Shown here one piece after another: positions 1-64,000 of a DNA stretch of 64,000 nt (its first letter is position 1; every line of letters starts with the position of its first letter). The translations under genes and the position numbers were made by a program. Source of the DNA: an uncultured bacterium (GTDB taxonomy: Bacteria > Bacillota_I > Bacilli_A > RFN20 > CAG-826); contig CASDRB010000005.1 of assembly GCA_949283025.1 (NCBI GenBank), positions 128,347 through 192,346 of the forward strand. Direction: 5' to 3'. A model generated the notes under the pieces. It worked only from the letters and a program-made list of their open reading frames with translations. It had not been told where the DNA came from and did not search any database.

Positions 1-95
1 CTAACTAAAACGGCACCATCAGCTTGCTTAGCGATTTCGCCAGTTTCAACAACGAACTTCTTTCCTTCGAATTCTAATTCGAATACTCTTTTCAT
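1..95 (-). CDS. pnp: Polyribonucleotide nucleotidyltransferase, N-terminal fragment (cut by window edge)
   Basis: The first 31 codons of a minus-strand gene are visible. They read MKRVFELEFEGKKF followed by VVETGEIAKQADGAVLV, matching the start of PNPase, the phosphorolytic 3'-5' exoribonuclease of mRNA decay. The rest of the first RNase PH domain lies outside the window. Its position directly downstream of rpsO is the classic rpsO-pnp order. The rpsO terminator sits between the two genes. The upstream purine run (GAAAGAGAG) is a weak ribosome-binding site. Confidence 0.9.
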   Translation of the reverse strand, partial: MKRVFELEFEGKKFVVETGEIAKQADGAVLV

Positions 96-168
96 TTCTT
101 TTTCTCTCTTTCTTAATATATACGCAAGTGATTATAACATAATCAAAATTAAAATAACATCTATAATT

Positions 169-191
169 AAAAAAGACCGCCGAAGCGGTCT
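169..191 (-). terminator. rpsO terminator
   Basis: Read on the minus strand, a 7-bp stem (AGACCGC/GCGGTCT) closed by a TTCG tetraloop is followed by a run of six T. It sits just after the rpsO stop codon and before pnp, so it terminates or attenuates rpsO transcription into pnp. Confidence 0.88.
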
Positions 192-207
192 AAATGAATT
201 ACATATT

Positions 208-477
208 TTATTTTCTTAAACCTAATCTTGCAATTAAGGTCAAATATGTTTCGCGATCAGTACGAGCTAAATAATCTAATAAAGCACGTCTTTGGCCAAC
301 AAGAATTAACAACGAACGTCTTGATGCGTGGTCTTTATCATGAACTTTTAAGTGAGCGGTTAAACGATTGATTTGTTTTGTTAAAATCGCTACTTGAACT
401 TCGGTTGAACCAGTATCTTTTGGATTTTTACCATATTCATTGACAATTTCTTGAATTTCAGTTTTGCTCAATGCCAT
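208..477 (-). CDS. rpsO: Small ribosomal subunit protein uS15
   Basis: This 89-residue protein has the normal length of bacterial S15, a primary binder of the central domain of 16S rRNA. The RRxLLxLVGQRRxLLxYL segment near residues 53-70 and the HxKVHxKDHxSRR region are family hallmarks. A strong ribosome-binding site (AGGAGG) lies seven bases before the ATG. It has its own promoter and a structured leader, and ends in a TTCG-loop terminator before pnp. S15 is known to autoregulate its mRNA in several bacteria. Confidence 0.97.
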
Positions 478-505
478 TTGTTTTTCCTCCTATTTTAATT
501 CTTAG

Positions 506-550
506 CTTAATCATCGGATAGCGTCGGAGTGTCGCTATTCAGCGATTAAG
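506..550 (-). promoter_or_regulatory. Structured 5' leader of rpsO, candidate S15 autoregulatory element
   Basis: On the minus strand an outer 7-bp stem (CTTAATC with GATTAAG, 544-550 and 506-512) encloses an inner 6-bp stem (ATAGCG with CGCTAT, 533-538 and 518-523). The two are separated by an asymmetric internal loop, and the apical loop is CACTCCGA-like. The hairpin lies between the rpsO promoter and its ribosome-binding site. S15 leaders that bind S15 and repress translation are known in Firmicutes. This fold is compatible with that role but was found by eye only. Confidence 0.5.
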
Positions 551-563
551 TTGCGCATGTATT

Positions 564-592
564 AATATACATATTAAATCTTTATTTGTAAA
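564..592 (-). promoter_or_regulatory. rpsO promoter
   Basis: TTTACA at -35 (587-592), a 17-base spacer and TATATT at -10 (564-569) face rpsO. The promoter lies across the 3' end of ribF, so rpsO can be transcribed independently of truB-ribF and carries a leader of about 75 bases. Confidence 0.65.
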
Positions 593-1488
593 GTCTTATT
601 TTTTAATTGTTTTTTTGCTTCATCAATATCAGATAGCACTTGTTTTTTTAATTCCTCAATATTGCTGAATTTTTGTTCTGAACGAATAAATTTAATAAAA
701 TCGCATTTAACTTCAAAGCCATATACTTCATTATCAAAATCAAAAATATTAACTTCGACGATAGGTTTGTCCAATTCATTGATTGTTGGATGGACACCGA
801 CATTAGCTAGCCCATAATATTCTTGATGATTGACACATACTTTACATAAATAAACACCATATTTGGGCATGACATAATCATCATTAATTTCAATGTTAAT
901 AGTATTAAATCCTAAATGTCTTCCTTTTCCAAATCCGTGTTTGACAACTCCGTTTATACTATAAGGACGATTCAATAGTTTATTGGCGTGTTCAATTTGG
1001 CCATCTTTAATCATTTTCCTAATCGAAGATGATGAAATTTTTTGGTTGTTTTCAAATCTTATGTTGATTAAATCAACATTAAAGTATTTTTTTAATAGGT
1101 CTGGTGTTCCTTTTCCTTGATATCCAAATGTAAAATCTTGTCCGCAAATCAAAATTTGTGGATTGATGATTTTTAACACTTTAAAAATAAAATCATCCGG
1201 CGATGTTTTAAGCATTCGTTCATCAACTTTTAACAATAACAAATATTCAACGCCCATTTTTTCAAATAGACTTTTTTTAAATTCTAGTGGCGTTATTTCC
1301 TCGTTTTTTAAATCGATGTTTTTAGGTGAAGATTCAAAACTTAAAACACCAATTGCATAAGAATATCGCCTTGCATGTTCAATCAATTTAGCATGACCAA
1401 TATGAACACCATCAAAAAAACCCAAGCATAAGCTGATTGGCTCATCAATTTTTATTGGATGATCAATATCAAAACTATAAATCTTCAT
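574..1488 (-). CDS. ribF: Bifunctional riboflavin kinase / FAD synthetase
   Basis: This 304-residue protein makes FMN from riboflavin and ATP and then FAD from FMN. The N-terminal FAD-synthetase domain shows the nucleotidyltransferase motif GFFDGVHIGH at residues 23-32 and ISSSSIR near 151-157. The C-terminal riboflavin-kinase domain starts near residue 175 and has GKGRHLGFNTINI near 188-200. Length and domain order are standard for RibF. The start overlaps the end of truB by 14 bases, so the two are co-transcribed and probably translationally coupled. truB-ribF-rpsO is a common Firmicutes neighbourhood. Confidence 0.95.
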   Translation of the reverse strand: MKIYSFDIDHPIKIDEPISLCLGFFDGVHIGHAKLIEHARRYSYAIGVLSFESSPKNIDLKNEEITPLEFKKSLFEKMGVEYLLLLKVDERMLKTSPDDFIFKVLKIINPQILICGQDFTFGYQGKGTPDLLKKYFNVDLINIRFENNQKISSSSIRKMIKDGQIEHANKLLNRPYSINGVVKHGFGKGRHLGFNTINIEINDDYVMPKYGVYLCKVCVNHQEYYGLANVGVHPTINELDKPIVEVNIFDFDNEVYGFEVKCDFIKFIRSEQKFSNIEELKKQVLSDIDEAKKQLKNKTLQIKI

Positions 1489-2332
1489 TAAAAAAACCTC
1501 TTAACGATTTGTATAAACCATCGCTAACTTTTTCATAAATTGCGAGCAATTTATCATTTTTATTAAAAATAGCAATTCTTTCATCGCTTTCATTTAAAAA
1601 TAAACGTTTTCCATTTTTTATATCTTTTTCAATATGCTCATTGACCACCACATGTTTAAAAAAGTTTAAACATCGATTAAAAGGAATAATAGAATCAGGG
1701 CATACAGTTTCAAAATTACTAGCCTGATTTAACAAATAATGCCCCACTTTTGTTCTTTGTAAATTTAATAAATGTCCGACACAATTTAATTGTTCAGCGA
1801 TAGTTTCACCTAATGTGCGTATATATGTACCTTTAGATACATGAGCTAAAAAAGTAATTGTTTGACCATCAAAATCAATCAATCTTAAATCAAAAATTTC
1901 AATGTCTTTTTCTTTTCTTTTGACTTGTTTTCCTTCTCTAGCATATTGATACAAAGGTTTGCCTTCAACTTTAATTGCCGAATACATCGGTGGCAATTGC
2001 TTTTGTTTTCCGATTAAACGATTAAAAGTCGATAATATATCTTGCTTAGTTAAATTAGGAATAGGCGTAGTTTGAATAACTTTGCCATCAACATCTGCAG
2101 AATCAGTTTTTTCACCAAGTTTTAATCTTGCAATATATGTCTTATCAAAAGATTCAATAAATTGACCAATTTTAGTGCCGTTATTAACTAAAATAATCAA
2201 TAGACCAGTCGCAAACGGATCTAAAGTTCCACAATGCCCAATCTTTTTTAAATTTAAAAGATGTTTTAACTTCGTGCATACGTCTTGCGAGGTCCAGCCT
2301 TGTGGCTTATCAAACAAAATAATTCCATCCAT
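1475..2332 (-). CDS. truB: tRNA pseudouridine(55) synthase
   Basis: TruB isomerises U55 to pseudouridine in the T loop of nearly all tRNAs. The motif [14 protein letters not shown] at residues 32-45 contains the catalytic aspartate (D38). The KxxxGxYIRTLG-type motif ([11 protein letters not shown]) is also present, and the 285-residue length is typical. It overlaps ribF downstream. The start faces the TtcA-GNAT gene across a 40-base divergent spacer. One tRNA-Met in this window (43112-43187) lacks its normal substrate base, U55. Confidence 0.95.
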
Positions 2333-2357
2333 ACTTTATTTAACTTCATTAAAATAA

Positions 2358-2363
2358 TATAAT
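2358..2363 (+). promoter_or_regulatory. -10 box of the TtcA-GNAT gene (short or no leader)
   Basis: TATAAT lies nine bases before the ATG at 2373. No Shine-Dalgarno sequence precedes the start. Transcription would begin within about three bases of the start codon. No good -35 hexamer is seen, so the call rests on the -10 box and spacing. Confidence 0.45.
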
Positions 2364-2372
2364 TATTTCATT

Positions 2373-3566
2373 ATGAAAGCAATTAGAACCATTTTAGCTT
2401 GCATGCGCAAAGCCGACCAAACATTTAATCTAATTAATCATGGCGATAAAATTGTCGTTGGATTATCTGGTGGTAAAGATAGTGTTGCTTTATTATATTG
2501 TTTGAATTTATATCAAAAATTTTCACATAAAAATTTTATCGTTCAACCAGTGTATTTAGATTTAGGATTTCCTAATTCTAATAGCGAGCCATTAAAACAA
2601 TTTTGCCATTCATTAGGATATGATTTACACATCGAAAATTGTCAAGATGTGTATAAAATTTTAACCATCCAACAAGAAAAGCAACATTTAAATCATTTGC
2701 CATGCTCGATATGTTCTAAAATGAAAAAAGCGGCAATCAATAAAGTAGCAAATAATATCAAATTTAATAAAGTTTCGTTTGCCCACCATGTCGATGACGC
2801 AATTGAAACGCTATTTATGAATATGATTTATGGTGGTCGTTTTGCAACTTTTTCACCTATGATGGAACTACAAAGAGCTAACATTACATTTATTCGCCCT
2901 TTTATTAAAGTGCATGAAAAAGATATTATCCGATTAATTAAAGAAGAAAATTTGCCTGTTTTTGCTTCAGGATGCCCAGCTGATAAAACGACAAGTCGTC
3001 AAGATATCAAAAATATTTTAAATGATTTTAAAAAGAAATACCCCACTAGCGAAGATAATTTCTTAAATGCTTTAACTAATTATCATCAATTAGATTTATG
3101 GGGTGATGAAATTTATTATCAAGTCAACCAAAAAGGTTTAACCATCAAACCAGTAGTGACTTCTATTGATAAATATCATGAACTCAAAATTCGTCAAAAA
3201 GTATTTGAAAAAGAACAAAGTGTCTCGTTTTTAAAAGAATATGTTGATGATCAAGAACTTATTAGTGAATCTTTTTTAATTTGTTTTAAAAATAAAATAA
3301 TAGGTTGTGTAAGATACATTAATCAAAATCGCCAAATCATTATTCAACGACTAGCGATTTTAAAGCCTTATCGCCACAAAGGATATGGATATCAAGTAAT
3401 GATGTTTTTAAACGATTTTTTAAAAAGCAAATACACACCCGCTACTATTACTATTCACGCTCAATATTATCTCAAAGATTTTTATTTAAAACTTGGATAT
3501 AGCATCCAAGGAAAGCCGTTTTATGAAGCTAAAATCAAACATATTACCATGGTGAAAAATATATAG
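2373..3566 (+). CDS. TtcA-family tRNA thiolase (PP-loop ATPase) fused to a GNAT acetyltransferase domain
   Basis: Residues 1-245 form a TtcA-type domain that should activate a tRNA cytidine with ATP for 2-thiolation at C32. The PP-loop SGGKDS is at 32-37, the CxxC pair at C111/C114 (PCSICSK), HHVDDAIETLFMN at 138-150, and a third cysteine (C201) in SGCPADK. Three cysteines are what TtcA uses for its [4Fe-4S] cluster. Residues 265-397 are a GNAT fold with the acetyl-CoA loop RHKGYG at 334-339 and an ElaA-like ending (FYEAKIKHITM). TtcA proteins normally stop near residue 250-310, so the acetyltransferase tail is an added domain of unknown substrate. The gene is monocistronic and convergent with the lipoprotein gene at 3567. 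Confidence 0.85.
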   Translation: MKAIRTILACMRKADQTFNLINHGDKIVVGLSGGKDSVALLYCLNLYQKFSHKNFIVQPVYLDLGFPNSNSEPLKQFCHSLGYDLHIENCQDVYKILTIQQEKQHLNHLPCSICSKMKKAAINKVANNIKFNKVSFAHHVDDAIETLFMNMIYGGRFATFSPMMELQRANITFIRPFIKVHEKDIIRLIKEENLPVFASGCPADKTTSRQDIKNILNDFKKKYPTSEDNFLNALTNYHQLDLWGDEIYYQVNQKGLTIKPVVTSIDKYHELKIRQKVFEKEQSVSFLKEYVDDQELISESFLICFKNKIIGCVRYINQNRQIIIQRLAILKPYRHKGYGYQVMMFLNDFLKSKYTPATITIHAQYYLKDFYLKLGYSIQGKPFYEAKIKHITMVKNI

Positions 3567-4004
3567 TTATTTTAATTTATCTGGTACTGGTAAATCTAAT
3601 TGATTAAATAAATATACGTAAGTTTTTTTCTTATTTAAATCATATTCGTATGCATTTTCTATGTCTTGATAAGTTGCAGGATAAGAAACAATAATTACAT
3701 GGACATAATCTAGGTTATCTAAATTCGCGTATTCATGAATTATCTCTTTCATTTTATAAATTGGACATGGGAGTTCATATTGCATCCATTTAATTTTGTT
3801 GATGTTTATGCTATTTGATGGACTAGCTTCTATGCCGCTTTCCCAAGCTGAATGATATTGCCAGCAATAAATATTAAAATCTTTATCAAAATTTCTTTGA
3901 TATGGAACATAAGAATACTGTGAATAATCTCTAGCTGAACAACTTGTCAAACAACAAGTTAACAAAATAAGACCGACATTAACATTAAACAATATCTTTT
4001 TCAT
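3567..4004 (-). CDS. Small hypothetical lipoprotein
   Basis: The product starts with a signal peptide and a lipobox ending LTSC, so it should be lipidated and held on the outer face of the membrane. I chose the MKK start over an ATG four codons upstream (4016) because it gives a normal signal peptide. Neither has a good ribosome-binding site. The mature part (about 120 residues) has a CW pair near residue 48 and a LPCP motif. Both recur in the damaged gene at 4335-4619, so the two are paralogues. No family is recognised and no function can be assigned. Its stop codon abuts the stop of the convergent TtcA-GNAT gene. Confidence 0.7.
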   Translation of the reverse strand: MKKILFNVNVGLILLTCCLTSCSARDYSQYSYVPYQRNFDKDFNIYCWQYHSAWESGIEASPSNSININKIKWMQYELPCPIYKMKEIIHEYANLDNLDYVHVIIVSYPATYQDIENAYEYDLNKKKTYVYLFNQLDLPVPDKLK

Positions 4005-4035
4005 AGCATCATCCACTCATCAAGATAAGTTTTAT

Positions 4036-4315
4036 TTAAAGAGATATTAAAAAAGGTAGTTCGTAATAAGTTCCATCGTCTAAAATTATTTTTCTACTTC
4101 ATAAATAACATCATAACGATTTTTATAAATTAAATTATAAGCAGCAAGATTTTTTGTTTATTTAATGCACTGTTATCATTAATATGAACTACTTCATTTT
4201 CTTTAATAGCAAAATTAAAATACGAATTAGAATATTCACTGACAAATGGTAAAGTATTAACACACGAACATAGTGTTAATAAGAAAACAAAGATAAATAA
4301 GAATTTACTTTTCAT
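4036..4315 (-). pseudogene. Frameshifted small lipoprotein gene
   Basis: The open frame from 4315 starts with a signal peptide and lipobox (LLTLCSC) and stops after 61 codons. Adding one A in the A6 run at 4150-4155 and one A in the A5 run at 4089-4093 lets the frame continue. It then reads YNLIYKNRYDVIYEVEK and IILDDGTYYELPFL to a stop at 4036. The restored protein would be about 92 residues. Two independent homopolymer slips suggest a decayed gene, or less likely sequencing errors. It lies between two related lipoprotein genes. Confidence 0.6.
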
Positions 4316-4334
4316 AGACCATCAATAAAGAAAA

Positions 4335-4619
4335 CTAGGAATATCTAAAAAAATTATATACATAAATGTATTCGTCTTTATTTAAAAGTTTTTGTTGCTC
4401 ATTTATGAGTAATTCTTCTTTTAATAAAGGATTGCTTACAATGATAATATCGATTTTATCTAATTCTTCTTCAAACGCAAAAGTATGAATTAAAGTTCTC
4501 ATATGCTTTAAAGGGCAAGGCAAATATTGCTGTGTCCACAAAGCATATTCAACATCTTCTAAACTATAATAAGTAACAGAACTTTGCCATTGTTGGCCTT
4601 TATCTTTCCAACATAACAC
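4335..4619 (-). pseudogene. N-terminally truncated paralogue of the 3567-4004 lipoprotein
   Basis: Up to 94 codons are open from a GTG. They align with the lipoprotein at 3567-4004 over CW, then YLPCP, the HT/HEYA helix region, IIIVSNP and YIYVYNF. There is no signal peptide, no ATG and no ribosome-binding site. In-frame codons run upstream only to a stop at 4650-4652, inside the rbfA terminator. The 5' part of the gene, including the lipobox, has therefore been lost. It might still be expressed from the GTG, but a relic is more likely. Confidence 0.6.
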
Positions 4620-4632
4620 ATGACCATTAGAA

Positions 4633-4673
4633 AAATGATAACAAGGATATTATAGTTACTCTTGTTATCATTT
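4633..4673 (-). terminator. Terminator of the rimP-nusA-infB-rbfA operon
   Basis: A perfect 13-bp inverted repeat (AAATGATAACAAG and CTTGTTATCATTT, 4633-4645 and 4661-4673) with a 15-base loop follows rbfA. On the minus strand the stem ends in TTTTTC. On the plus strand it runs into an even better T tract, so it may work in both directions. Confidence 0.8.
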
Positions 4674-4679
4674 ATTTTT

Positions 4680-5021
4680 TTATTTATTGATTTTGCCGAT
4701 TAATTCATCTAACTTTTGTACTTTTTGATAAGTATCATCGTAAACAAATGTCAATTCAGGAACTCTTCTTGTATCCATCCGCTTAGCGAGTTGTGAACGA
4801 ATGTACCCTTTTGATTTTTCTAAAACATCCATCCCGCTTTCCACTTGATTTTGATCAAAAAACGAGACATACACTTTAGCATGAGACAAATCGTTGGTCA
4901 CCTTAACTTCAGGAATGGATACGAAACCTAGATGTGGATTTTTTAATTCAAATTGAATGATTTCCGAAAGATTTCTAGTAATGAGCGCTTGCAATCTTTG
5001 AATTTTATTATTGGTATTCAT
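4680..5021 (-). CDS. rbfA: Ribosome-binding factor A
   Basis: This 113-residue KH-type protein binds immature 30S subunits and helps process the 5' end of 16S rRNA. The N-terminal region (IQRLQALITRNLSEII) and the VSFFD and MDTRRVPELTFVYDD stretches are characteristic of RbfA. The gene is the last in the rimP-nusA-ylxR-infB-rbfA operon, its start touches the infB stop codon, and a strong hairpin terminator follows. Confidence 0.94.
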   Translation of the reverse strand: MNTNNKIQRLQALITRNLSEIIQFELKNPHLGFVSIPEVKVTNDLSHAKVYVSFFDQNQVESGMDVLEKSKGYIRSQLAKRMDTRRVPELTFVYDDTYQKVQKLDELIGKINK

Positions 5022-6850
5022 TACTTAGATTCCTCCACCATCTCATATCCTTCGATGATGTCATATTCTTTTATATCATTGAAATTTTCAATTAAAATGC
5101 CACATTCAAAGCCAAATTTAACTTCTTTGGCTTGGTCTTTTCCTCTTTGTAATGAAGCAATTTTTCCTTCATAGATGACAACGCCTTCACGCATGACGCG
5201 GATTAATGAATTATTTTTAATGACTCCTTCAGTCACCATGCATCCCGCGATAGTGCCCAAACGAGAAACCTTAAACAACTGTCTTATTTCAGCTTGACCA
5301 GTTACTTTTTCCACCATCACTGGTTTTAATAAACCTTTAGCAGCCGCTTCAATTTCTTCAAGTAAAGCATAGATGATACGGTGTAATCTAATTTCTACTT
5401 TTTCTTCTAAAGCTTTGGCTCTTGTTTTAGCATCAGGACGAACATTAAAGCCATAAATAATTGCCTTTGAAGCCGACGCTAATAAGACGTCAGATTCAGT
5501 GATAGCACCAGAAGTAGCACGAATTACATTAATTCTAACATTAGGGACATTAATTTTACCTAAAGACGCTTTAACTGCTTCAGCAGAACCAGTCGAATCG
5601 GCTTTCAAAACGATATTAATCGTTTGAATTTCGCCCTCTTTTTTAAGATTAAATAAATCTTCTAAAGTAGCCGCTGAGGTCGCTTTTTTCTCTTTAGCAT
5701 CTTTTAATTGTCTTCTTCTTAAAGCAATTTCTCTTGCTTCTTTTTCGCTTTCAAAAGCCATAAAATGATCGCCAGCTTGAGGCACTTCACTCAAACCTAT
5801 AACGCTTACTGGCGTAGCTGGAGCGGCAGTTTGCAAGACTTTTTTATGTTCATTAGTCATTCTTCTAACTTTACCATAACAAGTGCCAACAACTAAATGG
5901 TCCCCAGTTTTTAAAGTGCCATTTTGAATCAATAAAGTAGCTTTTGGACCTTCTTGTTTATCTAATTCGGCTTCTAAAACAATGCCTAATGCATAACGAT
6001 TAGGATTGGCTTTTAATTCTTTTAATTCTGCTACTAAAATGATTGCTTCTAACAATTTATCAATATTAATTTTCTTTTTAGCTGATATTTCCACGCAGAC
6101 CGCATCGCCACCAAATTCTTCAACGACGATATTTTGCGCCATCAATTCGTTTTTAACTCGGCTAGAATCAGCGCCAGGTTTATCAATTTTATTGATAGCA
6201 ACAATAATTGGAACGCCGGCTGCATTAGCGTGGTCAATCGCTTCAATTGTTTGTGGCATGACACCATCATCGGCCGCAACTACTAAGACAACAATATCTG
6301 TAACAGATGCACCGCGACTTCTCATCGCTGTAAATGCTTCATGTCCAGGAGTATCAATAAATGTAATTTTATGGCCGTTAATTTCTTTTTGATATGCACC
6401 AATTTCTTGAGATATGCCACCAACTTCATAATCGACTAAATTCGAATCTCTAATCGCATCAATTAAAGTAGTTTTACCATGGTCGACATGACCCATAATA
6501 GTGACAACTGGCGCTCTTTCTTTTAAATCATTTGGATCGTCTTTAATTTCTAATTCTTCAAAATTTTCAGCTTCAACTAAAACCTTTTTTTGAAAATCAT
6601 ATCCAAATTCTAAACAGATAGTTCCAATCATTTCATCATTTAATAATGTGTTGATTGTCATCATTTGCCCTTTTAAGAAAAAGTATTTAATAATATCGCT
6701 TGCTAAGATATCTAAACTTTTTGCTAATTCACCAACACTAATAGCGCCAGTATACACAAACACTCCATTATTAACTTTAGAACTAGATTGTTTAGAACTA
6801 ACTTTAGTTGATACATTAACTTTTCGATCAAATGTGGGTTTTTTTGCCAT
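5021..6850 (-). CDS. infB: Translation initiation factor IF-2
   Basis: IF-2 is the GTPase that places initiator fMet-tRNA on the 30S subunit and promotes subunit joining. The GTPase motifs are GHVDHGKTT near residues 120-128, DTPGHEAF, and NKID with the SAKK motif. Domains II, III and the C-terminal fMet-binding domain (VTGQAEIRQLFKVS) follow. At 609 residues it has a short N-terminal extension, as in other low-GC Firmicutes and Mollicutes. It is spaced 23 bases from ylxR upstream and touches rbfA downstream. Its partner, an initiator tRNA with C33, is at 36244-36320. Confidence 0.97.
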   Translation of the reverse strand: MAKKPTFDRKVNVSTKVSSKQSSSKVNNGVFVYTGAISVGELAKSLDILASDIIKYFFLKGQMMTINTLLNDEMIGTICLEFGYDFQKKVLVEAENFEELEIKDDPNDLKERAPVVTIMGHVDHGKTTLIDAIRDSNLVDYEVGGISQEIGAYQKEINGHKITFIDTPGHEAFTAMRSRGASVTDIVVLVVAADDGVMPQTIEAIDHANAAGVPIIVAINKIDKPGADSSRVKNELMAQNIVVEEFGGDAVCVEISAKKKINIDKLLEAIILVAELKELKANPNRYALGIVLEAELDKQEGPKATLLIQNGTLKTGDHLVVGTCYGKVRRMTNEHKKVLQTAAPATPVSVIGLSEVPQAGDHFMAFESEKEAREIALRRRQLKDAKEKKATSAATLEDLFNLKKEGEIQTINIVLKADSTGSAEAVKASLGKINVPNVRINVIRATSGAITESDVLLASASKAIIYGFNVRPDAKTRAKALEEKVEIRLHRIIYALLEEIEAAAKGLLKPVMVEKVTGQAEIRQLFKVSRLGTIAGCMVTEGVIKNNSLIRVMREGVVIYEGKIASLQRGKDQAKEVKFGFECGILIENFNDIKEYDIIEGYEMVEESK

Positions 6851-6873
6851 AACATCACCTTCTTTCTTTAAAT

Positions 6874-7137
6874 TTATTTAATTAAGAGTTGATAGATTTG
6901 CTCATATATTAAATCATCAACATCACATTTTAATGCTTTCTTAAGCATTTTCTTTTTTTTAATAAGGTTAAATAAAGATAAATCTTTTTTAACATAAGCA
7001 CCGCGACCAGCTATATTTTGATTTAAATCAATAACAACTGTTCCATCTGGGATTTTACAAACTCTTATTAATTCAGTTTTTTTTAATAAACCATCATATG
7101 CTAATGGCTTTCTTAATATTTCTTTTTTGCTATTCAT
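6874..7137 (-). CDS. ylxR: YlxR-family protein (DUF448)
   Basis: This 87-residue protein lies between nusA and infB, the normal place of YlxR, a small nucleic-acid-binding or nucleoid-associated regulator. The family core is clear: KKTELIRV, then VVIDLNQNIAGRGAYV with the GRGAY motif, followed by a basic helix. The N-terminal RKCxxC signature is replaced by RKPLAYDG, so the two usual cysteines are gone. Its start touches the nusA stop. No ribosomal L7Ae-like gene accompanies it, although that gene is often present in Bacilli. Confidence 0.85.
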   Translation of the reverse strand: MNSKKEILRKPLAYDGLLKKTELIRVCKIPDGTVVIDLNQNIAGRGAYVKKDLSLFNLIKKKKMLKKALKCDVDDLIYEQIYQLLIK

Positions 7138-8804
7138 TATTTATCATCGTCATCATAATAATCGTCATATTCATCATAATCGACATCTTCGTCGTCGTAT
7201 TCATCACCATCAAATTCGTCTTCTTCTTCAAATTGACGCAATTCTTCTTCGGTATAAATAGACATTCTTTGCGATGGATCAACGCTAGTGACGATACCAG
7301 TTTCGTGCTCTTCGCTATCCTTTTTCTTTTTCTTAAATTTAGTTTGATTGGCTTTAGATTTTTTAGCTTCGTCAGCCAATTCTTTTTCTAAATCTTGCAA
7401 AGTAGTCGTCGTTTTAACTTCCATAGTTGGAACGACAGGCTCGACTACTTTTTCTTGTTTGGCTGGCTCTGGTGTGACTTCGACTTTTTCTTCGATGACT
7501 TCTTGATGAACTTGTGGTTGTTCTAAAACCTCATCTAAACGATCAGCTTCTTCTTCTAAAGTTTCAATTTCTTCTTCACTCAACTCTTCATCATAATGTC
7601 TTTGATCAGGAGCAACATAACCACTTTGTGCCAATTCTTTGGCTTGTTCGGCTTTTTGTTGAGCCTCATAAGCAGCTATAGCTGCTTTTTGTCTTTCTTC
7701 GACATCCATTCTTTCTAATTCTTCATAAGTTTGATAAGTGTCGCCATCTTGAAGAGCTTGATCTAATTCTTTAATGGTAATGTTATATCCAGTTAAACGA
7801 GACGCTAAACGAACATTGACCCATTTGCGACCTAACGCTAATGAAAGGGTCTCGTTATTGACCACCGCTAAAGCAGTCTTGTGTTCTTTATCAACATTAA
7901 CACCGACAACTTGAGCTGGTTTTAAAGCCTCGATAATAAATAATCCAGCATTTTCACTATAGCCGATGACATCGACTTTTTCTTTATTTGATGAGTTGCC
8001 TAATTGAGCGACCACTTTTTGAATTCTTGTCCCGTTAGGACCAATGCAAGCACCGGCAGGATCAACATTTGGATCATTACTATAAACAGCGACTTTGCTT
8101 CTTTCACCAGCTTCACGAGCGATTCCTTTAATAATAATTGTGCCATCATAAACTTCGTGAATCTCTTCTTCAAAGACACGTTTTAAATACCCTTCATTAG
8201 CACGAGATACGACGATTCGCGCCCCTTTTGGTCCGCTAGCTACATCGCTGACATACAATTTAATAATATCTTTAGCGCGAAACTTTTCGTCGCCAATTAA
8301 TTCTTTTTTAGGCACAAAAATAGTGGCCCTAGAAATATTGACAGAAAGACCATTTTCTTCAACTTTTTCCACTACACCGGTAATCATTTCGCCGATTTTA
8401 TCTTTATATACAGTGTATAAAGCTTCTTTTTCAGCTTCGCTGATTTTTTGTTTTAATACAGATTTAATAGATAAAGCGGTCGATTTAACAATCTCTTCTG
8501 GCTTACATGGAATACGATAATAATCTCCAACTTTATAATTTTTGTTTTCTTTTTGAGCGTCCGCTAATGAGATTTCTAAAAAGTCATCTTCGACTTCATC
8601 GACGACAGTTTTAAGTTGAGCCATATCAATCGTACCTTTTTCAGCATCGATATTAACTTCAACCAAAGCATCATCGCCCCCTAATTGTTTTTTTAAGCCT
8701 TTTGTCATCGCTTCTTTTAAAGCGGTTAAAATGCTTTCTTTAGAAATACCTTTCGCACTTTCTAATTCGTTTAATGCATCTAAAAATTGCTTGGCATCAA
8801 TCAT
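7137..8804 (-). CDS. nusA: Transcription termination/antitermination protein NusA with long acidic tail
   Basis: NusA binds RNA polymerase and nascent RNA and tunes pausing, termination and antitermination. Residues 1 to about 345 carry the N-terminal domain, an S1 domain and two KH domains (DPAGACIGPNGTRIQ is the KH GxxG loop). The remaining roughly 200 residues are a low-complexity tail rich in Glu, Lys, Asp and Gln, ending in a tract of mainly Asp, Glu and Tyr. Most Firmicutes NusA proteins are 350-400 residues. The long acidic tail is an extension. The gene follows rimP by 14 bases. Confidence 0.95.
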   Translation of the reverse strand: MIDAKQFLDALNELESAKGISKESILTALKEAMTKGLKKQLGGDDALVEVNIDAEKGTIDMAQLKTVVDEVEDDFLEISLADAQKENKNYKVGDYYRIPCKPEEIVKSTALSIKSVLKQKISEAEKEALYTVYKDKIGEMITGVVEKVEENGLSVNISRATIFVPKKELIGDEKFRAKDIIKLYVSDVASGPKGARIVVSRANEGYLKRVFEEEIHEVYDGTIIIKGIAREAGERSKVAVYSNDPNVDPAGACIGPNGTRIQKVVAQLGNSSNKEKVDVIGYSENAGLFIIEALKPAQVVGVNVDKEHKTALAVVNNETLSLALGRKWVNVRLASRLTGYNITIKELDQALQDGDTYQTYEELERMDVEERQKAAIAAYEAQQKAEQAKELAQSGYVAPDQRHYDEELSEEEIETLEEEADRLDEVLEQPQVHQEVIEEKVEVTPEPAKQEKVVEPVVPTMEVKTTTTLQDLEKELADEAKKSKANQTKFKKKKKDSEEHETGIVTSVDPSQRMSIYTEEELRQFEEEDEFDGDEYDDEDVDYDEYDDYYDDDDK

Positions 8805-8818
8805 TTTTGTTTACTCCT

Positions 8819-9277
8819 TTAAAATTTAATAGCCAATCGCGCTTTAGCGATATTTTTTAATGTTAATTCTGCGTTAAATTCACGCGTTTTGATTTTATAA
8901 TTTAATACAAGTTTTTCATCATCACAGTAAACGATGCTGCCTTGCATGATGTTTTCACCCTTATAAGGATTGATGAGGTGAAGTTGTACGTAACGCCCGA
9001 CATAATCTTTTAATTTATCAATAGAAATCGGTTTTTCAGCCCCTAGTGAGGAAACATCAAGCATATATGATTCATCACCAGTATCTAATGTATCTAAATA
9101 TTCTGATAGTTTCTGGCTGATTTCGCATATCGCATTCATATCAATCGGCTCTATTCTGTCGACGACAATTGATAAAATTAAATCACCTTTTTCTTTTTTG
9201 GATGTTAAAGAAATTAAGTCGTATCCTAATTCTTTTACCTTATCATTTAAAGCGTCTTTTAATAAATTTACGTTCAC
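8819..9277 (-). CDS. rimP: Ribosome maturation factor RimP
   Basis: RimP (152 residues) assists assembly of the 30S subunit. The two-domain pattern is recognisable: the N-terminal part (LISLTSKKEKGDLILSIVVD), the cISxxLSEYLD region, and YMLDVSSLGAEKPI followed by an SH3-like C-terminal domain. It is the first gene of the operon. A good ribosome-binding site (AAAGGAGGT) precedes the ATG-equivalent start, and the upstream leader contains a promoter and attenuator-like hairpins. Confidence 0.94.
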   Translation of the reverse strand: MNVNLLKDALNDKVKELGYDLISLTSKKEKGDLILSIVVDRIEPIDMNAICEISQKLSEYLDTLDTGDESYMLDVSSLGAEKPISIDKLKDYVGRYVQLHLINPYKGENIMQGSIVYCDDEKLVLNYKIKTREFNAELTLKNIAKARLAIKF

Positions 9278-9298
9278 TTGAACCTCCTTTTAAATATA

Positions 9299-9337
9299 AA
9301 GAGTGGCCCGAGAGCCACTCTTATTAAAATTAAGAGT
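9299..9337 (-). promoter_or_regulatory. Candidate transcription attenuator in the rimP leader
   Basis: On the minus strand two hairpins compete for the same bases. The first pairs TAAGAGT... wait-state segment ACTCTTA (complement of 9331-9337) with TAAGAGT (complement of 9317-9323). The second pairs AAGAGTGGC (complement of 9314-9322) with GCCACTCTT (complement of 9299-9307) and is followed by a T/A-rich stretch. Formation of the first would prevent the second, terminator-like one. rimP-nusA leaders with attenuators are known in bacteria. The T tract here is imperfect. Confidence 0.55.
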
Positions 9338-9362
9338 TATCGATAGTTTCCTACCGCCTTTA

Positions 9363-9391
9363 ATCATATATGAGTCGATAAGAAGAGTCAA
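9363..9391 (-). promoter_or_regulatory. Promoter of the rimP operon
   Basis: TTGACT at -35 (9386-9391), exactly 17 bases of spacer, and TATGAT at -10 (9363-9368) point towards rimP. This gives a leader of about 80 bases that includes the attenuator-like hairpins. Confidence 0.8.
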
Positions 9392-9404
9392 TAATAATTT
9401 AACT

Positions 9405-10418
9405 TTAGTTAATTTTAAAAACAAAGGGAATATTTGCTTCTTCCATATCTTTTGCAACATTTATTTCATCACCAGAAAGAATTTTAAAGTATTCTTCATA
9501 CAAAATTCTATCTTCAGGATTTTCTACTCTTGTAGTGTAATTTGTTTTTTCATTAGGACTAGTGTTAGGAACTCCAACTAGGGTCGTATTGTTTATATAT
9601 TTAATATCTTCTCCATTTATTGCTTTATATGTTGCATATATTTGAAAAGAAGAATTATCGTTTCTATATTTCCCAACCTGTTGCGAAACAACTTCAAAAC
9701 TATATCCTTGTTGTCTTAATTCTTCCATTTGTCCAACATATGAGTTTGATTTAAGTAAACTTTCTGCCGAATTATAATTTGCTATGTCATAGTAATCAAT
9801 AATTTCTGTACCAACATTATTTGTGTATATTGCATCGTAAATAGAATCTATATTGTCATTATATCCTGTTCGCAGTTCATATACTTTTAGTTCACTATTT
9901 CTTTCAAAAACTGCATTGGTCAACAACTCATTATCTTCAATGCTAATGTTTACAAGTTTAACTAATTTACAATTTGAAGGCATCATAGTTGAAACGAATG
10001 CGTTAACAGATGCATAAGACACTTCATTCTCTGGAATTGTGTATGTTAAAGTTTCAGACCAATCTGATTTATATAAACTAGTTGACCCATCTTCATTTTC
10101 TATTTCTGCAAGAGCTTGAACTTTAAATGTCGTGATGGAATCTTTTACGACATAAAAATAAGAGTTTTCACTCGTTTCAAAATAATCATCGTCGTCGTTA
10201 ATAGAAATATAGTAACTATCAGCTTCTTCCACTGCATCCCATGAAAGAATATAATTCTTGTCGTCATATTGTAAATTTTTAGCTTTATCTGGTTTATTTT
10301 GATTAGAGGTTTCAAATACTCCCAACATATTAAGGATTAAAAATCCTCCTAATCCAACACCTACTAAAGCGATTGCACCAACTAAAACATTAATTACAAC
10401 TTTTGCTGTTTTTTTCAT
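9405..10418 (-). CDS. Membrane-anchored surface protein with fibronectin type III-like domain
   Basis: The 337-residue product has one N-terminal transmembrane segment (residues 8-33) and a large outside part. Residues 45-130 resemble a fibronectin type III module (LQYDDKNYILSWDAVEEADSYYISI). The rest is rich in Asn, Asp, Glu and Ser and is not recognised. An AAGGTG ribosome-binding site precedes the ATG. It is a probable cell-surface or adhesion-type protein, but no specific role is visible. It stands alone between the rimP promoter and the DUF21/CBS genes. Confidence 0.65.
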   Translation of the reverse strand: MKKTAKVVINVLVGAIALVGVGLGGFLILNMLGVFETSNQNKPDKAKNLQYDDKNYILSWDAVEEADSYYISINDDDDYFETSENSYFYVVKDSITTFKVQALAEIENEDGSTSLYKSDWSETLTYTIPENEVSYASVNAFVSTMMPSNCKLVKLVNISIEDNELLTNAVFERNSELKVYELRTGYNDNIDSIYDAIYTNNVGTEIIDYYDIANYNSAESLLKSNSYVGQMEELRQQGYSFEVVSQQVGKYRNDNSSFQIYATYKAINGEDIKYINNTTLVGVPNTSPNEKTNYTTRVENPEDRILYEEYFKILSGDEINVAKDMEEANIPFVFKIN

Positions 10419-10485
10419 ATGTAATTCACCTTGATAAATATAGGAATATTTTATTGTAAAATATTTGCCATATCAACATAATTAA

Positions 10486-11784
10486 TTATTGTTTATCTAT
10501 TATCCTTACTAAAATCTTTTTAACTGTGTGATGTTTTCCTAAAGCAATTACTTTTAAAATTAGATTTTTATATTCAACCGTATCATTAATATTTGCAAAA
10601 CGATCATCTAAAAGTTCAATAATAAAACCACCTATTGTTACATATTCAGTATCAATACTATTAAAATCTAAATCAAAATGTTGACAAAAATCTTCTAAAT
10701 TTAAGCCACCATCGACGATAAAATCACCATTAGAAGTTTTATCAATAATCGTGTTTAAATGGTCATTTTCATCCCAAATCTCACCCACTATTTCTTCAAT
10801 GATGTCTTCTTTTGTAATCATGCCTTCTGTTCCACCATATTCATCTAAAACGATGGCGATATCGGTTTTATTGGTGTTAAAAAATTGATAGACATCATTA
10901 ATTTCAGTTGTCTTTGGAAAAAAAGATATAGAATGGACAATATCTTTAATTGATTTTGTCTTTTTTTCTAATTTTAATTTAATTAATTCTTTACTGGTTA
11001 CATATCCGATGATGTTATCGATATTACCATCAAAAATAATAATCTTAGAATAATTAAATGTATGATAGTTATTGCAAATTGTGTCAATATCAGTTTTTAT
11101 ATCAAAACCAAATATTTTTGTGCGAGGAGTCATAATTTGAAAAATTTCTGTAGATGCATAATCAATTGTATCTCTTAATAATTCTGCTTTATCCTCATCA
11201 ATTAGACCTTGTTTTTCCCCTTCATCAATCATTTCATGAAGTTCGTCTTCTTTAATTTGCACTTTTTTTACTTTTTTATTGATAGGATAGCAAATTATGG
11301 CTCCAAAGCCGCCGACAATAAAAGTAATTGGCAAAGTTATATAATAACAAACGCTGATTGCAAAAGAATACCATCTAGTCAATTTATAATTATAAATTTT
11401 TCCTAATGATTTAGCGATGATTTCACCAAAAGTAATCTTTAAAACTAGCATGCACATCGAAGCAATTAAACCGATTGATTCTTGTATTTTAGGATCGCTG
11501 ATAGTTAAAATTTGGATGGCGATGGTAATACCCAATAAAGTTGAAATAGTATCTAAAGCAACATTGATTGTGTCGTTTAATAACAATATTGTCGAGATAG
11601 TTTTATCATAATTTTTACTTAATTTTAATGCGCGATTCACACTTTTGTTTTTCGGGTTAGATTTTAATGAATGTTCCAATTTTTTAATAGATACGCTTCC
11701 ATATGCCATGTCAGCGCTAGAAAAAAAGATACTTAAAACCATTAATATCGCTAAAAGAATGCTATACACAATTATTAAAATCAT
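10486..11784 (-). CDS. CNNM/HlyC-CorC family membrane protein (DUF21, CBS pair, CorC domain)
   Basis: The 432-residue protein begins with a DUF21 transmembrane domain (about residues 1-160). It continues with two CBS domains (about 200-325, including IMTPRTKIFGF and VLDEYGGTEGMITKEDIIEEIVGEI) and ends with a CorC/HlyC domain (about 345-430). The family covers magnesium/cobalt efflux or transport proteins often annotated as hemolysins. Its start overlaps the stop of the upstream paralogue by ATGA, so the pair is translationally coupled and may form heteromers. Confidence 0.88.
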   Translation of the reverse strand: MILIIVYSILLAILMVLSIFFSSADMAYGSVSIKKLEHSLKSNPKNKSVNRALKLSKNYDKTISTILLLNDTINVALDTISTLLGITIAIQILTISDPKIQESIGLIASMCMLVLKITFGEIIAKSLGKIYNYKLTRWYSFAISVCYYITLPITFIVGGFGAIICYPINKKVKKVQIKEDELHEMIDEGEKQGLIDEDKAELLRDTIDYASTEIFQIMTPRTKIFGFDIKTDIDTICNNYHTFNYSKIIIFDGNIDNIIGYVTSKELIKLKLEKKTKSIKDIVHSISFFPKTTEINDVYQFFNTNKTDIAIVLDEYGGTEGMITKEDIIEEIVGEIWDENDHLNTIIDKTSNGDFIVDGGLNLEDFCQHFDLDFNSIDTEYVTIGGFIIELLDDRFANINDTVEYKNLILKVIALGKHHTVKKILVRIIDKQ

Positions 11785-12896
11785 TGTTTTGCCTCCTTTT
11801 TAATAGGAAGTAAATTAGGATTTTGACCAACTAATTGATTTAAAATATCTTCCATCGTAACCATTCCGATTACTTCTTCTTGATGGTTTTTGACTAAAGC
11901 AAGATGGATTCTAGTTTTATTTAATTCATTAAAAATATCATCAACTTTATCATCTAAATAAGCAAAGACAGGTTCTAAAACAACACTTCTTATATCTAAA
12001 TGACGGTCTTTAGCGTATTCTTTAAAATAACGGTTGATAGAAAAAATACCTACAAATTCATTTTTTTCTAAATCAAATACGGGAAATCTAGAAAATGAAC
12101 TATTCAAAATTATTTGATTGATTTTTTCAATAGTTAAATCTTTGTTAGTTATATAAACCATTTGATTTAATGGGGTAAAAACAGATTCAATGCTGATTGA
12201 ATCAAAACTGAATGCTTTTTTTAAAATTTCCATTTCATTGGGCTCTAATAATTTTTCATCAGGATTGACGATGTTTTCATCGCTGATAGCTTCATCAGCT
12301 GCCATGACAAAATCTTCTTTAGATAGCATATTAGTCTCTTTGATTTTAAATATTTTATGAACTAATTTTAAAACTAATCTAAAAAATAAAATAATTGGAT
12401 AAAAAATAATTCCAACAATAAAATCTGGCCATGCTAGGACATAAACCATCTTATCAGGAATTGATTTGGACAAAATTTTAGGAATAGTATCTGCCACTAT
12501 ATATAACAAACTAGCCATTACAATCGTCGATAAAACAGCTTCCACTGAATCTCCTAAACCATAAGCATTGCATAAATTATAAAATAAGACCGCTGAAATA
12601 AATGACATGATGGTTTGAGCGATATTGTTTCCTACTAATACACTTACAAGTGTATCTTCAAATTTTTCACTCAATCGCACAATAATTTTTGCTGTTATTT
12701 TTCCTTGCGAAGCTAGCACTTTGAAATGATACTTATTACAATTAGAAAAAGCATTTTCAGATGCTGAAAAAATAGCAGAACAAATCAATAATAAAGCGAT
12801 GATTATCCAACATAGCCAATCTGGCATGCCAAAAACCGTGGCACTAGGGCCAGGGTCATCAACAGCAGATAAAACTAGTGAACCAGTTATATTCAT
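11781..12896 (-). CDS. CNNM family membrane protein lacking the CorC domain
   Basis: This 371-residue paralogue of the next gene has a DUF21 domain (about residues 15-190) and a CBS pair (about 225-355, with MEDILNQLVGQNP). It stops where the CorC/HlyC domain would begin. An N-terminal stretch of about 25 residues precedes the first membrane helix. The missing CorC domain suggests a subunit-like role beside the full-length neighbour. No Shine-Dalgarno sequence is seen; a TATAGT box lies three bases from the ATG. Confidence 0.82.
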   Translation of the reverse strand: MNITGSLVLSAVDDPGPSATVFGMPDWLCWIIIALLLICSAIFSASENAFSNCNKYHFKVLASQGKITAKIIVRLSEKFEDTLVSVLVGNNIAQTIMSFISAVLFYNLCNAYGLGDSVEAVLSTIVMASLLYIVADTIPKILSKSIPDKMVYVLAWPDFIVGIIFYPIILFFRLVLKLVHKIFKIKETNMLSKEDFVMAADEAISDENIVNPDEKLLEPNEMEILKKAFSFDSISIESVFTPLNQMVYITNKDLTIEKINQIILNSSFSRFPVFDLEKNEFVGIFSINRYFKEYAKDRHLDIRSVVLEPVFAYLDDKVDDIFNELNKTRIHLALVKNHQEEVIGMVTMEDILNQLVGQNPNLLPIKKEAKQ

Positions 12897-12935
12897 ATTA
12901 CTATATATTTAAACAAAAAATATTTATTATTACAA

Positions 12936-13631
12936 TTATAATTTTAATGAACGATTTTTTAAAATTGTGATAAATAAGGCTAAATCAATTTCATTTGTTA
13001 TTTTAAAATTATCGCGATCGCCGCTAACTAAATATAGTTTTTGTTGATTATTTAAAACAAGTTGACAATCATCACTTGCATCTAAAATATTATATTTAAT
13101 AGCATTTTGATGAGCATTATAAATAATGTCAAATCTAAATGATGAAGGCGTTTGTTCTTGATAGGTGACACTGCGGATTGGTATATCATCAACACACACG
13201 CAATCATTAGTATGCACAATAGTGTCAATCGCCTTAATCGCGGTTAAGCAAGCATGATGTTTTTTACAAGTATCGATATTGTCATATATGATTTTTTTGC
13301 TGACTAAAGGTCTAGCGCTATCATGAATGACAATTATTTCATCATCATCAACCCATGGTTTTAAATAAGTAAGGGCTAAAAAGACGCTTTCTTGGCGAGT
13401 TTTTCCACCTTCAATAATGATAACTTTATCATTTTTATAAGTCTTTTTTAATAATTCAATCTTTTCGTTTGGAACAACTAAAATAATTTTTTGAATTTCT
13501 TCAACGCTTAAAAACGTATGAAGTGAATACATAAAAAGAGGTTGACCATCAACCTCAATAAAACCTTTAGGAATATTATGCGATTCCATTCTAGATCCAG
13601 AACCAGCAGCAAGTAAAATTCCAATTGCCAT
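12936..13631 (-). CDS. IspD/TarI-family cytidylyltransferase
   Basis: This 231-residue nucleotidyltransferase transfers CMP from CTP to a polyol phosphate. The CTP-binding loop GILLAAGSGSRM is at residues 4-15, PKGFIEVDGQPLF follows, and VIHDSARPLV, QEQTPSSFR and GDRDNFKITNEIDL are family signatures. IspD (methylerythritol phosphate, isoprenoid route) and TarI (ribitol phosphate, wall polymers) cannot be separated from these motifs. No other mevalonate-independent or teichoic-acid gene is next to it. It is three bases from the zinc-ribbon gene. Confidence 0.85.
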   Translation of the reverse strand: MAIGILLAAGSGSRMESHNIPKGFIEVDGQPLFMYSLHTFLSVEEIQKIILVVPNEKIELLKKTYKNDKVIIIEGGKTRQESVFLALTYLKPWVDDDEIIVIHDSARPLVSKKIIYDNIDTCKKHHACLTAIKAIDTIVHTNDCVCVDDIPIRSVTYQEQTPSSFRFDIIYNAHQNAIKYNILDASDDCQLVLNNQQKLYLVSGDRDNFKITNEIDLALFITILKNRSLKL

Positions 13632-13633
13632 AA

Positions 13634-13762
13634 TTATTCTTTTTTATAGCCACAAACTGGGCAAATGTCTAAATCATCATCGACTTCAGCCCCGCATAAT
13701 GGACAAACCCATGTTGATTTGTTTTGATTTTCGCTAGTGGCAAATTCAATTTTTTCTTCCAT
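13634..13762 (-). CDS. Small zinc-ribbon protein
   Basis: This 42-residue protein starts MEEKIEF and carries two CxxC knuckles (CPLCG and CPVCG), a rubredoxin-like or double zinc-ribbon fold. A longer reading from 13840 exists but would run into the neighbouring gene. The ATG at 13762 has an AAGAGG ribosome-binding site eight bases upstream and is preferred. Function unknown. It lies three bases upstream of the cytidylyltransferase and is probably co-transcribed with it. Confidence 0.65.
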   Translation of the reverse strand: MEEKIEFATSENQNKSTWVCPLCGAEVDDDLDICPVCGYKKE

Positions 13763-13778
13763 AATTAACCTCTTAATA

Positions 13779-14984
13779 TTAATGATAAGGATTAACGGTA
13801 ATAGATCCATCAACGCAGACGACAATCGTCGTTCCTGCACTTGCTAACCAGTTAGAACCCCTCGTTATATTTTTCCAATCTGATTTTCTTCCACCATAAT
13901 TAATTCTTGCCAAACGTTTGCAACCAAAGAAAGCATTATAACCAATTCTAGTGACGCTCAATGGTATTGAAACAACTTTTAAATTAGGGCAATTAGAAAA
14001 AGCAGAAGGTCCAATTTCGCTAATTCCTAAAGGAATAATAGCGATTTCCAAATTTTCATTTTGTGAGAAAGCATGTCCACCAATTGAAGACAATTTTTCA
14101 GGCAAGCCCTTACCTGGAGCATACTTCACTTGAGTGATTACGGTAGGATTAGTAGATGGTTGAGCAACATTAGATTCATTGGGTTTATTTTGCATTCCAG
14201 GAGTTTGAATAACAATTGGTGCTACTCCACCCATCGACATTGGATAACCATTATTTTGCATTTGCTGTGCCATCATCTCTTGTCGAGCTTTTTGTGCTTC
14301 TAAAATTCGTAAAGCTTCTTTAATATAAATTCTATTTTTAAATGCAGCAGCATAAATAATTGTTAAAATAATTGCAACAATAAATACTCCGCCTAGACAA
14401 AATAATGAGTATTGAATATCAATAGAAGTTGCATTTATGACCCCATAATCTGGTAAATTTTTGCCAACAAATAATTTTAAAATAACAAAATGCATTGTAA
14501 CCACAATAGCGCTCAATATTACCTGGAAAGCAAATATGGCCCAAAACAAACCTTTTGGAACTTTCCAAGGAATGACGCCAGCAAGCAATCCAACCAAAGC
14601 AAAAATGACAGCAAACAAACCTAATAATGCAATAATAACCAATACCCCAAAAACAACATAATTAAATACTTGCGTGAATATATTTGCATATTGAGCAGGG
14701 AGCATATTGGCTATGTAATTGTCAGTAAAATAATTAAAAGCCGCGCTCGGTTTAATATCCTTTAAAAAATTATTTAAAACAAATTTAGCATAATCAATAG
14801 CGTAAACATCGTGAAAAGTGTATTTGCCTCCCGCAATTGAATCGCCAAATTTAAAAAGTGGAACATACCATAAAACGGCAGCTAATCCACCAATACCTAA
14901 AAGTAAAAAAATCGATGAAAAGATGGTTCCCGCAGACCAGCGCTTAACCACTTTCATCCCATTAATTCTATTAATCGTGTTCAT
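13779..14984 (-). CDS. Multi-pass membrane protein with C-terminal BspA-type leucine-rich repeats
   Basis: The 401-residue protein has four predicted membrane helices in its first 225 residues. A coiled, Gln/Met-rich linker follows (EAQKARQEMMAQQMQ). From about residue 300 there are BspA-type LRR_5 repeats (ISEIGPSAFSNCPNLKVVSIP and the next unit VTRIGYNAFFGCKRLARINY). Such repeats usually sit on secreted surface proteins, so the fusion to a membrane domain is notable. TATAAT lies eight bases before the ATG and no Shine-Dalgarno sequence is seen. Confidence 0.7.
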   Translation of the reverse strand: MNTINRINGMKVVKRWSAGTIFSSIFLLLGIGGLAAVLWYVPLFKFGDSIAGGKYTFHDVYAIDYAKFVLNNFLKDIKPSAAFNYFTDNYIANMLPAQYANIFTQVFNYVVFGVLVIIALLGLFAVIFALVGLLAGVIPWKVPKGLFWAIFAFQVILSAIVVTMHFVILKLFVGKNLPDYGVINATSIDIQYSLFCLGGVFIVAIILTIIYAAAFKNRIYIKEALRILEAQKARQEMMAQQMQNNGYPMSMGGVAPIVIQTPGMQNKPNESNVAQPSTNPTVITQVKYAPGKGLPEKLSSIGGHAFSQNENLEIAIIPLGISEIGPSAFSNCPNLKVVSIPLSVTRIGYNAFFGCKRLARINYGGRKSDWKNITRGSNWLASAGTTIVVCVDGSITVNPYH

Positions 14985-15069
14985 ACATTATTATTATATA
15001 CAAAATGTTATTTTATTTAACACTAAAAAATGCTTTTTTTCATTATTTTATATTTAGTTATTTGTGCAA

Positions 15070-15098
15070 TTGACAATAACGAGTCAATCAATTATATT
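15070..15098 (+). promoter_or_regulatory. Promoter of the Ig-like/MBL lipoprotein operon
   Basis: TTGACA at -35 (15070-15075), 17 bases and TATATT at -10 (15093-15098) make a near-consensus promoter. The start codon is about 190 bases downstream, leaving an unusually long leader. Confidence 0.8.
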
Positions 15099-15105
15099 AA
15101 AGTTA

Positions 15106-15206
15106 GAATAGGTTTGAGACACCCCCCGGTTTCCACTCCTCAATAGGAAAACTAGTCTTATAAAAACACGTTAAATCTATTCATGTTTTTTGACACCAAT
15201 GAGGAG
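15106..15206 (+). ncRNA. Candidate structured leader RNA with pseudoknot
   Basis: The 310-base gap 14985-15294 holds the promoter, this element and the ribosome-binding site. A 10-bp stem pairs GAATAGGTTT (15106-15115) with AAATCTATTC (15173-15182). Inside it GGTTTCC (15128-15134) pairs with GGAAAAC (15146-15152). The loop CTCCTCA (15136-15142) is complementary to TGAGGAG (15200-15206), which would make a 7-bp pseudoknot. AAAAACA/TGTTTTT (15163-15191) is a possible alternative hairpin. It matches no riboswitch or leader class that I recognise. Its location between a strong promoter and a lipoprotein gene suggests a cis-regulatory RNA. Confidence 0.45.
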
Positions 15207-15294
15207 GTAAAAGCTAGGGATTTTTTATTTTGTTTGTTTGAGAATATCTTTTATTTAGAACTAAATTTTTAAGTGCAAGAAAGGAGCACATATA

Positions 15295-17376
15295 ATGAAA
15301 AAACTGTTCTATGTTCTGATTGTTCCGTTACTTCTATTAGCAGGGTGTACAACCACAAACACTTCCAGCAGTGAAACAACAAGCGAAGTGCCTACTACAT
15401 CAGAAGTAAAACCAACATCGATTGAGATTACATCTCCATCATCCCAAACAACCATCTTAGTCGGTGAAACATTGCAATTAAACGCTGCAGTTTCACCATC
15501 AGGAGCTTCACAAAGTGTTACCTGGTCTTCATCATCAGATGCATTAGCCACTGTCTCAAATAATGGTTTAGTTACCGCGGTTGCACCTGGAAACGTCATT
15601 ATCACTGCTAAATCAGTCATCGATACAAATATTAGCGGTGAATACGCCCTCATTGTTGAAGAGGCACCTGTCGTAGAAGTACCTCCAACATCTATCACTG
15701 TCACAGGTGAAACAACTGTTAAAGTTGGTGAAACAATTTCTTTAAGTATTAGTGTTTTACCAGAAAATGCGGTTGACACTGTGACTTGGGCAACATCAAA
15801 TGAAGAAATTGCTAGTGTTTCCAATCGTGGCGTAGTAAAAGGTATGGCAGAAGGAAGCGTTACTATCACTGCTACCTCAACTTTAGATACTAACGTCAAA
15901 GGAACATTAAACGTTTCTGTTGAAGAAGCCGATATTCCTGATCCAACCATCGATTGGGAAACAGTCGAATACACAACTCATGACGAATTCGTCAACATGG
16001 AAGCTGATGCACCAGTAAAAGTCAAAGGTGTCGTCACTGCAGTTTCTAATGTTAAAGATAATCAAATCAATTACTATATTCAAAATGGTACCGAAGGTTT
16101 TTATGTCTATGCTCAAAATGCGACATATTATCCAGTAGAAGTCGGTAAATCATATGAAATCGGCGGATTTTATAAATACTATTTCACAGGCACTCACGAA
16201 GTTGTTGATGTTGAATATTTTAAAGTATTAGAAGAAGATATCGTTGCCGAAATTAATGATTTAAGCGAAGTAAACATCGCTGCATTAGATGAAACTACTC
16301 CATTATATGGATCTTTAGTTAAAGGTGAAAAATTTGTTGTCACATCCGTACCAAGCAAAGTTACTTCATCATTTAATTTAGGTGTAACTTTAAATGGAAA
16401 TTCTCATACGATGCGCATTGATTCAACATTGATGTCTGATCAAGAATTTGAAGCTATTGGCGAAAGAGTTTCCGCCTTGCAAGTCGGTCAAACCTTTGAT
16501 TTAACAAAAGGAATTATGTCGGCTTATGGTTATGGAACACCAAAACCACAAATTTTAGTTTTAAGTGCTGATGATATCGTTGAATCTCAACTTACCCCAC
16601 AACAAAAAGTAGATTCTGTTAAAAATGCATTACATGTTAGAGAAAGCCTTGATAATACTGTAACACAAATCAGTTTGCCAACTACATTTGACGGGTTTGA
16701 TGGTGTTACTATCTCTTGGCAAACATCAAATGATGCATTAATTACAACTGCTGGTGTTGTCACTCATCCAGAACGTGATACGCTCGTTAAATTAACCGCC
16801 ACCATCGCTTGCGAAGATGTCAGCGAAGTTGTCGAATACAATGTCAATGTTTTAGCCAGCGACGATTCTTATTATTCAGTCGTCCACACCTTAGATTTAG
16901 AAGATGCTTTGCCAGCTGAACAATATGCTACATCCCCTTCTAAATCCGGATACGCTGAAGGCAATATCGATTTAGGAACACCTAACGCTACATGGATGTT
17001 AAGAAATGCCTTAATCGGTCAAGATACAGGTGATGTTAGAAATGGCGAATGGTCAATTCGTATTCAATCTTATCCTGATTCAACCTTAGACGATACTGGC
17101 CGCGTCGAATTAAAAGAAGATTTAAGCTTTAACACTGTTGAACTTCGAGTTTCTGCCTATGGTTCAGATCCATATGGAACTTATATCAATATTGCTTATT
17201 CTACAAATTCGGGCGAAACATTTGTTGATGTAATTAAAATCAAAATAGCTGAAAAAGCGTTGAATTTATATCGTGTTTCTTTACCTGAAACCGCCAATCG
17301 TGTATCTATTTATCAAACTGGTGCTACAGCAAGAACACGTGCCAATATCGACGATATTCGTTTGCTCAATGCATAA
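15295..17376 (+). CDS. Large lipoprotein with bacterial Ig-like (BIG2) domains
   Basis: The 693-residue product has a signal peptide and lipobox LAGC (C18), then a Ser/Thr linker. Two BIG2-type Ig-like domains follow at about 41-122 and 126-205 (VTWSSSSDALATVSNNGLVT and its second copy). Next come an OB-fold-like segment (about 215-320), another Ig-like stretch near 470-520, and a C-terminal beta-sandwich that may bind carbohydrate. It should sit on the outer membrane face as an adhesion or substrate-binding protein. AAAGGAG is eight bases before the ATG. It is 12 bases upstream of the MBL lipoprotein gene. Confidence 0.75.
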   Translation: MKKLFYVLIVPLLLLAGCTTTNTSSSETTSEVPTTSEVKPTSIEITSPSSQTTILVGETLQLNAAVSPSGASQSVTWSSSSDALATVSNNGLVTAVAPGNVIITAKSVIDTNISGEYALIVEEAPVVEVPPTSITVTGETTVKVGETISLSISVLPENAVDTVTWATSNEEIASVSNRGVVKGMAEGSVTITATSTLDTNVKGTLNVSVEEADIPDPTIDWETVEYTTHDEFVNMEADAPVKVKGVVTAVSNVKDNQINYYIQNGTEGFYVYAQNATYYPVEVGKSYEIGGFYKYYFTGTHEVVDVEYFKVLEEDIVAEINDLSEVNIAALDETTPLYGSLVKGEKFVVTSVPSKVTSSFNLGVTLNGNSHTMRIDSTLMSDQEFEAIGERVSALQVGQTFDLTKGIMSAYGYGTPKPQILVLSADDIVESQLTPQQKVDSVKNALHVRESLDNTVTQISLPTTFDGFDGVTISWQTSNDALITTAGVVTHPERDTLVKLTATIACEDVSEVVEYNVNVLASDDSYYSVVHTLDLEDALPAEQYATSPSKSGYAEGNIDLGTPNATWMLRNALIGQDTGDVRNGEWSIRIQSYPDSTLDDTGRVELKEDLSFNTVELRVSAYGSDPYGTYINIAYSTNSGETFVDVIKIKIAEKALNLYRVSLPETANRVSIYQTGATARTRANIDDIRLLNA

Positions 17377-17388
17377 TAGGTTTTAAAA

Positions 17389-18876
17389 ATGAAAAAGATT
17401 AAAAAAATTGTAGCGATTTTACTCTTTGCTAATTTATTAGCGCTTGGAGCATGCACAACCACACCATCTTCCTCAAATACAAATGATGATATATCAACAT
17501 CTTCTTCTACAATTGATGCTAGTGGATTAAGCATACAATTAGATGGACAAGATGTAAATGAAGCATCAGTTTATGTGGGTGAAAATATTACTTTAAAAGC
17601 CGTTGTTAATCCTTCAACGGCTTCTCAAAAAGTAACATGGACAACTTCAAGCGATGCTATTGCCATAGTAAATGATGGTGTTGTGACTGGCGTTTCTGAT
17701 GGAACAGCCATCATCAAGGCTACCACTGAAAATAACATATCTAAAAATGTCTTTGTCAAGGTTTCTACTAAACCAGGGCAAACTGGTGTTGGAAGCGGTT
17801 TATCACCCGATGATCCTATTTATATAGGCAATGAAGGAGAAGATGAACCTTTAGAAATTTATTTCATTGAAACAATGCGCATTTATTCTGATGCTATCTT
17901 TATTAAAAAAGGCAATGTCGAAATTTTAATTGACGCTGGATATGAAGAAGATGGCACTTATATTTCTTCTTTTATCGATGAACATTGTGAAGATGGAACA
18001 TTGGATGCTTTGATGTTATCTCACTCAGATGGCGATCATATTGATGGTCTAACCAATGCTTTACAAAATGTTGAAAACATTTCTTTGATGGTTGACTATG
18101 GTGGAATGAACAATGGTAAAGTTGGTCAAATTCGCACCAAATACATCGAAAATGGGATGCAATATCATTCAGCCTATGATTCGGTTAACTTCCTTAATGG
18201 TGGATCAAATTATTATTATTTGACGGATGATTTTTACTTCCAAGTTTTGGATACTAAAAACTATATTACCTCCACCGATACTAATGCCTCTAATCCTTCC
18301 TCTTTAGCTGTTATTTTCTATTATAAAGACTTTACATTCTTTACTGGTGGAGATTTAACAACAGCAAGTGAAGGTGATTTAATGAATAGTGAGATTCTTC
18401 CAGAAGTCACCTTATTTAAAGCCCATCATCATGGCTCACACGGATCTAATAGTCAATCATTTTTAAACGAAATTAATCCAAAATTTGTAGCGATTTCTGC
18501 TAGTCGTGCCAGCGGATATGGTAGACCTTGGACTGGTCCAAGTCAAAGCGATACTTATAATTTAGATGCTACGACTGGTCATCCAGCCGATGAAGCAGTT
18601 GAACGAATCTTTAAAGCGCCAAGAATTAGTGAAAATCACAACGTTTATTGGAACGCTATCAATGGAACTATGAAATTTACTACTTATGGCGAAGATGATT
18701 GCACTTTTGAAGGTTCTCCAACTCGCAAAGGATATTATGATTTGACCTTAACTGATGGAATCCCTGTTTGGAACAGCGAATTAAATGATTGGGAAAACAA
18801 GGTTACTGGCGAGGAAAATCTTAAATTCTGCGACACTAAAGCCTTTAAATTTAGAGGCTACGAATCATTTATCTAA
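17389..18876 (+). CDS. Lipoprotein with BIG2 domain and secreted ComEC-like metallo-beta-lactamase domain
   Basis: The 495-residue protein has a lipobox cysteine (C22), one BIG2 domain (about 45-125) and a metallo-beta-lactamase fold from about 150. The metal motif HxDxDH is visible as H212, D214, D216 and H217, followed by FTGGD and KAHHHGSHGS. These match the hydrolase domain of the DNA-uptake protein ComEC, here without its membrane channel. The domain would face the outside and could be a nuclease or phosphodiesterase. The substrate is not shown by sequence. It is co-transcribed with the 15295 gene and ends at a bidirectional terminator. Confidence 0.8.
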   Translation: MKKIKKIVAILLFANLLALGACTTTPSSSNTNDDISTSSSTIDASGLSIQLDGQDVNEASVYVGENITLKAVVNPSTASQKVTWTTSSDAIAIVNDGVVTGVSDGTAIIKATTENNISKNVFVKVSTKPGQTGVGSGLSPDDPIYIGNEGEDEPLEIYFIETMRIYSDAIFIKKGNVEILIDAGYEEDGTYISSFIDEHCEDGTLDALMLSHSDGDHIDGLTNALQNVENISLMVDYGGMNNGKVGQIRTKYIENGMQYHSAYDSVNFLNGGSNYYYLTDDFYFQVLDTKNYITSTDTNASNPSSLAVIFYYKDFTFFTGGDLTTASEGDLMNSEILPEVTLFKAHHHGSHGSNSQSFLNEINPKFVAISASRASGYGRPWTGPSQSDTYNLDATTGHPADEAVERIFKAPRISENHNVYWNAINGTMKFTTYGEDDCTFEGSPTRKGYYDLTLTDGIPVWNSELNDWENKVTGEENLKFCDTKAFKFRGYESFI

Positions 18877-18898
18877 TCCTTTGATTATATAATAAACA

Positions 18899-18930
18899 AA
18901 GACTGCATTACCGATGATGCAGTCTTTTTT
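18899..18930 (+). terminator. Bidirectional terminator between convergent genes
   Basis: A 10-bp perfect stem (AAGACTGCAT/ATGCAGTCTT) is followed by six T on the plus strand. On the minus strand it is followed by TTTGTTT, so it can also stop the convergent ABC transporter gene. Confidence 0.9.
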
Positions 18931-18950
18931 ATAATTATAAAAATAATTAA

Positions 18951-20990
18951 TTATCTTGCAATATTATTAGCGTTTTTAACATTTATTTTTGTTGCTGACA
19001 AAGTGGCGAATAACGAAATAATAAGGGACAATAATATCAACGGCAATAAAATTATTACAAACAACTGCCAATTAAAATAATTTAAAGGGGCGACAACTAG
19101 CATCAAATCGCTCATTAAATATATATTTAAATTATATATGCATATTAGATAGGGAATCATGGCAGTCAAAAAACAAATTAGCGAGATAAATACTGTTTGT
19201 ATTGAATTAACCAAAAATAACTCTGTTTTAGATAAACCAAGCAATTGTAATATTCTAATTTCATTAGCACTTTTATCCATAATTGTTTTTATTAATGCAA
19301 TAAATGAAATGATAGTAATTCCTAAAAAAACCAAAGAAATATATTCTAATAAAACACCTAAAGAGTTTTCAAATTCCTTCATGTTTCTTATCGAAGGGTC
19401 AACACGATGATATGATACGTATTCGTCGCCCATTTTGGCTAATTTAGTATTAAAATCATTAGTGTGTTTTACTAAAACACCACAATATTCGACATCCATT
19501 TTTTGACCAAACGCATCATAAGAGCACAATTCAATAAAATCAGTTTGATAAAAAAAGATATCATTATGCATTTCATATGTATCAATATAATATGTCATTT
19601 GTTTATGATCTAATCTATTTTCGTTTTTACTACCTAGAATAGGATAATTCGTATCATAAATTCCGACAATTTTTAAATCTATTTTCCTTTGGATAGTCAT
19701 ATAGCCCAAAGTAACATTTAATGTTTTATTATCAATAATATTTTGCAATTCTTCGCTAGAAAAATTATATTCATCTTCAATCCAGCCCAATTGAGCGCAT
19801 AAATGCACAGTTAATATCACTTCGTAAGTGTTATAAAATAAAGAATCTTTTGGAGTAGTTCCAAACAATGGATAATTTATCCATGTCATATATTTTTCAG
19901 AAAATGGCAATCCATAACTAATCGATGGTTTGTTAGGATTTCCATCCTCAGCTACAGTGTGAAGCGCTTCATCGTTGCCTAAAGGAATCACGTTTTCATC
20001 ACCGAAAACATCGCCGATAGCATTTAAATCATCATCATTTAATAATTGCACATCAAAATCAACAGTTTTCTTCCCAACTCCATAATAATTAGCGCCGGAA
20101 TTTATGACACACCTATTTTTTAAATCAATTTCATCATATGAAAGAATAGATGATGAAGTCATTGCAACCCCCACTGTTAAAAAAGTAGATATCATTAAAA
20201 AAATCAATTTGCCAACACCGCTTTTTAAAAACGAAAATGCAATCTTTATACTTCTAATCAATGGAAAACGATATGTTGACGCACTATCATCATTTACTGT
20301 TAGTTTATCAAATGCATCATTGATAGTATTATCTTGAGTTATATTGCCGTTTTTAATAAAAATAATACGGTCAGCATATGATTCCATCAATCTTTTATCG
20401 TGGCTAGCAACAACTACCAATCTTGATTTAGAAATATCTTTTAATAAATTAGCAATTTGAGTAGCGTTGTTTTCATCTAAATTGCCGGTAGGTTCATCGC
20501 ACACAATTATTTTAGAATGTTTAATTAAGGCTCTAGCAATTGCGATTCTTTGTTGTTCACCACCGCTTAATTCGCAAACTTTGCGTTCTAAAAACGACTC
20601 ATCCAAACCGACTTCTTTTAATATTTTAATAGCGTTGTCCAAATCAAATTTACTACCTTGTATTTCAATAGCGATTGCTAAATTATCTTTAACGGTATAA
20701 GTATTGATTAAATTGAAATCTTGATCGACAATACCAAAAACATGTTTTCTAAAATTTAAAACATCCTTGTCTTTGAATGTAGTTGTATCTTCATCATTAA
20801 TAAACAATTTGCCTTGAGAAGGTTTTAATTGCAAAGAAAGTAATTTAATAAACGTTGATTTTCCCGAACCAGATGATCCTTCCAATAAAACAAAACCGCT
20901 GTCAGGCAATGTTAAAGAAACATCATTTAAAGCTATAACATGACGTTTTTTAATCTTATAAATTTTAGAAATATGTTTAAAAGTAATCAT
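18951..20990 (-). CDS. ABC transporter, ATP-binding protein fused to FtsX-type permease (MacB-like)
   Basis: Residues 1-225 are an ABC ATPase of the LolD/MacB type, with Walker A GSSGSGKST at 38-46, the LSGGEQQRIAIARAL signature and DEPTGNLD Walker B. A transmembrane helix near 250 is followed by a large outside domain and three C-terminal FtsX helices. The 679-residue fusion resembles peptide or lipoprotein-handling transporters that export or sense antimicrobials. It abuts a putative secreted protein gene at 20991 with no gap, so the two probably work together. Confidence 0.85.
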   Translation of the reverse strand: MITFKHISKIYKIKKRHVIALNDVSLTLPDSGFVLLEGSSGSGKSTFIKLLSLQLKPSQGKLFINDEDTTTFKDKDVLNFRKHVFGIVDQDFNLINTYTVKDNLAIAIEIQGSKFDLDNAIKILKEVGLDESFLERKVCELSGGEQQRIAIARALIKHSKIIVCDEPTGNLDENNATQIANLLKDISKSRLVVVASHDKRLMESYADRIIFIKNGNITQDNTINDAFDKLTVNDDSASTYRFPLIRSIKIAFSFLKSGVGKLIFLMISTFLTVGVAMTSSSILSYDEIDLKNRCVINSGANYYGVGKKTVDFDVQLLNDDDLNAIGDVFGDENVIPLGNDEALHTVAEDGNPNKPSISYGLPFSEKYMTWINYPLFGTTPKDSLFYNTYEVILTVHLCAQLGWIEDEYNFSSEELQNIIDNKTLNVTLGYMTIQRKIDLKIVGIYDTNYPILGSKNENRLDHKQMTYYIDTYEMHNDIFFYQTDFIELCSYDAFGQKMDVEYCGVLVKHTNDFNTKLAKMGDEYVSYHRVDPSIRNMKEFENSLGVLLEYISLVFLGITIISFIALIKTIMDKSANEIRILQLLGLSKTELFLVNSIQTVFISLICFLTAMIPYLICIYNLNIYLMSDLMLVVAPLNYFNWQLFVIILLPLILLSLIISLFATLSATKINVKNANNIAR

Positions 20991-21947
20991 TTATAAAAAC
21001 CAAATATTGTTCATAAAACCTTTTTCATTTACATCTAGGCCGTCTTCAGAATAAACGTATGTAGAAATCTCAAAATATGGGCTATCAACAGGAAGAGTAA
21101 AAAAAGTTGTTTTAACGCCTGTAAATTTCAAAAAGTCATATTCCCAATTTTCATCATACCCCAAACTCCCAGAATTAAATTTTGTACAAGTGTAATTATA
21201 TTCAAAACATACTGTAAAATAAACTTTAAATTTTTGTCGAACACATGGTCTAAATTTTTTTGTTACATTACTATTATTTTCGTAATTGAATTCTCTATTA
21301 TAATTTAATTCTAAATTCAATGATGTTTCTTGATTTTGCTCAATAGTTGTTGCTATAGATCCGCCTACTTTCCAAGTTATTGAATTTTCATATTCGGTAC
21401 CAAAATTAAAAAAATCAAACGAAGTAGCTCGACCTCCGAGCGTCGTGCCATACGCTTGTGATATTTGCCAATAAAGTTCTGTGCTAATAGAGCTTGCTTC
21501 AGCTTTAAATACAGTATAGGAAGTATTTAAATTAATCTCAAAAGTAATAGAGTTTCCGGGCTCAACTGATTCAGGAAGTAATAAATCATATATGGGAGTG
21601 TCAATATAACTATCAAATGTATAAGTATTATATTGGTAAATAGGGAACGATTCATAAATTGGATTCTGCCAAGGAGCCCAATTAGATTTATATACAATAA
21701 AGTCATCATATTCAATAAAATCAGCATTCTCAACACTCGAAATATCTCCTAATTTCAAATCGAAACCATTAGAAAAAGAACGAACATTGTCATTATTCTC
21801 ATAACCTGATACATCATAATTTGTAATTGGCATTATATAAGGAGGATTAACGGGGCCAACTACAATACCTGGAGAAATTTGAAAATTTGGAACATTACTG
21901 AGCAAAGTTCCGCAAAAGAAAGAAACAAATGCAATATTAATAACCAT
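20991..21947 (-). CDS. Hypothetical secreted protein paired with an ABC/FtsX transporter
   Basis: The 318-residue product begins with a hydrophobic signal-like stretch and no lipobox. The mature part is rich in Tyr, Asn, Ser and Phe and looks all-beta. No family is recognised. The ABC/FtsX gene starts at the very end of this one. It may be a substrate, an accessory or a binding protein of that transporter. The start may be further downstream because no ribosome-binding site was found. Confidence 0.5.
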   Translation of the reverse strand: MVINIAFVSFFCGTLLSNVPNFQISPGIVVGPVNPPYIMPITNYDVSGYENNDNVRSFSNGFDLKLGDISSVENADFIEYDDFIVYKSNWAPWQNPIYESFPIYQYNTYTFDSYIDTPIYDLLLPESVEPGNSITFEINLNTSYTVFKAEASSISTELYWQISQAYGTTLGGRATSFDFFNFGTEYENSITWKVGGSIATTIEQNQETSLNLELNYNREFNYENNSNVTKKFRPCVRQKFKVYFTVCFEYNYTCTKFNSGSLGYDENWEYDFLKFTGVKTTFFTLPVDSPYFEISTYVYSEDGLDVNEKGFMNNIWFL

Positions 21948-22043
21948 AAGAAACTCTTGTTTATTATTTTAATATAAATACACTGATGAGGCAAGATCTC
22001 ACAAATTAATAACACGAAATAAATACTAAGTATTTATATCTAT

Positions 22044-22073
22044 AAAAAAGACATCTATTTTAACAAGATGTCT
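22044..22073 (-). terminator. Terminator after tRNA-Thr
   Basis: On the minus strand an 8-bp stem (AGACATCT/AGATGTCT) with a nine-base loop is followed by six T. It lies about 13 bases downstream of tRNA-Thr. Confidence 0.85.
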
Positions 22074-22085
22074 CGTAAATTCAGA

Positions 22086-22159
22086 TGGTGCCCCATCGCA
22101 GAATCGAACTACGAATAGATCCTTACCATGGATCCGTTATGCCATTTAACTAATGGGGC
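22086..22159 (-). tRNA. tRNA-Thr (GGT)
   Basis: The minus strand folds as a cloverleaf: acceptor GCCCCAT/ATGGGGC, anticodon stem GATCC/GGATC around loop ATGGTAA (anticodon GGT), T loop TTCGATT and an encoded CCA end. A promoter precedes it and a terminator follows, so it is a single-gene transcript. Confidence 0.93.
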
Positions 22160-22185
22160 ATCACTTGCTGTTGCAAGCAAAAGTA

Positions 22186-22214
22186 ATTATATAGATATTT
22201 AATAATAAATACAA
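22186..22214 (-). promoter_or_regulatory. Promoter of tRNA-Thr
   Basis: TTGTAT (22209-22214), 17 bases, and TATAAT (22186-22191) lie between rimO and tRNA-Thr on the minus strand. A small hairpin (CTTGC/GCAAG) separates the promoter from the mature 5' end. Confidence 0.7.
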
Positions 22215-22219
22215 TAATT

Positions 22220-23527
22220 TTATTTCTTTTCAATTACTTCTATTAATTCACCGCTCAAATCATAAATCAAAGCATTATTAATTTTAACTTTTACATAATC
22301 GCCATTTGATAGTTTTTGATGACTCGTAAACATGATTTGACCATCGATATCATCAGGGGCATTCCAATAACTTCTTAAAAGATAAAATTCACCTTTTTTC
22401 CCTATTACTAAACCATTCATTATCTCGCCGATATGCTTTTTATTTTTTTGATAAGAGATGTGGGATTGTGCTTTCATTACTTTATCTAAACGTTCTTTTT
22501 TCTTTTTTTCACTTATCTGACCCTTAAAATTATAAGAAGGCGTATCTTCTTCTTTTGAATAAGAAAAAGCCCCTAAGTGATCAAATTCAACTTCTTGCAT
22601 AAAATTAATTAATCGATCAACATCATCATTAGTTTCATTTGGAAAACCGACCATGACAGTTGTCCTTAAAATAGCGTTAGGAACTCTTGATTTTATTTTA
22701 TTAAATAAATCAAGTAAAAATTGTTTATCGCCGCGTCGATTCATGTCTTTTAAAATATGAGACTCGCTATGCTGAATAGGGATATCAAAATATGGCGTCA
22801 ATCGCTCTTCATTTTTAAATAAATCAATTAGTTCATCACTAATTTCATCAGGATATAAATACAATAGGCGGATATATTTAAATTCTTTAATTGTCAAAAT
22901 CTTTTTTAGCAGTTCCTCAATTTTAATTTGATGATATAAATCTAAACCGTATTTGGTGGTATCTTGGGCAATCAACACCAATTCTTTTATGCCTATATTT
23001 GCTAAATTTAAAGCTTCTTGATAGATATCATCAATTGTTCGAGAATGCAACGGCCCTCTAATTAAAGGAATAGCGCAATATGTGCAATTATTCGAACACC
23101 CTTCCCCAATTTTTAAATAAGCGCTAAAATCAGAAGTACTTATTGTCCTTTTTTGATAAGACAATTCTTCGTTTTCATTTGTTAAATTAGGAATAATTGT
23201 TTGCACCATTTTTTTAAAATGAGAATAATCATCAATTTTTATAAGTAAATCCATCTCCGGAATTTGTTTTTTTAATATTTCATAATATCGTTGAGCCAAA
23301 CAACCAGTCACAATAACTTTTTTATGATAGGTAAGCATTTCAAAAATTGTATCAATCGATTCTTTTTTAGCATCTAAAATAAAACCACAAGTATTGACGA
23401 TGATAATATCAGCTTGTTTTGGATCAACAGTGATTTGATAGCCACTATCAACAAAAAATTGCAAAATCATCTCGCTATCAACAAGATTTTTACAACACCC
23501 TAAAGATACAATACCAACTTTTGACAT
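22220..23527 (-). CDS. rimO: Ribosomal protein uS12 (aspartate) methylthiotransferase
   Basis: This radical-SAM enzyme adds a methylthio group to an aspartate of ribosomal protein S12. The UPF0004 domain has cysteines in SLGCCKN, NTCGF and TGCLA. The radical-SAM motif is CSNNCTYCAIP near residue 150. A C-terminal TRAM domain completes the 435 residues. The CGFILDAKKESID segment separates RimO from the tRNA enzymes MiaB and MtaB. The relative MtaB is at 37692-38951. It lies one base from the small membrane protein gene upstream. Confidence 0.94.
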   Translation of the reverse strand: MSKVGIVSLGCCKNLVDSEMILQFFVDSGYQITVDPKQADIIIVNTCGFILDAKKESIDTIFEMLTYHKKVIVTGCLAQRYYEILKKQIPEMDLLIKIDDYSHFKKMVQTIIPNLTNENEELSYQKRTISTSDFSAYLKIGEGCSNNCTYCAIPLIRGPLHSRTIDDIYQEALNLANIGIKELVLIAQDTTKYGLDLYHQIKIEELLKKILTIKEFKYIRLLYLYPDEISDELIDLFKNEERLTPYFDIPIQHSESHILKDMNRRGDKQFLLDLFNKIKSRVPNAILRTTVMVGFPNETNDDVDRLINFMQEVEFDHLGAFSYSKEEDTPSYNFKGQISEKKKKERLDKVMKAQSHISYQKNKKHIGEIMNGLVIGKKGEFYLLRSYWNAPDDIDGQIMFTSHQKLSNGDYVKVKINNALIYDLSGELIEVIEKK

Positions 23528-23528
23528 A

Positions 23529-23831
23529 TTAGCGTTTTTTTACAAATACGATAAGGTTATATAAAAATACAAAAATAGAAATAACAAATAAAATAATTTC
23601 ACTCGTATCTTTATAACCCCAATCGTTTAAAGGCAAATTAACAAAAACCAAAGATGTATATGCTACTAAAATAGCTGAACCAATAAGCATGAATAATCGA
23701 CACCAAAAACGCAATCGCGCGATTCTAAAAATTATTGCAGTTAAAAAAACTATTGCACAAATTATAATCAGTACTAATCCAACAATATAAATATTGGCAG
23801 TGTCGTTATTCATGGTGTTTAAAAAAAGCAT
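23529..23831 (-). CDS. Small three-helix membrane protein
   Basis: This 100-residue protein is almost wholly hydrophobic, with three predicted membrane helices at about 12-34, 41-63 and 73-95 and a basic C-terminus (VKKR). No family is recognised. It sits four bases below the ABC/FtsX gene and directly above rimO, so it is in the same transcript. A role with the transporter is possible but unproven. Confidence 0.6.
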   Translation of the reverse strand: MLFLNTMNNDTANIYIVGLVLIIICAIVFLTAIIFRIARLRFWCRLFMLIGSAILVAYTSLVFVNLPLNDWGYKDTSEIILFVISIFVFLYNLIVFVKKR

Positions 23832-23835
23832 AACT

Positions 23836-26484
23836 TTACTCCATTCTTAAAGCGATGACTGGGTCTTTTTTTGCGGCGATAGAAGAAGGAATTAATCCAG
23901 CAATCATCGTAAGCATAACCGATATCAAAGGCAAGAATACTGCACCATACCAAGGCACAACCACCTGCAAACCGACTTGAGTGAGGTAATTGATGATAAG
24001 CATAATTGGAATATTGATTAAAGAAGCAATACCAATACCCAGCAAACCTGCCACTAAACCAATTATTAAAGTTTCAGCATTAAAAACTCGAGAAATATCT
24101 TTTTTGCGAGCGCCGATAGACCTTAATACACCAATTTCTTTTGTTCTTTCTAAAACCGAAACATAAGTAATGATTCCAATCATTATAGATGAAACCAATA
24201 AAGAGATAGAAACAAAAGCAATCAAAACATAGGAAACAGAATCGATGATAATTTGAACTGAATCAAGCATTGTTCCAACCGAATCATTGACGGTTATTTT
24301 TTTAGAATCAGCTACTTGTTGATTGTATTCATCAATCAAATCAAGGACTTTGTTTTTGTTTTCAAAAGAACTAGGATAAATCAAAATCTCATCAGGGGAA
24401 GAATAATCGACATATCCAAGATGGTTTAAATTGTCATTTAAACTTTCGCCGGCCTCTTCATTAAAAAGTTCTCCAGTTAATACATTGTATTCTTCATTAA
24501 CTAATTGGTCATGAACAACTGTAGCGTTTTTATATAATTCATCGCTTGGATTAATTGTTTGTTCAACGACATATTTATATAAATCTGGATGATACCCAAT
24601 CGCACCAGAAAAAGAATCGCTCGTCACGCCTGGTTTTGGTCTAATGATGCCAACAACTTTCAATTGCAATGAATTATTTAAAATATTTAATAAATTCTCT
24701 TGGTTGTAATCAACACCTTTGTATGTATTGACATAGTGATATCCTAAAGAAGAATCATCGTATACTTTTTGATAAGTTTGAGTATCAAGTAAAAGGGTAA
24801 AACTCAAATTCGTCAAATCGTCAAAAGACGCACTAAATTTTGGATCTTCAGCAGGTTCAGGAAGCAACGAAACATTTTGATATATAAATTGGGAGACCAT
24901 ATATGACATATCTTTTAAACCGATGCCATATAAAAATAAATCGGATATTTCATTATATGAATTAATTTTGATAACAACTTCGTTGATATTAGTAGGCAAA
25001 TGACCTTGCAAAACATCAAATTGTTCCTCTAATAATGGTTGATTATTCATCAATGTTCCAAATGGATTTCCACCACCAAAACTCATCAAAGTAGTCAAAT
25101 CTCCTACGACCATATTAAAAGCTTCTTGATAAATTTTATCTTCAACCGCTGTTAAAGGTTCACCGCTTTTAGTCCTATATTGATTAGCTTGATAAATATA
25201 TGAATCATGGTGATCATCACTTATCGGAGCAAGGCGGATAGGATGATCAACTTTTTGCTGATTAAAATCATAATTAGCAAAGATATTTAATGGGGTTGAA
25301 TAAGTGTATTGAACATCATTTGTAATTTCTTTTAATCGTTTAGCAATTTCTTCTTGCTCGATATATTTTTTAAAAGTTGCGGTATCGTTATGTTGTTTTT
25401 TGACTAATTCTGAAAATAAATCAGTCATCGTTGAATTTTCATAAATTTCATCTGATTCTGGATATTTTTCCATCCCATCATGACTAGAAGAGCCACCAAA
25501 AAGAAATGAAGTAGGATCAGAATAACTTTCTTTGTTAATCACTAATGGGTAAGTTGACATAGAATTGACTTGAATCCCTTTAATGTATTGATCAAAACCA
25601 AATGATAAAGATAAAATCAAAGTAATCCCAATAATGCCAATAGAACCAGCAAAAGAAATTAAAAATGTACGAGCTTTTTTAGTCATTAAATTATTAAAAG
25701 ATAAGGATAAAGCTGTCCAAAAAGACATTGCAGCTCGCTTCTTTTTGCCTTTTTTGTTGTCAAAACTATTAATCTGCTCAGTTTGTTTAATCGTTTCATC
25801 TTTACCATCATAAGGATTAGAATCATGAGTTAAAACACCGTCGCTCATGTTGATGATACGCGTTGAATATTTTGTAGCTAAATCAGGATTATGGGTAACC
25901 ATAATTACAAGGCGGTCTTTTGACACATCTTTTAATAAGTCCATAATTTGAAGCGATGTTTCGCTATCTAATGCACCAGTTGGTTCATCCGCTAAAACAA
26001 TTTCAGGATTGTTAATAAGAGCCCTTGCAATAGCGACACGTTGCATTTGTCCACCGCTCAACTGATTTGGTTTTTTCTTCTCTTTGCCTTTTAATCCAAC
26101 TTTTTCTAAAACTTGATACGCTCTTTTTCTTCTTTCTTGTTTTGACACACCAGAAATAGTCAAAGCTAATTCGACATTAGATAAAACGCTGATGTGAGGA
26201 ATCAAATTGTAAGATTGAAAAACAAATCCAATTGAGTGATTGCGATATGTATCCCAATCTCCATCTTTAAAACGTTTAGTAGATTTGCCATCGATTATCA
26301 AATCGCCATCGCTGTAGCGATCTAAACCACCAATTATATTTAATAGCGTGGTTTTCCCACAACCAGATGGTCCTAAAATAGCGACAAATTCAGAACGTCT
26401 AAAATTAACAGAAACGCCTTTTAAGGCGTTTACTGTATCATCACTCATCACATAATCTTTTTTAATATCAATTAGTCGCAACAT
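23836..26484 (-). CDS. ABC transporter, ATP-binding protein fused to FtsX-type permease
   Basis: The 882-residue protein begins with an ABC ATPase: Walker [10 protein letters not shown] at 38-46, the [15 protein letters not shown] signature and LADEPTGALD. A charged linker follows, then a membrane helix near 270, a large extracytoplasmic region (about 300-720) and three FtsX helices at the C-terminus. This is the MacB/YtrE-like type used for peptide, toxin or lipoprotein traffic. It differs from the 18951 transporter in the size of the outside domain. It is three bases from malQ, probably in one operon. Confidence 0.87.
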   Translation of the reverse strand: MLRLIDIKKDYVMSDDTVNALKGVSVNFRRSEFVAILGPSGCGKTTLLNIIGGLDRYSDGDLIIDGKSTKRFKDGDWDTYRNHSIGFVFQSYNLIPHISVLSNVELALTISGVSKQERRKRAYQVLEKVGLKGKEKKKPNQLSGGQMQRVAIARALINNPEIVLADEPTGALDSETSLQIMDLLKDVSKDRLVIMVTHNPDLATKYSTRIINMSDGVLTHDSNPYDGKDETIKQTEQINSFDNKKGKKKRAAMSFWTALSLSFNNLMTKKARTFLISFAGSIGIIGITLILSLSFGFDQYIKGIQVNSMSTYPLVINKESYSDPTSFLFGGSSSHDGMEKYPESDEIYENSTMTDLFSELVKKQHNDTATFKKYIEQEEIAKRLKEITNDVQYTYSTPLNIFANYDFNQQKVDHPIRLAPISDDHHDSYIYQANQYRTKSGEPLTAVEDKIYQEAFNMVVGDLTTLMSFGGGNPFGTLMNNQPLLEEQFDVLQGHLPTNINEVVIKINSYNEISDLFLYGIGLKDMSYMVSQFIYQNVSLLPEPAEDPKFSASFDDLTNLSFTLLLDTQTYQKVYDDSSLGYHYVNTYKGVDYNQENLLNILNNSLQLKVVGIIRPKPGVTSDSFSGAIGYHPDLYKYVVEQTINPSDELYKNATVVHDQLVNEEYNVLTGELFNEEAGESLNDNLNHLGYVDYSSPDEILIYPSSFENKNKVLDLIDEYNQQVADSKKITVNDSVGTMLDSVQIIIDSVSYVLIAFVSISLLVSSIMIGIITYVSVLERTKEIGVLRSIGARKKDISRVFNAETLIIGLVAGLLGIGIASLINIPIMLIINYLTQVGLQVVVPWYGAVFLPLISVMLTMIAGLIPSSIAAKKDPVIALRME

Positions 26485-26486
26485 AG

Positions 26487-27887
26487 TTATTTATTCAGTG
26501 GTAATTTTTTTAATTTCCATTCCCAGTTTGGTGAACCAAATGTTCCTGGCCAGTTTAATCGAGCGCGATTATCTAATAATAAATAATCTTGCAAAGGAAT
26601 AATGGTCATGCGTGAAGGAACTTTCCAAACATAATTCATAAATTGTTTTAAAAAGTCTTTGTTAACATCTCCACCAATTTTATTTATGACATAGTTTCTT
26701 GAATCTTGAGACATATTCAAATACCATTGTTTGATAGTATCGTTGTCATGAGTTCCAGTATATACAATCAAATTTGAAGTATCCTCGTATTTAGGTTCAA
26801 ACATCTTGAATTGAAGTATATACATACCTGGCAAATTAAAATCATCTCGCAACTTATAGACGCGGTCATTCATATATCCTAAATCCTCAGCGATAATTTC
26901 AGTATTAGGATACTTTTTGAAAAAAGCATTGAATAAACCATATGAAGGTCCATCAATCCATTCGCCAACACGTGCATCACTTCTTCCATAAGGAATAGCA
27001 TAATAAGCATCAAATGCTCTAAAATGGTCAAGGCGAATAATATCGCAAATTTGACCAACCGCGCCTAAACGATTGACATAAAATTCATAATCGTTTTCTT
27101 TCATCTTGTTAAAATTAAAGCACGGATTACCCCAATATTGACCATCCTCGCTGAATCCATCCGGAGGACAACCTGCCACAGTCTTAGGATTATAATTTTC
27201 ATCAAAATCAAAAACATCCTTATTTGCCCAACAATCAACAGAAGTATATCCAACATAAAATGGAATATCTCCAATTATTTTAATGCCATGTTTATGTGCA
27301 TAATTGCGGATTTTAAACCATTGTTTATAAGCAATCATTTGACAAAAAATCAAATATTCAATTTTATTTTTGTATTGTTTTGGATATTCGTTAACTTTAT
27401 GATTTTCTAAATAAAATTTATGATCATCGGGCCAAGTATTCCATCCAGCACCATTATTTATTTGATAAAAGACATTAAAAATAGCGTATTTTACTACCCA
27501 AGGTTGTTTTTTTATAAATCCTTTTAAACCATCAGGATGATTTTTAATCCAATGTCTAAAAGCGCGATGAAGATATTTTTCTTTGTATTTACCTACACCG
27601 ACATAATTGATTTTAGAAGCGTTATCGCGGTATGGTTTGACTTCATCAAGCATACCTTCTTTTTTTAAATAATCTAAGCAAATGTATCTTGTTTCTATTG
27701 CTTCAGAACAAGTGGTCATGTATGGTGACCAACCAGGACCTAATGGATTGATTGGCAAAATTTGCCAATATTTAAATCCTTTTTGTTCTAACCATCTAAT
27801 AAATGAATAAGCTGAGTCTCCAAAATCACCGATGCCATGATGGCCTGGCAACGATGCGACAGGGAGAAGAATACCTTTATTTTCCAT
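26487..27887 (-). CDS. malQ: 4-alpha-glucanotransferase (amylomaltase, GH77)
   Basis: The 466-residue protein transfers alpha-1,4-glucan segments between maltodextrins, feeding starch or glycogen use. The N-terminal SLPGHHGIGDFG, the IIGDIPFYV strand, RLDHFRAFDAYYAIP with the catalytic Asp, and EDLGYM with GTHDNDT are GH77 hallmarks. It heads an apparent operon with an ABC/FtsX transporter and rimO. The -10-like TATTAT lies six bases before the ATG and there is no clear ribosome-binding site. Confidence 0.93.
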   Translation of the reverse strand: MENKGILLPVASLPGHHGIGDFGDSAYSFIRWLEQKGFKYWQILPINPLGPGWSPYMTTCSEAIETRYICLDYLKKEGMLDEVKPYRDNASKINYVGVGKYKEKYLHRAFRHWIKNHPDGLKGFIKKQPWVVKYAIFNVFYQINNGAGWNTWPDDHKFYLENHKVNEYPKQYKNKIEYLIFCQMIAYKQWFKIRNYAHKHGIKIIGDIPFYVGYTSVDCWANKDVFDFDENYNPKTVAGCPPDGFSEDGQYWGNPCFNFNKMKENDYEFYVNRLGAVGQICDIIRLDHFRAFDAYYAIPYGRSDARVGEWIDGPSYGLFNAFFKKYPNTEIIAEDLGYMNDRVYKLRDDFNLPGMYILQFKMFEPKYEDTSNLIVYTGTHDNDTIKQWYLNMSQDSRNYVINKIGGDVNKDFLKQFMNYVWKVPSRMTIIPLQDYLLLDNRARLNWPGTFGSPNWEWKLKKLPLNK

Positions 27888-27942
27888 GCCTACATAATAA
27901 GTTATTAAATTAAAAATTTAAAGTATAAATTGTAAAATATCA

Positions 27943-28425
27943 TCACAAGATGACATTTCCATCATTGATTGTGTTTTCACTTGTCGGCAATTCAATAGAT
28001 GAAGTATCGACATAAGTTTGACATTCTTTAAAAATTCGATCAATGATTTTTTGCCTTCTAATTAAAATAATTAAAAAGGAAATCAACATGAAAGCACCAA
28101 TGACTAAAATAAATGTGAAAATGCTATATAAACAAATTGTGGCAATTGGTTCTATTTTGTATAACGACCATCCAATTATGATACCAACGATGCCTAATCC
28201 TGTTAAAATCAAACCAGCAAGCGGCACTTTTTTTAAAACACGATAATATTGTTTTTCTAATTTTTTAACTTTATTAATGTTTGGACAATCAAAGCGAGAA
28301 AACACTAATGTTGAAGTGTCACTTAAAATATTTTCGTCTTGTAAAATCCAGCCGAAACGATAGTAAACTTTTTTTACTTCTTCCACTTTACCACTTGCAA
28401 TTTTAATCGTTTTTGTTTCCATCAT
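27943..28425 (-). CDS. Two-helix membrane protein, tandem paralogue A
   Basis: The 160-residue protein has a soluble N-terminal part (FGWxxxDENILSDTSTLVFSR), then LEKQYY and two membrane helices near 70-92 and 100-122. The same plan and motifs (YFGW, LEQEW) occur in the next gene upstream, so this is a tandem duplicate. No family is recognised. Its start overlaps the previous gene by 23 bases (20 if the second ATG is used). Confidence 0.65.
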   Translation of the reverse strand: MMETKTIKIASGKVEEVKKVYYRFGWILQDENILSDTSTLVFSRFDCPNINKVKKLEKQYYRVLKKVPLAGLILTGLGIVGIIIGWSLYKIEPIATICLYSIFTFILVIGAFMLISFLIILIRRQKIIDRIFKECQTYVDTSSIELPTSENTINDGNVIL

Positions 28426-28876
28426 TTAAAAGCTCCAGTGCTTCTTTTTTGATTTTTGCTCTCAATATCGGACCTTCGTCTAAAACTTTTTTCATTTTTT
28501 TAACTCGATACCACAAATACAAAAAACTTAAAATAGAAAAAATTAGGCCAGGGAGTCCCATGCTCAATAAATACAAAGACAAATTAAAATCTTCTTTTGG
28601 TGTGACCATCCATGTCACTAATAATCCAGTCAGACACGCAAATGATAAAATAGTTAATAAAATCAAAGGCCATAAAGGCGGATAATCAAAGCTAAACCAT
28701 TCTTGTTCCAGCTGCTTTAAGCGATTATAATTTTTAAGATTTGGATCTCTTTGAAATTGAATGTAAGTATATTCTTCGTCTTTATTTAAATTAGCAACTT
28801 CCCATCCAAAATATGAATATTCTTCAATATATCTTTCATATGTTGCTAAACTGCACTTTTTATCTAACTTTTCCAT
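28403..28876 (-). CDS. Two-helix membrane protein, tandem paralogue B
   Basis: This 157-residue protein has the soluble N-terminal segment with YFGWEVANL and YIQFQRDPNLKNYNRLKQLE, then two membrane helices near 72-95 and 104-126. It is homologous to the downstream neighbour along its whole length. Function unknown. A TAAAAT box is seven bases before the ATG, and no ribosome-binding site is visible. Confidence 0.65.
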   Translation of the reverse strand: MEKLDKKCSLATYERYIEEYSYFGWEVANLNKDEEYTYIQFQRDPNLKNYNRLKQLEQEWFSFDYPPLWPLILLTILSFACLTGLLVTWMVTPKEDFNLSLYLLSMGLPGLIFSILSFLYLWYRVKKMKKVLDEGPILRAKIKKEALELLNDGNKND

Positions 28877-28912
28877 GTTGTTTATTTTATCTTACTATGT
28901 AATTAAAAACAA

Positions 28913-30052
28913 TTATTTGCCACTTTTTATTTTCTTTAATAAATCGTTTTTGTGTTGAATTTCTTGAGCATTCAATGGTCTAAAAAATGAAAAGAATAAT
29001 CTTTTAAAAATCTTAGTTAAATTGTCTTGTTGGGCCGTGCTCATTTGATTAAAGCGCGAAGAAGCATAACTAAAAGAACGCCACAAATCGCGAAAAACTT
29101 CATGCGTAGTTTTCATTCCTGAAGCCGTGAATAGTTCATAAACATTACCACAAAACAGTTTGATTTCGTTTTCGCTTAAATGCATCAAAGCGTCTCTAAT
29201 TGCGATATTGACGCGAATAGAAATTTTAGAAATTTGATTCGTATAAACAAAATCGGTCCCATCAACTTGCCAATAATAAAATGAATGCTGTAACAATAAC
29301 CCACCATTAGCTTTAACAATTTTAAACTTCTCTTGATGTTCAAATAATATGCCAACAATTGAATAAGGTGGTATATAAGTCGTTATTCTATTTTTAATTT
29401 TTTGATATCCACTCGCATGGATTGAAAATGGCAAAAAACCAGGACCATCAAAATTGTAAACATTTACGATGCGATTTTGAATGTCTGTATGACAAAAACT
29501 AGCAGCATGCATCGCTAAATTTCCACCTTTGGAATGTCCGCCAACTAATATTTTCATATTAGGAAAATCTTTGGCGATTTTTTCTAAATATTCCACCGCG
29601 CTATTTTGAGCTCTAGTTTCTTTTTGATATGCTAAATCAAAATCTTCTTTCCAACCAACCAAAGTCGTATCAGTACCACAATAAGCAACAAAGATGCCGC
29701 TTCGTTCCTGATTGATAAAAGTTAGAGCTTTAAATTGAGTTTGTCGATATTCATCAATATCTTCAAAATAATGATACAATTCTAGAGAATTAAAACGTTT
29801 AGAATCTTTAACGGTCCTTGCAAATTTTAAATCAGTATTAGGCATCACACATTTTTTATAAGCTGTAGGATGATCAATAAATTCGTTTAATAAGGCTAAT
29901 AATCGATCTTTTTTTCTAAAGCCTGGCTTAGGAACTCGAGGCAATGGCAAATAAACAATCGCTGTTAAAATCAAAGCGTCAATATTATTGAATTTTTCTT
30001 TTTGAAAAGAAATATTTTTATAGTTTTTTAAATATTTAAAAAGATATGCCAT
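28913..30052 (-). CDS. Mbeg1-like alpha/beta hydrolase (DUF2974)
   Basis: The 379-residue protein has an alpha/beta hydrolase fold. The nucleophile elbow GHSKGGN gives a catalytic Ser in a GxSxG context, typical of the DUF2974 group often called Mbeg1-like. FVAYCGTDTTLVGWKEDF and YNFDGPGF are also characteristic. The substrate is unknown. It has its own promoter at 30059-30087, only six bases from the start codon, and no Shine-Dalgarno sequence. Confidence 0.8.
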   Translation of the reverse strand: MAYLFKYLKNYKNISFQKEKFNNIDALILTAIVYLPLPRVPKPGFRKKDRLLALLNEFIDHPTAYKKCVMPNTDLKFARTVKDSKRFNSLELYHYFEDIDEYRQTQFKALTFINQERSGIFVAYCGTDTTLVGWKEDFDLAYQKETRAQNSAVEYLEKIAKDFPNMKILVGGHSKGGNLAMHAASFCHTDIQNRIVNVYNFDGPGFLPFSIHASGYQKIKNRITTYIPPYSIVGILFEHQEKFKIVKANGGLLLQHSFYYWQVDGTDFVYTNQISKISIRVNIAIRDALMHLSENEIKLFCGNVYELFTASGMKTTHEVFRDLWRSFSYASSRFNQMSTAQQDNLTKIFKRLFFSFFRPLNAQEIQHKNDLLKKIKSGK

Positions 30053-30058
30053 ATTTTA

Positions 30059-30087
30059 ATTATATTGACTTATGTTTGCAAAAACAA
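30059..30087 (-). promoter_or_regulatory. Leaderless promoter of the DUF2974 gene
   Basis: TTGTTT (30082-30087), 17 bases, TATAAT (30059-30064), then six bases to the ATG. Transcription would start on or next to the A of the start codon. Confidence 0.55.
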
Positions 30088-30107
30088 ATTAAACCAAGAA
30101 AATAAAT

Positions 30108-30782
30108 TTATTTATTATTATTTGATTTAGTATCAATGGAGACACCTTTATATTCAGTTTGATATCCTTGGTTTTCTTTTGGCCTAAGAGCATTTGGAAA
30201 ATAAACGTCTGTCTTAATATCGTGAGCAATTTGTTGAAGTTTGCCGCAAATAAAACTTGGGTCTAAAATGTCTTCTAAAACCACTTTTTGATCATTAGCG
30301 ACAATATAAATATCCCCAACCTTGCACATTTTTTCAACTATTCCAATTTTTAAATTGACACTAGTTAACGATGAATAATACAAACTGATAATGTTGCTGC
30401 CAATAAATCCTTTTTTGACTAATATTCTTTTGTCAGTAAAAGCATATTCTTCAATTTTTTGTCGCTTACTAGCAGATATAGTAGAAAAAACCCATATCCA
30501 CACAGGAATTAAATGAAACGCAAAAAATACGCATAAAAAAGCAATCATAAAAGGTGGCATTTCAGGAAATGAAATGACCATAAAAGCAATAAATCCAGCA
30601 TCAAAACATAGCCATATTAAACCAAATGGTAAAAATTTAAGAAAAGAATTCAATATAAATGATTTTCTTAATGGTTTTCCTCTCCATAAAATTTTCTCAT
30701 CTTTTTCTAAAATGTGGTCGATGGAAGTTGCATTAAGATTTTGATTTGGATTAATAAAATAATTTTCGTTAATTTTTTTCAT
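30108..30782 (-). CDS. PH-domain membrane protein (bPH2/YdbT-type)
   Basis: The 224-residue protein has two adjacent membrane helices (about residues 45-67 and 73-98). A soluble bacterial PH domain follows (FTDKRILVKKGFIGSNIISLYYSSLTS... VNLKIGIVEK region). Such proteins sit in the membrane with the PH fold in the cytoplasm, role unknown. TATTAT is six bases before the ATG and there is no clear ribosome-binding site. No functional link to neighbours is evident. Confidence 0.75.
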   Translation of the reverse strand: MKKINENYFINPNQNLNATSIDHILEKDEKILWRGKPLRKSFILNSFLKFLPFGLIWLCFDAGFIAFMVISFPEMPPFMIAFLCVFFAFHLIPVWIWVFSTISASKRQKIEEYAFTDKRILVKKGFIGSNIISLYYSSLTSVNLKIGIVEKMCKVGDIYIVANDQKVVLEDILDPSFICGKLQQIAHDIKTDVYFPNALRPKENQGYQTEYKGVSIDTKSNNNK

Positions 30783-30831
30783 AGTTTTATAATAGCATAA
30801 ATTAAACTGCTATTAATGTTTTATGTACAAA

Positions 30832-31806
30832 TTAAATTTTTAAAATATTTTGAGCGGTCGATAAAGAATGGATGAATAACTCTTTGCTGCTCATTTTGAT
30901 TTCATCTAATTCTATTTTTGTAATTTGATTATTGAAGTATGTTTTATAATAATAGCCATTTAAAGTCATAACGCATGAATATCGAGTAATATCGTTTTTA
31001 TTGTCGTGGCTTAAAACTGCACCGCTTACCATCGCTACGCTATCAAGAATATGAAAAACTTGGCTTACGCATGATAATTCATCATCGCTGCATTGAGAAA
31101 AATATTTTAAATAAAATGCTTTAATAAATCTTGAAGGCGAAGAAAAATCACCAGGAAGACCAATTCCTCCTAATCCTTCGCAAAAATTAGTTATTTCATA
31201 ATCATGGATTAGTAATGAATCAGGATTTTTATTAGACAAATGCAGGTATTGTCTTACATTTTCTTTATGAAACGCAAATGGCGGATTATTTGTTAAAACT
31301 CCAAAAGGATTTTCATTTATCTGCATTACTCCTTGAATACATTCTATTACAATACTTTTATCGTTTTGATCTGATATCATCCAATGCAAAGTCGTGTTTG
31401 GTATTTCTTTTGAAAATGGGATATCGACAATTGTTAAATCTTTAATTATTTTTTTAACTTCATCAAGGTTTTGGCATTGCCCTAATATAAATGGAAATAG
31501 TTCATATGGTGCAATCATATTTTTAGTCAAATTATCGCTATGATAATATTTAGCATTATTAGGAAAATTTAAACCAGCTAAACATAAACCTTTTTCGTTG
31601 ATTGCTTCAGCGTATAAAGGATAATTATTAATGACGCTAGCCATGCCAATCATCGCATATTTATTTTTAAATATAAGACCATTTTTAAAATTAAATCGGT
31701 AGCATCTAGGAGTAACCACAACTTTTTCATTAAAAGAATACTCTAAATCTAAGTTTCTGCCAAAATACATCCGATTTTGTTTAAAAAACGTTAATGCGGT
31801 ACACAT
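30832..31806 (-). CDS. Choloylglycine hydrolase-family enzyme (bile salt hydrolase or penicillin V acylase)
   Basis: The enzyme opens amide bonds with an N-terminal cysteine exposed after Met removal (MCTALTF, Cys2). The other conserved residues fit the family: R17 and D20 in GRNLD, N80 in LAGLNFP, N173/N174 in TNNPPF, and R226 in SPSRF. At 324 residues it has the usual length of bile salt hydrolases. Whether it prefers conjugated bile salts or penicillin V cannot be told from these residues. Cytoplasmic: no signal peptide. It has an AGGA ribosome-binding site and fits a gut lifestyle. Confidence 0.88.
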   Translation of the reverse strand: MCTALTFFKQNRMYFGRNLDLEYSFNEKVVVTPRCYRFNFKNGLIFKNKYAMIGMASVINNYPLYAEAINEKGLCLAGLNFPNNAKYYHSDNLTKNMIAPYELFPFILGQCQNLDEVKKIIKDLTIVDIPFSKEIPNTTLHWMISDQNDKSIVIECIQGVMQINENPFGVLTNNPPFAFHKENVRQYLHLSNKNPDSLLIHDYEITNFCEGLGGIGLPGDFSSPSRFIKAFYLKYFSQCSDDELSCVSQVFHILDSVAMVSGAVLSHDNKNDITRYSCVMTLNGYYYKTYFNNQITKIELDEIKMSSKELFIHSLSTAQNILKI

Positions 31807-31826
31807 ATTTAAATCCTAAATTGATA

Positions 31827-32033
31827 TTAATCCTTATCGCAAAGCAATAAAATTCCACCAATAAGACTAACAAATAATAATGTGCAAACTTTAAAACCAA
31901 CGCTTAAAGTTACTTCTCCTTTATAAGCTTTATACACCTTAATAGTCATGGGGATGCACCAAATTAAAGGAATTAGTAGCCATCCATATGCGATGGTGCT
32001 CAATAAACAAAAAATAAACGCTGCAATTTTCAT
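31827..32033 (-). CDS. Small membrane protein
   Basis: The 68-residue protein has two membrane helices (about 5-25 and 43-63) joined by a short basic loop (KVYKAYKG). No family is recognised. It is 20 bases upstream of the choloylglycine-hydrolase gene and may be co-transcribed. A good purine-rich ribosome-binding site (AGGAGA) precedes the ATG. Confidence 0.6.
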   Translation of the reverse strand: MKIAAFIFCLLSTIAYGWLLIPLIWCIPMTIKVYKAYKGEVTLSVGFKVCTLLFVSLIGGILLLCDKD

Positions 32034-32130
32034 AAAAAATCTCCTATCTTTTAAAAAATTGAGTTAGTTCATAACTTGATTTAATTATGACACAAAAAGA
32101 AAAAATATACATTAATGATTTCAAATTAAC

Positions 32131-32162
32131 AAAAAACATTTTGCCATGTCGACAAAATGTTT
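32131..32162 (-). terminator. Terminator after tRNA-Phe
   Basis: On the minus strand a 10-bp stem (AAACATTTTG/CAAAATGTTT) with a nine-base loop is followed by a run of T. It ends the tRNA-Asp/tRNA-Phe transcript. Confidence 0.82.
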
Positions 32163-32172
32163 CATTTTTAAA

Positions 32173-32248
32173 TGGTGGCCCAAGCCGGGATTGAACCGGC
32201 GACACAAGGATTTTCAGTCCTTTGCTCTACCAACTGAGCTACCGGGCC
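32173..32248 (-). tRNA. tRNA-Phe (GAA)
   Basis: The minus strand forms a cloverleaf: GGCCCGG acceptor, anticodon stem AAGGA/TCCTT around CTGAAAA (anticodon GAA), T arm GCCGG/CCGGC with loop TTCAATC, and encoded CCA. It is 13 bases downstream of tRNA-Asp. Confidence 0.95.
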
Positions 32249-32261
32249 ATTTAATAAAAAA

Positions 32262-32337
32262 TGGCGGATCATACGGGAATCGAACCCGTGGTCTTCTCCG
32301 TGACAGGGAGACATGTTAACCGCTACACCAATGATCC
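32262..32337 (-). tRNA. tRNA-Asp (GTC)
   Basis: Acceptor GGATCAT/ATGATCC, anticodon stem TCTCC/GGAGA around CTGTCAC (anticodon GTC), T loop TTCGATT, discriminator G and encoded CCA. It is first in a two-tRNA transcript with tRNA-Phe. Confidence 0.95.
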
Positions 32338-32364
32338 GTACTTTTTGCTGAATTCAGCGTTATT

Positions 32365-32393
32365 ATTATCTATGATATGATAAAAAAAATCAA
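32365..32393 (-). promoter_or_regulatory. Promoter of tRNA-Asp/tRNA-Phe
   Basis: TTGATT (32388-32393), 17 bases and GATAAT (32365-32370) face the tRNA pair. A GCTGAATTCAGC palindrome follows just before the tRNA. Confidence 0.6.
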
Positions 32394-32410
32394 GCAATAT
32401 TTTTAAAAAG

Positions 32411-32443
32411 AAAAAAAGAGTCTTCGCTAATTGGAAGACTCTT
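32411..32443 (-). terminator. Rubrerythrin terminator
   Basis: Minus-strand 10-bp stem (AAGAGTCTTC/GAAGACTCTT) with an eight-base loop followed by seven T, 20 bases after the rubrerythrin stop codon. Confidence 0.9.
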
Positions 32444-32462
32444 AAAAAAACTGAGTTTAGGA

Positions 32463-33005
32463 CTAATAATTTTCAGCTAAGCGTTCAAAATATGCTTGTG
32501 GATGAGCACAAGTTGGACAAATTGTTGGAGCGGTTTTACCAACATGAATATGTCCGCAATTGCGGCATTTCCAAACTACCACATCATCGCTGATGAAGAC
32601 TTTGCCATCTTTTACTCTTTCTAATAATTTAAGATAGCGTTCTTCGTGTTTGGCTTCAACAGCAGCGACGGCACGGAATTGACGAGCGATTTCTTTAAAA
32701 CCTTCTTCATCAGCTTCTTCAGCCATTCTTTTATACATATCAGTGTGTTCATAATTTTCACCTTGAGCAGCGGCTAACAAATTTTCTGCAGTTGTTCCCA
32801 CTTCTCCATTAGGTTGAAGTAATTTAAACCACATTTTTGCGTGTTCTTTTTCGTTTTCAGCTGTTTCTAAAAATAAAGCAGCGATTTGTTCATAACCTTC
32901 TTTTTTAGCTTTTGAGGCAAAATAGGTATATTTATTTCTTGCCTGTGATTCTCCAGCAAAAGCCTCCATTAAGTTTTTTTCAGTTTTTGTTCCTTTTAGA
33001 TTCAT
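32463..33005 (-). CDS. rbr: Rubrerythrin
   Basis: Rubrerythrin reduces hydrogen peroxide in anaerobes using a diiron site and a rubredoxin-type iron. The four-helix part has the repeated ExxH ligands (ENEKEHAKM and VEAKHEERY). The C-terminal rubredoxin-like knuckle has [10 protein letters not shown] and CPTC. I chose the ATG at 33005 over the one at 33035 because AGGAGG lies ten bases upstream of it and the family starts at MNLKGT. Product 180 residues. A PerR-box-like palindrome overlaps the promoter, which suits a peroxide-inducible gene. Confidence 0.93.
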
Positions 33006-33019
33006 TGGTAATATCCTCC

Positions 33020-33034
33020 TAGTAATAATTATCA
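33020..33034 (-). promoter_or_regulatory. PerR-box-like operator at the rubrerythrin promoter
   Basis: TGATAATTATTACTA matches the PerR consensus TTATAATNATTATAA at 11 of 14 fixed positions. It overlaps the -10 box (TATGAT, 33031-33036), and a weak -35 (TTTTAA, 33054-33059) stands 17 bases away. Binding there would block transcription. No PerR gene is in the window. Confidence 0.5.
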
Positions 33035-33074
33035 TACTATTTAATTAATTAAATTAAAAGTGAGATGCTTAAAA

Positions 33075-33863
33075 TCAATCGTCTTTAATTTTAATATATT
33101 CATATGTCGCATAACTTCCAAACTGATTAATTCTTTTTTTCATAGTTTCATAAGCAATATTTCTTAAATTATCAATTTGTTCTTTAAACATTAGATTATT
33201 ATTTTTATAAAATGGTCCATCTAAATATATTTCCATTTTCGGCTTTTTAGCAAATCTTCTTTTTTTATAAATGGTAGTCGCAACAATAATTGGAGCATTA
33301 AATTCAACAGGATAGCGAAAAGATACTGATTTAAAAGGCCGAATGTCATTATAAAAGGGCCAAATATGTGCTTCAGGATAAATGATAATTTTATGTTTAT
33401 GGTTAATATGATGATGCAGCGCTTCATGGAAATTGCGATACATCTTTGGAGAAACAGGGATGGGAATCGCGCCTAAAAAATGCACCACTTCTTTTAATCC
33501 TTTTATTGAAAAAGTTTCAAGTGAAGCGATTATGGCGCTATATTTACTTTGATTTACCAAACATACATGATTAATTGGATCAAAACTGCTAGTGTGATTT
33601 GAATATAAAAAATAACCAGTTTTTTTAACCCTTTTCAGCACTTGTTTATTTTTCACTTTTGTTCGATAGACGATTTTAGAAAGTATGTTTAAAAAAGGAA
33701 TGATAAAAGTTAAACGTGCTATATGGACAAATAACCAATATAATTTATGTTTATTAACATAGTTAAAATCGCTATTAATCTGTTTTGATTTTATTTGCAA
33801 TGTAGCGAAATCATCATTGATTTCATCGCGATAATAATATTTAATTTTGTTTCTTTTGGCCAT
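33075..33863 (-). CDS. 1-acyl-sn-glycerol-3-phosphate acyltransferase-like protein (PlsC family)
   Basis: The 262-residue protein has the acyltransferase motif NHTSSFD (HX4D) and a second block IYPEAHIWPF. These place it in the PlsC family, which acylates lysophosphatidate or other glycerol lipids at the membrane. One hydrophobic helix lies at about 45-68. I chose ATG 33863 over a TTG at 33872. It overlaps the end of the glycosyltransferase gene by 23 bases. Together they may make a membrane glycolipid or an anchor lipid. Confidence 0.82.
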   Translation of the reverse strand: MAKRNKIKYYYRDEINDDFATLQIKSKQINSDFNYVNKHKLYWLFVHIARLTFIIPFLNILSKIVYRTKVKNKQVLKRVKKTGYFLYSNHTSSFDPINHVCLVNQSKYSAIIASLETFSIKGLKEVVHFLGAIPIPVSPKMYRNFHEALHHHINHKHKIIIYPEAHIWPFYNDIRPFKSVSFRYPVEFNAPIIVATTIYKKRRFAKKPKMEIYLDGPFYKNNNLMFKEQIDNLRNIAYETMKKRINQFGSYATYEYIKIKDD

Positions 33864-34995
33864 ATTTTTCAACGACTTCTAATAACATTTTCTCCATGCG
33901 ATCCATACATAAATCAAAATCGAATTGTTTAGCAAAATCAATATATAGCTGCGATGCTTTTTCTTTTTCTTTTGGATGTTCAATCCACCAATTGATTTTG
34001 TTTGTTAAATCTTTGACACTATTGTATTTGAATCTAGATTTATTGACTAAAGCAAATTTTGATGTAGCGCTTCTTGGCGAATCGGAAATTAAAGGTACTA
34101 GCCCACAACACAGAGCTTCTAAGCATGAAATTGCTTCAATTTCAATTTGAGAAGTATGAACATATAAATCTGAGTAATTAATAATTTCTACTAATTTTTC
34201 GCGATTGCATAGTGTAAATAATGGTCTATTAATTAGTTTTCTTTCCGCTAATAAAAACAAACTCTTTTTCCTTGGTCCATCGCCAGCAAAAATTAGTTGA
34301 ATTTTTGAATTATACTTTGATTTTGCTACTGCGTTGATTAACATCTTTTGATTTTTCTCTTTAGAATATCGACCAGACATCAAAATAACAAATCGATTTT
34401 CATATGCTTTTGGCTTGTTAGCTGGTTGCTTATGAAAAACTTTGTTGACACCATTTGAAATGACGTATTCGCTTTTAGCTTTAATTCCAAATTTTTTAAC
34501 ATAATCGCAAATAAATTGAGTAGGATAATGGATGGAATCAACGTATTGATATACAGATTTATTTAATCTTTTATAAGTATATGCATTTATTTTTTTAGAA
34601 TTCATAGCAAATATATGCGAAGTAATGTTCTCGGCTTGAACATGAAATCCTGCTGATAAAGGAATGTGATGTTCGTGAGCATACACCGCTGCCATATGAC
34701 CAGCACTAAAAGGCATCATGACATGAATCACATCGCTACCATCACATGCGGCTTTAACCGTCTCTTTGTCGTATTTTGCTAATGAAACGCCGTTTTTAGC
34801 AACATATTTATTAAAAACACCGAATGATAAATGAGGCAAAACATAAAAACCTGGTTCGCCTTTTCTAACTTCATCTGGACATAAAATTTTAACTGTGTGA
34901 CCTTTTGCTTTTAAAGAATTGATGAGGTTATACGCTGCGATTGACGTACCATTATTGGGCTCACCTAAAACATCGCATACAATTGTAACTATCAT
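33841..34995 (-). CDS. GT4 family glycosyltransferase, glycolipid synthase-like
   Basis: The 384-residue GT-B enzyme shows a GT4 donor-site pattern: LLAERKLINRPLF, then VHTSQIEIEAISCLEALCCG with the E(x)7E signature. A likely product is a diglucosyl- or monoglucosyl-diacylglycerol, as in Mollicutes and Bacilli membrane sugar lipids. It is coupled to the acyltransferase gene. TAAAAT with a TTTACA -35 at 17 bases lies just before the start, nine bases from the ATG. Confidence 0.8.
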   Translation of the reverse strand: MIVTIVCDVLGEPNNGTSIAAYNLINSLKAKGHTVKILCPDEVRKGEPGFYVLPHLSFGVFNKYVAKNGVSLAKYDKETVKAACDGSDVIHVMMPFSAGHMAAVYAHEHHIPLSAGFHVQAENITSHIFAMNSKKINAYTYKRLNKSVYQYVDSIHYPTQFICDYVKKFGIKAKSEYVISNGVNKVFHKQPANKPKAYENRFVILMSGRYSKEKNQKMLINAVAKSKYNSKIQLIFAGDGPRKKSLFLLAERKLINRPLFTLCNREKLVEIINYSDLYVHTSQIEIEAISCLEALCCGLVPLISDSPRSATSKFALVNKSRFKYNSVKDLTNKINWWIEHPKEKEKASQLYIDFAKQFDFDLCMDRMEKMLLEVVEKYGQKKQN

Positions 34996-35095
34996 AGTAA
35001 TAATATTTTAGTTGAAGAAATATATCTTGTAAAGAAAGACAAAGTCGATAAATTTATATTGCGCCTATTTTTTAACTGATTTTAATGATTAATTT

Positions 35096-36070
35096 TTATT
35101 CCTTATTAATAATTTTCCAATGACCGTATCTTTTGCCATTGACTCTTTTAATAATATTTTGATTTACCATTGCTTTTGTAATATTTCTAATTGTTCGTAA
35201 GGAGACATTTAACTCTTTTGCCAATTCATTGCTTTTGATATATGGATTATTTTTGATTAAAGATATGATTTTTGATTTCTTAGAATCGCTATTATTTAAA
35301 ATAAAAGAAACATGTAGCTCTTTATTTTTTAATTCATTTTTCTCATGTAGTAATAAATTTTTTAAAAATTTAATTAAAAAAGAACGATCTTCATATATGC
35401 CATTTGAAATATTGGTGTAATTAGCGCGCACTAGAGAATTTCGAAAATACCATGCATTTTTTGCAAAAGTATCGTTAGTTACATCAAAACCTAAACTTCG
35501 TAAATATTTAATAAAAAACACCGCCACTGCACGAGTATTACCCTCTTCAAAAATATGTATTTGCCACAAATTAGCAATAAATAATGCAAGATGTTCAATT
35601 GTTTCATCAATAGTTAATAACGAATAGCGAAATCTTTTTTCTTGTTCAAAATCGTATTGAAGTATCGTTCCTAATTCACGATAATCGCCATAAGTCACAG
35701 ACGCACCATTCAACACCCATTCTTTTTTTGAAAAATTATATGTTCTTAATTCGCCTGGTCTTTTTAAAATTCCTTCAAACAAAAACTTATGGATAGTCAA
35801 TAATTGCCCTATAGAAAAAGTAAATGAATCTTCGGATATGATTTTTGCAATTCTCGTTGCAACTTTGTCGGCTTCTTCGCTACGAGTTTGTTCATTTGAT
35901 TTATTTTGATAATACGAAGTTATAAGTTGATCTAGTTCTTCAAGAGTTATCTCTTTTTTTATGTATCTTGATGTCTCATTTAAAAAATAGGATGAGTTTG
36001 TAAGATTATCAACATCTTGGAGACCGATACCAGTATATATTAAGTATTTATTTGAATATTTTTTATTCAT
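35096..36070 (-). CDS. Fic-domain protein with C-terminal winged-helix domain
   Basis: Fic proteins transfer AMP or another phosphate-containing group to a target protein. The active-site motif HIFEEGNTRA (family HxFxxGNxR) is present at about residue 210 (numbered from the long start), and a helix-turn-helix domain is at the C-terminus (SNELAKELNVSLRTIRN). No antitoxin motif was recognised. I chose ATG 36070 over 36166 because the longer start runs through the promoter and operator. The -10 is six bases from this ATG and there is no Shine-Dalgarno site. The HTH may make it autoregulatory. Confidence 0.85.
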   Translation of the reverse strand: MNKKYSNKYLIYTGIGLQDVDNLTNSSYFLNETSRYIKKEITLEELDQLITSYYQNKSNEQTRSEEADKVATRIAKIISEDSFTFSIGQLLTIHKFLFEGILKRPGELRTYNFSKKEWVLNGASVTYGDYRELGTILQYDFEQEKRFRYSLLTIDETIEHLALFIANLWQIHIFEEGNTRAVAVFFIKYLRSLGFDVTNDTFAKNAWYFRNSLVRANYTNISNGIYEDRSFLIKFLKNLLLHEKNELKNKELHVSFILNNSDSKKSKIISLIKNNPYIKSNELAKELNVSLRTIRNITKAMVNQNIIKRVNGKRYGHWKIINKE

Positions 36071-36076
36071 GGCTTT

Positions 36077-36105
36077 ATTATAATAAAGCATATTCCAATG
36101 TGCAA
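36077..36105 (-). promoter_or_regulatory. Leaderless promoter of the Fic gene
   Basis: TTGCAC (36100-36105), 17 bases, TATAAT (36077-36082), then six bases to the ATG. The -35 is inside the operator repeat at 36093-36118. Confidence 0.7.
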
Positions 36106-36118
36106 TTCCAAAGTGCAA
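36093..36118 (-). repeat. Tandem 13-bp operator-like repeat upstream of Fic
   Basis: Two adjacent copies of TTGCACwTTGGAA (36106-36118 and 36093-36105) differ at a single base. One covers the -35 box. TTGCACTT also occurs in the opposite orientation near 36133 and 36183. A repressor binding here would block the promoter. Confidence 0.6.
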
Positions 36119-36200
36119 AATATCAATAAATTGCACTTTTAAATAACGCAAACAAATAGCTAACATTATAAAATACCTATTATTTGCACTTCAAAATCAT

Positions 36201-36230
36201 TAAAAAAGCATTTTCATTTGAGAAAATGCT
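36201..36230 (-). terminator. Terminator after tRNA-fMet
   Basis: On the minus strand a 9-bp stem (AGCATTTTC/GAAAATGCT) with a six-base loop is followed by TTTTTA. It closes the rpsU-tRNA-fMet transcript. Confidence 0.8.
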
Positions 36231-36243
36231 AATTTAATTAGAC

Positions 36244-36320
36244 TGGTTGCGGAGGGAGGATTTGAACCTCCGACCTCCGGGTTATGGGCCCGACGAGCTA
36301 CCGAACTGCTCTACTCCGCG
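36244..36320 (-). tRNA. Initiator tRNA-fMet (CAT) with C33
   Basis: Cloverleaf with CGCGGAG at the 5' side and CTCCGCA at the 3' side, so C1 does not pair with A72, the initiator mark. The anticodon stem has three G-C pairs (GGG/CCC). The loop is CCCATAA, with anticodon CAT. The base before the anticodon is C33 in place of the almost universal U33. The T loop is TTCAAAT and CCA is encoded. It is downstream of rpsU. Confidence 0.92.
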
Positions 36321-36327
36321 ATGTCAA

Positions 36328-36343
36328 GGCCGTATTTACGGCC
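36328..36343 (-). other. Hairpin between rpsU and tRNA-fMet
   Basis: GGCCGT and ACGGCC (36328-36343) form a compact stem with a four-base loop. There is no real T run after it on the minus strand, so it may be an mRNA end-protecting or processing hairpin, not a strong terminator. Confidence 0.45.
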
Positions 36344-36348
36344 TAATA

Positions 36349-36525
36349 TTATTTACGATTTTTACGACGGGCGTTTTCCGATTTCAATTTACGTTTTAAA
36401 CCCGGTTTTAAGTAGAACTCTCTTTTGCGAGTCTCTTGGATGGTACCTGCCTTATTAACTTGACGTTTGAATCTACGTAAAGCTTCATCTAAGGATTCAC
36501 CCTCGCGAACTACTGTTTTTGGCAT
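36349..36525 (-). CDS. rpsU: Small ribosomal subunit protein bS21
   Basis: The 58-residue basic protein reads [19 protein letters not shown] then [19 protein letters not shown], a standard S21. It binds the 3' end region of 16S rRNA and helps base-pairing to mRNA. An AAGGAGGTGG ribosome-binding site precedes the ATG. It has its own promoter and shares a transcript with the initiator tRNA. At 58 codons it is easily missed by length cut-offs. Confidence 0.95.
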
Positions 36526-36559
36526 CGATATCCACCTCCTTACTTAAATCGCAATGTTA

Positions 36560-36588
36560 ATTATATAGAAACTATATAGCAAATACAA
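36560..36588 (-). promoter_or_regulatory. Promoter of rpsU
   Basis: TTGTAT (36583-36588), 17 bases and TATAAT (36560-36565) lie between deoC and rpsU on the minus strand. Confidence 0.72.
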
Positions 36589-36592
36589 GAAT

Positions 36593-37240
36593 TTATTTAC
36601 CTTCCATAATTTTGATGCCGCTTGAAGCACCAATACGAGATGCACCAGCGTCAATCATGGCTTTAGCCTCTTCATAAGAATGGATACCACCACTAGCTTT
36701 AACTCCCATAGATGTTCCGACCGTTTTTCTCATCAATGCTACATCATGAGTGGTTGCACCACCTTTTGAAAAGCCGGTAGAAGTTTTTACATAATCCGCT
36801 CCTGCATTTTTACTAGCGATGCACGCTCTTATTTTTTCATCATCAGTTAATAAACAAGTTTCGATAATAACTTTTAATAAGATATCGCCACAGGCGTGTT
36901 TGACTAAACGGATTTCATCTTCAACATATTTATCATTGCCAGCCTTTAACATGCCAACATTGATGACCATATCAATTTCTGTCGCGCCCATTTTAATACA
37001 TAAACTAGCTTCGTCAGCTTTGGTATTTGGCAAATTCATTCCTAAAGGAAAACCAATAACAGTACAAACCTTAACGTCGCTATCTTTTAATAAATTATAA
37101 GCCAAAGGTACATATGCTGGATTAACGCATACTGACATGAAATCATATTGTTTTGCTTCTGCACATAATTTTTCAATATCAGCCGGCATTGCATCGGCTT
37201 TTAAAATAGTGTGATCAATGTATTTATTTAATTTTTCCAT
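36593..37240 (-). CDS. deoC: Deoxyribose-phosphate aldolase
   Basis: DeoC cleaves 2-deoxyribose 5-phosphate into acetaldehyde and glyceraldehyde 3-phosphate during deoxynucleoside breakdown. The Schiff-base lysine is K152 in [13 protein letters not shown]. The [12 protein letters not shown] segment and the EIDMVINVG strand fit the type I aldolase fold. The length (215) is normal. A nucleoside phosphorylase further along (42043-42789) could feed the same pathway. The downstream rpsU has its own promoter. Confidence 0.95.
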
Positions 37241-37266
37241 AAATTGCCTCCAAAGTTTATTTTAAC

Positions 37267-37295
37267 AAAAAAAATAACCGTTTAAAACGGCTATT
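37267..37295 (-). terminator. rpmF terminator
   Basis: On the minus strand AATAGCCGTT and AACGGTTATT form a stem around the rpmF stop codon, followed by eight T. Confidence 0.85.
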
Positions 37296-37569
37296 TATTT
37301 TCAGAAGCTTCTTCAACTTTTTTGGTAGTTTTTTTGCGAGTAGATTTTTTACCGCTAGCTTCTTGTTTTTTAACTTCAGCAACAGTTTGATATTTACCAT
37401 TGACCAAGACTTGCTTGCCATCATAATAACCACAATGTGGGCAAACGCGGTGAGATTTGATCATATTTCCGCAGTTTGGACAAGTAACTAAGCCAGTTAC
37501 ATTTAATTTAAAATGTGTTCTTCTTAATCTTTTGGTTCTTTTTGATGTACGACGGAATGGGACTGCCAT
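37291..37569 (-). CDS. rpmF: Large ribosomal subunit protein bL32 with lysine-rich tail
   Basis: The first 57 residues are L32, with two CxxC zinc knuckles ([18 protein letters not shown]). The N-terminal [17 protein letters not shown] is the standard start. A 35-residue Lys/Thr/Glu-rich tail follows ([19 protein letters not shown]), absent from most L32. A very strong promoter and an AAAGGAGG ribosome-binding site drive it. The tail may help bind rRNA, or be a lineage extension. Confidence 0.93.
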
Positions 37570-37602
37570 ATTTATTCCTCCTTTAATTCAAATACGTGTC
37601 AT

Positions 37603-37631
37603 ATTATATGAAAGTGCATAAAAAATGTCAA
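37603..37631 (-). promoter_or_regulatory. Consensus promoter of rpmF
   Basis: Perfect TTGACA (37626-37631), exactly 17 bases, and perfect TATAAT (37603-37608), with an AAAGGAGG ribosome-binding site downstream. Confidence 0.9.
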
Positions 37632-37691
37632 ATATTTTTAGACAAGTTCTAAAAAAATTGAAATTATAAAGAATGGTTCTTATTATTTTTA

Positions 37692-38951
37692 TTATAATTT
37701 AACTGTTATAATTTGATTAATCATATCTTTGTTTCCTTTAAAGGAAACATCAATATAATTTGATGTATGACCTTTAACCATATTTGTTTTTTCATCATAT
37801 GATTCGATTAACACATCGACATTTTGCCCTTTAAACCTATTGATAAAATCACGATATAAATTGTCAGATAGTTCTCTTAATATTCTCGCTCTTTCTTTTT
37901 TTATTTTAGAATCGATTTGATTGTTTAATTTAGCTGCTTTTGTTCCTTCTCTGATTGAATAAGGAAAAACATGGAGTTGAGCAAAGCCAGCTTGCTTAAT
38001 AAATTCAATTGTCTCATTAAAATCATCATCGCTCTCATCAGGAAATCCGACAATGACATCGGTAGTTATTGCAATATCAGGGCAAGATTGTTTAAGCGAA
38101 TTAATCTTTTTTAAAAATTCTTTTTTATCATAATGGCGATTCATCGCTTTTAAAATATGAGCGCTTCCACTTTGCAATGGAATATGGATATGGTGGGCTA
38201 AATTGGGTGCCTTTTTATATAATTCAATTAGATTATCATCAATTTCACTTGCTTCAATAGAAGATATGGTTATTCTTTTTAAACCTTCAATTTGGCTCAA
38301 AGCTAAAATGACATCATAAAACGATTTATCTTTTAAATCTTTGCCATATCCACCGATATGAATTCCACTTACTACAATTTCTTTAAAACCTTGATTAACG
38401 ATTTCGTTTGCCTCTTTTACAATTTGTAAAAATTGACGGGATCTCATCTTTCCTCTGACGTAAGGAATTAGACAATAAGAACAAAAATTTGAACATCCAT
38501 CTTGAATTTTTAAATACGCGCGCACATTTTCGCTATAGGCGGTTTGACATATTTCTTCATATTTAAAATTTAAAGTATCAACATCGACTAAATTTAATGG
38601 TTGACGATTGCTTTTAAATTGTTTAATTAATTCAGGAACACGATTTTTATTAGTGTTTCCAATAACAATATCCGCTTTTAATTCTTCAAAAATAAACTTA
38701 TGAGATTTTTGTGCATAACATCCCATAGCCACAACAATGGATTGAGGATGTTTTTGTTTAAAACTTCTAATATGTTGTCTGGATTTTTGATCAGCAGTTG
38801 AGGTGACAGAACATGTGTTGATAATAAAAATTTCTGGGTCATTTTCATCATAAATAAACCCATTATTTAACATCTGTTTTTTTATTGCGTTAGATTCATA
38901 AGCGTTGACCTTGCAACCCAATGTATAAATATAAAAGGTATTTTCAATCAT
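37692..38951 (-). CDS. mtaB: tRNA t6A37 methylthiotransferase
   Basis: MtaB adds a methylthio group to t6A37 of ANN-decoding tRNAs. The UPF0004 part has TLGCKVNAYES, NTCSV and GCYAQ. The radical-SAM motif is CSNFCSYCLIPY near residue 148. A C-terminal TRAM domain is present. TLGCKVN and absence of the RimO/MiaB variants identify MtaB. The gene overlaps the upstream ORF by ATGA and is in one operon with rsmE. Confidence 0.92.
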   Translation of the reverse strand: MIENTFYIYTLGCKVNAYESNAIKKQMLNNGFIYDENDPEIFIINTCSVTSTADQKSRQHIRSFKQKHPQSIVVAMGCYAQKSHKFIFEELKADIVIGNTNKNRVPELIKQFKSNRQPLNLVDVDTLNFKYEEICQTAYSENVRAYLKIQDGCSNFCSYCLIPYVRGKMRSRQFLQIVKEANEIVNQGFKEIVVSGIHIGGYGKDLKDKSFYDVILALSQIEGLKRITISSIEASEIDDNLIELYKKAPNLAHHIHIPLQSGSAHILKAMNRHYDKKEFLKKINSLKQSCPDIAITTDVIVGFPDESDDDFNETIEFIKQAGFAQLHVFPYSIREGTKAAKLNNQIDSKIKKERARILRELSDNLYRDFINRFKGQNVDVLIESYDEKTNMVKGHTSNYIDVSFKGNKDMINQIITVKL

Positions 38952-39718
38952 TTGTTATTATCCTGACATAGCATCGAATGCATTTTCAAAGAAATAAAAT
39001 TATTATCATATAGTGCATCGACAAATTGTTGACGATTATTGTTAAAATATGCTTCCACGACTGGCCTTAGTCTTTCAAGCATATGATTTGTCATTGGATG
39101 CTTAATGTATTTATCAAATAAGACAATTTTAACATCCAACCTCCCTTGGCAATTGACAATGTATATCGTATTAGTGTCGTAGTTAAAAAATCCAACTTCT
39201 TTGCCATTATCACAAACATTGACCAAACGCGTAAAATAAGAATCAAATAAAGACGGACCATAAACATCGAAAGGGTCGATGACGCTTTCATAATAATCGC
39301 TTTTTAAAAGTGAATAAGGATAAGTTAATAATTTCTCTGGGTCTTTGCTATAAATCAAATTGACAGGTAAAGAAAAAATAGGAACATAAATTTTGCTATT
39401 GTTATATATCATGTATGGCAAATCAGACAATCTTTCTTTTAAAATATTTAAAAGGCGACCTTTTTCTAATTTGTTTAAATCATATTCATTTGATAAGTTA
39501 GAAATTTCAGTTTCAATTGTCTTTTTATTAAAGTATGAATTGATAATAATATTTGCTCTAATGATATTAAATTCGTCATCTTCCGTATTTGATAAAAATT
39601 CAAACCGCGGTACATGACGCAATAATTCGCGATTCTTAACAAAAAAAGAAAATTCTTCACTGTTTTCAAATAAAGGGCGTCTTTTTTTATATTTTTGCAA
39701 CGTTTGATAAATCGTCAT
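38948..39718 (-). CDS. Conserved-looking hypothetical protein between rsmE and mtaB
   Basis: The 256-residue protein has no signal peptide or membrane helix and no recognised family. It is helical at the N-terminus with many Asn, Tyr and Leu residues. I chose ATG 39718 because it overlaps the rsmE stop as ATGA; the open frame could extend 13 codons further to 39757. Both ends are coupled by four-base overlaps to RNA-modification genes. A role in rRNA/tRNA processing is possible only by location. Confidence 0.65.
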   Translation of the reverse strand: MTIYQTLQKYKKRRPLFENSEEFSFFVKNRELLRHVPRFEFLSNTEDDEFNIIRANIIINSYFNKKTIETEISNLSNEYDLNKLEKGRLLNILKERLSDLPYMIYNNSKIYVPIFSLPVNLIYSKDPEKLLTYPYSLLKSDYYESVIDPFDVYGPSLFDSYFTRLVNVCDNGKEVGFFNYDTNTIYIVNCQGRLDVKIVLFDKYIKHPMTNHMLERLRPVVEAYFNNNRQQFVDALYDNNFISLKMHSMLCQDNNK

Positions 39719-40443
39719 TGTTTGCTCTCCAATATTAGACCAAGTTGTCCAAGACAAGCAATCGCAGCAGTCTCGCTTCTTAAAATTCTTGATCCTAAAG
39801 AAATATTAACAAAACCTAATCTATTCATCAATTCAACTTCTTCGTCTTCAAATCCACCTTCAGGACCAATTAAAATAGAAACCGACTCATTTGGCTTTAT
39901 ATCATTAAACAAATCTAAAGTATGCTTAGTTTGTCCTTTTTGTTTTTCAAAAGCGATAAAATTATGTCGTTTTAGCATAGTTTTATCGATTTTATCCAAT
40001 TTATACACCCCTTCAATAGTGGGAATACATAAACGATGTGATTGTTGGGCGGCATTTAAAATTATTTGCTGATATCTTTTTAATTTTTTGTTGATATCAT
40101 CTTTTTTAAAATCGACAATCGTTCTTTTAGAAGTTAATAAAACAATGTGTTTAACTCCTAACTCTGTCGCTTTTTGTATAACCAAATCCAATTTATCACC
40201 TTTGACTAGACAATAAAATAAAGTCACATCGTTTTTTAATTCGCTTTCATCATCTAATTTAGAAATAATTTTAACTTGTAAAGGCTTTAAACAAATGATT
40301 TGTCCCAAATATAATTCGTTTTGAAATGCCACTTCAATTCGTTCATCAATTTTAGCGCGCATCACATTTAAAAGATGATGGCTATCATCATCGTTAAAAT
40401 AAGCGATACCATCATTAATTGATTTAGCAAAGTATCTTTGCAT
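39715..40443 (-). CDS. rsmE: 16S rRNA m3U1498 methyltransferase
   Basis: RsmE methylates N3 of U1498 in 16S rRNA. The 242-residue SPOUT enzyme has QKATELGVKHIVLL, the AAQQSHRLCIP segment (family EQSgR) and the SAM knot IGPEGGFEDEEV with LGSRILRSETAAI. It is coupled to the next gene downstream by a four-base overlap and starts at the very end of the zinc-ribbon gene. Confidence 0.94.
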   Translation of the reverse strand: MQRYFAKSINDGIAYFNDDDSHHLLNVMRAKIDERIEVAFQNELYLGQIICLKPLQVKIISKLDDESELKNDVTLFYCLVKGDKLDLVIQKATELGVKHIVLLTSKRTIVDFKKDDINKKLKRYQQIILNAAQQSHRLCIPTIEGVYKLDKIDKTMLKRHNFIAFEKQKGQTKHTLDLFNDIKPNESVSILIGPEGGFEDEEVELMNRLGFVNISLGSRILRSETAAIACLGQLGLILESKQ

Positions 40444-40880
40444 TATTTTAAAAACTCCCCGCTGCCATCTTTAAAATCACTTTTTGCAACGATGATAATC
40501 CCTAAAATAATATTAGCCAAATAAATAACACCAACTGGAATTAAAATGCTAATAAGTAAATCTAAGTGAACTCCAAAATATATCGCACAAAAAATAGTGA
40601 CAAGACACAAGATATTAACTACCATCCATAAAATACCAGTCATAATGTATTTTAAATAATAAAATGGCAATCCAGTCCAACCGATTAAAATTGACAACGC
40701 CATCGCTATTTTTTTAGATTTTCTTTTATAATCTTTAATCTCGCTTACAGCATCGATTTCTGTCGTGATTTCGCTTGTTTCGGTAGTCATGCCTAAAAAT
40801 GGGTCTTTTGCCCCACATATTGGACACATGTCCTTATCAAATCTTGATAATCTTGAACCGCAGTTACGACAATTAGGCAT
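40443..40880 (-). CDS. Zinc-ribbon membrane protein
   Basis: The 145-residue protein starts with CRNCGSRLSRFDKDMCPICG, a zinc ribbon, and ends with three membrane helices (about 58-80, 83-105 and 115-137). The type is common in Bacillota and has no settled function. It touches rsmE downstream, and an upstream AGGTTAT is a weak ribosome-binding site. Confidence 0.7.
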   Translation of the reverse strand: MPNCRNCGSRLSRFDKDMCPICGAKDPFLGMTTETSEITTEIDAVSEIKDYKRKSKKIAMALSILIGWTGLPFYYLKYIMTGILWMVVNILCLVTIFCAIYFGVHLDLLISILIPVGVIYLANIILGIIIVAKSDFKDGSGEFLK

Positions 40881-40944
40881 ATAACCTCACTAACAAAATG
40901 CTACCACTTTTAATAATAATATACACTATAAATAATAAATTATT

Positions 40945-41958
40945 TTACCAACGATTTTTAACTTTTTCAGCAAATCCATAAATGTTTTCAAAATGGATTG
41001 TTTTATCTTTTAATTTAAAAACGCCAGAATATTTGCCAAACACTTGATTAGAATGAGAACCAAGTATTAATAATTCGATGTGATCTTGTCGATTTAACAC
41101 AGGTTCAAATACTAAATTTATATCGCCGCTAGAAGAAGTAAAAGTCCAAGGCTTTAAATACTCTTCTTTACCTTTTTCGTTTAAAGGAATATTAAACTTA
41201 ACATCGTCTAATTTATAAACTTCTTGATCATAAAAAAGCATATTTTCACTCGCGTTGGATGTATTTCCAAAACCATAACCTAAATTAAATCCAATTAGAT
41301 GAGTTTGATATTCTCCAGAAGCTGAAGCCCAATACCAAGTATTTTTATATGCCCAAACACCTCTTCCCCAATCTAACACTCCAAATTTATGTTTGAACTC
41401 ATATTTAAAATTTCCAAATTTAACAATTCCATCACCTAATAACAAATTTATTTTTTGGTTATAATAAAATCTTCTTTTTTGATAAAAAGGAGTGACGATG
41501 ACCATAGAATGCGGCGTGGTTAAATTCAATTTAATATTCGCTTCAAAATGTTTTCCGTCAACATCCATTTTAGCAATTAAATGACGATTCCCATTGTCAT
41601 TTTTAAAATGAAATTCATAGTTGCTGCCTTTTTTATATGCATCTCCAGTTACGCTAGTTGTTGGCATATTGGTTCTTCCTAATGGAAACCAAAACATTTT
41701 AGAACGATTAATAAATTTTTTATTGACGAAATCCATGATTGAAAAGCCGCATAATCCCATGTAGCCATTATCAGCGATAGTTAAAGCTAGGCCGCATTTT
41801 TCGTCACCAATGTAATAATAATCCCATTCTTTAATGGTCAACAATGATGTTTTAATCGCTTTTCGATTATATTCTTTTACCAAATTAAAATGATAGCCAG
41901 CTTCGCTGACATAACCTTTGTCATCCAACAAAGGTCCAGGTTTCAACAAATGATTCAT
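40945..41958 (-). CDS. DUF2804 family protein
   Basis: The 337-residue product fits the DUF2804 family: MNHLLKPGPLLDDKG at the start, then WDYYYIGDEKCGLALTIADNGY, and GDGIVKFGNFKYEFKHKFGVLDWGRGVW. These proteins are beta-rich, cytoplasmic and have no established function. I chose ATG 41958 (ribosome-binding site AGGTGGTG) over 42018. It lies downstream of the nucleoside phosphorylase gene. Confidence 0.8.
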   Translation of the reverse strand: MNHLLKPGPLLDDKGYVSEAGYHFNLVKEYNRKAIKTSLLTIKEWDYYYIGDEKCGLALTIADNGYMGLCGFSIMDFVNKKFINRSKMFWFPLGRTNMPTTSVTGDAYKKGSNYEFHFKNDNGNRHLIAKMDVDGKHFEANIKLNLTTPHSMVIVTPFYQKRRFYYNQKINLLLGDGIVKFGNFKYEFKHKFGVLDWGRGVWAYKNTWYWASASGEYQTHLIGFNLGYGFGNTSNASENMLFYDQEVYKLDDVKFNIPLNEKGKEEYLKPWTFTSSSGDINLVFEPVLNRQDHIELLILGSHSNQVFGKYSGVFKLKDKTIHFENIYGFAEKVKNRW

Positions 41959-42042
41959 ACACTCACCACCTATATGAAAAAAATTATCTATGCCTTCTAT
42001 CTTATTTAATTGTAGCAAAACTAAAAAAATATAAAAGATTAA

Positions 42043-42789
42043 TTAAATTTTTTCAGCAAGTTTTAATGCGATATAAAATTTATCTAAATCGTGATTAGCG
42101 TCATGCAACTTATTGAATTCATAATTATCAATAGATAAAACATCGCCGGTTTGTAAAAAATTATATAATTCCAATCCATAATAATTGCACACCGCTTGCA
42201 CGCCAGCAACTTCCATTTCAACAGTTAAGCACCCTTCTGCTTTGCGTTTTTTTAAACTATTGATAGTCTCATGAAAAAATGCATCAGTTGTCCATGTTTT
42301 TGAAATGACATACGGAATATTTAAATCATCAAAAACTTTTGCCACTTTTTTATAATTTTTGATGTCCACATAATCAGAAGGCTTCATATAATGATAAGAT
42401 ATCCCTTCATCGCGGTATGCCGAACAAGGAATAATGTATTTACCAATAGTTTTTTGCTTATCTAAAGAACCCGCAGAACCAAACATGATAAATTTTTCAG
42501 CTCCGGTTGCCCAATTGACTTCTATTACATAAGTCGCGCATACCGCGGCTCCTATTGGAGATAAATAAAAACCAATTTTTTTATCATTGTGAATAAAAGC
42601 ATAAATATATGTCGTCCCATTACAAGATCTTACTTCTCCGATTACTTCGCATTTAAAAGTTTTTAAAATGTAATCAAAAATCGATGATGAAAATATAATT
42701 AAACATATTTTAATAATATGTTTTTGTTCACCATAAAACATGCAAGGTTCAATAATCGGCTTAGAATTATCAAACGAGTCAATAATCAT
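42043..42789 (-). CDS. Nucleoside phosphorylase (uridine phosphorylase-like)
   Basis: The 248-residue protein belongs to the PNP/UDP phosphorylase family. GxAVCATYVIE with IMFGSAGSL near the phosphate site and VEMEVAGVQAV at the nucleoside site are present, as is WTTDAFFHET. It should release a base and ribose 1-phosphate (or deoxyribose 1-phosphate) from a nucleoside. Exact substrate is not clear. A TATAAT and a TAGGA ribosome-binding site precede it. Confidence 0.82.
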   Translation of the reverse strand: MIIDSFDNSKPIIEPCMFYGEQKHIIKICLIIFSSSIFDYILKTFKCEVIGEVRSCNGTTYIYAFIHNDKKIGFYLSPIGAAVCATYVIEVNWATGAEKFIMFGSAGSLDKQKTIGKYIIPCSAYRDEGISYHYMKPSDYVDIKNYKKVAKVFDDLNIPYVISKTWTTDAFFHETINSLKKRKAEGCLTVEMEVAGVQAVCNYYGLELYNFLQTGDVLSIDNYEFNKLHDANHDLDKFYIALKLAEKI

Positions 42790-42871
42790 AATTAAAATTC
42801 CTATTTATATGTTTATTATAATTAATTTAACAATTGTTATACAACCAATAAAATAATCTTTATTCATAAAT

Positions 42872-42898
42872 AAAAAAGCCTTGATTTTACATCAAAGC
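42872..42898 (-). terminator. Terminator of the tRNA cluster
   Basis: On the minus strand GCTTTGAT and ATCAAGGC pair (one G-U) and six T follow, 15 bases after tRNA-Ser. Confidence 0.82.
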
Positions 42899-42912
42899 AA
42901 TATTGTACAATT

Positions 42913-43002
42913 TGGCGGAGATGTAGAGATTCGAACTCTAGCGGGCTATTCACCCCTATCGGTTTTCAAGACCAACCCCTTCAACCACTTGGGTACATCT
43001 CC
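42913..43002 (-). tRNA. tRNA-Ser (TGA)
   Basis: A 90-base class II tRNA with a long variable arm. The anticodon loop is CTTGAAA (anticodon TGA), acceptor GGAGATG with discriminator G, encoded CCA. Last of seven tRNAs in the minus-strand cluster. Confidence 0.94.
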
Positions 43003-43005
43003 AAT

Positions 43006-43081
43006 TGGTGGACCGTCCAGGACTTGAACCCGGAACCAACCGGTTATGAGCCGGTAGCTCTAACCATTGAGCTAACGGTCC
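43006..43081 (-). tRNA. tRNA with anticodon CAT, probably tRNA-Ile2 (lysidine-modified)
   Basis: Acceptor GGACCGT, anticodon stem ACCGG/CCGGT around CTCATAA, encoded CCA. The sequence GGACC...CGGCTCATAACCG resembles known tRNA-Ile(k2CAU), and the elongator tRNA-Met is the next gene. TilS would convert C34 to lysidine; no tilS gene lies in this window. Confidence 0.8.
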
Positions 43082-43111
43082 AATTTATGTCACAATGGAT
43101 AAAATCTATTT

Positions 43112-43187
43112 TGGTGGCTGCGGGGGGACTCGGACCCTCGACCAATCGGGTATGAACCGAACGCTCTACCAACTGAGCTACACAGCC
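43112..43187 (-). tRNA. Elongator tRNA-Met (CAT) with abnormal T arm
   Basis: Acceptor GGCTGTG/CGCAGCC, anticodon stem TTCGG/CCGAT around TTCATAC, encoded CCA, discriminator A. The T loop reads TCCGAGT, so position 55 is C where U (made into pseudouridine by TruB) is almost universal. The T stem GAGGG/CCCCC also has an A-C mismatch. The rest matches elongator tRNA-Met. Confidence 0.9.
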
Positions 43188-43194
43188 ATCTCTA

Positions 43195-43270
43195 TGGTGG
43201 AGCTAAAGAGATTCGAACTCTCGACCCCCTGAATGCAAATCAGGTGCTCTCCCAGCTGAGCTATAGCCCC
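43195..43270 (-). tRNA. tRNA-Ala (TGC)
   Basis: Acceptor GGGGCTA/TAGCTCC with the G3-U70 pair that marks alanine. Anticodon stem CCTGA/TCAGG around TTTGCAT (anticodon TGC). Encoded CCA. Confidence 0.95.
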
Positions 43271-43284
43271 ATTACTTTAAAAAA

Positions 43285-43361
43285 TGGTCGGGATGGCAGG
43301 ATTCGAACCTGTGACCCTCTGCTCCCAAAGCAGATGCACTACCAAGCTGTGCTACATCCCG
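43285..43361 (-). tRNA. tRNA-Pro (TGG)
   Basis: Acceptor CGGGATG/CATCCCG, anticodon stem TCTGC/GCAGA around TTTGGGA (anticodon TGG), encoded CCA. Confidence 0.95.
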
Positions 43362-43370
43362 ACTTACTTA

Positions 43371-43447
43371 TGGCGCGCCTAACAGGACTCGAACCTGTAA
43401 CCCTCAGATTCGTAGTCTGATACTCTATCCAATTGAGCTATAGGCGC
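43371..43447 (-). tRNA. tRNA-Arg (ACG)
   Basis: Acceptor GCGCCTA/TAGGCGC, anticodon stem TCAGA/TCTGA around CTACGAA (anticodon ACG, A34 probably deaminated to inosine), discriminator G, encoded CCA. Confidence 0.95.
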
Positions 43448-43467
43448 AACTAAGGGTGCTTGTATAA

Positions 43468-43488
43468 TATATAACAAATTGTTATATA
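43468..43488 (-). promoter_or_regulatory. Palindrome with internal promoter between tRNA-Cys and tRNA-Arg
   Basis: TATATAACAA and TTGTTATATA form 10-bp arms around one base. A -35 TTGAAG lies just upstream on the minus strand, and TATATT at 17 bases overlaps the palindrome. It may be a second promoter for the tRNA cluster, or a simple terminator-like hairpin. Confidence 0.35.
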
Positions 43489-43506
43489 CTTCAAGTTTTT
43501 TTTACT

Positions 43507-43581
43507 TGGAGGTTCCTACCGGATTTGAACCGATGATCATTGAGTTGCAGTCAATTGCCTTACCAGCTTGGCTAAGGAACC
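43507..43581 (-). tRNA. tRNA-Cys (GCA)
   Basis: Acceptor GGTTCCT with the U73 discriminator typical of cysteine, anticodon stem ATTGA/TCAAT around CTGCAAC (anticodon GCA), T loop TTCAAAT, encoded CCA. First tRNA of the cluster, which reads Cys, Arg, Pro, Ala, Met, Ile2, Ser. Confidence 0.94.
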
Positions 43582-43693
43582 ATACAAGCGGTATTTATAC
43601 TATCATTATTCAAAAAAATTAACAACATTTATTTATTAAAAAGCAAACAAAAAATAAACAAAATATATCAATAAATAAAATGTTTAGTTTCAA

Positions 43694-44411
43694 TTATGAA
43701 ACAATCATTTCAGGAGTAAATCTTAATGATACTAAACCGTTTTGATTGTTATCAAACAAATTTAATTCAATAGGATATGCGACGGTAGGTTCGGTTGTAT
43801 CAGCACCAAAATCTTGCGATGGCACAGAAAAATATAGTGCATCATATTCAGCTATTTTAGCGGTCGAAAATGAAATTTGTGATATACCAAAATCGTTAGG
43901 ATATTCTTTTCCGACAGCATTTTCTCCAAGAGAATAGCATTCATATGTTACATCTGATTTATTTGGAACATGCAAAGCGACATCTACTTTTTCACTTTTA
44001 CTTCCCACAGTGATAGAAACATCTTTTAATTCAGAATAAAAATTATTTCCAATAAGATTAAAATAGTTGATAAATTCATCGACGCTAGATGTAGTTTTAT
44101 CATTAATTCCTTGAGTGACATCATTATTTTTGCCAAGAGAAACCATCAATTCATTTCAATAATTTTTTGTTATTTCCCAATCGACTTCGTTCCAATGTTT
44201 AATTAATAATTGCTTGACACTTTCTTTATGGCTATCTGTTTCAAACCACACTGTACCCATACTTTTATTCCATTCCAACGGCAATGTTTCGCCTGTATAA
44301 GTAAAGGTAGTATCGTAACGATAAGATTTTGGTTCCTCCGCAGCTAGACATCATCGCACAAAGCAGAGCGGTCAATGAAGATGTTAAAATAAAAATTACA
44401 ATCTTTTTCAT
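43694..44411 (-). pseudogene. Broken lipoprotein gene (frameshift plus in-frame TGA)
   Basis: The gene starts at ATG 44411 with a signal peptide and lipobox (MMSSC). Near 44332-44342 one extra G in GCGGAGG shifts the frame. In the other frame the text continues as EEPKSYRYDTTFTYTG and ends at KNY, then a TGA at 44156-44158. Beyond it the same frame stays open for about 150 codons to 43694. Intact, it would be a lipoprotein of about 238 residues of no known family. Because TGA is a stop elsewhere here, the TGA probably arose from TGG. The downstream part has no start signal of its own. Confidence 0.7.
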
Positions 44412-44427
44412 AAAATCTCATTAATTA

Positions 44428-44811
44428 TTACAAAATGTTTAATAAGATAATTCCAACAATGACTAAACCAATAGAAGTTAATAAAGCAATGATAAATGCC
44501 ACAATATTTCCACCGCGCTCTTGAGGATTAGCAATCCCAATTCCAGCGATGATAACTAAAGCAATTTGGGCGACAAAACCCTGCAAAAACGCAATAATAG
44601 TAATTCCAACACACAAAATTAATCCTAACAATCCACCGATGAATGAAGTTTCCATCATTATGTCCCAACACCATTTGACACAAACGGCAAAAAAGACAGC
44701 CAAACCCATGATTAAAATATTGGCAAAGGCATAGACAATTCGCATTTTTCCTGAAGCAGAACCCATTTTTGAAATATGGCGGATAAAATTAAATATCAAT
44801 GTAAATTTCAT
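44428..44811 (-). CDS. Small multi-pass membrane protein
   Basis: The 127-residue protein has three or four hydrophobic helices (about 25-48, 58-80 and 104-126) with a short amphipathic N-terminus. No family is recognised. It lies directly upstream of the broken lipoprotein gene and may share its transcript. A GGAGTG ribosome-binding site precedes the ATG. Confidence 0.6.
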   Translation of the reverse strand: MKFTLIFNFIRHISKMGSASGKMRIVYAFANILIMGLAVFFAVCVKWCWDIMMETSFIGGLLGLILCVGITIIAFLQGFVAQIALVIIAGIGIANPQERGGNIVAFIIALLTSIGLVIVGIILLNIL

Positions 44812-44944
44812 ATTTTACGCACTCCAAATAATTCATAATATGTTTTTATAATGAGACTTTTGCTACTTTTTTTATATCATATAGTTTTTAAAAAAATAAA
44901 TACTTTTGCTAATGCTAATCTAGTCATTTGAAAAGTCAACTATC

Positions 44945-44974
44945 AAAAATGAGTGCATTTCTATGCACTCATTT
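44945..44974 (-). terminator. Terminator of the pot operon
   Basis: A perfect 12-bp stem (AAATGAGTGCAT/ATGCACTCATTT) with an AGAA loop is followed by TTTTTGAT on the minus strand, just after potD. Confidence 0.9.
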
Positions 44975-44993
44975 ATTACTTGATATTTTGTTT

Positions 44994-47012
44994 TTACATC
45001 TGTTGATCATTATTTTGTCTTCTTAATTTTCTCAAACGCTTATTTAATTTTTTGTTTATATAAAAATATAAGAAAGTCGTTAATAATCCGCCAACCAAAA
45101 CACAAAATACGACAATCATCCAAACTTCAATGTCATTAGCTTTAAAATCTTCCCACATTTTGACAACATAGGTGTTGTTAGCACCAAAATCAGCCATAAC
45201 GACACAACGATCCATTGTTTTTTCATCAGGGAATTGGCAATAAAATTGTCGACCAACTCCATTGATAACATTGCCATCTTCATCTTTTGCATAATAGTCA
45301 TATGCATAAAAAACCATATCGTTGTATTGAGAATCAAAGTTATCGTCGTTTGAATTAGTGTATTCACTTAATGTTCCATCAAAAAAGTAAGATAAATCGA
45401 CAACATCCCATTCAGGATCAATAATAAGTAAACCATTATATGTATATGGTTGATTATTCTCCATAACATAAGGATAAATATCGTAGCGAGTCCAATCTTC
45501 CATGCTGGACTCATCATAAGTTAGCAAAACGCAATTTTCTTCGTCGTATCCATATTGGCCTTGCTCATTTTCAATTGCGTAATATAATTCAACATCATCA
45601 TAATTAGGATCGCTATCTTTTTGAAAATGGACATCTTCGTACCACACTTCTGTATAAACGCCATCTTCTAGATAAAATAATGAATACCATTCATCGTTTT
45701 CCTCGTCGTAATTATAAATTAAATCTGTGCGAGCATCGTACCAATCTTTCATTAAATCCAACATTGAATCACCGCCAATAAAAGGCGTATATCCAATATA
45801 ATTTGTATTTTGAGCAGCATTGATAGGATCAGAGATAAAATCTAAAAATAGCAAAGCTAATGTCTCTTGCATTTCACTTCTTGCATCGTCTTTTGGCATG
45901 CACCAACCATCAAACCAAATATTTGCGACAGTGGTCGGAACAGCATAATGAAGACCAAATCCATATTCAATGCCGTTTTCATCATTATACGCATCGGCTA
46001 AATCCATAGAATAAACAGCATCGCCGCTCCATGCGGTATTGATACCAACCTTACCTGTGACGATATCTTGTTTTCCAGAATCTACTTCTAAGCCAAAGAT
46101 ATTTTGTTTTAATTCTTTCAATTTTTCTAAAACTTTATCAGTGGTTTTTGGATCGGATTGATTTAACAAATGAGAAATCTGTTCGTTGTATTGTTTGGCG
46201 TCAATTTCATGATTAACAAATTGATTCCCTAATTGAATCAATGGCTCTCTTTCTACTTCCGCTAAACCGATAAAATAAGTATCGCGAACCGAATCTTTAA
46301 TAGATATTCCGCCATAGTATTTAGGGTTCCACAAATTCGCCCAATCAGACATATCTTTTAACATTTGATAAGGAGAAAAATCTTCATCTCTATCCATGTA
46401 TAATTGAAACTCTGGATTAAAAATAATCCCTAATGTTCCCCACATGTATCCAACAGCATAATCGCTGACTTTGTGCTGCACCGCTTTCCCATCGATGTTG
46501 GTTTCAGCAGTGATGCTTTCCAAATATTCAATTAATTTTGGCGAAGCATAATCTTGATAATTGTTTAATCCTAGATCAAGCATTTTGTCGCTAATTTTTA
46601 CTAATGAATCAGATGCCATTAATTTTTGAATTCCATAATCAGAAGGGCAAATCAAATCAAATTTAGCTTTTCCTGTCGCTAATTCATTTAACATCGTTTC
46701 ATTTGTATCGGTAGTAGAGTATTCAACACTAATAGAAACGCCATAAACATCTTGAATATAATCGACGAATTGATCAGTTAAATCTTTTTCATAATATCCA
46801 TTGTCCGGATCATTTAAATAGATATAATCTTCCCAGTTTAATAAGCGCAAAACTTTATCGCCTTTTAAACTTTTTAAATCAATTTTTGATTTATCGATTG
46901 CTTTTTTATGATAGTTTGGTGCCTTTATATCAGTTTTTACATAATTTGTAGCGCCAAAAGGAATTGCTAAAGAAAATGATAAAGTCATCAATAATAAAGA
47001 TTTGTAATTCAT
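44994..47012 (-). CDS. potD: Spermidine/putrescine ABC transporter substrate-binding protein, extended, membrane-anchored
   Basis: PotD binds extracellular polyamine and delivers it to PotBC. The motif LRLLNWEDYI near residues 55-64, LICPSDYGIQ, AWSGDAVYSM and FIGGD-like segments fit PotD. At 672 residues it is nearly twice the usual 350. About 150 extra, acidic, Tyr-rich residues lie between about 430 and 590. The C-terminus ends in a membrane helix (about 630-652) and a basic tail, in place of an N-terminal lipobox. It is the last gene of potABCD and would be tethered to the membrane at its C-terminus. Confidence 0.85.
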   Translation of the reverse strand: MNYKSLLLMTLSFSLAIPFGATNYVKTDIKAPNYHKKAIDKSKIDLKSLKGDKVLRLLNWEDYIYLNDPDNGYYEKDLTDQFVDYIQDVYGVSISVEYSTTDTNETMLNELATGKAKFDLICPSDYGIQKLMASDSLVKISDKMLDLGLNNYQDYASPKLIEYLESITAETNIDGKAVQHKVSDYAVGYMWGTLGIIFNPEFQLYMDRDEDFSPYQMLKDMSDWANLWNPKYYGGISIKDSVRDTYFIGLAEVEREPLIQLGNQFVNHEIDAKQYNEQISHLLNQSDPKTTDKVLEKLKELKQNIFGLEVDSGKQDIVTGKVGINTAWSGDAVYSMDLADAYNDENGIEYGFGLHYAVPTTVANIWFDGWCMPKDDARSEMQETLALLFLDFISDPINAAQNTNYIGYTPFIGGDSMLDLMKDWYDARTDLIYNYDEENDEWYSLFYLEDGVYTEVWYEDVHFQKDSDPNYDDVELYYAIENEQGQYGYDEENCVLLTYDESSMEDWTRYDIYPYVMENNQPYTYNGLLIIDPEWDVVDLSYFFDGTLSEYTNSNDDNFDSQYNDMVFYAYDYYAKDEDGNVINGVGRQFYCQFPDEKTMDRCVVMADFGANNTYVVKMWEDFKANDIEVWMIVVFCVLVGGLLTTFLYFYINKKLNKRLRKLRRQNNDQQM

Positions 47013-47839
47013 TAACCAACCCTCCCTTGTGCGTGTGTTTTTTTATGTTTGCTTTGATAATATTGATAAGCTGTAATACCAATGACAGCAATGACAACAC
47101 AACCAAAAATAATTGTAGTTAATGCTCTCATTTCTGGTGGAACTGGCCATCGTTTAATCGTTTTTTGAATCAATGTTGACAATGTTTCAAAACTTGATTC
47201 TTTGGTAAACATAGTAATGATAAAATCATCCAAAGATAATGTTATTGCTAACAAGAATCCAGATAAAATACCAGGTAATATTTCAGGTATCATCACCTTT
47301 CGTAAGGCTCTTGAAGGCGTGCAACCTAAATCTAATGCCGCTTCATATAATGCAGGATCCATTTGTTGCAGTTTGGGCTTGACCGAAATATAAACAAAAG
47401 GAACGCATAAGACACAATGCCCAATTAACAAAGTCCAAAAAGAAAATAATTGAGTATGGAAAACATAATCTTGTAAGAACACAAATAAAACAGTTAGAGA
47501 TAATGCCATAACAATTTCGGCATTGACGATTGGAATTTGAGTAACATTATCAAAAGCCTTGCGCCAGCCTTTTTTTAAATAAAACGCTCCAATTGCTCCA
47601 CTAGTTCCTAAAATAGTTGATACAATTGCGGCAGATAAAGCTAATAAAACTGTATTTCCTAATGCAGTCATAATCGCTTTATTTTTAAATAAAGCTGAAT
47701 ACAAATCAAATGTGAAGCCACTCCATTGTCCAACATATGTTGCGCTTGTAAAAGAAAAAGCAATGAGAATCAAAACTGGCAAATACATAAAAATTAAAAT
47801 GAGCCAAATATAAGTTTGACCAAAAATCTTTTTTACCAT
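47012..47839 (-). CDS. potC: Spermidine/putrescine ABC transporter permease PotC
   Basis: The 275-residue permease has six membrane helices and the MetI-type ABC permease motif EAALDLGCTPSRALRKVMIPEI (EAA loop) that docks with PotA. It overlaps potB upstream by seven bases and potD downstream by one. The order potA-potB-potC-potD supports the assignment over other permeases of the family. Confidence 0.93.
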   Translation of the reverse strand: MVKKIFGQTYIWLILIFMYLPVLILIAFSFTSATYVGQWSGFTFDLYSALFKNKAIMTALGNTVLLALSAAIVSTILGTSGAIGAFYLKKGWRKAFDNVTQIPIVNAEIVMALSLTVLFVFLQDYVFHTQLFSFWTLLIGHCVLCVPFVYISVKPKLQQMDPALYEAALDLGCTPSRALRKVMIPEILPGILSGFLLAITLSLDDFIITMFTKESSFETLSTLIQKTIKRWPVPPEMRALTTIIFGCVVIAVIGITAYQYYQSKHKKTHAQGRVG

Positions 47840-48675
47840 AATCCAGACCCCCTTCCTTGTTCTTTTTCAACGCCCCTTGTTAAAAACATTGAAATACCAA
47901 CGATGACCAACATAATTAACGCCATGAATGAGCCATCATTCCACATAGCTTGCGAAAAATCTAAATAAATATAATTGCCAAACAATGTGATTTTTCCTTC
48001 CGATAATAAATCGGAAATTACATAACTTGACATTGTTGGCATAAATGTCATTAAGACAGCTGAAATAATGCCAGGAATTGTTTGTGGAAAAATAGATTTT
48101 GTAAAAACTTGAAAAGGATTGGCGCCTAAGTCAGCTGCTGCTTCGATTTGAGACTTATCCAATTTAAGCATAGTTGTGTATAATGGCAAAATAACAAAGG
48201 GCAAATAATTGTAAACCATACCAATTAATGTTGCTAAATATGGGTGATTCCCGCCATTGATGCCCAACCAAGTCAGCAAATCTCTTGTCGCGCCAGTTCT
48301 CAAGACGAAGTTTATCCACATAGGTGCGATAAACAATGTTACTAGCACAGCGTTTTTATTAATTTTTTTATCAGCCAAAAAATAAGCTAAAGGATATCCT
48401 ATTAACAAACAAATAAGCGTCGTTAATAAAGCGATGAATATTGAAACAAATAATACATTTATTTTTGTCCATGTCGTGAAAAAGTTCACTAATGATTCAA
48501 AAGAGAAATATCCATTTGTATCAGTAAAAGCATAAAAGACAATTAATAAAATAGGAATGATGATGAATAAAACCAAAAATACACCATAAGGAATACAAAG
48601 ATTTTTTCTTTTTAAAGCAAATAAACTAAACTTTTTTAAAGTTGTTGCCCCACTATTGGATTTCATATTTATCAA
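47833..48675 (-). CDS. potB: Spermidine/putrescine ABC transporter permease PotB
   Basis: The 280-residue permease has six membrane helices and the EAA loop ([20 protein letters not shown]). It pairs with PotC to form the channel. It overlaps potA by 23 bases from the first ATG (14 if the MKSNSG start is used). Confidence 0.92.
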
Positions 48676-50212
48676 TCGATCCTTTTAAAGTTAATTTGAT
48701 GTCTTTTGGTAAAACATTTATCGAAACAATGTCGTTTTCATTCCATGAATAATCAGTTTCAACAACGAAGTCTTCCTCTTCTTGACTTCTAACTAAAACT
48801 TGATAATGGTCGCCTTTATAAACGATAGAAATAATTTCGCCTTTATTTTCATCATTTTCAGGATTGTGGTCTAAAATCTCAATTTTATCCAAATTAATTT
48901 CAGCGATGACGTCAGCGTCATTCAAATCATATTTTTTGCCTTCTTTAGAAATTAAATAACCATCATCATCTAATGAAGAACCAGGAAGCAATTGTGTTAA
49001 ATCGCATTCAAAAACACAATCTGAAATGACCAAACGATTGTTTTTGTCAATCCAAGCATCGGTGAAGACGTTTTTAGTAAGTTCTTTTTTCATAATATGA
49101 ATCTCATCGGGACCAATGCTCATTAAAACAACATCATCGATATTAAATTCTTTTGTATCTTGAACAACAATTTCGTTTTTGCCCTTCATAATTACATATT
49201 CGTAATGTATGCCTTTAAAAACTTTAGAAACAATAATGCCAATTAATTTATCAGCATATTTTTCCTTAATTTCAGGTGTAATTTTTTTATCTTTACCGAT
49301 TCGTTTTAATTCAACATCTTCAGGTCTGACGACAACATCGACTTTTTCATTGGTAGGGAAATCGTCGACACATTTAAATGTCGTTCCTAAAAATCTTACC
49401 AATTTTTTACCCATCATCGTCGCATTGTAAATATTTGATTCACCAATAAAATTCGCAACATATGCATTGGCAGGTTCATTATAAATATCACTAGGAGTGC
49501 CAACTTGTTGGATTTGACCAGCTTTCATGACAACAATAGTGTCAGACATAGTCAAGGCTTCTTCTTGGTCGTGAGTGACATAAATAAAAGTGATACCTAA
49601 TTTTCGATGCATCTCTTTTAATTCAAGTTGCATTTCTTTTCTCATCTTTAAATCAAGAGCGCCCAAAGGTTCATCCAAAAGTAATATTTCTGGCTCATTA
49701 ACAATAGCACGAGCAATAGCCACGCGTTGTTGTTGACCTCCAGATAATGTGGAAATATCGCGGTCTTCCAATTCTTCTAAGTCGACAATTTTTAAAGCTT
49801 TTGCTACTTTTTCATCGATGACTTTAGAAGACAATTTTTTCATTTTAATTACTTCTTCACCATTTCTTTTTTTCACCTTGACAGGTACTTTTTTGAGCTT
49901 CAATCCGAATGCTACATTGTCATATACATCAAGATGCGGAAATAAAGCGTAGCGTTGAAAGACGGTATTGACCGGTCTTTTATATGGGGGGAGTTTAGTA
50001 ATATCCTGCCCATTTAACAAAATTTGACCTTCATTGGGAACTTCAAACCCCGCAATCATTCTTAACGTGGTAGTTTTCCCGCAGCCAGAAGGCCCTAAAA
50101 AAGTGACAAATTCACCTTTTGTGACGTCCAAATTAAAATCATCGACAACCGTTACGCCATCGTACACTTTTGAAACGTTTTGTAACGATATGATTTTTAC
50201 TGAATCATCCAT
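48653..50212 (-). CDS. potA: Spermidine/putrescine ABC transporter ATP-binding protein PotA, with duplicated C-terminal domain
   Basis: PotA powers polyamine import. The ATPase has GPSGCGKTT (Walker A), [15 protein letters not shown] and [11 protein letters not shown] chose ATG 50212, with AAAGGGGAT upstream, over 50251. At 519 residues it is much longer than usual PotA (about 370). After the normal TOBE domain, a similar unit appears twice: [20 protein letters not shown] and [19 protein letters not shown]. This C-terminal region binds ligands or controls activity in related ATPases, so the copy may add regulation. Confidence 0.92.
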
Positions 50213-50253
50213 CGCAAAATCCCCTTTCATGTTTAAAAATTTATAACGCAAAA

Positions 50254-50282
50254 ATCATATAAAGAATTTAACAAAATTTCAA
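50254..50282 (-). promoter_or_regulatory. Promoter of the pot operon
   Basis: TTGAAA (50277-50282), 17 bases and TATGAT (50254-50259) face potA. The 267-base gap up to the next plus-strand gene is otherwise AT-rich with T tracts and I see no other signal except the promoter at 50483-50511. Confidence 0.65.
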
Positions 50283-50482
50283 ACAATTTTTTTACTATTT
50301 TTTTTAACATGTTTTTTCAAAAAAAGTATTTTTAATGAAATTGTAGAACTATTCTACATTTTTCTATTTTTAAATCTCGATTATTTCAATGTGTTTTTTG
50401 CTCGTAAAAAATCAATGTTTTTTTCTTGAATTTTTCCATGAAATTTTGCAGTTAATTTTCAATCGTTTTTTCAAGTGAATTA

Positions 50483-50511
50483 TTGTCAAATTTTTATATA
50501 GAATATATAAT
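50483..50511 (+). promoter_or_regulatory. Leaderless promoter of the thioredoxin-like lipoprotein gene
   Basis: TTGTCA (50483-50488), 17 bases, TATAAT (50506-50511), then seven bases to ATG 50519. No Shine-Dalgarno sequence precedes the start. Transcription would start on or beside the ATG. Confidence 0.7.
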
Positions 50512-50518
50512 GTTAAAC

Positions 50519-51586
50519 ATGAAAAAAATTGTCGCACTTTTATCGTTAGGTATTTTTAGCCTAAACATAGCTTTAAATGGTTGTTCTAATAATGATTCGA
50601 GCAAATTCACTTTAACATTTGGAACGTATGCTCAAGAAGCATTAAAAATTCATTATTCAGATTTGTCTAGCAAAATGTTAGATGGAGAATCAATGATTGT
50701 CGTCACTTACGATAGTGATAATTCAACTTGTTCATGCTGGACGGCGTTTAGCAACACTATTAACCGCGTCGTCGAGGAAGAACATTATTTAATTTATAAG
50801 ATATTATCTAGCGATTTTAATAATAACGACACTTATGGTTTTTCAACTTTTGATGATCGGCCTGCTATCCACTTTGTAAAAGATGGCAAATTAAAAGAAA
50901 AAATTGATTATACAACGACTAATTTAGACCCTTTATTCAAGGGCACCGCCGCCTTAAAAATGGCAATTGAAGAACGTTGTTATAAGCCTAATTATTATTA
51001 CTTAGATTATACGATGTTGGATGAAAAAATATTGGATAAAAAAGAATTTATCGTTTGCTATTATTGGGAGTCATGTGGTGATTGTAAATATTCTTTCCCC
51101 AAATTTTTATATTCATACACAAAAAATAAAACTTTTAAAATAGATATGTTTCTCGTTAATTTAGAAGTTGAAGGTGTCTTGCTTAAAGACGGCATCAAAG
51201 ATGTCACAAATCAAAGCTATATCGATTTTTTAACGGCTCATAATATAAATCAAACTTCTAATCATCCTTTAGGATATGACCGTGGGTATGTTCCGACATA
51301 TCAATATTACCAAGGCGGCGTATTAAAAGATGCTTCAGTGTTTTTTAATGACGCTATCAGTCAAAAACAAGATGGAACATATTATGTTTCAAGATCATTT
51401 TATAGTGAAGAAAGAGTTAAAAATTTGCATTATTTAGATAAGCTAAAAGAAAATGATGTTTACATTTTAGAAGGTATGGAAATACCAAATGAGCAAATTT
51501 CTGAATGGGGAACATGGAACCAAGAAGACGCCTATGTTTATCATGCCCCACTTTTGGAAGCTTTCTTAAACACTTACGCTATTTAA
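50519..51586 (+). CDS. Lipoprotein with two thioredoxin-like segments
   Basis: The 355-residue protein has a signal peptide and lipobox LNGC. One segment has a CSC motif (TCSCWTAF, about residue 65). A second has WESCGDCKYSF, a CxxC-type site in a thioredoxin-like context near 190. It may handle disulfides or reduce surface proteins, but no close family is recognised. I chose ATG 50519 because two earlier ATGs lie within the promoter. It overlaps the convergent amidohydrolase gene by eight bases at the end. Confidence 0.7.
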   Translation: MKKIVALLSLGIFSLNIALNGCSNNDSSKFTLTFGTYAQEALKIHYSDLSSKMLDGESMIVVTYDSDNSTCSCWTAFSNTINRVVEEEHYLIYKILSSDFNNNDTYGFSTFDDRPAIHFVKDGKLKEKIDYTTTNLDPLFKGTAALKMAIEERCYKPNYYYLDYTMLDEKILDKKEFIVCYYWESCGDCKYSFPKFLYSYTKNKTFKIDMFLVNLEVEGVLLKDGIKDVTNQSYIDFLTAHNINQTSNHPLGYDRGYVPTYQYYQGGVLKDASVFFNDAISQKQDGTYYVSRSFYSEERVKNLHYLDKLKENDVYILEGMEIPNEQISEWGTWNQEDAYVYHAPLLEAFLNTYAI

Positions 51587-52859
51587 ATTGTTTTAATCGA
51601 TCTGTTATTTGCTGAGCTTTTTCATATATTTTTTCAATGGGCTCATCTAAATAAAATTTACCATCCATATATAATATTTTCCCATTGACCATCGTCATTT
51701 TTACATCGTCTTTGCCACCTGAATAAACAATGTTTTTAGCAATATTGTTAATTGGCTGCATATTTGGTCTAGTTAAATCAATCATGATAATATCAGCATA
51801 TTTTCCAACCGCTAAAACATCGCAGTCTTTTAAATTCATCGCTTTTGCTCCACCAACCGTAGCCGCTTTTAATATGGTCAGTGCTTGGCCAGCGCTAGGA
51901 TCGTTGTTCAACAATTTTTGTAAAACGCAAGCTAAACGCATTTCATAAAAGAAATCTAATCCATTATTTGATCCAGCTCCGTCAGTGCCAATAGCTAAAT
52001 TTATACCCAGTTTGTGATATTTATCAATTTTAGCTATGCCGGAAGCTAATTTGCTATTGGAGCCTGGGCAAGTGACAATCGATAAATTTCTGTTTTTGAT
52101 AATTTTTAAATCGTTATCGCTCAATTCAACGCCATGAAAAATGCCTCCGCCATAATCAAATAATCCTAATTTTTCCATATATTCGGTCGGCGTTAATCCT
52201 CCATGTCGCTGTTTACATCCTTCCACTTCATTTAATGTCTCGCTTGAATGTGTATAAATTGGACAATGCAATTGATGAGCAGCCTTACTGAGTTCTTTTA
52301 AAATTTCTTCTAGGGCTGTGTATTCGGCATGAAATCCTAAACAATAGCTAACAAGTGGATTATTTTTTGAATTGATGGTGTGATATGCATCGACCATCTC
52401 TTGAACTGACTCACGATATTTTGTAACCGTGCCAAGCAAAACAGCTTTATAACCTATATCAAGGCACGCTTTCATCATTTCTAAAGGATTATAATACATA
52501 TCAAAACAGGCAGTTATACCACTTGTTAAATATTCAGCGATAGAAACTTTACTTAAAATATATTGGTCTTGAGGTTCTATTTTTGCTTCCATTGGAAAAA
52601 TGCAATCATTGAGCCAAGATTGTAAAGGCAAATCATCAGAAATACTTCTAGCAAAAGACATGGCCGAATGAGCGTGAGCATTTTTAAAGCCGGGCATTAA
52701 TAAATTACCGTGGCAATCGATAACTTTTTGACACGATTCAGAATATGGCTTTTTATCAATATAAATAATTCTTTCATCTTCAACAACCAAATCACCTTTA
52801 AAAATGTCTTGGTCGTCACACATCGTCAAAATTCGAGCGTCTTTAAATAAAATTTTCAT
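51579..52859 (-). CDS. Amidohydrolase (methylthioadenosine/S-adenosylhomocysteine deaminase-like)
   Basis: The 426-residue protein belongs to the TIM-barrel amidohydrolases that deaminate MTA, SAH or similar compounds. The metal motif HAHSAM, then HSSETL, GVELSD and GTDGAGSN with the usual spacing, are visible. The MtaD/SsnA branch is a better fit than the guanine deaminases. Exact substrate unknown. It lies upstream of the UlaG-like hydrolase with 10 bases between. The TATAAG-like upstream sequence was not scored. Confidence 0.84.
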   Translation of the reverse strand: MKILFKDARILTMCDDQDIFKGDLVVEDERIIYIDKKPYSESCQKVIDCHGNLLMPGFKNAHAHSAMSFARSISDDLPLQSWLNDCIFPMEAKIEPQDQYILSKVSIAEYLTSGITACFDMYYNPLEMMKACLDIGYKAVLLGTVTKYRESVQEMVDAYHTINSKNNPLVSYCLGFHAEYTALEEILKELSKAAHQLHCPIYTHSSETLNEVEGCKQRHGGLTPTEYMEKLGLFDYGGGIFHGVELSDNDLKIIKNRNLSIVTCPGSNSKLASGIAKIDKYHKLGINLAIGTDGAGSNNGLDFFYEMRLACVLQKLLNNDPSAGQALTILKAATVGGAKAMNLKDCDVLAVGKYADIIMIDLTRPNMQPINNIAKNIVYSGGKDDVKMTMVNGKILYMDGKFYLDEPIEKIYEKAQQITDRLKQFK

Positions 52860-52869
52860 ATGATCCTCC

Positions 52870-53493
52870 TTAATGTTGGTAATCTAAAATTAAAATTTTA
52901 GAATCACCGCTAATGTAATCTTTTAAATTAAATTTACTATCCTTTGTTTTTATAGCAGATGGAAATAATTTTAATAGCGCATCTAACTGGTTTTCATCCT
53001 TATAACCTTTATTATCATAATAATAATGCATCGGCACCATCAATTTTGGTCGGACTTGTTTAAAAATTTCATAAGCTTGCTTAGCTCCTATAGTATAATA
53101 ACCATTGATTGGTATTAAAATCAAATCTGCACCTTTTAATTGTTGAATTTGTTGATAAGTCAAGTCGCAACCAATATCGCCCATATGGACAATTTTATAT
53201 CCCCCAGCATTTAAAATATGAATTTTATTTTGACCACGCAATTTACCATCTTGGTTATCGTGATATGTAGTAATTGATTTGCAATCAATCTCAACATAAT
53301 TTAAAAAGCAAGGTACTCCATCAAAGTTATGATCGTCGTGTTGATGAGAAATATAGACCCGATTGACACTGATAGGTTTTAATTTTAACCCAGGTACGCT
53401 ATTTGGGCGATAAGGATCAAACATAATCTTAATATTATCCCATTCAACAACAAAGCAAGAATGACCTAGCCATGTGACACTGCAATTATTCAT
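52870..53493 (-). CDS. UlaG/UPF0173-like metallo-beta-lactamase-fold hydrolase
   Basis: The 207-residue protein has WLGHSCFVVEW, VYISHQHDDHNFDG and HMGDIG metal-binding segments, and a final PMHYYYDN. It matches the UPF0173/YtkL group of metal-dependent hydrolases. Substrate unknown, cytoplasmic. It starts inside the end of the two-helix membrane protein gene (eight-base overlap) and is followed by the amidohydrolase. Confidence 0.86.
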   Translation of the reverse strand: MNNCSVTWLGHSCFVVEWDNIKIMFDPYRPNSVPGLKLKPISVNRVYISHQHDDHNFDGVPCFLNYVEIDCKSITTYHDNQDGKLRGQNKIHILNAGGYKIVHMGDIGCDLTYQQIQQLKGADLILIPINGYYTIGAKQAYEIFKQVRPKLMVPMHYYYDNKGYKDENQLDALLKLFPSAIKTKDSKFNLKDYISGDSKILILDYQH

Positions 53494-53833
53494 TATTTTT
53501 CACCTTCTTATTTTTATGATATCTAAATACAACCCATTTTATCCAAAATAACAAAGTTAAAATCGATGATACTATCATTGCCATTAAAAAATAAAACGCA
53601 ATAAAATACATAATGATAGTGTAAGGCTTATAAAAATTGCTAATATCGATATTAGGATTGCTTTTTAATGCCTCTTGATAAGATTGATAATCAATGCTTT
53701 GATTATAAATTACAGCAAAAATGATAAAAATAATGCTTGAAATAATCAACATTGAAGTCAATAAAAATGGATAAAACAAATTATTTAATTTTAATTTATT
53801 AATAAAAGAAAGAAATTTATTGTTTTTCATCAT
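53486..53833 (-). CDS. Two-helix membrane protein
   Basis: The 115-residue protein has membrane helices at about 18-40 and 70-95, a Ser/Tyr-rich outer loop and a basic C-terminus. No family is recognised. It overlaps the VanZ-like gene by 17 bases and the UlaG-like gene by eight. The tight packing suggests joint translation. Start may be the second Met. Confidence 0.6.
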   Translation of the reverse strand: MMKNNKFLSFINKLKLNNLFYPFLLTSMLIISSIIFIIFAVIYNQSIDYQSYQEALKSNPNIDISNFYKPYTIIMYFIAFYFLMAMIVSSILTLLFWIKWVVFRYHKNKKVKNNE

Positions 53834-55496
53834 CTTTTCCTTTTTGTTTTTTTGAATAAATTAATTTTACTATCATGATAATCATCCCCAATGTAAACGC
53901 TCCAAAAACAAATCCAACAAAGTCGATAAATATATCTTGAATGGACGCTCCACGCTTAGCAAAAATTTGTAGGAACTCACTCATCCAACCGATAGTAAAT
54001 CCAAATGCGCAAGCAATTAAAAGCGATCTAAATTCATTGTACCAGCGCTTGTTTTTAAATAATAAATACATAGTTAAACCACATAGAATGCCATCGACAA
54101 AAAACAAAAAGAAATGGCCAATAGCTTTTCTAACAAAAGAATGAAAATCATTATAATTATCCTCATTGATAGCTTGTTTTTCGATAATTTTTAAGTTCAA
54201 TTCAACTTTTAAAGATGGATTGGACATCGATGTAATAGTAATGATTGCATCACCTTTTTTTAAAGCGCTTATAACAATCGTTCGACCACCACTTGAAACT
54301 TTTGCTAAATTTTGATCATTGATTGTCGCTATTAAATTTTTGTTAGTTGTATTAGATGGATAAAAAGTTGGAGTTATAGATAAGTTTTTGCCAACCATTA
54401 ATTCAGTGATTGATTCGGTTGCCAAATCCATTTGATTTGCAATTACTTCTTTAACATCAATTTTGATATCTTGATATACTGTTTCATCCATATTTGAAGT
54501 GACACGAATTGTGGCAACTCCTATTTTTTTATATCCGTATATCTTTCCATCGCTATTGACGATAGCGCACAAAACATTGTCGATAACTTCATAAGAAAAA
54601 TTAGTGTCGCTAGGTTGAATACCATTTAAAAATTCAATTTCTATTTGACTAAAATATTTGCTGTTATCGTTTCTTGCTTCATCGATATCATACACAAAAT
54701 TTTCGCCATTGATATTTACTTTAAAATCGTCTTTTGTAAAACCGACTAAAGGATTAGGATTTTCAATAACTTCAATGTCAAATTTTATCTCGTTGCTTTC
54801 TAGATGATTAATATAAATTGTTGCTGTTCCAGCTTGCTTTGCATATATCACACCATCTTTACATATAGCAACTTCCTCATTTGAAGATGAAAAAGATAGT
54901 TTGGTTATATCATAATATCTAATTGCCAATAATGGGTCGTCGTATGTATTGTTGTGTCCTAAAACAATATCGATGTTTTGTGAAGTATTAGTCATCATCG
55001 TATAATCATTTATGCTAGCTTTAAAATCTTGTGGTTTTAATCTTTCCACAATATTAAAGGTATAATATGTTTCCTTTTGATTAGAACGAGCATAAATTTT
55101 TACTTGTTTATTAATAGCGTCTTCGTTGATAGCTTCAACATAGACAGTTTTGCCTTCGCTGACTAAGTTTACTGATTCGCTAGGTTGAGCATAATATTCA
55201 ATTTCTTGGTCGGAAGCGTTTTCTGGAATTAAACTAACATTTAATGATTTTGTGGTCCCGATAACCAAATTATCATCTGAGGTTGAATTGCTAATTTGTA
55301 TATTTTCTAATGGTACGATATCTTGAGAAACTGAAACATTGTCATTGATAAGCCCAGCAAACCAATTAGAAAAAAAATTAGATTGAAGCGATGATAAACC
55401 TCCTGGCAATAATGATTCAAACAAGATAAAAGCATTTAACAAAATTGTTATAGTCAAGCAAATAACAGCAGAAATCTTATGCTTTTTTGTCATCAT
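53817..55496 (-). CDS. VanZ-like membrane protein with Ig-like outer domains
   Basis: The 559-residue protein starts with a membrane helix (about 10-30). An outside part of about 400 residues follows, with repeating bacterial Ig-like units (for example AICKDGVIYAKQAGTATIYI). Four C-terminal membrane helices carry the VanZ signature (GWMSEFLQIFAKRGASIQDIFIDFVGF). VanZ proteins are linked to teicoplanin resistance and often to surface lipids. Fusion to Ig-like domains is unusual and suggests a cell-surface assembly role. It overlaps both neighbours. Confidence 0.8.
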   Translation of the reverse strand: MMTKKHKISAVICLTITILLNAFILFESLLPGGLSSLQSNFFSNWFAGLINDNVSVSQDIVPLENIQISNSTSDDNLVIGTTKSLNVSLIPENASDQEIEYYAQPSESVNLVSEGKTVYVEAINEDAINKQVKIYARSNQKETYYTFNIVERLKPQDFKASINDYTMMTNTSQNIDIVLGHNNTYDDPLLAIRYYDITKLSFSSSNEEVAICKDGVIYAKQAGTATIYINHLESNEIKFDIEVIENPNPLVGFTKDDFKVNINGENFVYDIDEARNDNSKYFSQIEIEFLNGIQPSDTNFSYEVIDNVLCAIVNSDGKIYGYKKIGVATIRVTSNMDETVYQDIKIDVKEVIANQMDLATESITELMVGKNLSITPTFYPSNTTNKNLIATINDQNLAKVSSGGRTIVISALKKGDAIITITSMSNPSLKVELNLKIIEKQAINEDNYNDFHSFVRKAIGHFFLFFVDGILCGLTMYLLFKNKRWYNEFRSLLIACAFGFTIGWMSEFLQIFAKRGASIQDIFIDFVGFVFGAFTLGMIIMIVKLIYSKKQKGKDDEKQ

Positions 55497-56616
55497 CTTT
55501 TTTTATAAACCATCTATTAAAAATAACTTTCAATTTTACATAACCGATTGACAATGGTTTATAAAGCCAAACTACAGCAATTGCTAAAGCAAAGACGACA
55601 ATACCCATTATCCAATCAGTAACTATATAATCAGAAACATTGACAAAAATATTGTTATTGGAAAGTAAATATATCAATCCAAATCCAAGACCATAACCAA
55701 CAATAGTAGCACCCATGAAAACCATTGGAAAAATAAGTTTTAAAGGCTTTTGATTGATTTTTTCTTTAATTTCATCATATGTTGAAGCAACAACATAAAC
55801 ATGTATGAAGAAAAAGACAATATCTAAAACAATTAATATTGCAGCGATTACTTCACTGTTTTCTCTTATTAGATAAATTGATGAAAAAGAACAAACGCTT
55901 AAAAATATGGAAAATAATCCAACAAATAAGTAATACACTAATAATTCTTTTAGCATCGTCTTCCATCCATAGACAGTAGAGGCTGTTTCGCTTTTTAATG
56001 AAGGTTCAATATTATTTTTATCATGAGCAATAATATCAATTGTTAAATCATCTTGTTTTTCTTTGATTGATTCGATATTGGTTAATTTTATATCTTCAGT
56101 TGATGAATCATAAATAAATATTGTCATATTTTCTTTATGCTCTTCAATTACTTTTTCAATTAATTCACGATGTGTTTTATTGATTTCTTCATCATAATCA
56201 ATTAATAAATAACAGACATTATATTGTTGCAAAACCTCGATTATTTTAGTAATTTTATCAATTTTTTGTTCATCATTTTGCAATGGCAGCTCTTTAAATT
56301 GGCTAAGGGCAGACTTTAATTGCTTTCTTGTTTTATCTTTAAAAGACAAAGGCAAAACAAAAATAGCGTTAAGTTTGATGATTTGTGAGTTGATATTTAA
56401 AACAAACGCATAGCGCAAGTCATCGTTTAAAGGATATAGACAAAAATCATCGATATAAAATTCGCCTCCCTTTACCATCTGGCCTTTGATTGACAAAACT
56501 TCAAAAAGCATTTTTTGATCTAAACGAAAATATTTTATACCTTTATCAAATTCAAAATTCAGTATAGCTTCTTGCTTTTTACTTATATTTACTTTAATGT
56601 TACTCAACTTGACCAT
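55477..56616 (-). CDS. Membrane protein with soluble N-terminal domain, unknown
   Basis: The first 220 residues are soluble with no recognised fold. Four membrane helices follow (about 226-248, 256-278, 297-320 and 333-355), ending in a basic tail. It overlaps the VanZ-like gene by 20 bases, so the two are coupled and may form one complex. No motif identifies it. No ribosome-binding site was noted. Confidence 0.6.
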   Translation of the reverse strand: MVKLSNIKVNISKKQEAILNFEFDKGIKYFRLDQKMLFEVLSIKGQMVKGGEFYIDDFCLYPLNDDLRYAFVLNINSQIIKLNAIFVLPLSFKDKTRKQLKSALSQFKELPLQNDEQKIDKITKIIEVLQQYNVCYLLIDYDEEINKTHRELIEKVIEEHKENMTIFIYDSSTEDIKLTNIESIKEKQDDLTIDIIAHDKNNIEPSLKSETASTVYGWKTMLKELLVYYLFVGLFSIFLSVCSFSSIYLIRENSEVIAAILIVLDIVFFFIHVYVVASTYDEIKEKINQKPLKLIFPMVFMGATIVGYGLGFGLIYLLSNNNIFVNVSDYIVTDWIMGIVVFALAIAVVWLYKPLSIGYVKLKVIFNRWFIKKDDDKKA

Positions 56617-56655
56617 GCTTATATTTTAGCGGATTTATTTTTAAAAATAAACAAT

Positions 56656-57177
56656 TTAGCCATTCGAGTTATTTTGATGATTATGGAATATAGAAATTTT
56701 ATTGATAGTTAAAATTAAAATATAACCAACAACACTGCAGCACAACGCTTGTATTAAATCAAATAAACTTGACATATAAGCGCCTAATCCAAAATAAATC
56801 CAATAGCAAATAAAATAAACGAAAACGCTGATTAATTCTCCAAGCAAAATAACTATAAGTTTAATATATTTTTTAAAGTGAACATATGTAAATCCTATAA
56901 ATAAACACATTAATCCCTTTCCCACAATCGTAAAAGGGATATATTGAACACCGCCCAAAGTTAAATCGGCTAAACTGCCAGACACAATGCCGACAAAAGC
57001 GCCACTAAATGGACCAATAAAGACACAACTAATGATTGAAAATATATCACCAAAATTCAAATACCCCGCCCCATTTGCGTAAGGAATAGGCAAAAATATA
57101 GTGACAACATATCCACAAGTAGTCATAACTGATGTAAAAACAATATTAAAAATTATTTTATTTTTTGTTTGCATCAA
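56656..57177 (-). CDS. ECF transporter S component
   Basis: The 173-residue protein has five or six membrane helices and the plan of an energy-coupling-factor S component: an N-terminal KIxFN-like start, GYLNFGDIF, then GxxxGxxSGSLAD and VGKGLMC. S components capture a vitamin or similar small molecule and use a shared EcfAAT energy module, not present here. The substrate is not clear. It overlaps the end of the GH3 gene by 20 bases. Confidence 0.75.
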   Translation of the reverse strand: MMQTKNKIIFNIVFTSVMTTCGYVVTIFLPIPYANGAGYLNFGDIFSIISCVFIGPFSGAFVGIVSGSLADLTLGGVQYIPFTIVGKGLMCLFIGFTYVHFKKYIKLIVILLGELISVFVYFICYWIYFGLGAYMSSLFDLIQALCCSVVGYILILTINKISIFHNHQNNSNG

Positions 57178-59482
57178 TTATTTTTTTAATTCCTTTTAAA
57201 TAATGCCCGTTCAAGCAATCGATTAATCCTAAAACAAAATCGATTGTCATCCCTTGCTCGCTACCAAAAGTTACCAATCCTCTCATCGGCAAATCATTTA
57301 AAGATAAAAGCATAAAATTTAATGTTTCATCATCTTTGTCCGGGAATGATTTTTTTAAAATTTGGCAAATCCTTTTATATAAAATGCGTCCTAAATAGCA
57401 AGATCTAACTTCTTTTAATGTCGTATTTAAATCAAAATTACCTTTTATGGAATTATCTTTTATTGGGGTTGGTTTAATATTTAATTCAAAAGGATATGGT
57501 TTAATGTTTTCTTCACCGACAATATCAATATTATATCTAAATATAATATCTTGACTTGATGTTGCTAAACATATAGTGTAATTACCAGTTTTAATAACAT
57601 AATCGTCTTTTACATCGCTATAATAAGTAAACATTTCATCGACAATGTCCATTTCAACATCGATTTTTTGATGCGGAGATACATAAACTTTTTTAAAACC
57701 TTTTAATTGTTTAAAAGGATTTTGATGATCATCCACATATAATTGAATTAAACATTTACCTCCCATATCAGATACATTTTCGATGGTAAATGTGATTTTA
57801 TTTTCTAAAAATTTAAAATTGTGATATTTAAATTTTGAATAAGACAATCCATGGCCAAAGCAAAACAATGGATCGATATTTTGACTTTGATAATAACGAT
57901 ATCCGACATACATCCCCTCATTATATAAAACTGATTTATGGACATCTGGATAATTTGATTTTAAATATGTGTCATTTAATGATTTTGGCCAAGTTTCTGC
58001 TAAATGACCACATGGCGATGAAAAACCATAAATGATATCTCGCAGCGCTTCTCCGCCCATGCTGCCGCATAAATATGGAATTAAAACACCTTTTATTTTA
58101 TTAATAAATGGCAGTTCTACCGGCGCGCCAACTTGCAAGACAATTACTATGTTTTGATTAACTTCATAAATCTCATCAATTAAATCAATAAACCAAGAAG
58201 ATAATGACATGTTATGACGATCAAATCCTTCCGATTCTTGAGAATTAAATAAACCGGCAAATAAAATTACTTTATCAGCATTTTTGGCTACATCTTTTGC
58301 TTGCTTAAGCAAATATTCGTTAGTCGACTCGCTTTTAATATCGTATCCATCAGCATAAACAAATTCGTCATTATTTTTTATAAACGCTTCATAACAAGAT
58401 GTTATTTTGCTATTGGAGATATAAGAAGAGCCACCGCCTTGGCAATGCATCTTTTTAGCGAATTGACCAATTACAGCCACTTTTTCATTTTTCTTAATTG
58501 GCAAAATATCATCATCGTTTTTTGCTAAAACAATTGATTCTAATGCCACTTTTTTAGCTATAGAATAAATATCGCATTCATCGTAATCTGGATTAATTGA
58601 ATCGTTTTGATGATCCATTATAAAATTAAAAATTGGTAAAACTGCTTTATTTATTTCTTCTTCGCTTATCTTATGTTCATAATAAGCTTTTAAAATCGTT
58701 TTACGGACATATAAATTGTGGCCAGGCATTTGCAAATTTAATCCGTTTTTAAAAGACGCTACCGGATCAAAACATGCACCCCAATCCGAAACGACAAAAC
58801 CATTAAAATTAAATCGATTACGAAGGGCTTTATTTAATAAATAATCATTTTGGCAACCATATTCACCATTGACCCGATTATAGCAACCCATCACTGCTTC
58901 AACATCCAAAGATTTGCAAATCAAAGCAAAACTTTTTAAATATAAATCATTTAGGGTTTGCATATCGACTTCGCTAGAATACACAAAGCGGTTTGTTTCT
59001 TGCGAATTGCAGGCGTAATGTTTTAAACATGCACCAACATTTTGAGACTGCACGCCTTTACAAAATCCTAAACCTAACATTCCACTTAAAAATGGATCTT
59101 CACTAAAATATTCAAAATTGCGGCCGCATAAAGGATGACGTTTAATGTTTAAACCAGGTCCTAATAACAAACCAACTTGATTATGATTTGCTTGTTTAGC
59201 AATGTTTAAACCTTCTAAATACAATAATTCTGGATCAAAACTGCAACTAGACAAACATGCGGGTGGAAAAACAACCGCTTCATGGCATCCATAACAACCA
59301 ATGCCATCTTCTTTTAAATATTCTTTTCTTAAACCATGAGGACCATCGCTCATCCATATGGATTTAATATTTAATCTTTCAATCGGATTTGTTTGCCAAG
59401 AATTTTTCCCATCAAACAATGATAATTTTTCTTCAATGGTTAATTGATTAAATAAATCTTGGTATCGGTTGATATTGGACAT
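57158..59482 (-). CDS. Glycoside hydrolase family 3, beta-glucosidase type
   Basis: The 774-residue enzyme has a GH3 barrel with KHYACNSQET near 154-163 and the nucleophile Asp in VSDWGA (D233). A second domain and a C-terminal fibronectin-like part (about 560-660) follow, then a short helical tail. It should cut terminal beta-linked glucose or related sugars. There is no signal peptide, so it acts inside the cell on imported glycosides. An AAGGAGA ribosome-binding site precedes the ATG. It lies two bases from the thioesterase gene. Confidence 0.9.
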   Translation of the reverse strand: MSNINRYQDLFNQLTIEEKLSLFDGKNSWQTNPIERLNIKSIWMSDGPHGLRKEYLKEDGIGCYGCHEAVVFPPACLSSCSFDPELLYLEGLNIAKQANHNQVGLLLGPGLNIKRHPLCGRNFEYFSEDPFLSGMLGLGFCKGVQSQNVGACLKHYACNSQETNRFVYSSEVDMQTLNDLYLKSFALICKSLDVEAVMGCYNRVNGEYGCQNDYLLNKALRNRFNFNGFVVSDWGACFDPVASFKNGLNLQMPGHNLYVRKTILKAYYEHKISEEEINKAVLPIFNFIMDHQNDSINPDYDECDIYSIAKKVALESIVLAKNDDDILPIKKNEKVAVIGQFAKKMHCQGGGSSYISNSKITSCYEAFIKNNDEFVYADGYDIKSESTNEYLLKQAKDVAKNADKVILFAGLFNSQESEGFDRHNMSLSSWFIDLIDEIYEVNQNIVIVLQVGAPVELPFINKIKGVLIPYLCGSMGGEALRDIIYGFSSPCGHLAETWPKSLNDTYLKSNYPDVHKSVLYNEGMYVGYRYYQSQNIDPLFCFGHGLSYSKFKYHNFKFLENKITFTIENVSDMGGKCLIQLYVDDHQNPFKQLKGFKKVYVSPHQKIDVEMDIVDEMFTYYSDVKDDYVIKTGNYTICLATSSQDIIFRYNIDIVGEENIKPYPFELNIKPTPIKDNSIKGNFDLNTTLKEVRSCYLGRILYKRICQILKKSFPDKDDETLNFMLLSLNDLPMRGLVTFGSEQGMTIDFVLGLIDCLNGHYLKGIKKIIDANKK

Positions 59483-59483
59483 A

Positions 59484-60194
59484 TTAAATCTCCTTATATT
59501 TTAATTGACTTGCAAAAACAACTTTATCATCTACTTTGCCGACAATATAAGATGTTGTGTCTAGGCTATTTATATATAAATCTAATTTTTCTTTTTCTTT
59601 TACTTCGTGCATGTATTCTATATGCAATGATTGAATTTGATGCTTTTTATAAAAGTCTGAATCGAATACATTTAAAATATATTCAATATAACAAGTGTTA
59701 TTCATGTGACCATTAACGTCACAATCAGTATATTTAATAATATTGGATTCTTTAAAAGTTAATGGGGCATCGATATTTATTTTTTTAGGTAACGGCAAAT
59801 CATCATCAAATTTTTGATATGGTATATCTAATGATACATCGGCAATGTTTCTTGTTTTAGCATCTATTAATGCCCAAATAGAAACCAATTTTATAATGGC
59901 TTTGCCATTTTTATCAATTATTTTAGCGTACCGAGGATAAATAATGCGCATCGTTTTATGAGGATAAGTCATTATTTCTACCGTTTCTTGATAATCAGGA
60001 AGACGATCAAATTCGACATACGCTCTTGATACGACCCACATCAAGTTATGCTCTTGACCGTATGATTTGCCAATATGCAAAGATTCGCAATCAAAAACCG
60101 CAGCATCTTGAAACATTTTAAAAAAAGATGATATTTTTAATTTTGAAAGACAATCAGCATCACTACAATTGATAAACACTTTTTGTTTATACAT
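59484..60194 (-). CDS. Acyl-ACP thioesterase (hotdog fold)
   Basis: The 236-residue protein has two hotdog segments. The N-terminal DAAVFDCESLHIG with WVVSRAYVEFDRLP, and the second SNIIKYTDCDVNGHMNNTCYIEY, match acyl-ACP thioesterases that release fatty acids from acyl carrier protein. It may end or trim fatty acid synthesis. It follows aguB by one base, and is followed by the GH3 gene, so the operon mixes polyamine and general metabolism. Confidence 0.85.
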   Translation of the reverse strand: MYKQKVFINCSDADCLSKLKISSFFKMFQDAAVFDCESLHIGKSYGQEHNLMWVVSRAYVEFDRLPDYQETVEIMTYPHKTMRIIYPRYAKIIDKNGKAIIKLVSIWALIDAKTRNIADVSLDIPYQKFDDDLPLPKKINIDAPLTFKESNIIKYTDCDVNGHMNNTCYIEYILNVFDSDFYKKHQIQSLHIEYMHEVKEKEKLDLYINSLDTTSYIVGKVDDKVVFASQLKYKEI

Positions 60195-60195
60195 A

Positions 60196-61071
60196 TTATT
60201 TGTCCTTTTTAATAGCGCTCAATTTGCAAATATCATGATATAAATCAACTCTACGATCTCTAAAAACTCCCCAATTAACTCTTTCTTTATTAATATCATC
60301 TAAATCAAATTCAGCAATGATAAACCCTTCTGAATCTCTATCCATTTCTTTAATCTTATTACCATAGTAATCACTAATAAAAGATGATCCAAAAAAGGTC
60401 ATAGAAGAATCATCTTGAATCTCGGTACCAATTCGATTGGAAGCAATGACAGGAATAATATTAGCGGCACTATGGCCAAGCATTGTGTTTTGCCAATGAG
60501 CCTTGCTATCTTTTGGCAAAACTGGTTCGCTGCCAATCGCAGTTGGATAAAATAATAATTCTGCTCCTTGTAAAGTCATTATTCTTGCCGCTTCAGGAAA
60601 CCACTGATCCCAACAAATTCCGACTCCAATAATCCCATATTTAGTGTTAAAAGTTTTAAATCCGGTATCACCAGGAGAAAAATAAAATTTTTCTTCATAA
60701 CATTGGCCAGTAGGAATATGAGATTTTCGATATAAATCAATAATTGTTCCATCAGCGTCAATAACAACTAATGAATTAAAATAAGCATTGCCATCTTTTT
60801 CAAAAAAAGAAATCGGAAGAACAACTTGCAATTCTTTAGCTAATTTTTGAAAATGCTTTATCGTAGAAGAATTATTTAATTCTTCAGCCAAATCAAACAA
60901 CTCATATTTTTCAGTTTGGCAAAAATAAGTAGTTTCAAATAATTCTTGTAGCAAAATGATATTAGCGCCTGCATGATGGGCTTTTCTTATCAGTTCAGTT
61001 GCTTTATCTATATTTTCTTTTTTGTTTGAACAACACGCCATTTGAGTTGCCGCTACTTTGACTAAACGCAT
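60196..61071 (-). CDS. aguB: N-carbamoylputrescine amidohydrolase
   Basis: AguB hydrolyses N-carbamoylputrescine to putrescine, CO2 and ammonia. The nitrilase triad is clear: E43 in LLQELFETTYF, K116 in DLYRKSHIPTG and C153 in GICWDQWFPE. The FETTYF and SHIPTG segments are typical of AguB over other nitrilases. Length (291) is usual. It is one base from the ADC-AguA fusion gene, which makes its substrate, so the pair forms a complete route from arginine to putrescine. Confidence 0.95.
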   Translation of the reverse strand: MRLVKVAATQMACCSNKKENIDKATELIRKAHHAGANIILLQELFETTYFCQTEKYELFDLAEELNNSSTIKHFQKLAKELQVVLPISFFEKDGNAYFNSLVVIDADGTIIDLYRKSHIPTGQCYEEKFYFSPGDTGFKTFNTKYGIIGVGICWDQWFPEAARIMTLQGAELLFYPTAIGSEPVLPKDSKAHWQNTMLGHSAANIIPVIASNRIGTEIQDDSSMTFFGSSFISDYYGNKIKEMDRDSEGFIIAEFDLDDINKERVNWGVFRDRRVDLYHDICKLSAIKKDK

Positions 61072-63686
61072 TATTTTTTTCCTCCTTTAGGAACTTGCAT
61101 CGTTATGCAATGAATATTTCCACCACCTAATAAAATTTCTTTAGAATAAATTTGTATGACATCTTTATCTTTAAATACTTCTTTAAATAATTTAAAAGCC
61201 GCTTGGTCTTCTTTAACGCCAAAAGCTGGCATAATTACAAAATCTTTCCCTTGATAAAAATTAACATAACTCGGCAATAAATCATCTCCAGCTTGTCTTA
61301 ATTTGGCACTATGTTTATCAATTTTTATTCCATTTGCCTCTTTTTTATTCATCAATAAACCTTGTGGGTTTTTTATTTTAATAATTTCTAATTTGCGACC
61401 TTGTGCATCTTTGATCGAACTCAAAATCTTAAAAGCTTTTTGACAAGCGGCATATTGTTTTTTATCACTGGTTGGCGCCCACGCTAGCATCACTTGTCCA
61501 GGTTTTGTAAACGCCACAAAATTATCAATATGTTCATTGGTTTCATCGCCAATAATTCCATTAGGAAGCCAAATAATTTCACTGACATTTAAATTGATCT
61601 TTAAAATTTCTTCAATTTCAGATTTATTGTATTGAGGGTTTCGTCCTTTGGATAATAAGCAAGCTTCAGTTACAATTAACGTTCCTTGGCCATCGCAAGC
61701 AATCGAACCGCCTTCTAAAACAAAATTTGAAAGATAATATGATTCCATCTTTAATTTTTTTGTTAAAGCTTTTCCTAAATTATCATCGTCTTGATAATCA
61801 TCATATAGACCATCATAGCTGCCACCCCATGCATTGAATCTAAAATCGACGCTTCTAATATCTCCTTGATCATTTTTTACAAAAATCAAAGTATTATCTC
61901 TCGCCCAAGAATCGTTATATTTAACTTTAATAGGCCAAATATTATCAATCGTGTTAATTTGAGGCAAAACTTTATTGTAAATGCTAGGGTCAATACCTAC
62001 CATCACCGTTTCATATTTAGAAATAGCGTTGATAATATTTATATATTCATTTAAAGCATTTCTAGCTTTATTTCTCCAAACATCTTTTCGATAAGGAAGC
62101 AAAATAATCGTATAATCATGCTCGTCACCTTCAAATGGCAAATAATATCCATCACCTCGCGGTGTTGTTTTTCGCTTAGTGACATAGTCATTTAATCTTT
62201 TTTGATAATTAGAAAATTTTCGCCATTTTCTTTCATCAATTATATCGATTTGATGAGTGTTAACATGATTGCATAAAACTGTGCAATCTTTGCTCAAACC
62301 ATCTTTAATTTGAGCAACGATATCTTTAGTGATAACTTCACCAGGCAAAACAATAGGAATACCTGGAGGATAAATCATGACACTTTCCTTGCAAATATGA
62401 TTTATTGCATCATCTAAATCTACGGTTTTTAAAGGAGCAAAATAAGCTGTTCGTGGTCTTAATAACATATATCCGTATTCAAAATTAAAACTGTGAGTAG
62501 GATATTGACGATTTTTCTTAAAATGGTCTTTTGAAATACTTTTTAAAGCCCTGACTAAATTATCGATATGCGCTTTAGTATTTCCTAAGGCTAAAATACA
62601 TAAAATAACATATGTCTCCGCTAATTCGATTTGAATGTGATATTTAGTCTTTAATAAGCGATAAACCTCATACCCATTTAAATCTAAGCGATCTAATTCA
62701 ATCAATAATTTAGTTTTATCATAATTAAATGAGCCTCTAGCTTTAAAATAATCTTTCCCTCTTGGAATAAACCCATCAATTTTTGATATTTCATTAAAAG
62801 CGTATTCACTTAAAGAAATAATGTTTTTTACACTTTGTTTACCATTGTCTTCCATCCATGCTCTTGCCGCATCTAAACTACCCAATAATAAAGATGATGG
62901 AGATGTCGTATTAATCAAGTTTAATGTTTCTTGAACTTTAATTGGCGACACGCGATCACCTTTTAATAATAAAACCGAAGATTGAGTTAAAGAACCACCA
63001 GTCTTATGAAAAGAAACTGCCGAAATATCAGCATCGGCATCCATGGCGGTCATAGGATTTTCATTTGAAAAATAATAATGGGCACCATGAGCTTCATCAA
63101 CGATGACAATCATATTTCTTTCATGGGCCATCTTTACTAACTCTTTTAAATCGATGATTACGCCAAAATATGTCGGGTTAATTACCACTATCGCTTTAGC
63201 AGATGGGTAGCGAATCATCGCTTTTTTATAATCATTTAAAGTTGGTTGATTAGCAATTTCAATATTAGTATCAATATCAGGGTTAATATAAATTGGAATA
63301 GCTCCCGACAATACCAAAGAATTAGTAATTGATTTATGGACATTTCTTGGCAAAATAATTTTATCATCAGGGCGACAAATAGTTAAAACCGCCGCTTGTA
63401 AACCTGCGGTTGTTCCATTGATTAAAAAGAAACTATAATCGGCATGGCAAGCCTTAGCCATCAATTCCATCGATTCTTTTAAAACGCCATTAGGATGAGC
63501 TAAATTATCCAAACCAATCGGAGCGTTAACATCGCATTTATAAACCTGATGACCGATTAATTCGCTCATTTGATTTTTGATATTTCCCATGTGGTGACCA
63601 GGCACATCAAAAGGAGATATACCTTCATTAACATATTGTTTTAAAGCGTCCACAAACGGGGTTTTGGCTTTTTCATTTTCACTCAT
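61071..63686 (-). CDS. Arginine decarboxylase fused to agmatine deiminase
   Basis: Numbered from the MSENEK start (871 residues). Residues 1 to about 490 are a fold-type I PLP decarboxylase of the SpeA/Orn-Lys-Arg family, with VDEAHGAHYYF and the PLP lysine (K228) in SFHKTGGSLTQSS. Residues about 507-871 are agmatine deiminase, with TPRGDGYYLPFEG, NDSWARDNTLIFV, FNAWGGSYDGLYDD, GDETNEHIDNF and the catalytic cysteine in GGGNIHCITM (C860). The two normally separate enzymes would convert arginine to agmatine and then to N-carbamoylputrescine without release. I chose ATG 63686, because the earlier ATG at 63698 overlaps the -10 box. AguB follows. Confidence 0.88.
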   Translation of the reverse strand: MSENEKAKTPFVDALKQYVNEGISPFDVPGHHMGNIKNQMSELIGHQVYKCDVNAPIGLDNLAHPNGVLKESMELMAKACHADYSFFLINGTTAGLQAAVLTICRPDDKIILPRNVHKSITNSLVLSGAIPIYINPDIDTNIEIANQPTLNDYKKAMIRYPSAKAIVVINPTYFGVIIDLKELVKMAHERNMIVIVDEAHGAHYYFSNENPMTAMDADADISAVSFHKTGGSLTQSSVLLLKGDRVSPIKVQETLNLINTTSPSSLLLGSLDAARAWMEDNGKQSVKNIISLSEYAFNEISKIDGFIPRGKDYFKARGSFNYDKTKLLIELDRLDLNGYEVYRLLKTKYHIQIELAETYVILCILALGNTKAHIDNLVRALKSISKDHFKKNRQYPTHSFNFEYGYMLLRPRTAYFAPLKTVDLDDAINHICKESVMIYPPGIPIVLPGEVITKDIVAQIKDGLSKDCTVLCNHVNTHQIDIIDERKWRKFSNYQKRLNDYVTKRKTTPRGDGYYLPFEGDEHDYTIILLPYRKDVWRNKARNALNEYINIINAISKYETVMVGIDPSIYNKVLPQINTIDNIWPIKVKYNDSWARDNTLIFVKNDQGDIRSVDFRFNAWGGSYDGLYDDYQDDDNLGKALTKKLKMESYYLSNFVLEGGSIACDGQGTLIVTEACLLSKGRNPQYNKSEIEEILKINLNVSEIIWLPNGIIGDETNEHIDNFVAFTKPGQVMLAWAPTSDKKQYAACQKAFKILSSIKDAQGRKLEIIKIKNPQGLLMNKKEANGIKIDKHSAKLRQAGDDLLPSYVNFYQGKDFVIMPAFGVKEDQAAFKLFKEVFKDKDVIQIYSKEILLGGGNIHCITMQVPKGGKK

Positions 63687-63696
63687 ACTAAAAAAC

Positions 63697-63724
63697 ATTA
63701 TAAATATAATGACGCTAATATCAA
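63697..63724 (-). promoter_or_regulatory. Promoter of the polyamine operon
   Basis: TTGATA (63719-63724), 16 bases and TATAAT (63697-63702) face the fusion gene. The start codon is ten bases from the -10 box, so the leader is at most a few bases. No Shine-Dalgarno sequence is seen. Confidence 0.6.
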
Positions 63725-63728
63725 GAAT

Positions 63729-63755
63729 AAAAAAGGACTAGAGCAAAACTAGTCC
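63729..63755 (-). terminator. Terminator of the gene at the window end
   Basis: On the minus strand a 7-bp stem (GGACTAG/CTAGTCC) with a seven-base loop is followed by six T, about 25 bases after the stop codon at 63781. Confidence 0.85.
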
Positions 63756-63780
63756 GTTTTGATTAATAATTTATTAAAAA

Positions 63781-64000
63781 TTAAATATGAGATTTGCGTT
63801 TGAATAATACAAATGAAATCAAACAAATTGATGATATTGCAAGTATACTAATCACACTAATAATCATTGTAAAATCTTCTTCTTTAATAATAGCAATGTT
63901 AGAAGTACTAGTGGAATGAGCATTATATTGTCTTTCAAATTGATTTAACACAGCATCTAAAGTAAAAGAAGTTTCTCCGTTATATTCATTAGATACAACA
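63781..64000 (-). CDS. C-terminal end of a surface protein with a membrane anchor (cut by window edge)
   Basis: The last 72 codons of a minus-strand gene are visible. A polar stretch (STSTSNIAIIKEEDF) leads into a membrane helix (MIISVISILAISSICLIS) and a basic tail FKRKSHI. This is a C-terminal anchor without an LPxTG motif. The protein is probably secreted and membrane-bound; its outer part is outside the window. Confidence 0.6.
   Translation of the reverse strand, partial: VVSNEYNGETSFTLDAVLNQFERQYNAHSTSTSNIAIIKEEDFTMIISVISILAISSICLISFVLFKRKSHI

What the first reader, a model, noticed from the sequence alone, without database searches (positions are those of the whole stretch)
61071..63686. 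One polypeptide carries arginine decarboxylase and agmatine deiminase
The N-terminal half has all SpeA-type marks (PLP lysine in SFHKTGGS) and the C-terminal half all agmatine deiminase marks (catalytic Cys in GGGNIHC). These are normally two proteins. The fusion would pass agmatine straight to the deiminase. I know of no description of this fusion, but could not search.
Basis: partly seen in the sequence, partly recalled or inferred. Interest (0 to 1): 0.8.

Follow-up and report, generated by a model that had tools for sequence, protein, structure and literature searches.

The report
Fused arginine decarboxylase and agmatine deiminase
One bacterial gene encodes a single protein holding two enzymes that are normally separate; it is predicted to turn arginine into N-carbamoylputrescine in two steps, which the enzyme of the next gene would likely finish to putrescine, a common cell polyamine.

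Summary
One ORF (61071-63686, minus strand; 871 aa) carries a complete SpeA-type (ancestral AAT-fold) decarboxylase followed by a complete agmatine deiminase, joined by a short predicted helix. It is not an error: 20 of 395 sampled genomes of the class and 40 of 146 of the family hold it as one open frame, and the 120 listed database relatives (54-99% identity) carry both domains. The PLP lysine and the deiminase Cys, His and Asp residues are unchanged in 121 of 121. N-carbamoylputrescine amidase (aguB) follows directly in 20 of 20 fused loci. Six unfused relatives keep the gene order as overlapping genes. In the window's family, 10 of 10 checked genomes with the decarboxylase alone carry an agmatinase-like gene and no true aguB; 20 of 20 fused genomes (18 of that family) show the reverse. 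Best reading: a two-step enzyme, arginine to N-carbamoylputrescine, feeding AguB. Activity, arginine specificity and direct agmatine transfer are untested. Eight full-text searches of an open-access library showed no description; the nearest published case is the fusobacterial ornithine decarboxylase-arginase fusion, whose hydrolase half is judged inactive. A new variant of a known kind, moderately interesting.

The parts
61071..63686 (-). Fused gene: SpeA-type decarboxylase + agmatine deiminase, 871 aa from the likely start (ORF is open from 63698, 875 aa)
   Evidence: recurs as one frame in 40 of 146 family genomes
62223..63686 (-). Decarboxylase half (residues 5-492): OKR_DC_1 13-316 and OKR_DC_1_C 423-459; no N-terminal receiver domain
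   Evidence: Foldseek match to 2x3l, TM 0.70 by target length, rmsd 9.6
63003..63005 (-). Codon of the PLP lysine K232 in SFHKTGGS (role recalled from the family)
   Evidence: unchanged in 121 of 121 sequences
62175..62222 (-). Predicted helix 493-508 that joins the two halves; the deiminase match starts at residue 510-511
   Evidence: model m90655d4688cc; domain limits
61086..62168 (-). Agmatine deiminase half (residues 511-871)
   Evidence: TIGR03380 393.0 bits, cut-off 381.8; Foldseek 3h7c, TM 0.94 by target length, 40% identity
61107..61109 (-). Codon of the catalytic Cys864 in GGGNIHC (aligned with Cys357 of the E. faecalis enzyme; role recalled)
   Evidence: alignment; unchanged in 121 of 121
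61524..61532 (-). Codons 723-725, with His723 and Asp725 (aligned with His218 and Asp220 of the E. faecalis enzyme)
   Evidence: alignment; His and Asp unchanged in 121 of 121
61896..61898 (-). Codon of Asp601 (aligned with Asp96 of the E. faecalis enzyme)
   Evidence: alignment; unchanged in 121 of 121
63697..63724 (-). Promoter-like site TTGATA-16-TATAAT, 11 of 12, ending 10 nt before the ATG at 63686 (would give a nearly leaderless mRNA)
   Evidence: consensus match only; 36 such sites found in the region, 27.3 expected
63735..63755 (-). Terminator-like hairpin that separates the fused gene from the region upstream
   Evidence: pattern match only
60196..61071 (-). aguB, N-carbamoylputrescine amidase, next gene, overlapping the fused gene's stop codon by 1 nt
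   Evidence: TIGR03381 445 bits, cut-off 410.25; directly downstream in 20 of 20 fused loci
59484..60194 (-). Acyl-ACP thioesterase gene, next in the likely operon; no known link to the pathway
   Evidence: PF01643 and PF20791

Best explanation
The gene encodes one polypeptide with a complete SpeA-type decarboxylase and a complete agmatine deiminase, which is predicted to convert arginine via agmatine to N-carbamoylputrescine, likely for putrescine synthesis. Shown here: the single frame, both domain families, the invariant catalytic residues, the recurrence across genomes, and aguB as the next gene. Inferred: the decarboxylase half likely takes imported arginine (no full argininosuccinate synthase gene was found) and makes agmatine with PLP; the deiminase half on the same chain likely removes ammonia; AguB likely removes the carbamoyl group, leaving putrescine as the likely end of the pathway, because no S-adenosylmethionine decarboxylase or carboxynorspermidine decarboxylase gene was found. 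The benefit of the fusion is likely a fixed 1:1 dose and a short path for agmatine; true channelling is untested.
For: Domains and cut-offs. Catalytic residues unchanged in 121 of 121 (the window's protein and the 120 listed relatives, one of which is its own 99% cluster); the same residues in 20 of 20 fused loci and 6 of 6 adjacent-gene loci. Fold of both halves. Neighbour aguB in 20 of 20 fused loci, gaps -56 to +14 nt by first-start ORFs. Unfused relatives with order decarboxylase-aguA-aguB in 6 of 6. One OKR_DC_1 protein in each of the 20 fused genomes. Agmatinase/arginase family PF00491 in 0 of 20 fused genomes and 0 of 6 adjacent-gene genomes, but in 10 of 10 family genomes with the decarboxylase alone (10 of the 13 such genomes seen); aguB the other way round, 26 of 26 at 373-455 bits (16 above the cut-off) against 0 of 10 at more than 48 bits. 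Two of the ten agmatinase-like proteins were scanned: 169.8 and 172.2 bits for TIGR01230 agmatinase (cut-off 174.3) and 98-101 for arginase. SpeD found in 0 of 29; nspC in 0 of 20 fused. The two Bacilli enzymes assayed in PMC8503589 (section 7 read) showed activity with arginine only.
Against: No activity data. Ancestral AAT-fold decarboxylases also include ornithine and lysine enzymes, and the C. botulinum genome pairs an ornithine-specific one with separate AIH and NCPAH genes (PMC8503589), so gene context alone can mislead. The deiminase half scores below the cut-off of the stricter model PRK13551 (402.9 against 483), aguB is slightly below its cut-off in 10 of 26 genomes, and both scanned agmatinase-like proteins are just below theirs. 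The contrast with agmatinase comes from two genera of one family, not from independent events. Partial PF01564 matches (24.7-38.9 bits over about 60-95 of 186 positions) exceed that family's cut-off in 6 of 20 fused genomes, so an unusual aminopropyltransferase is not fully excluded.
Confidence: 0.8

Rival explanations
1. The halves work independently: the fusion only fixes dose and co-folding, and agmatine is released and taken up again from solution.
For: Six relatives keep the two genes as separate, overlapping, presumably co-translated genes with the same order, so fusion is not needed for the pathway. The model has pTM 0.67, so no fixed facing of the two active sites is indicated.
Against: The join is short (helix 493-508, deiminase from 510-511) and shows no length change in the 35 rows printed, which would suit a defined arrangement; this is weak evidence.
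Confidence: 0.5
2. The decarboxylase half prefers ornithine or lysine, and the deiminase half handles agmatine taken up from outside.
For: Such specificities exist in this family, including in a genome that also encodes AIH and NCPAH (PMC8503589, first part of Results read).
Against: Physical fusion to the deiminase; sister decarboxylases in the same family pair with an agmatinase-like gene; the two Bacilli members assayed in PMC8503589 section 7 use arginine only.
Confidence: 0.1
3. The pathway mainly serves arginine catabolism, nitrogen release or acid tolerance, with putrescine exported.
For: Each arginine would yield two CO2 and two NH3 (established chemistry); no full argininosuccinate synthase was found in fused genomes, so arginine is likely taken up.
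Against: The amidase AguB, not a carbamoyltransferase, is next door, so no ATP would be recovered (established chemistry of the two routes); none of the six genes scanned downstream looks like an antiporter, one of them having no Pfam match.
Confidence: 0.12
4. Artefact: two genes joined by a sequencing or assembly error.
For: None found.
Against: One frame in 20 of 395 and 40 of 146 genomes and in the 120 listed relatives.
Confidence: 0.005

Closest known systems
Fusobacteriaceae ancestral ornithine decarboxylase-arginase/agmatinase fusion (Fusobacterium nucleatum, PMC8503589)
   Same: The same kind of decarboxylase with a C-terminal hydrolase of a guanidine-compound family fused behind it
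   Different: The partner is arginase-like and judged unlikely to be active there (two metal-binding Asp replaced), and the decarboxylase uses ornithine; here the partner is an agmatine deiminase with the catalytic residues checked all kept
Ancestral AAT-fold arginine decarboxylase SpeA (Bacillus subtilis type)
   Same: Domain content, PLP site, lack of the N-terminal receiver domain
   Different: Stand-alone enzyme of about 490 aa (PMC8503589)
Agmatine deiminase AguA/AIH (E. faecalis 2jer, Arabidopsis 3h7c)
   Same: 36-40% identity in the Foldseek alignments, same Cys-His-Asp site
   Different: Stand-alone; E. faecalis has Gly217 before the catalytic His where this lineage has Glu
SpeD-SpeDC fusions (PMC10407285)
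   Same: A bifunctional polyamine-synthesis fusion
   Different: Two pyruvoyl decarboxylase homologues, other steps of the pathway

Membership tests
Ancestral-form AAT-fold arginine decarboxylase (SpeA) | OKR_DC_1 major domain and C-terminal domain | tested here: met
   224 and 30.8 bits, both above the Pfam cut-offs
Ancestral-form AAT-fold arginine decarboxylase (SpeA) | No N-terminal receiver (REC) domain | tested here: met
   The decarboxylase domain begins at residue 13
Ancestral-form AAT-fold arginine decarboxylase (SpeA) | PLP-binding lysine | tested here: met
   K232 in 121 of 121; its role is recalled from the family
Ancestral-form AAT-fold arginine decarboxylase (SpeA) | Preference for arginine over ornithine and lysine | not testable with these tools
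   Inferred from fusion partner, aguB and sister genomes
Agmatine deiminase (AguA) | Score above the curated equivalog cut-off | tested here: met
   TIGR03380 393.0 against 381.8; the subfamily model PRK13551 is not reached (402.9 against 483)
Agmatine deiminase (AguA) | Catalytic Cys, His and Asp residues | tested here: met
   C864, H723, D725, D601 in 121 of 121; correspondence to the E. faecalis residues from the alignment
Agmatine deiminase (AguA) | Hydrolysis of agmatine to N-carbamoylputrescine | not testable with these tools
   Needs an assay
Fusobacterial decarboxylase-arginase fusion | C-terminal arginase/agmatinase domain | tested here: not met
   The C-terminal domain is PAD_porph; no PF00491 match
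YaaO (EF-P-related paralogue) | Gene immediately upstream of tmk | tested here: not met
   Next genes are aguB and a thioesterase

The most novel reading that the evidence does not exclude
A lineage of small-genome Bacilli makes putrescine through a two-active-site enzyme in which agmatine never becomes a free pool: it passes within the fused chain or its oligomer from decarboxylase to deiminase. It would be the first arginine decarboxylase-agmatine deiminase fusion described, and a channelling enzyme for a bioactive amine.
Probability: 0.3. Interest if true: 0.65.

Novelty: new variant of a known kind. Interest (0 to 1): 0.45.

Why it matters
It is direct physical evidence that decarboxylase and deiminase belong to one pathway in these bacteria, so names such as 'lysine decarboxylase' or 'agmatine deiminase' given to some of these proteins each describe only one half. 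It offers a ready natural test of substrate transfer in polyamine synthesis, with overlapping unfused relatives as built-in controls. If agmatine is really kept on the enzyme, these bacteria would supply putrescine without supplying agmatine to their surroundings.

Tried and rejected
Sequencing or assembly artefact: rejected by recurrence. A fusion-specific change in the deiminase site: the Glu before the catalytic His (Glu722) is in 121 of 121 fused proteins, but also in 6 of 6 adjacent unfused relatives and in the separate deiminases L062, L063 and L064 (the separate ones in L065, L066, L068 and L069 have Gly), so it marks the lineage and not the fusion. Direction of change: I hoped the trees would say whether unfused relatives preceded the fusion or arose by splitting. 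The fused and adjacent rows are separated by one branch (support 80/76 and 92/80), but the root and the place of the two fused rows of another family (L014, L016) are open; in the deiminase tree, as drawn, the adjacent genes lie inside the fused ones. Not resolved. Spermidine synthesis: partial PF01564 matches (9 of 20 fused genomes at E up to 0.001, 6 above the cut-off) were looked at in one genome only (L070); I take that protein for methyltransferase-like by eye, without a family scan. SpeD and nspC were not found. The whole-collection scan of genome contigs found only 2 loci; I think because its patterns were stretches special to the query. A search for a paper joining agmatine deiminase with RF39 found nothing; an RF39-like placement of the organism is my guess and was not tested. 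Oligomer arrangement and the distance between active sites could not be computed (no model coordinates in the Python box). In one search a wrong (antisense) frame was picked for L010 and showed no catalytic residues; with the right frame all ten residues checked agree.

Full report
What is there. The minus strand carries one ORF, 61071-63698 (875 aa). Residues 13-316 and 423-459 match the Orn/Lys/Arg decarboxylase domains and 520-870 the agmatine deiminase family. By NCBI's curated models the second half is agmatine deiminase above the cut-off (TIGR03380, 393.0 against 381.8), while the stricter PRK13551 is not reached (402.9 against 483); the next gene, 60196-61071, is N-carbamoylputrescine amidase above its cut-off (445 against 410.25). 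That gene overlaps the stop codon of the fused gene by one base and is followed by an acyl-ACP thioesterase.

It is real and recurrent. The best 120 database relatives listed, of 3361 with E below 0.001, are 860-890 aa long and carry both Pfam domains, at 54-99% identity; one of them is the window's own 99% cluster, and the rest of the 3361 were not shown to me. Whole-genome searches found one open fused frame in 20 of 395 genomes sampled from the class (18 of the window's own family, 2 of another family), 20 of 392 in an overlapping sample drawn as phylum and 40 of 146 genomes of the family (in one of the 40, G572, the row notes a TGA inside the matched stretch beside an open frame of 885 aa; one more, G581, appears in two pieces on two contigs and is not counted). 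In 20 of 20 fused loci read, aguB lies directly downstream on the same strand.

Both halves look competent. In the alignment of the window's protein with those 120 relatives, the PLP lysine K232 and the deiminase residues D601, H723, D725 and C864 are unchanged in 121 of 121; the same holds for the 20 fused loci and the 6 adjacent-gene loci. The alignment with the E. faecalis enzyme (2jer) places the four deiminase residues at Asp96, His218, Asp220 and Cys357; that these are its catalytic residues is recalled. The predicted model (mean pLDDT 87.4, pTM 0.67) gives two normal folds: Foldseek matches the second half to plant and bacterial agmatine deiminases (3h7c TM 0.94 by target length, rmsd 1.6) and the first to AAT-fold basic amino acid decarboxylases (2x3l TM 0.70 by target length, rmsd 9.6; LdcI 3n75 TM 0.58, rmsd 4.6). 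Between them a predicted helix, 493-508, runs almost straight into the deiminase, whose match begins at residue 510-511. The pTM does not allow a statement on how the two halves face each other.

Relatives show the same genes unfused. Six loci (L021-L026, from two other families of the class) hold decarboxylase, deiminase and aguB as three successive genes, the first two overlapping by 8 to 29 bases in five loci (in L023 the listed first start gives a longer overlap and is probably too early). In trees of each half, fused and adjacent rows group together (99/97 in the decarboxylase tree; 100/99 in the deiminase tree, where the separate gene of L062 joins them) and one branch separates fused from adjacent (80/76 and 92/80). 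Whether the fusion came first and split, or arose from such neighbours, the trees do not decide.

Which substrate. This decarboxylase family contains arginine, ornithine and lysine enzymes (PMC8503589; outline with abstract, first part of Results, sections 7, 11 and 12, and passages read), so the label needs an argument. First, the partner acts on agmatine. Second, there is a contrast. Ten of ten genomes checked of the window's family that have the decarboxylase alone (of 13 such seen) carry a PF00491 agmatinase/arginase gene; 20 of 20 fused genomes and 6 of 6 adjacent-gene genomes do not. aguB runs the other way: 26 of 26 at 373-455 bits, 16 of them above the cut-off, against 0 of 10 above 48 bits. 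Of the ten PF00491 proteins I scanned two; both fit agmatinase (169.8 and 172.2 bits, just under the cut-off of 174.3) far better than arginase (98.4 and 101.1). So two exchangeable ways from agmatine to putrescine seem to be attached to sister decarboxylases (where five of the ten are in the tree). The ten genomes come from two genera and are not independent. Third, the two Bacilli members assayed in section 7 of that paper showed activity with arginine only.

Physiology. Each fused genome has one OKR_DC_1 protein. No full argininosuccinate synthase was found in 20 of 20 (weak or partial matches in G191, one of them at 27.7 bits above the cut-off of 27 over 68 of 162 positions, and in G184 and G171), so arginine is likely imported. 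SpeD was found in 0 of 29 genomes and nspC in 0 of 20 fused ones. PF01564 gave only partial matches, in 9 of 20 fused genomes, six above the cut-off. Putrescine is therefore the likely end of the pathway. The window also encodes a likely PotABCD polyamine importer at 44994-50251 (TIGR01187 361.8 against 355.6 for the ATPase; the permeases match PotB and PotC models below their cut-offs), so polyamines are probably both made and taken up.

What is known. Eight full-text searches of an open-access library returned no paper whose listing or passages that I saw describe this fusion. I read passages of three papers (PMC10407285, PMC8503589, PMC9992855) and sections of the second; the others I saw as listings only, and most subscription papers and preprints are not held. 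The nearest case is the Fusobacteriaceae ornithine decarboxylase-arginase fusion in PMC8503589, whose hydrolase is judged unlikely to be active. SpeD-SpeDC fusions (PMC10407285) are another bifunctional polyamine enzyme.

Verdict. The two-step enzyme is the best reading (0.8). Direct passage of agmatine remains open (about 0.3). As a fusion of two well-known consecutive enzymes it is a new variant of a known kind; its spread, intact sites and the exchange with agmatinase make it worth an assay.

Noticed in passing
window 44994-50251 (-): Likely polyamine importer operon: PotA-like ATPase of 532 aa (TIGR01187 above cut-off), PotB-like and PotC-like permeases (below the cut-offs), and a long, 672-aa PotD-like binding protein that matches solved spermidine/putrescine-binding proteins.
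   Followed up: partly
window 63686-63724 (-); L002, L004, L008 upstream of the fused gene: A -10-like box lies about 7-10 bases before the ATG (read by eye), so these mRNAs would be nearly leaderless, without room for a ribosome-binding site.
   Followed up: partly
window 61518-61550 (residues 717-727 of the fused protein): The deiminase lineage of these Bacilli has Glu instead of Gly just before the catalytic His (ETNEH against ETNGH), in fused and several unfused members; the effect is unknown.
   Followed up: partly
window 42916-43581 (-): Cluster of seven tRNA genes; three more lie at 32176-32337 (two) and 36247-36320.
   Followed up: no
L067 (G205) and rows G548, G563, G574, G583, G588: Six genomes of the same family that match only the deiminase half at the threshold used, not the decarboxylase half.
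   Followed up: no
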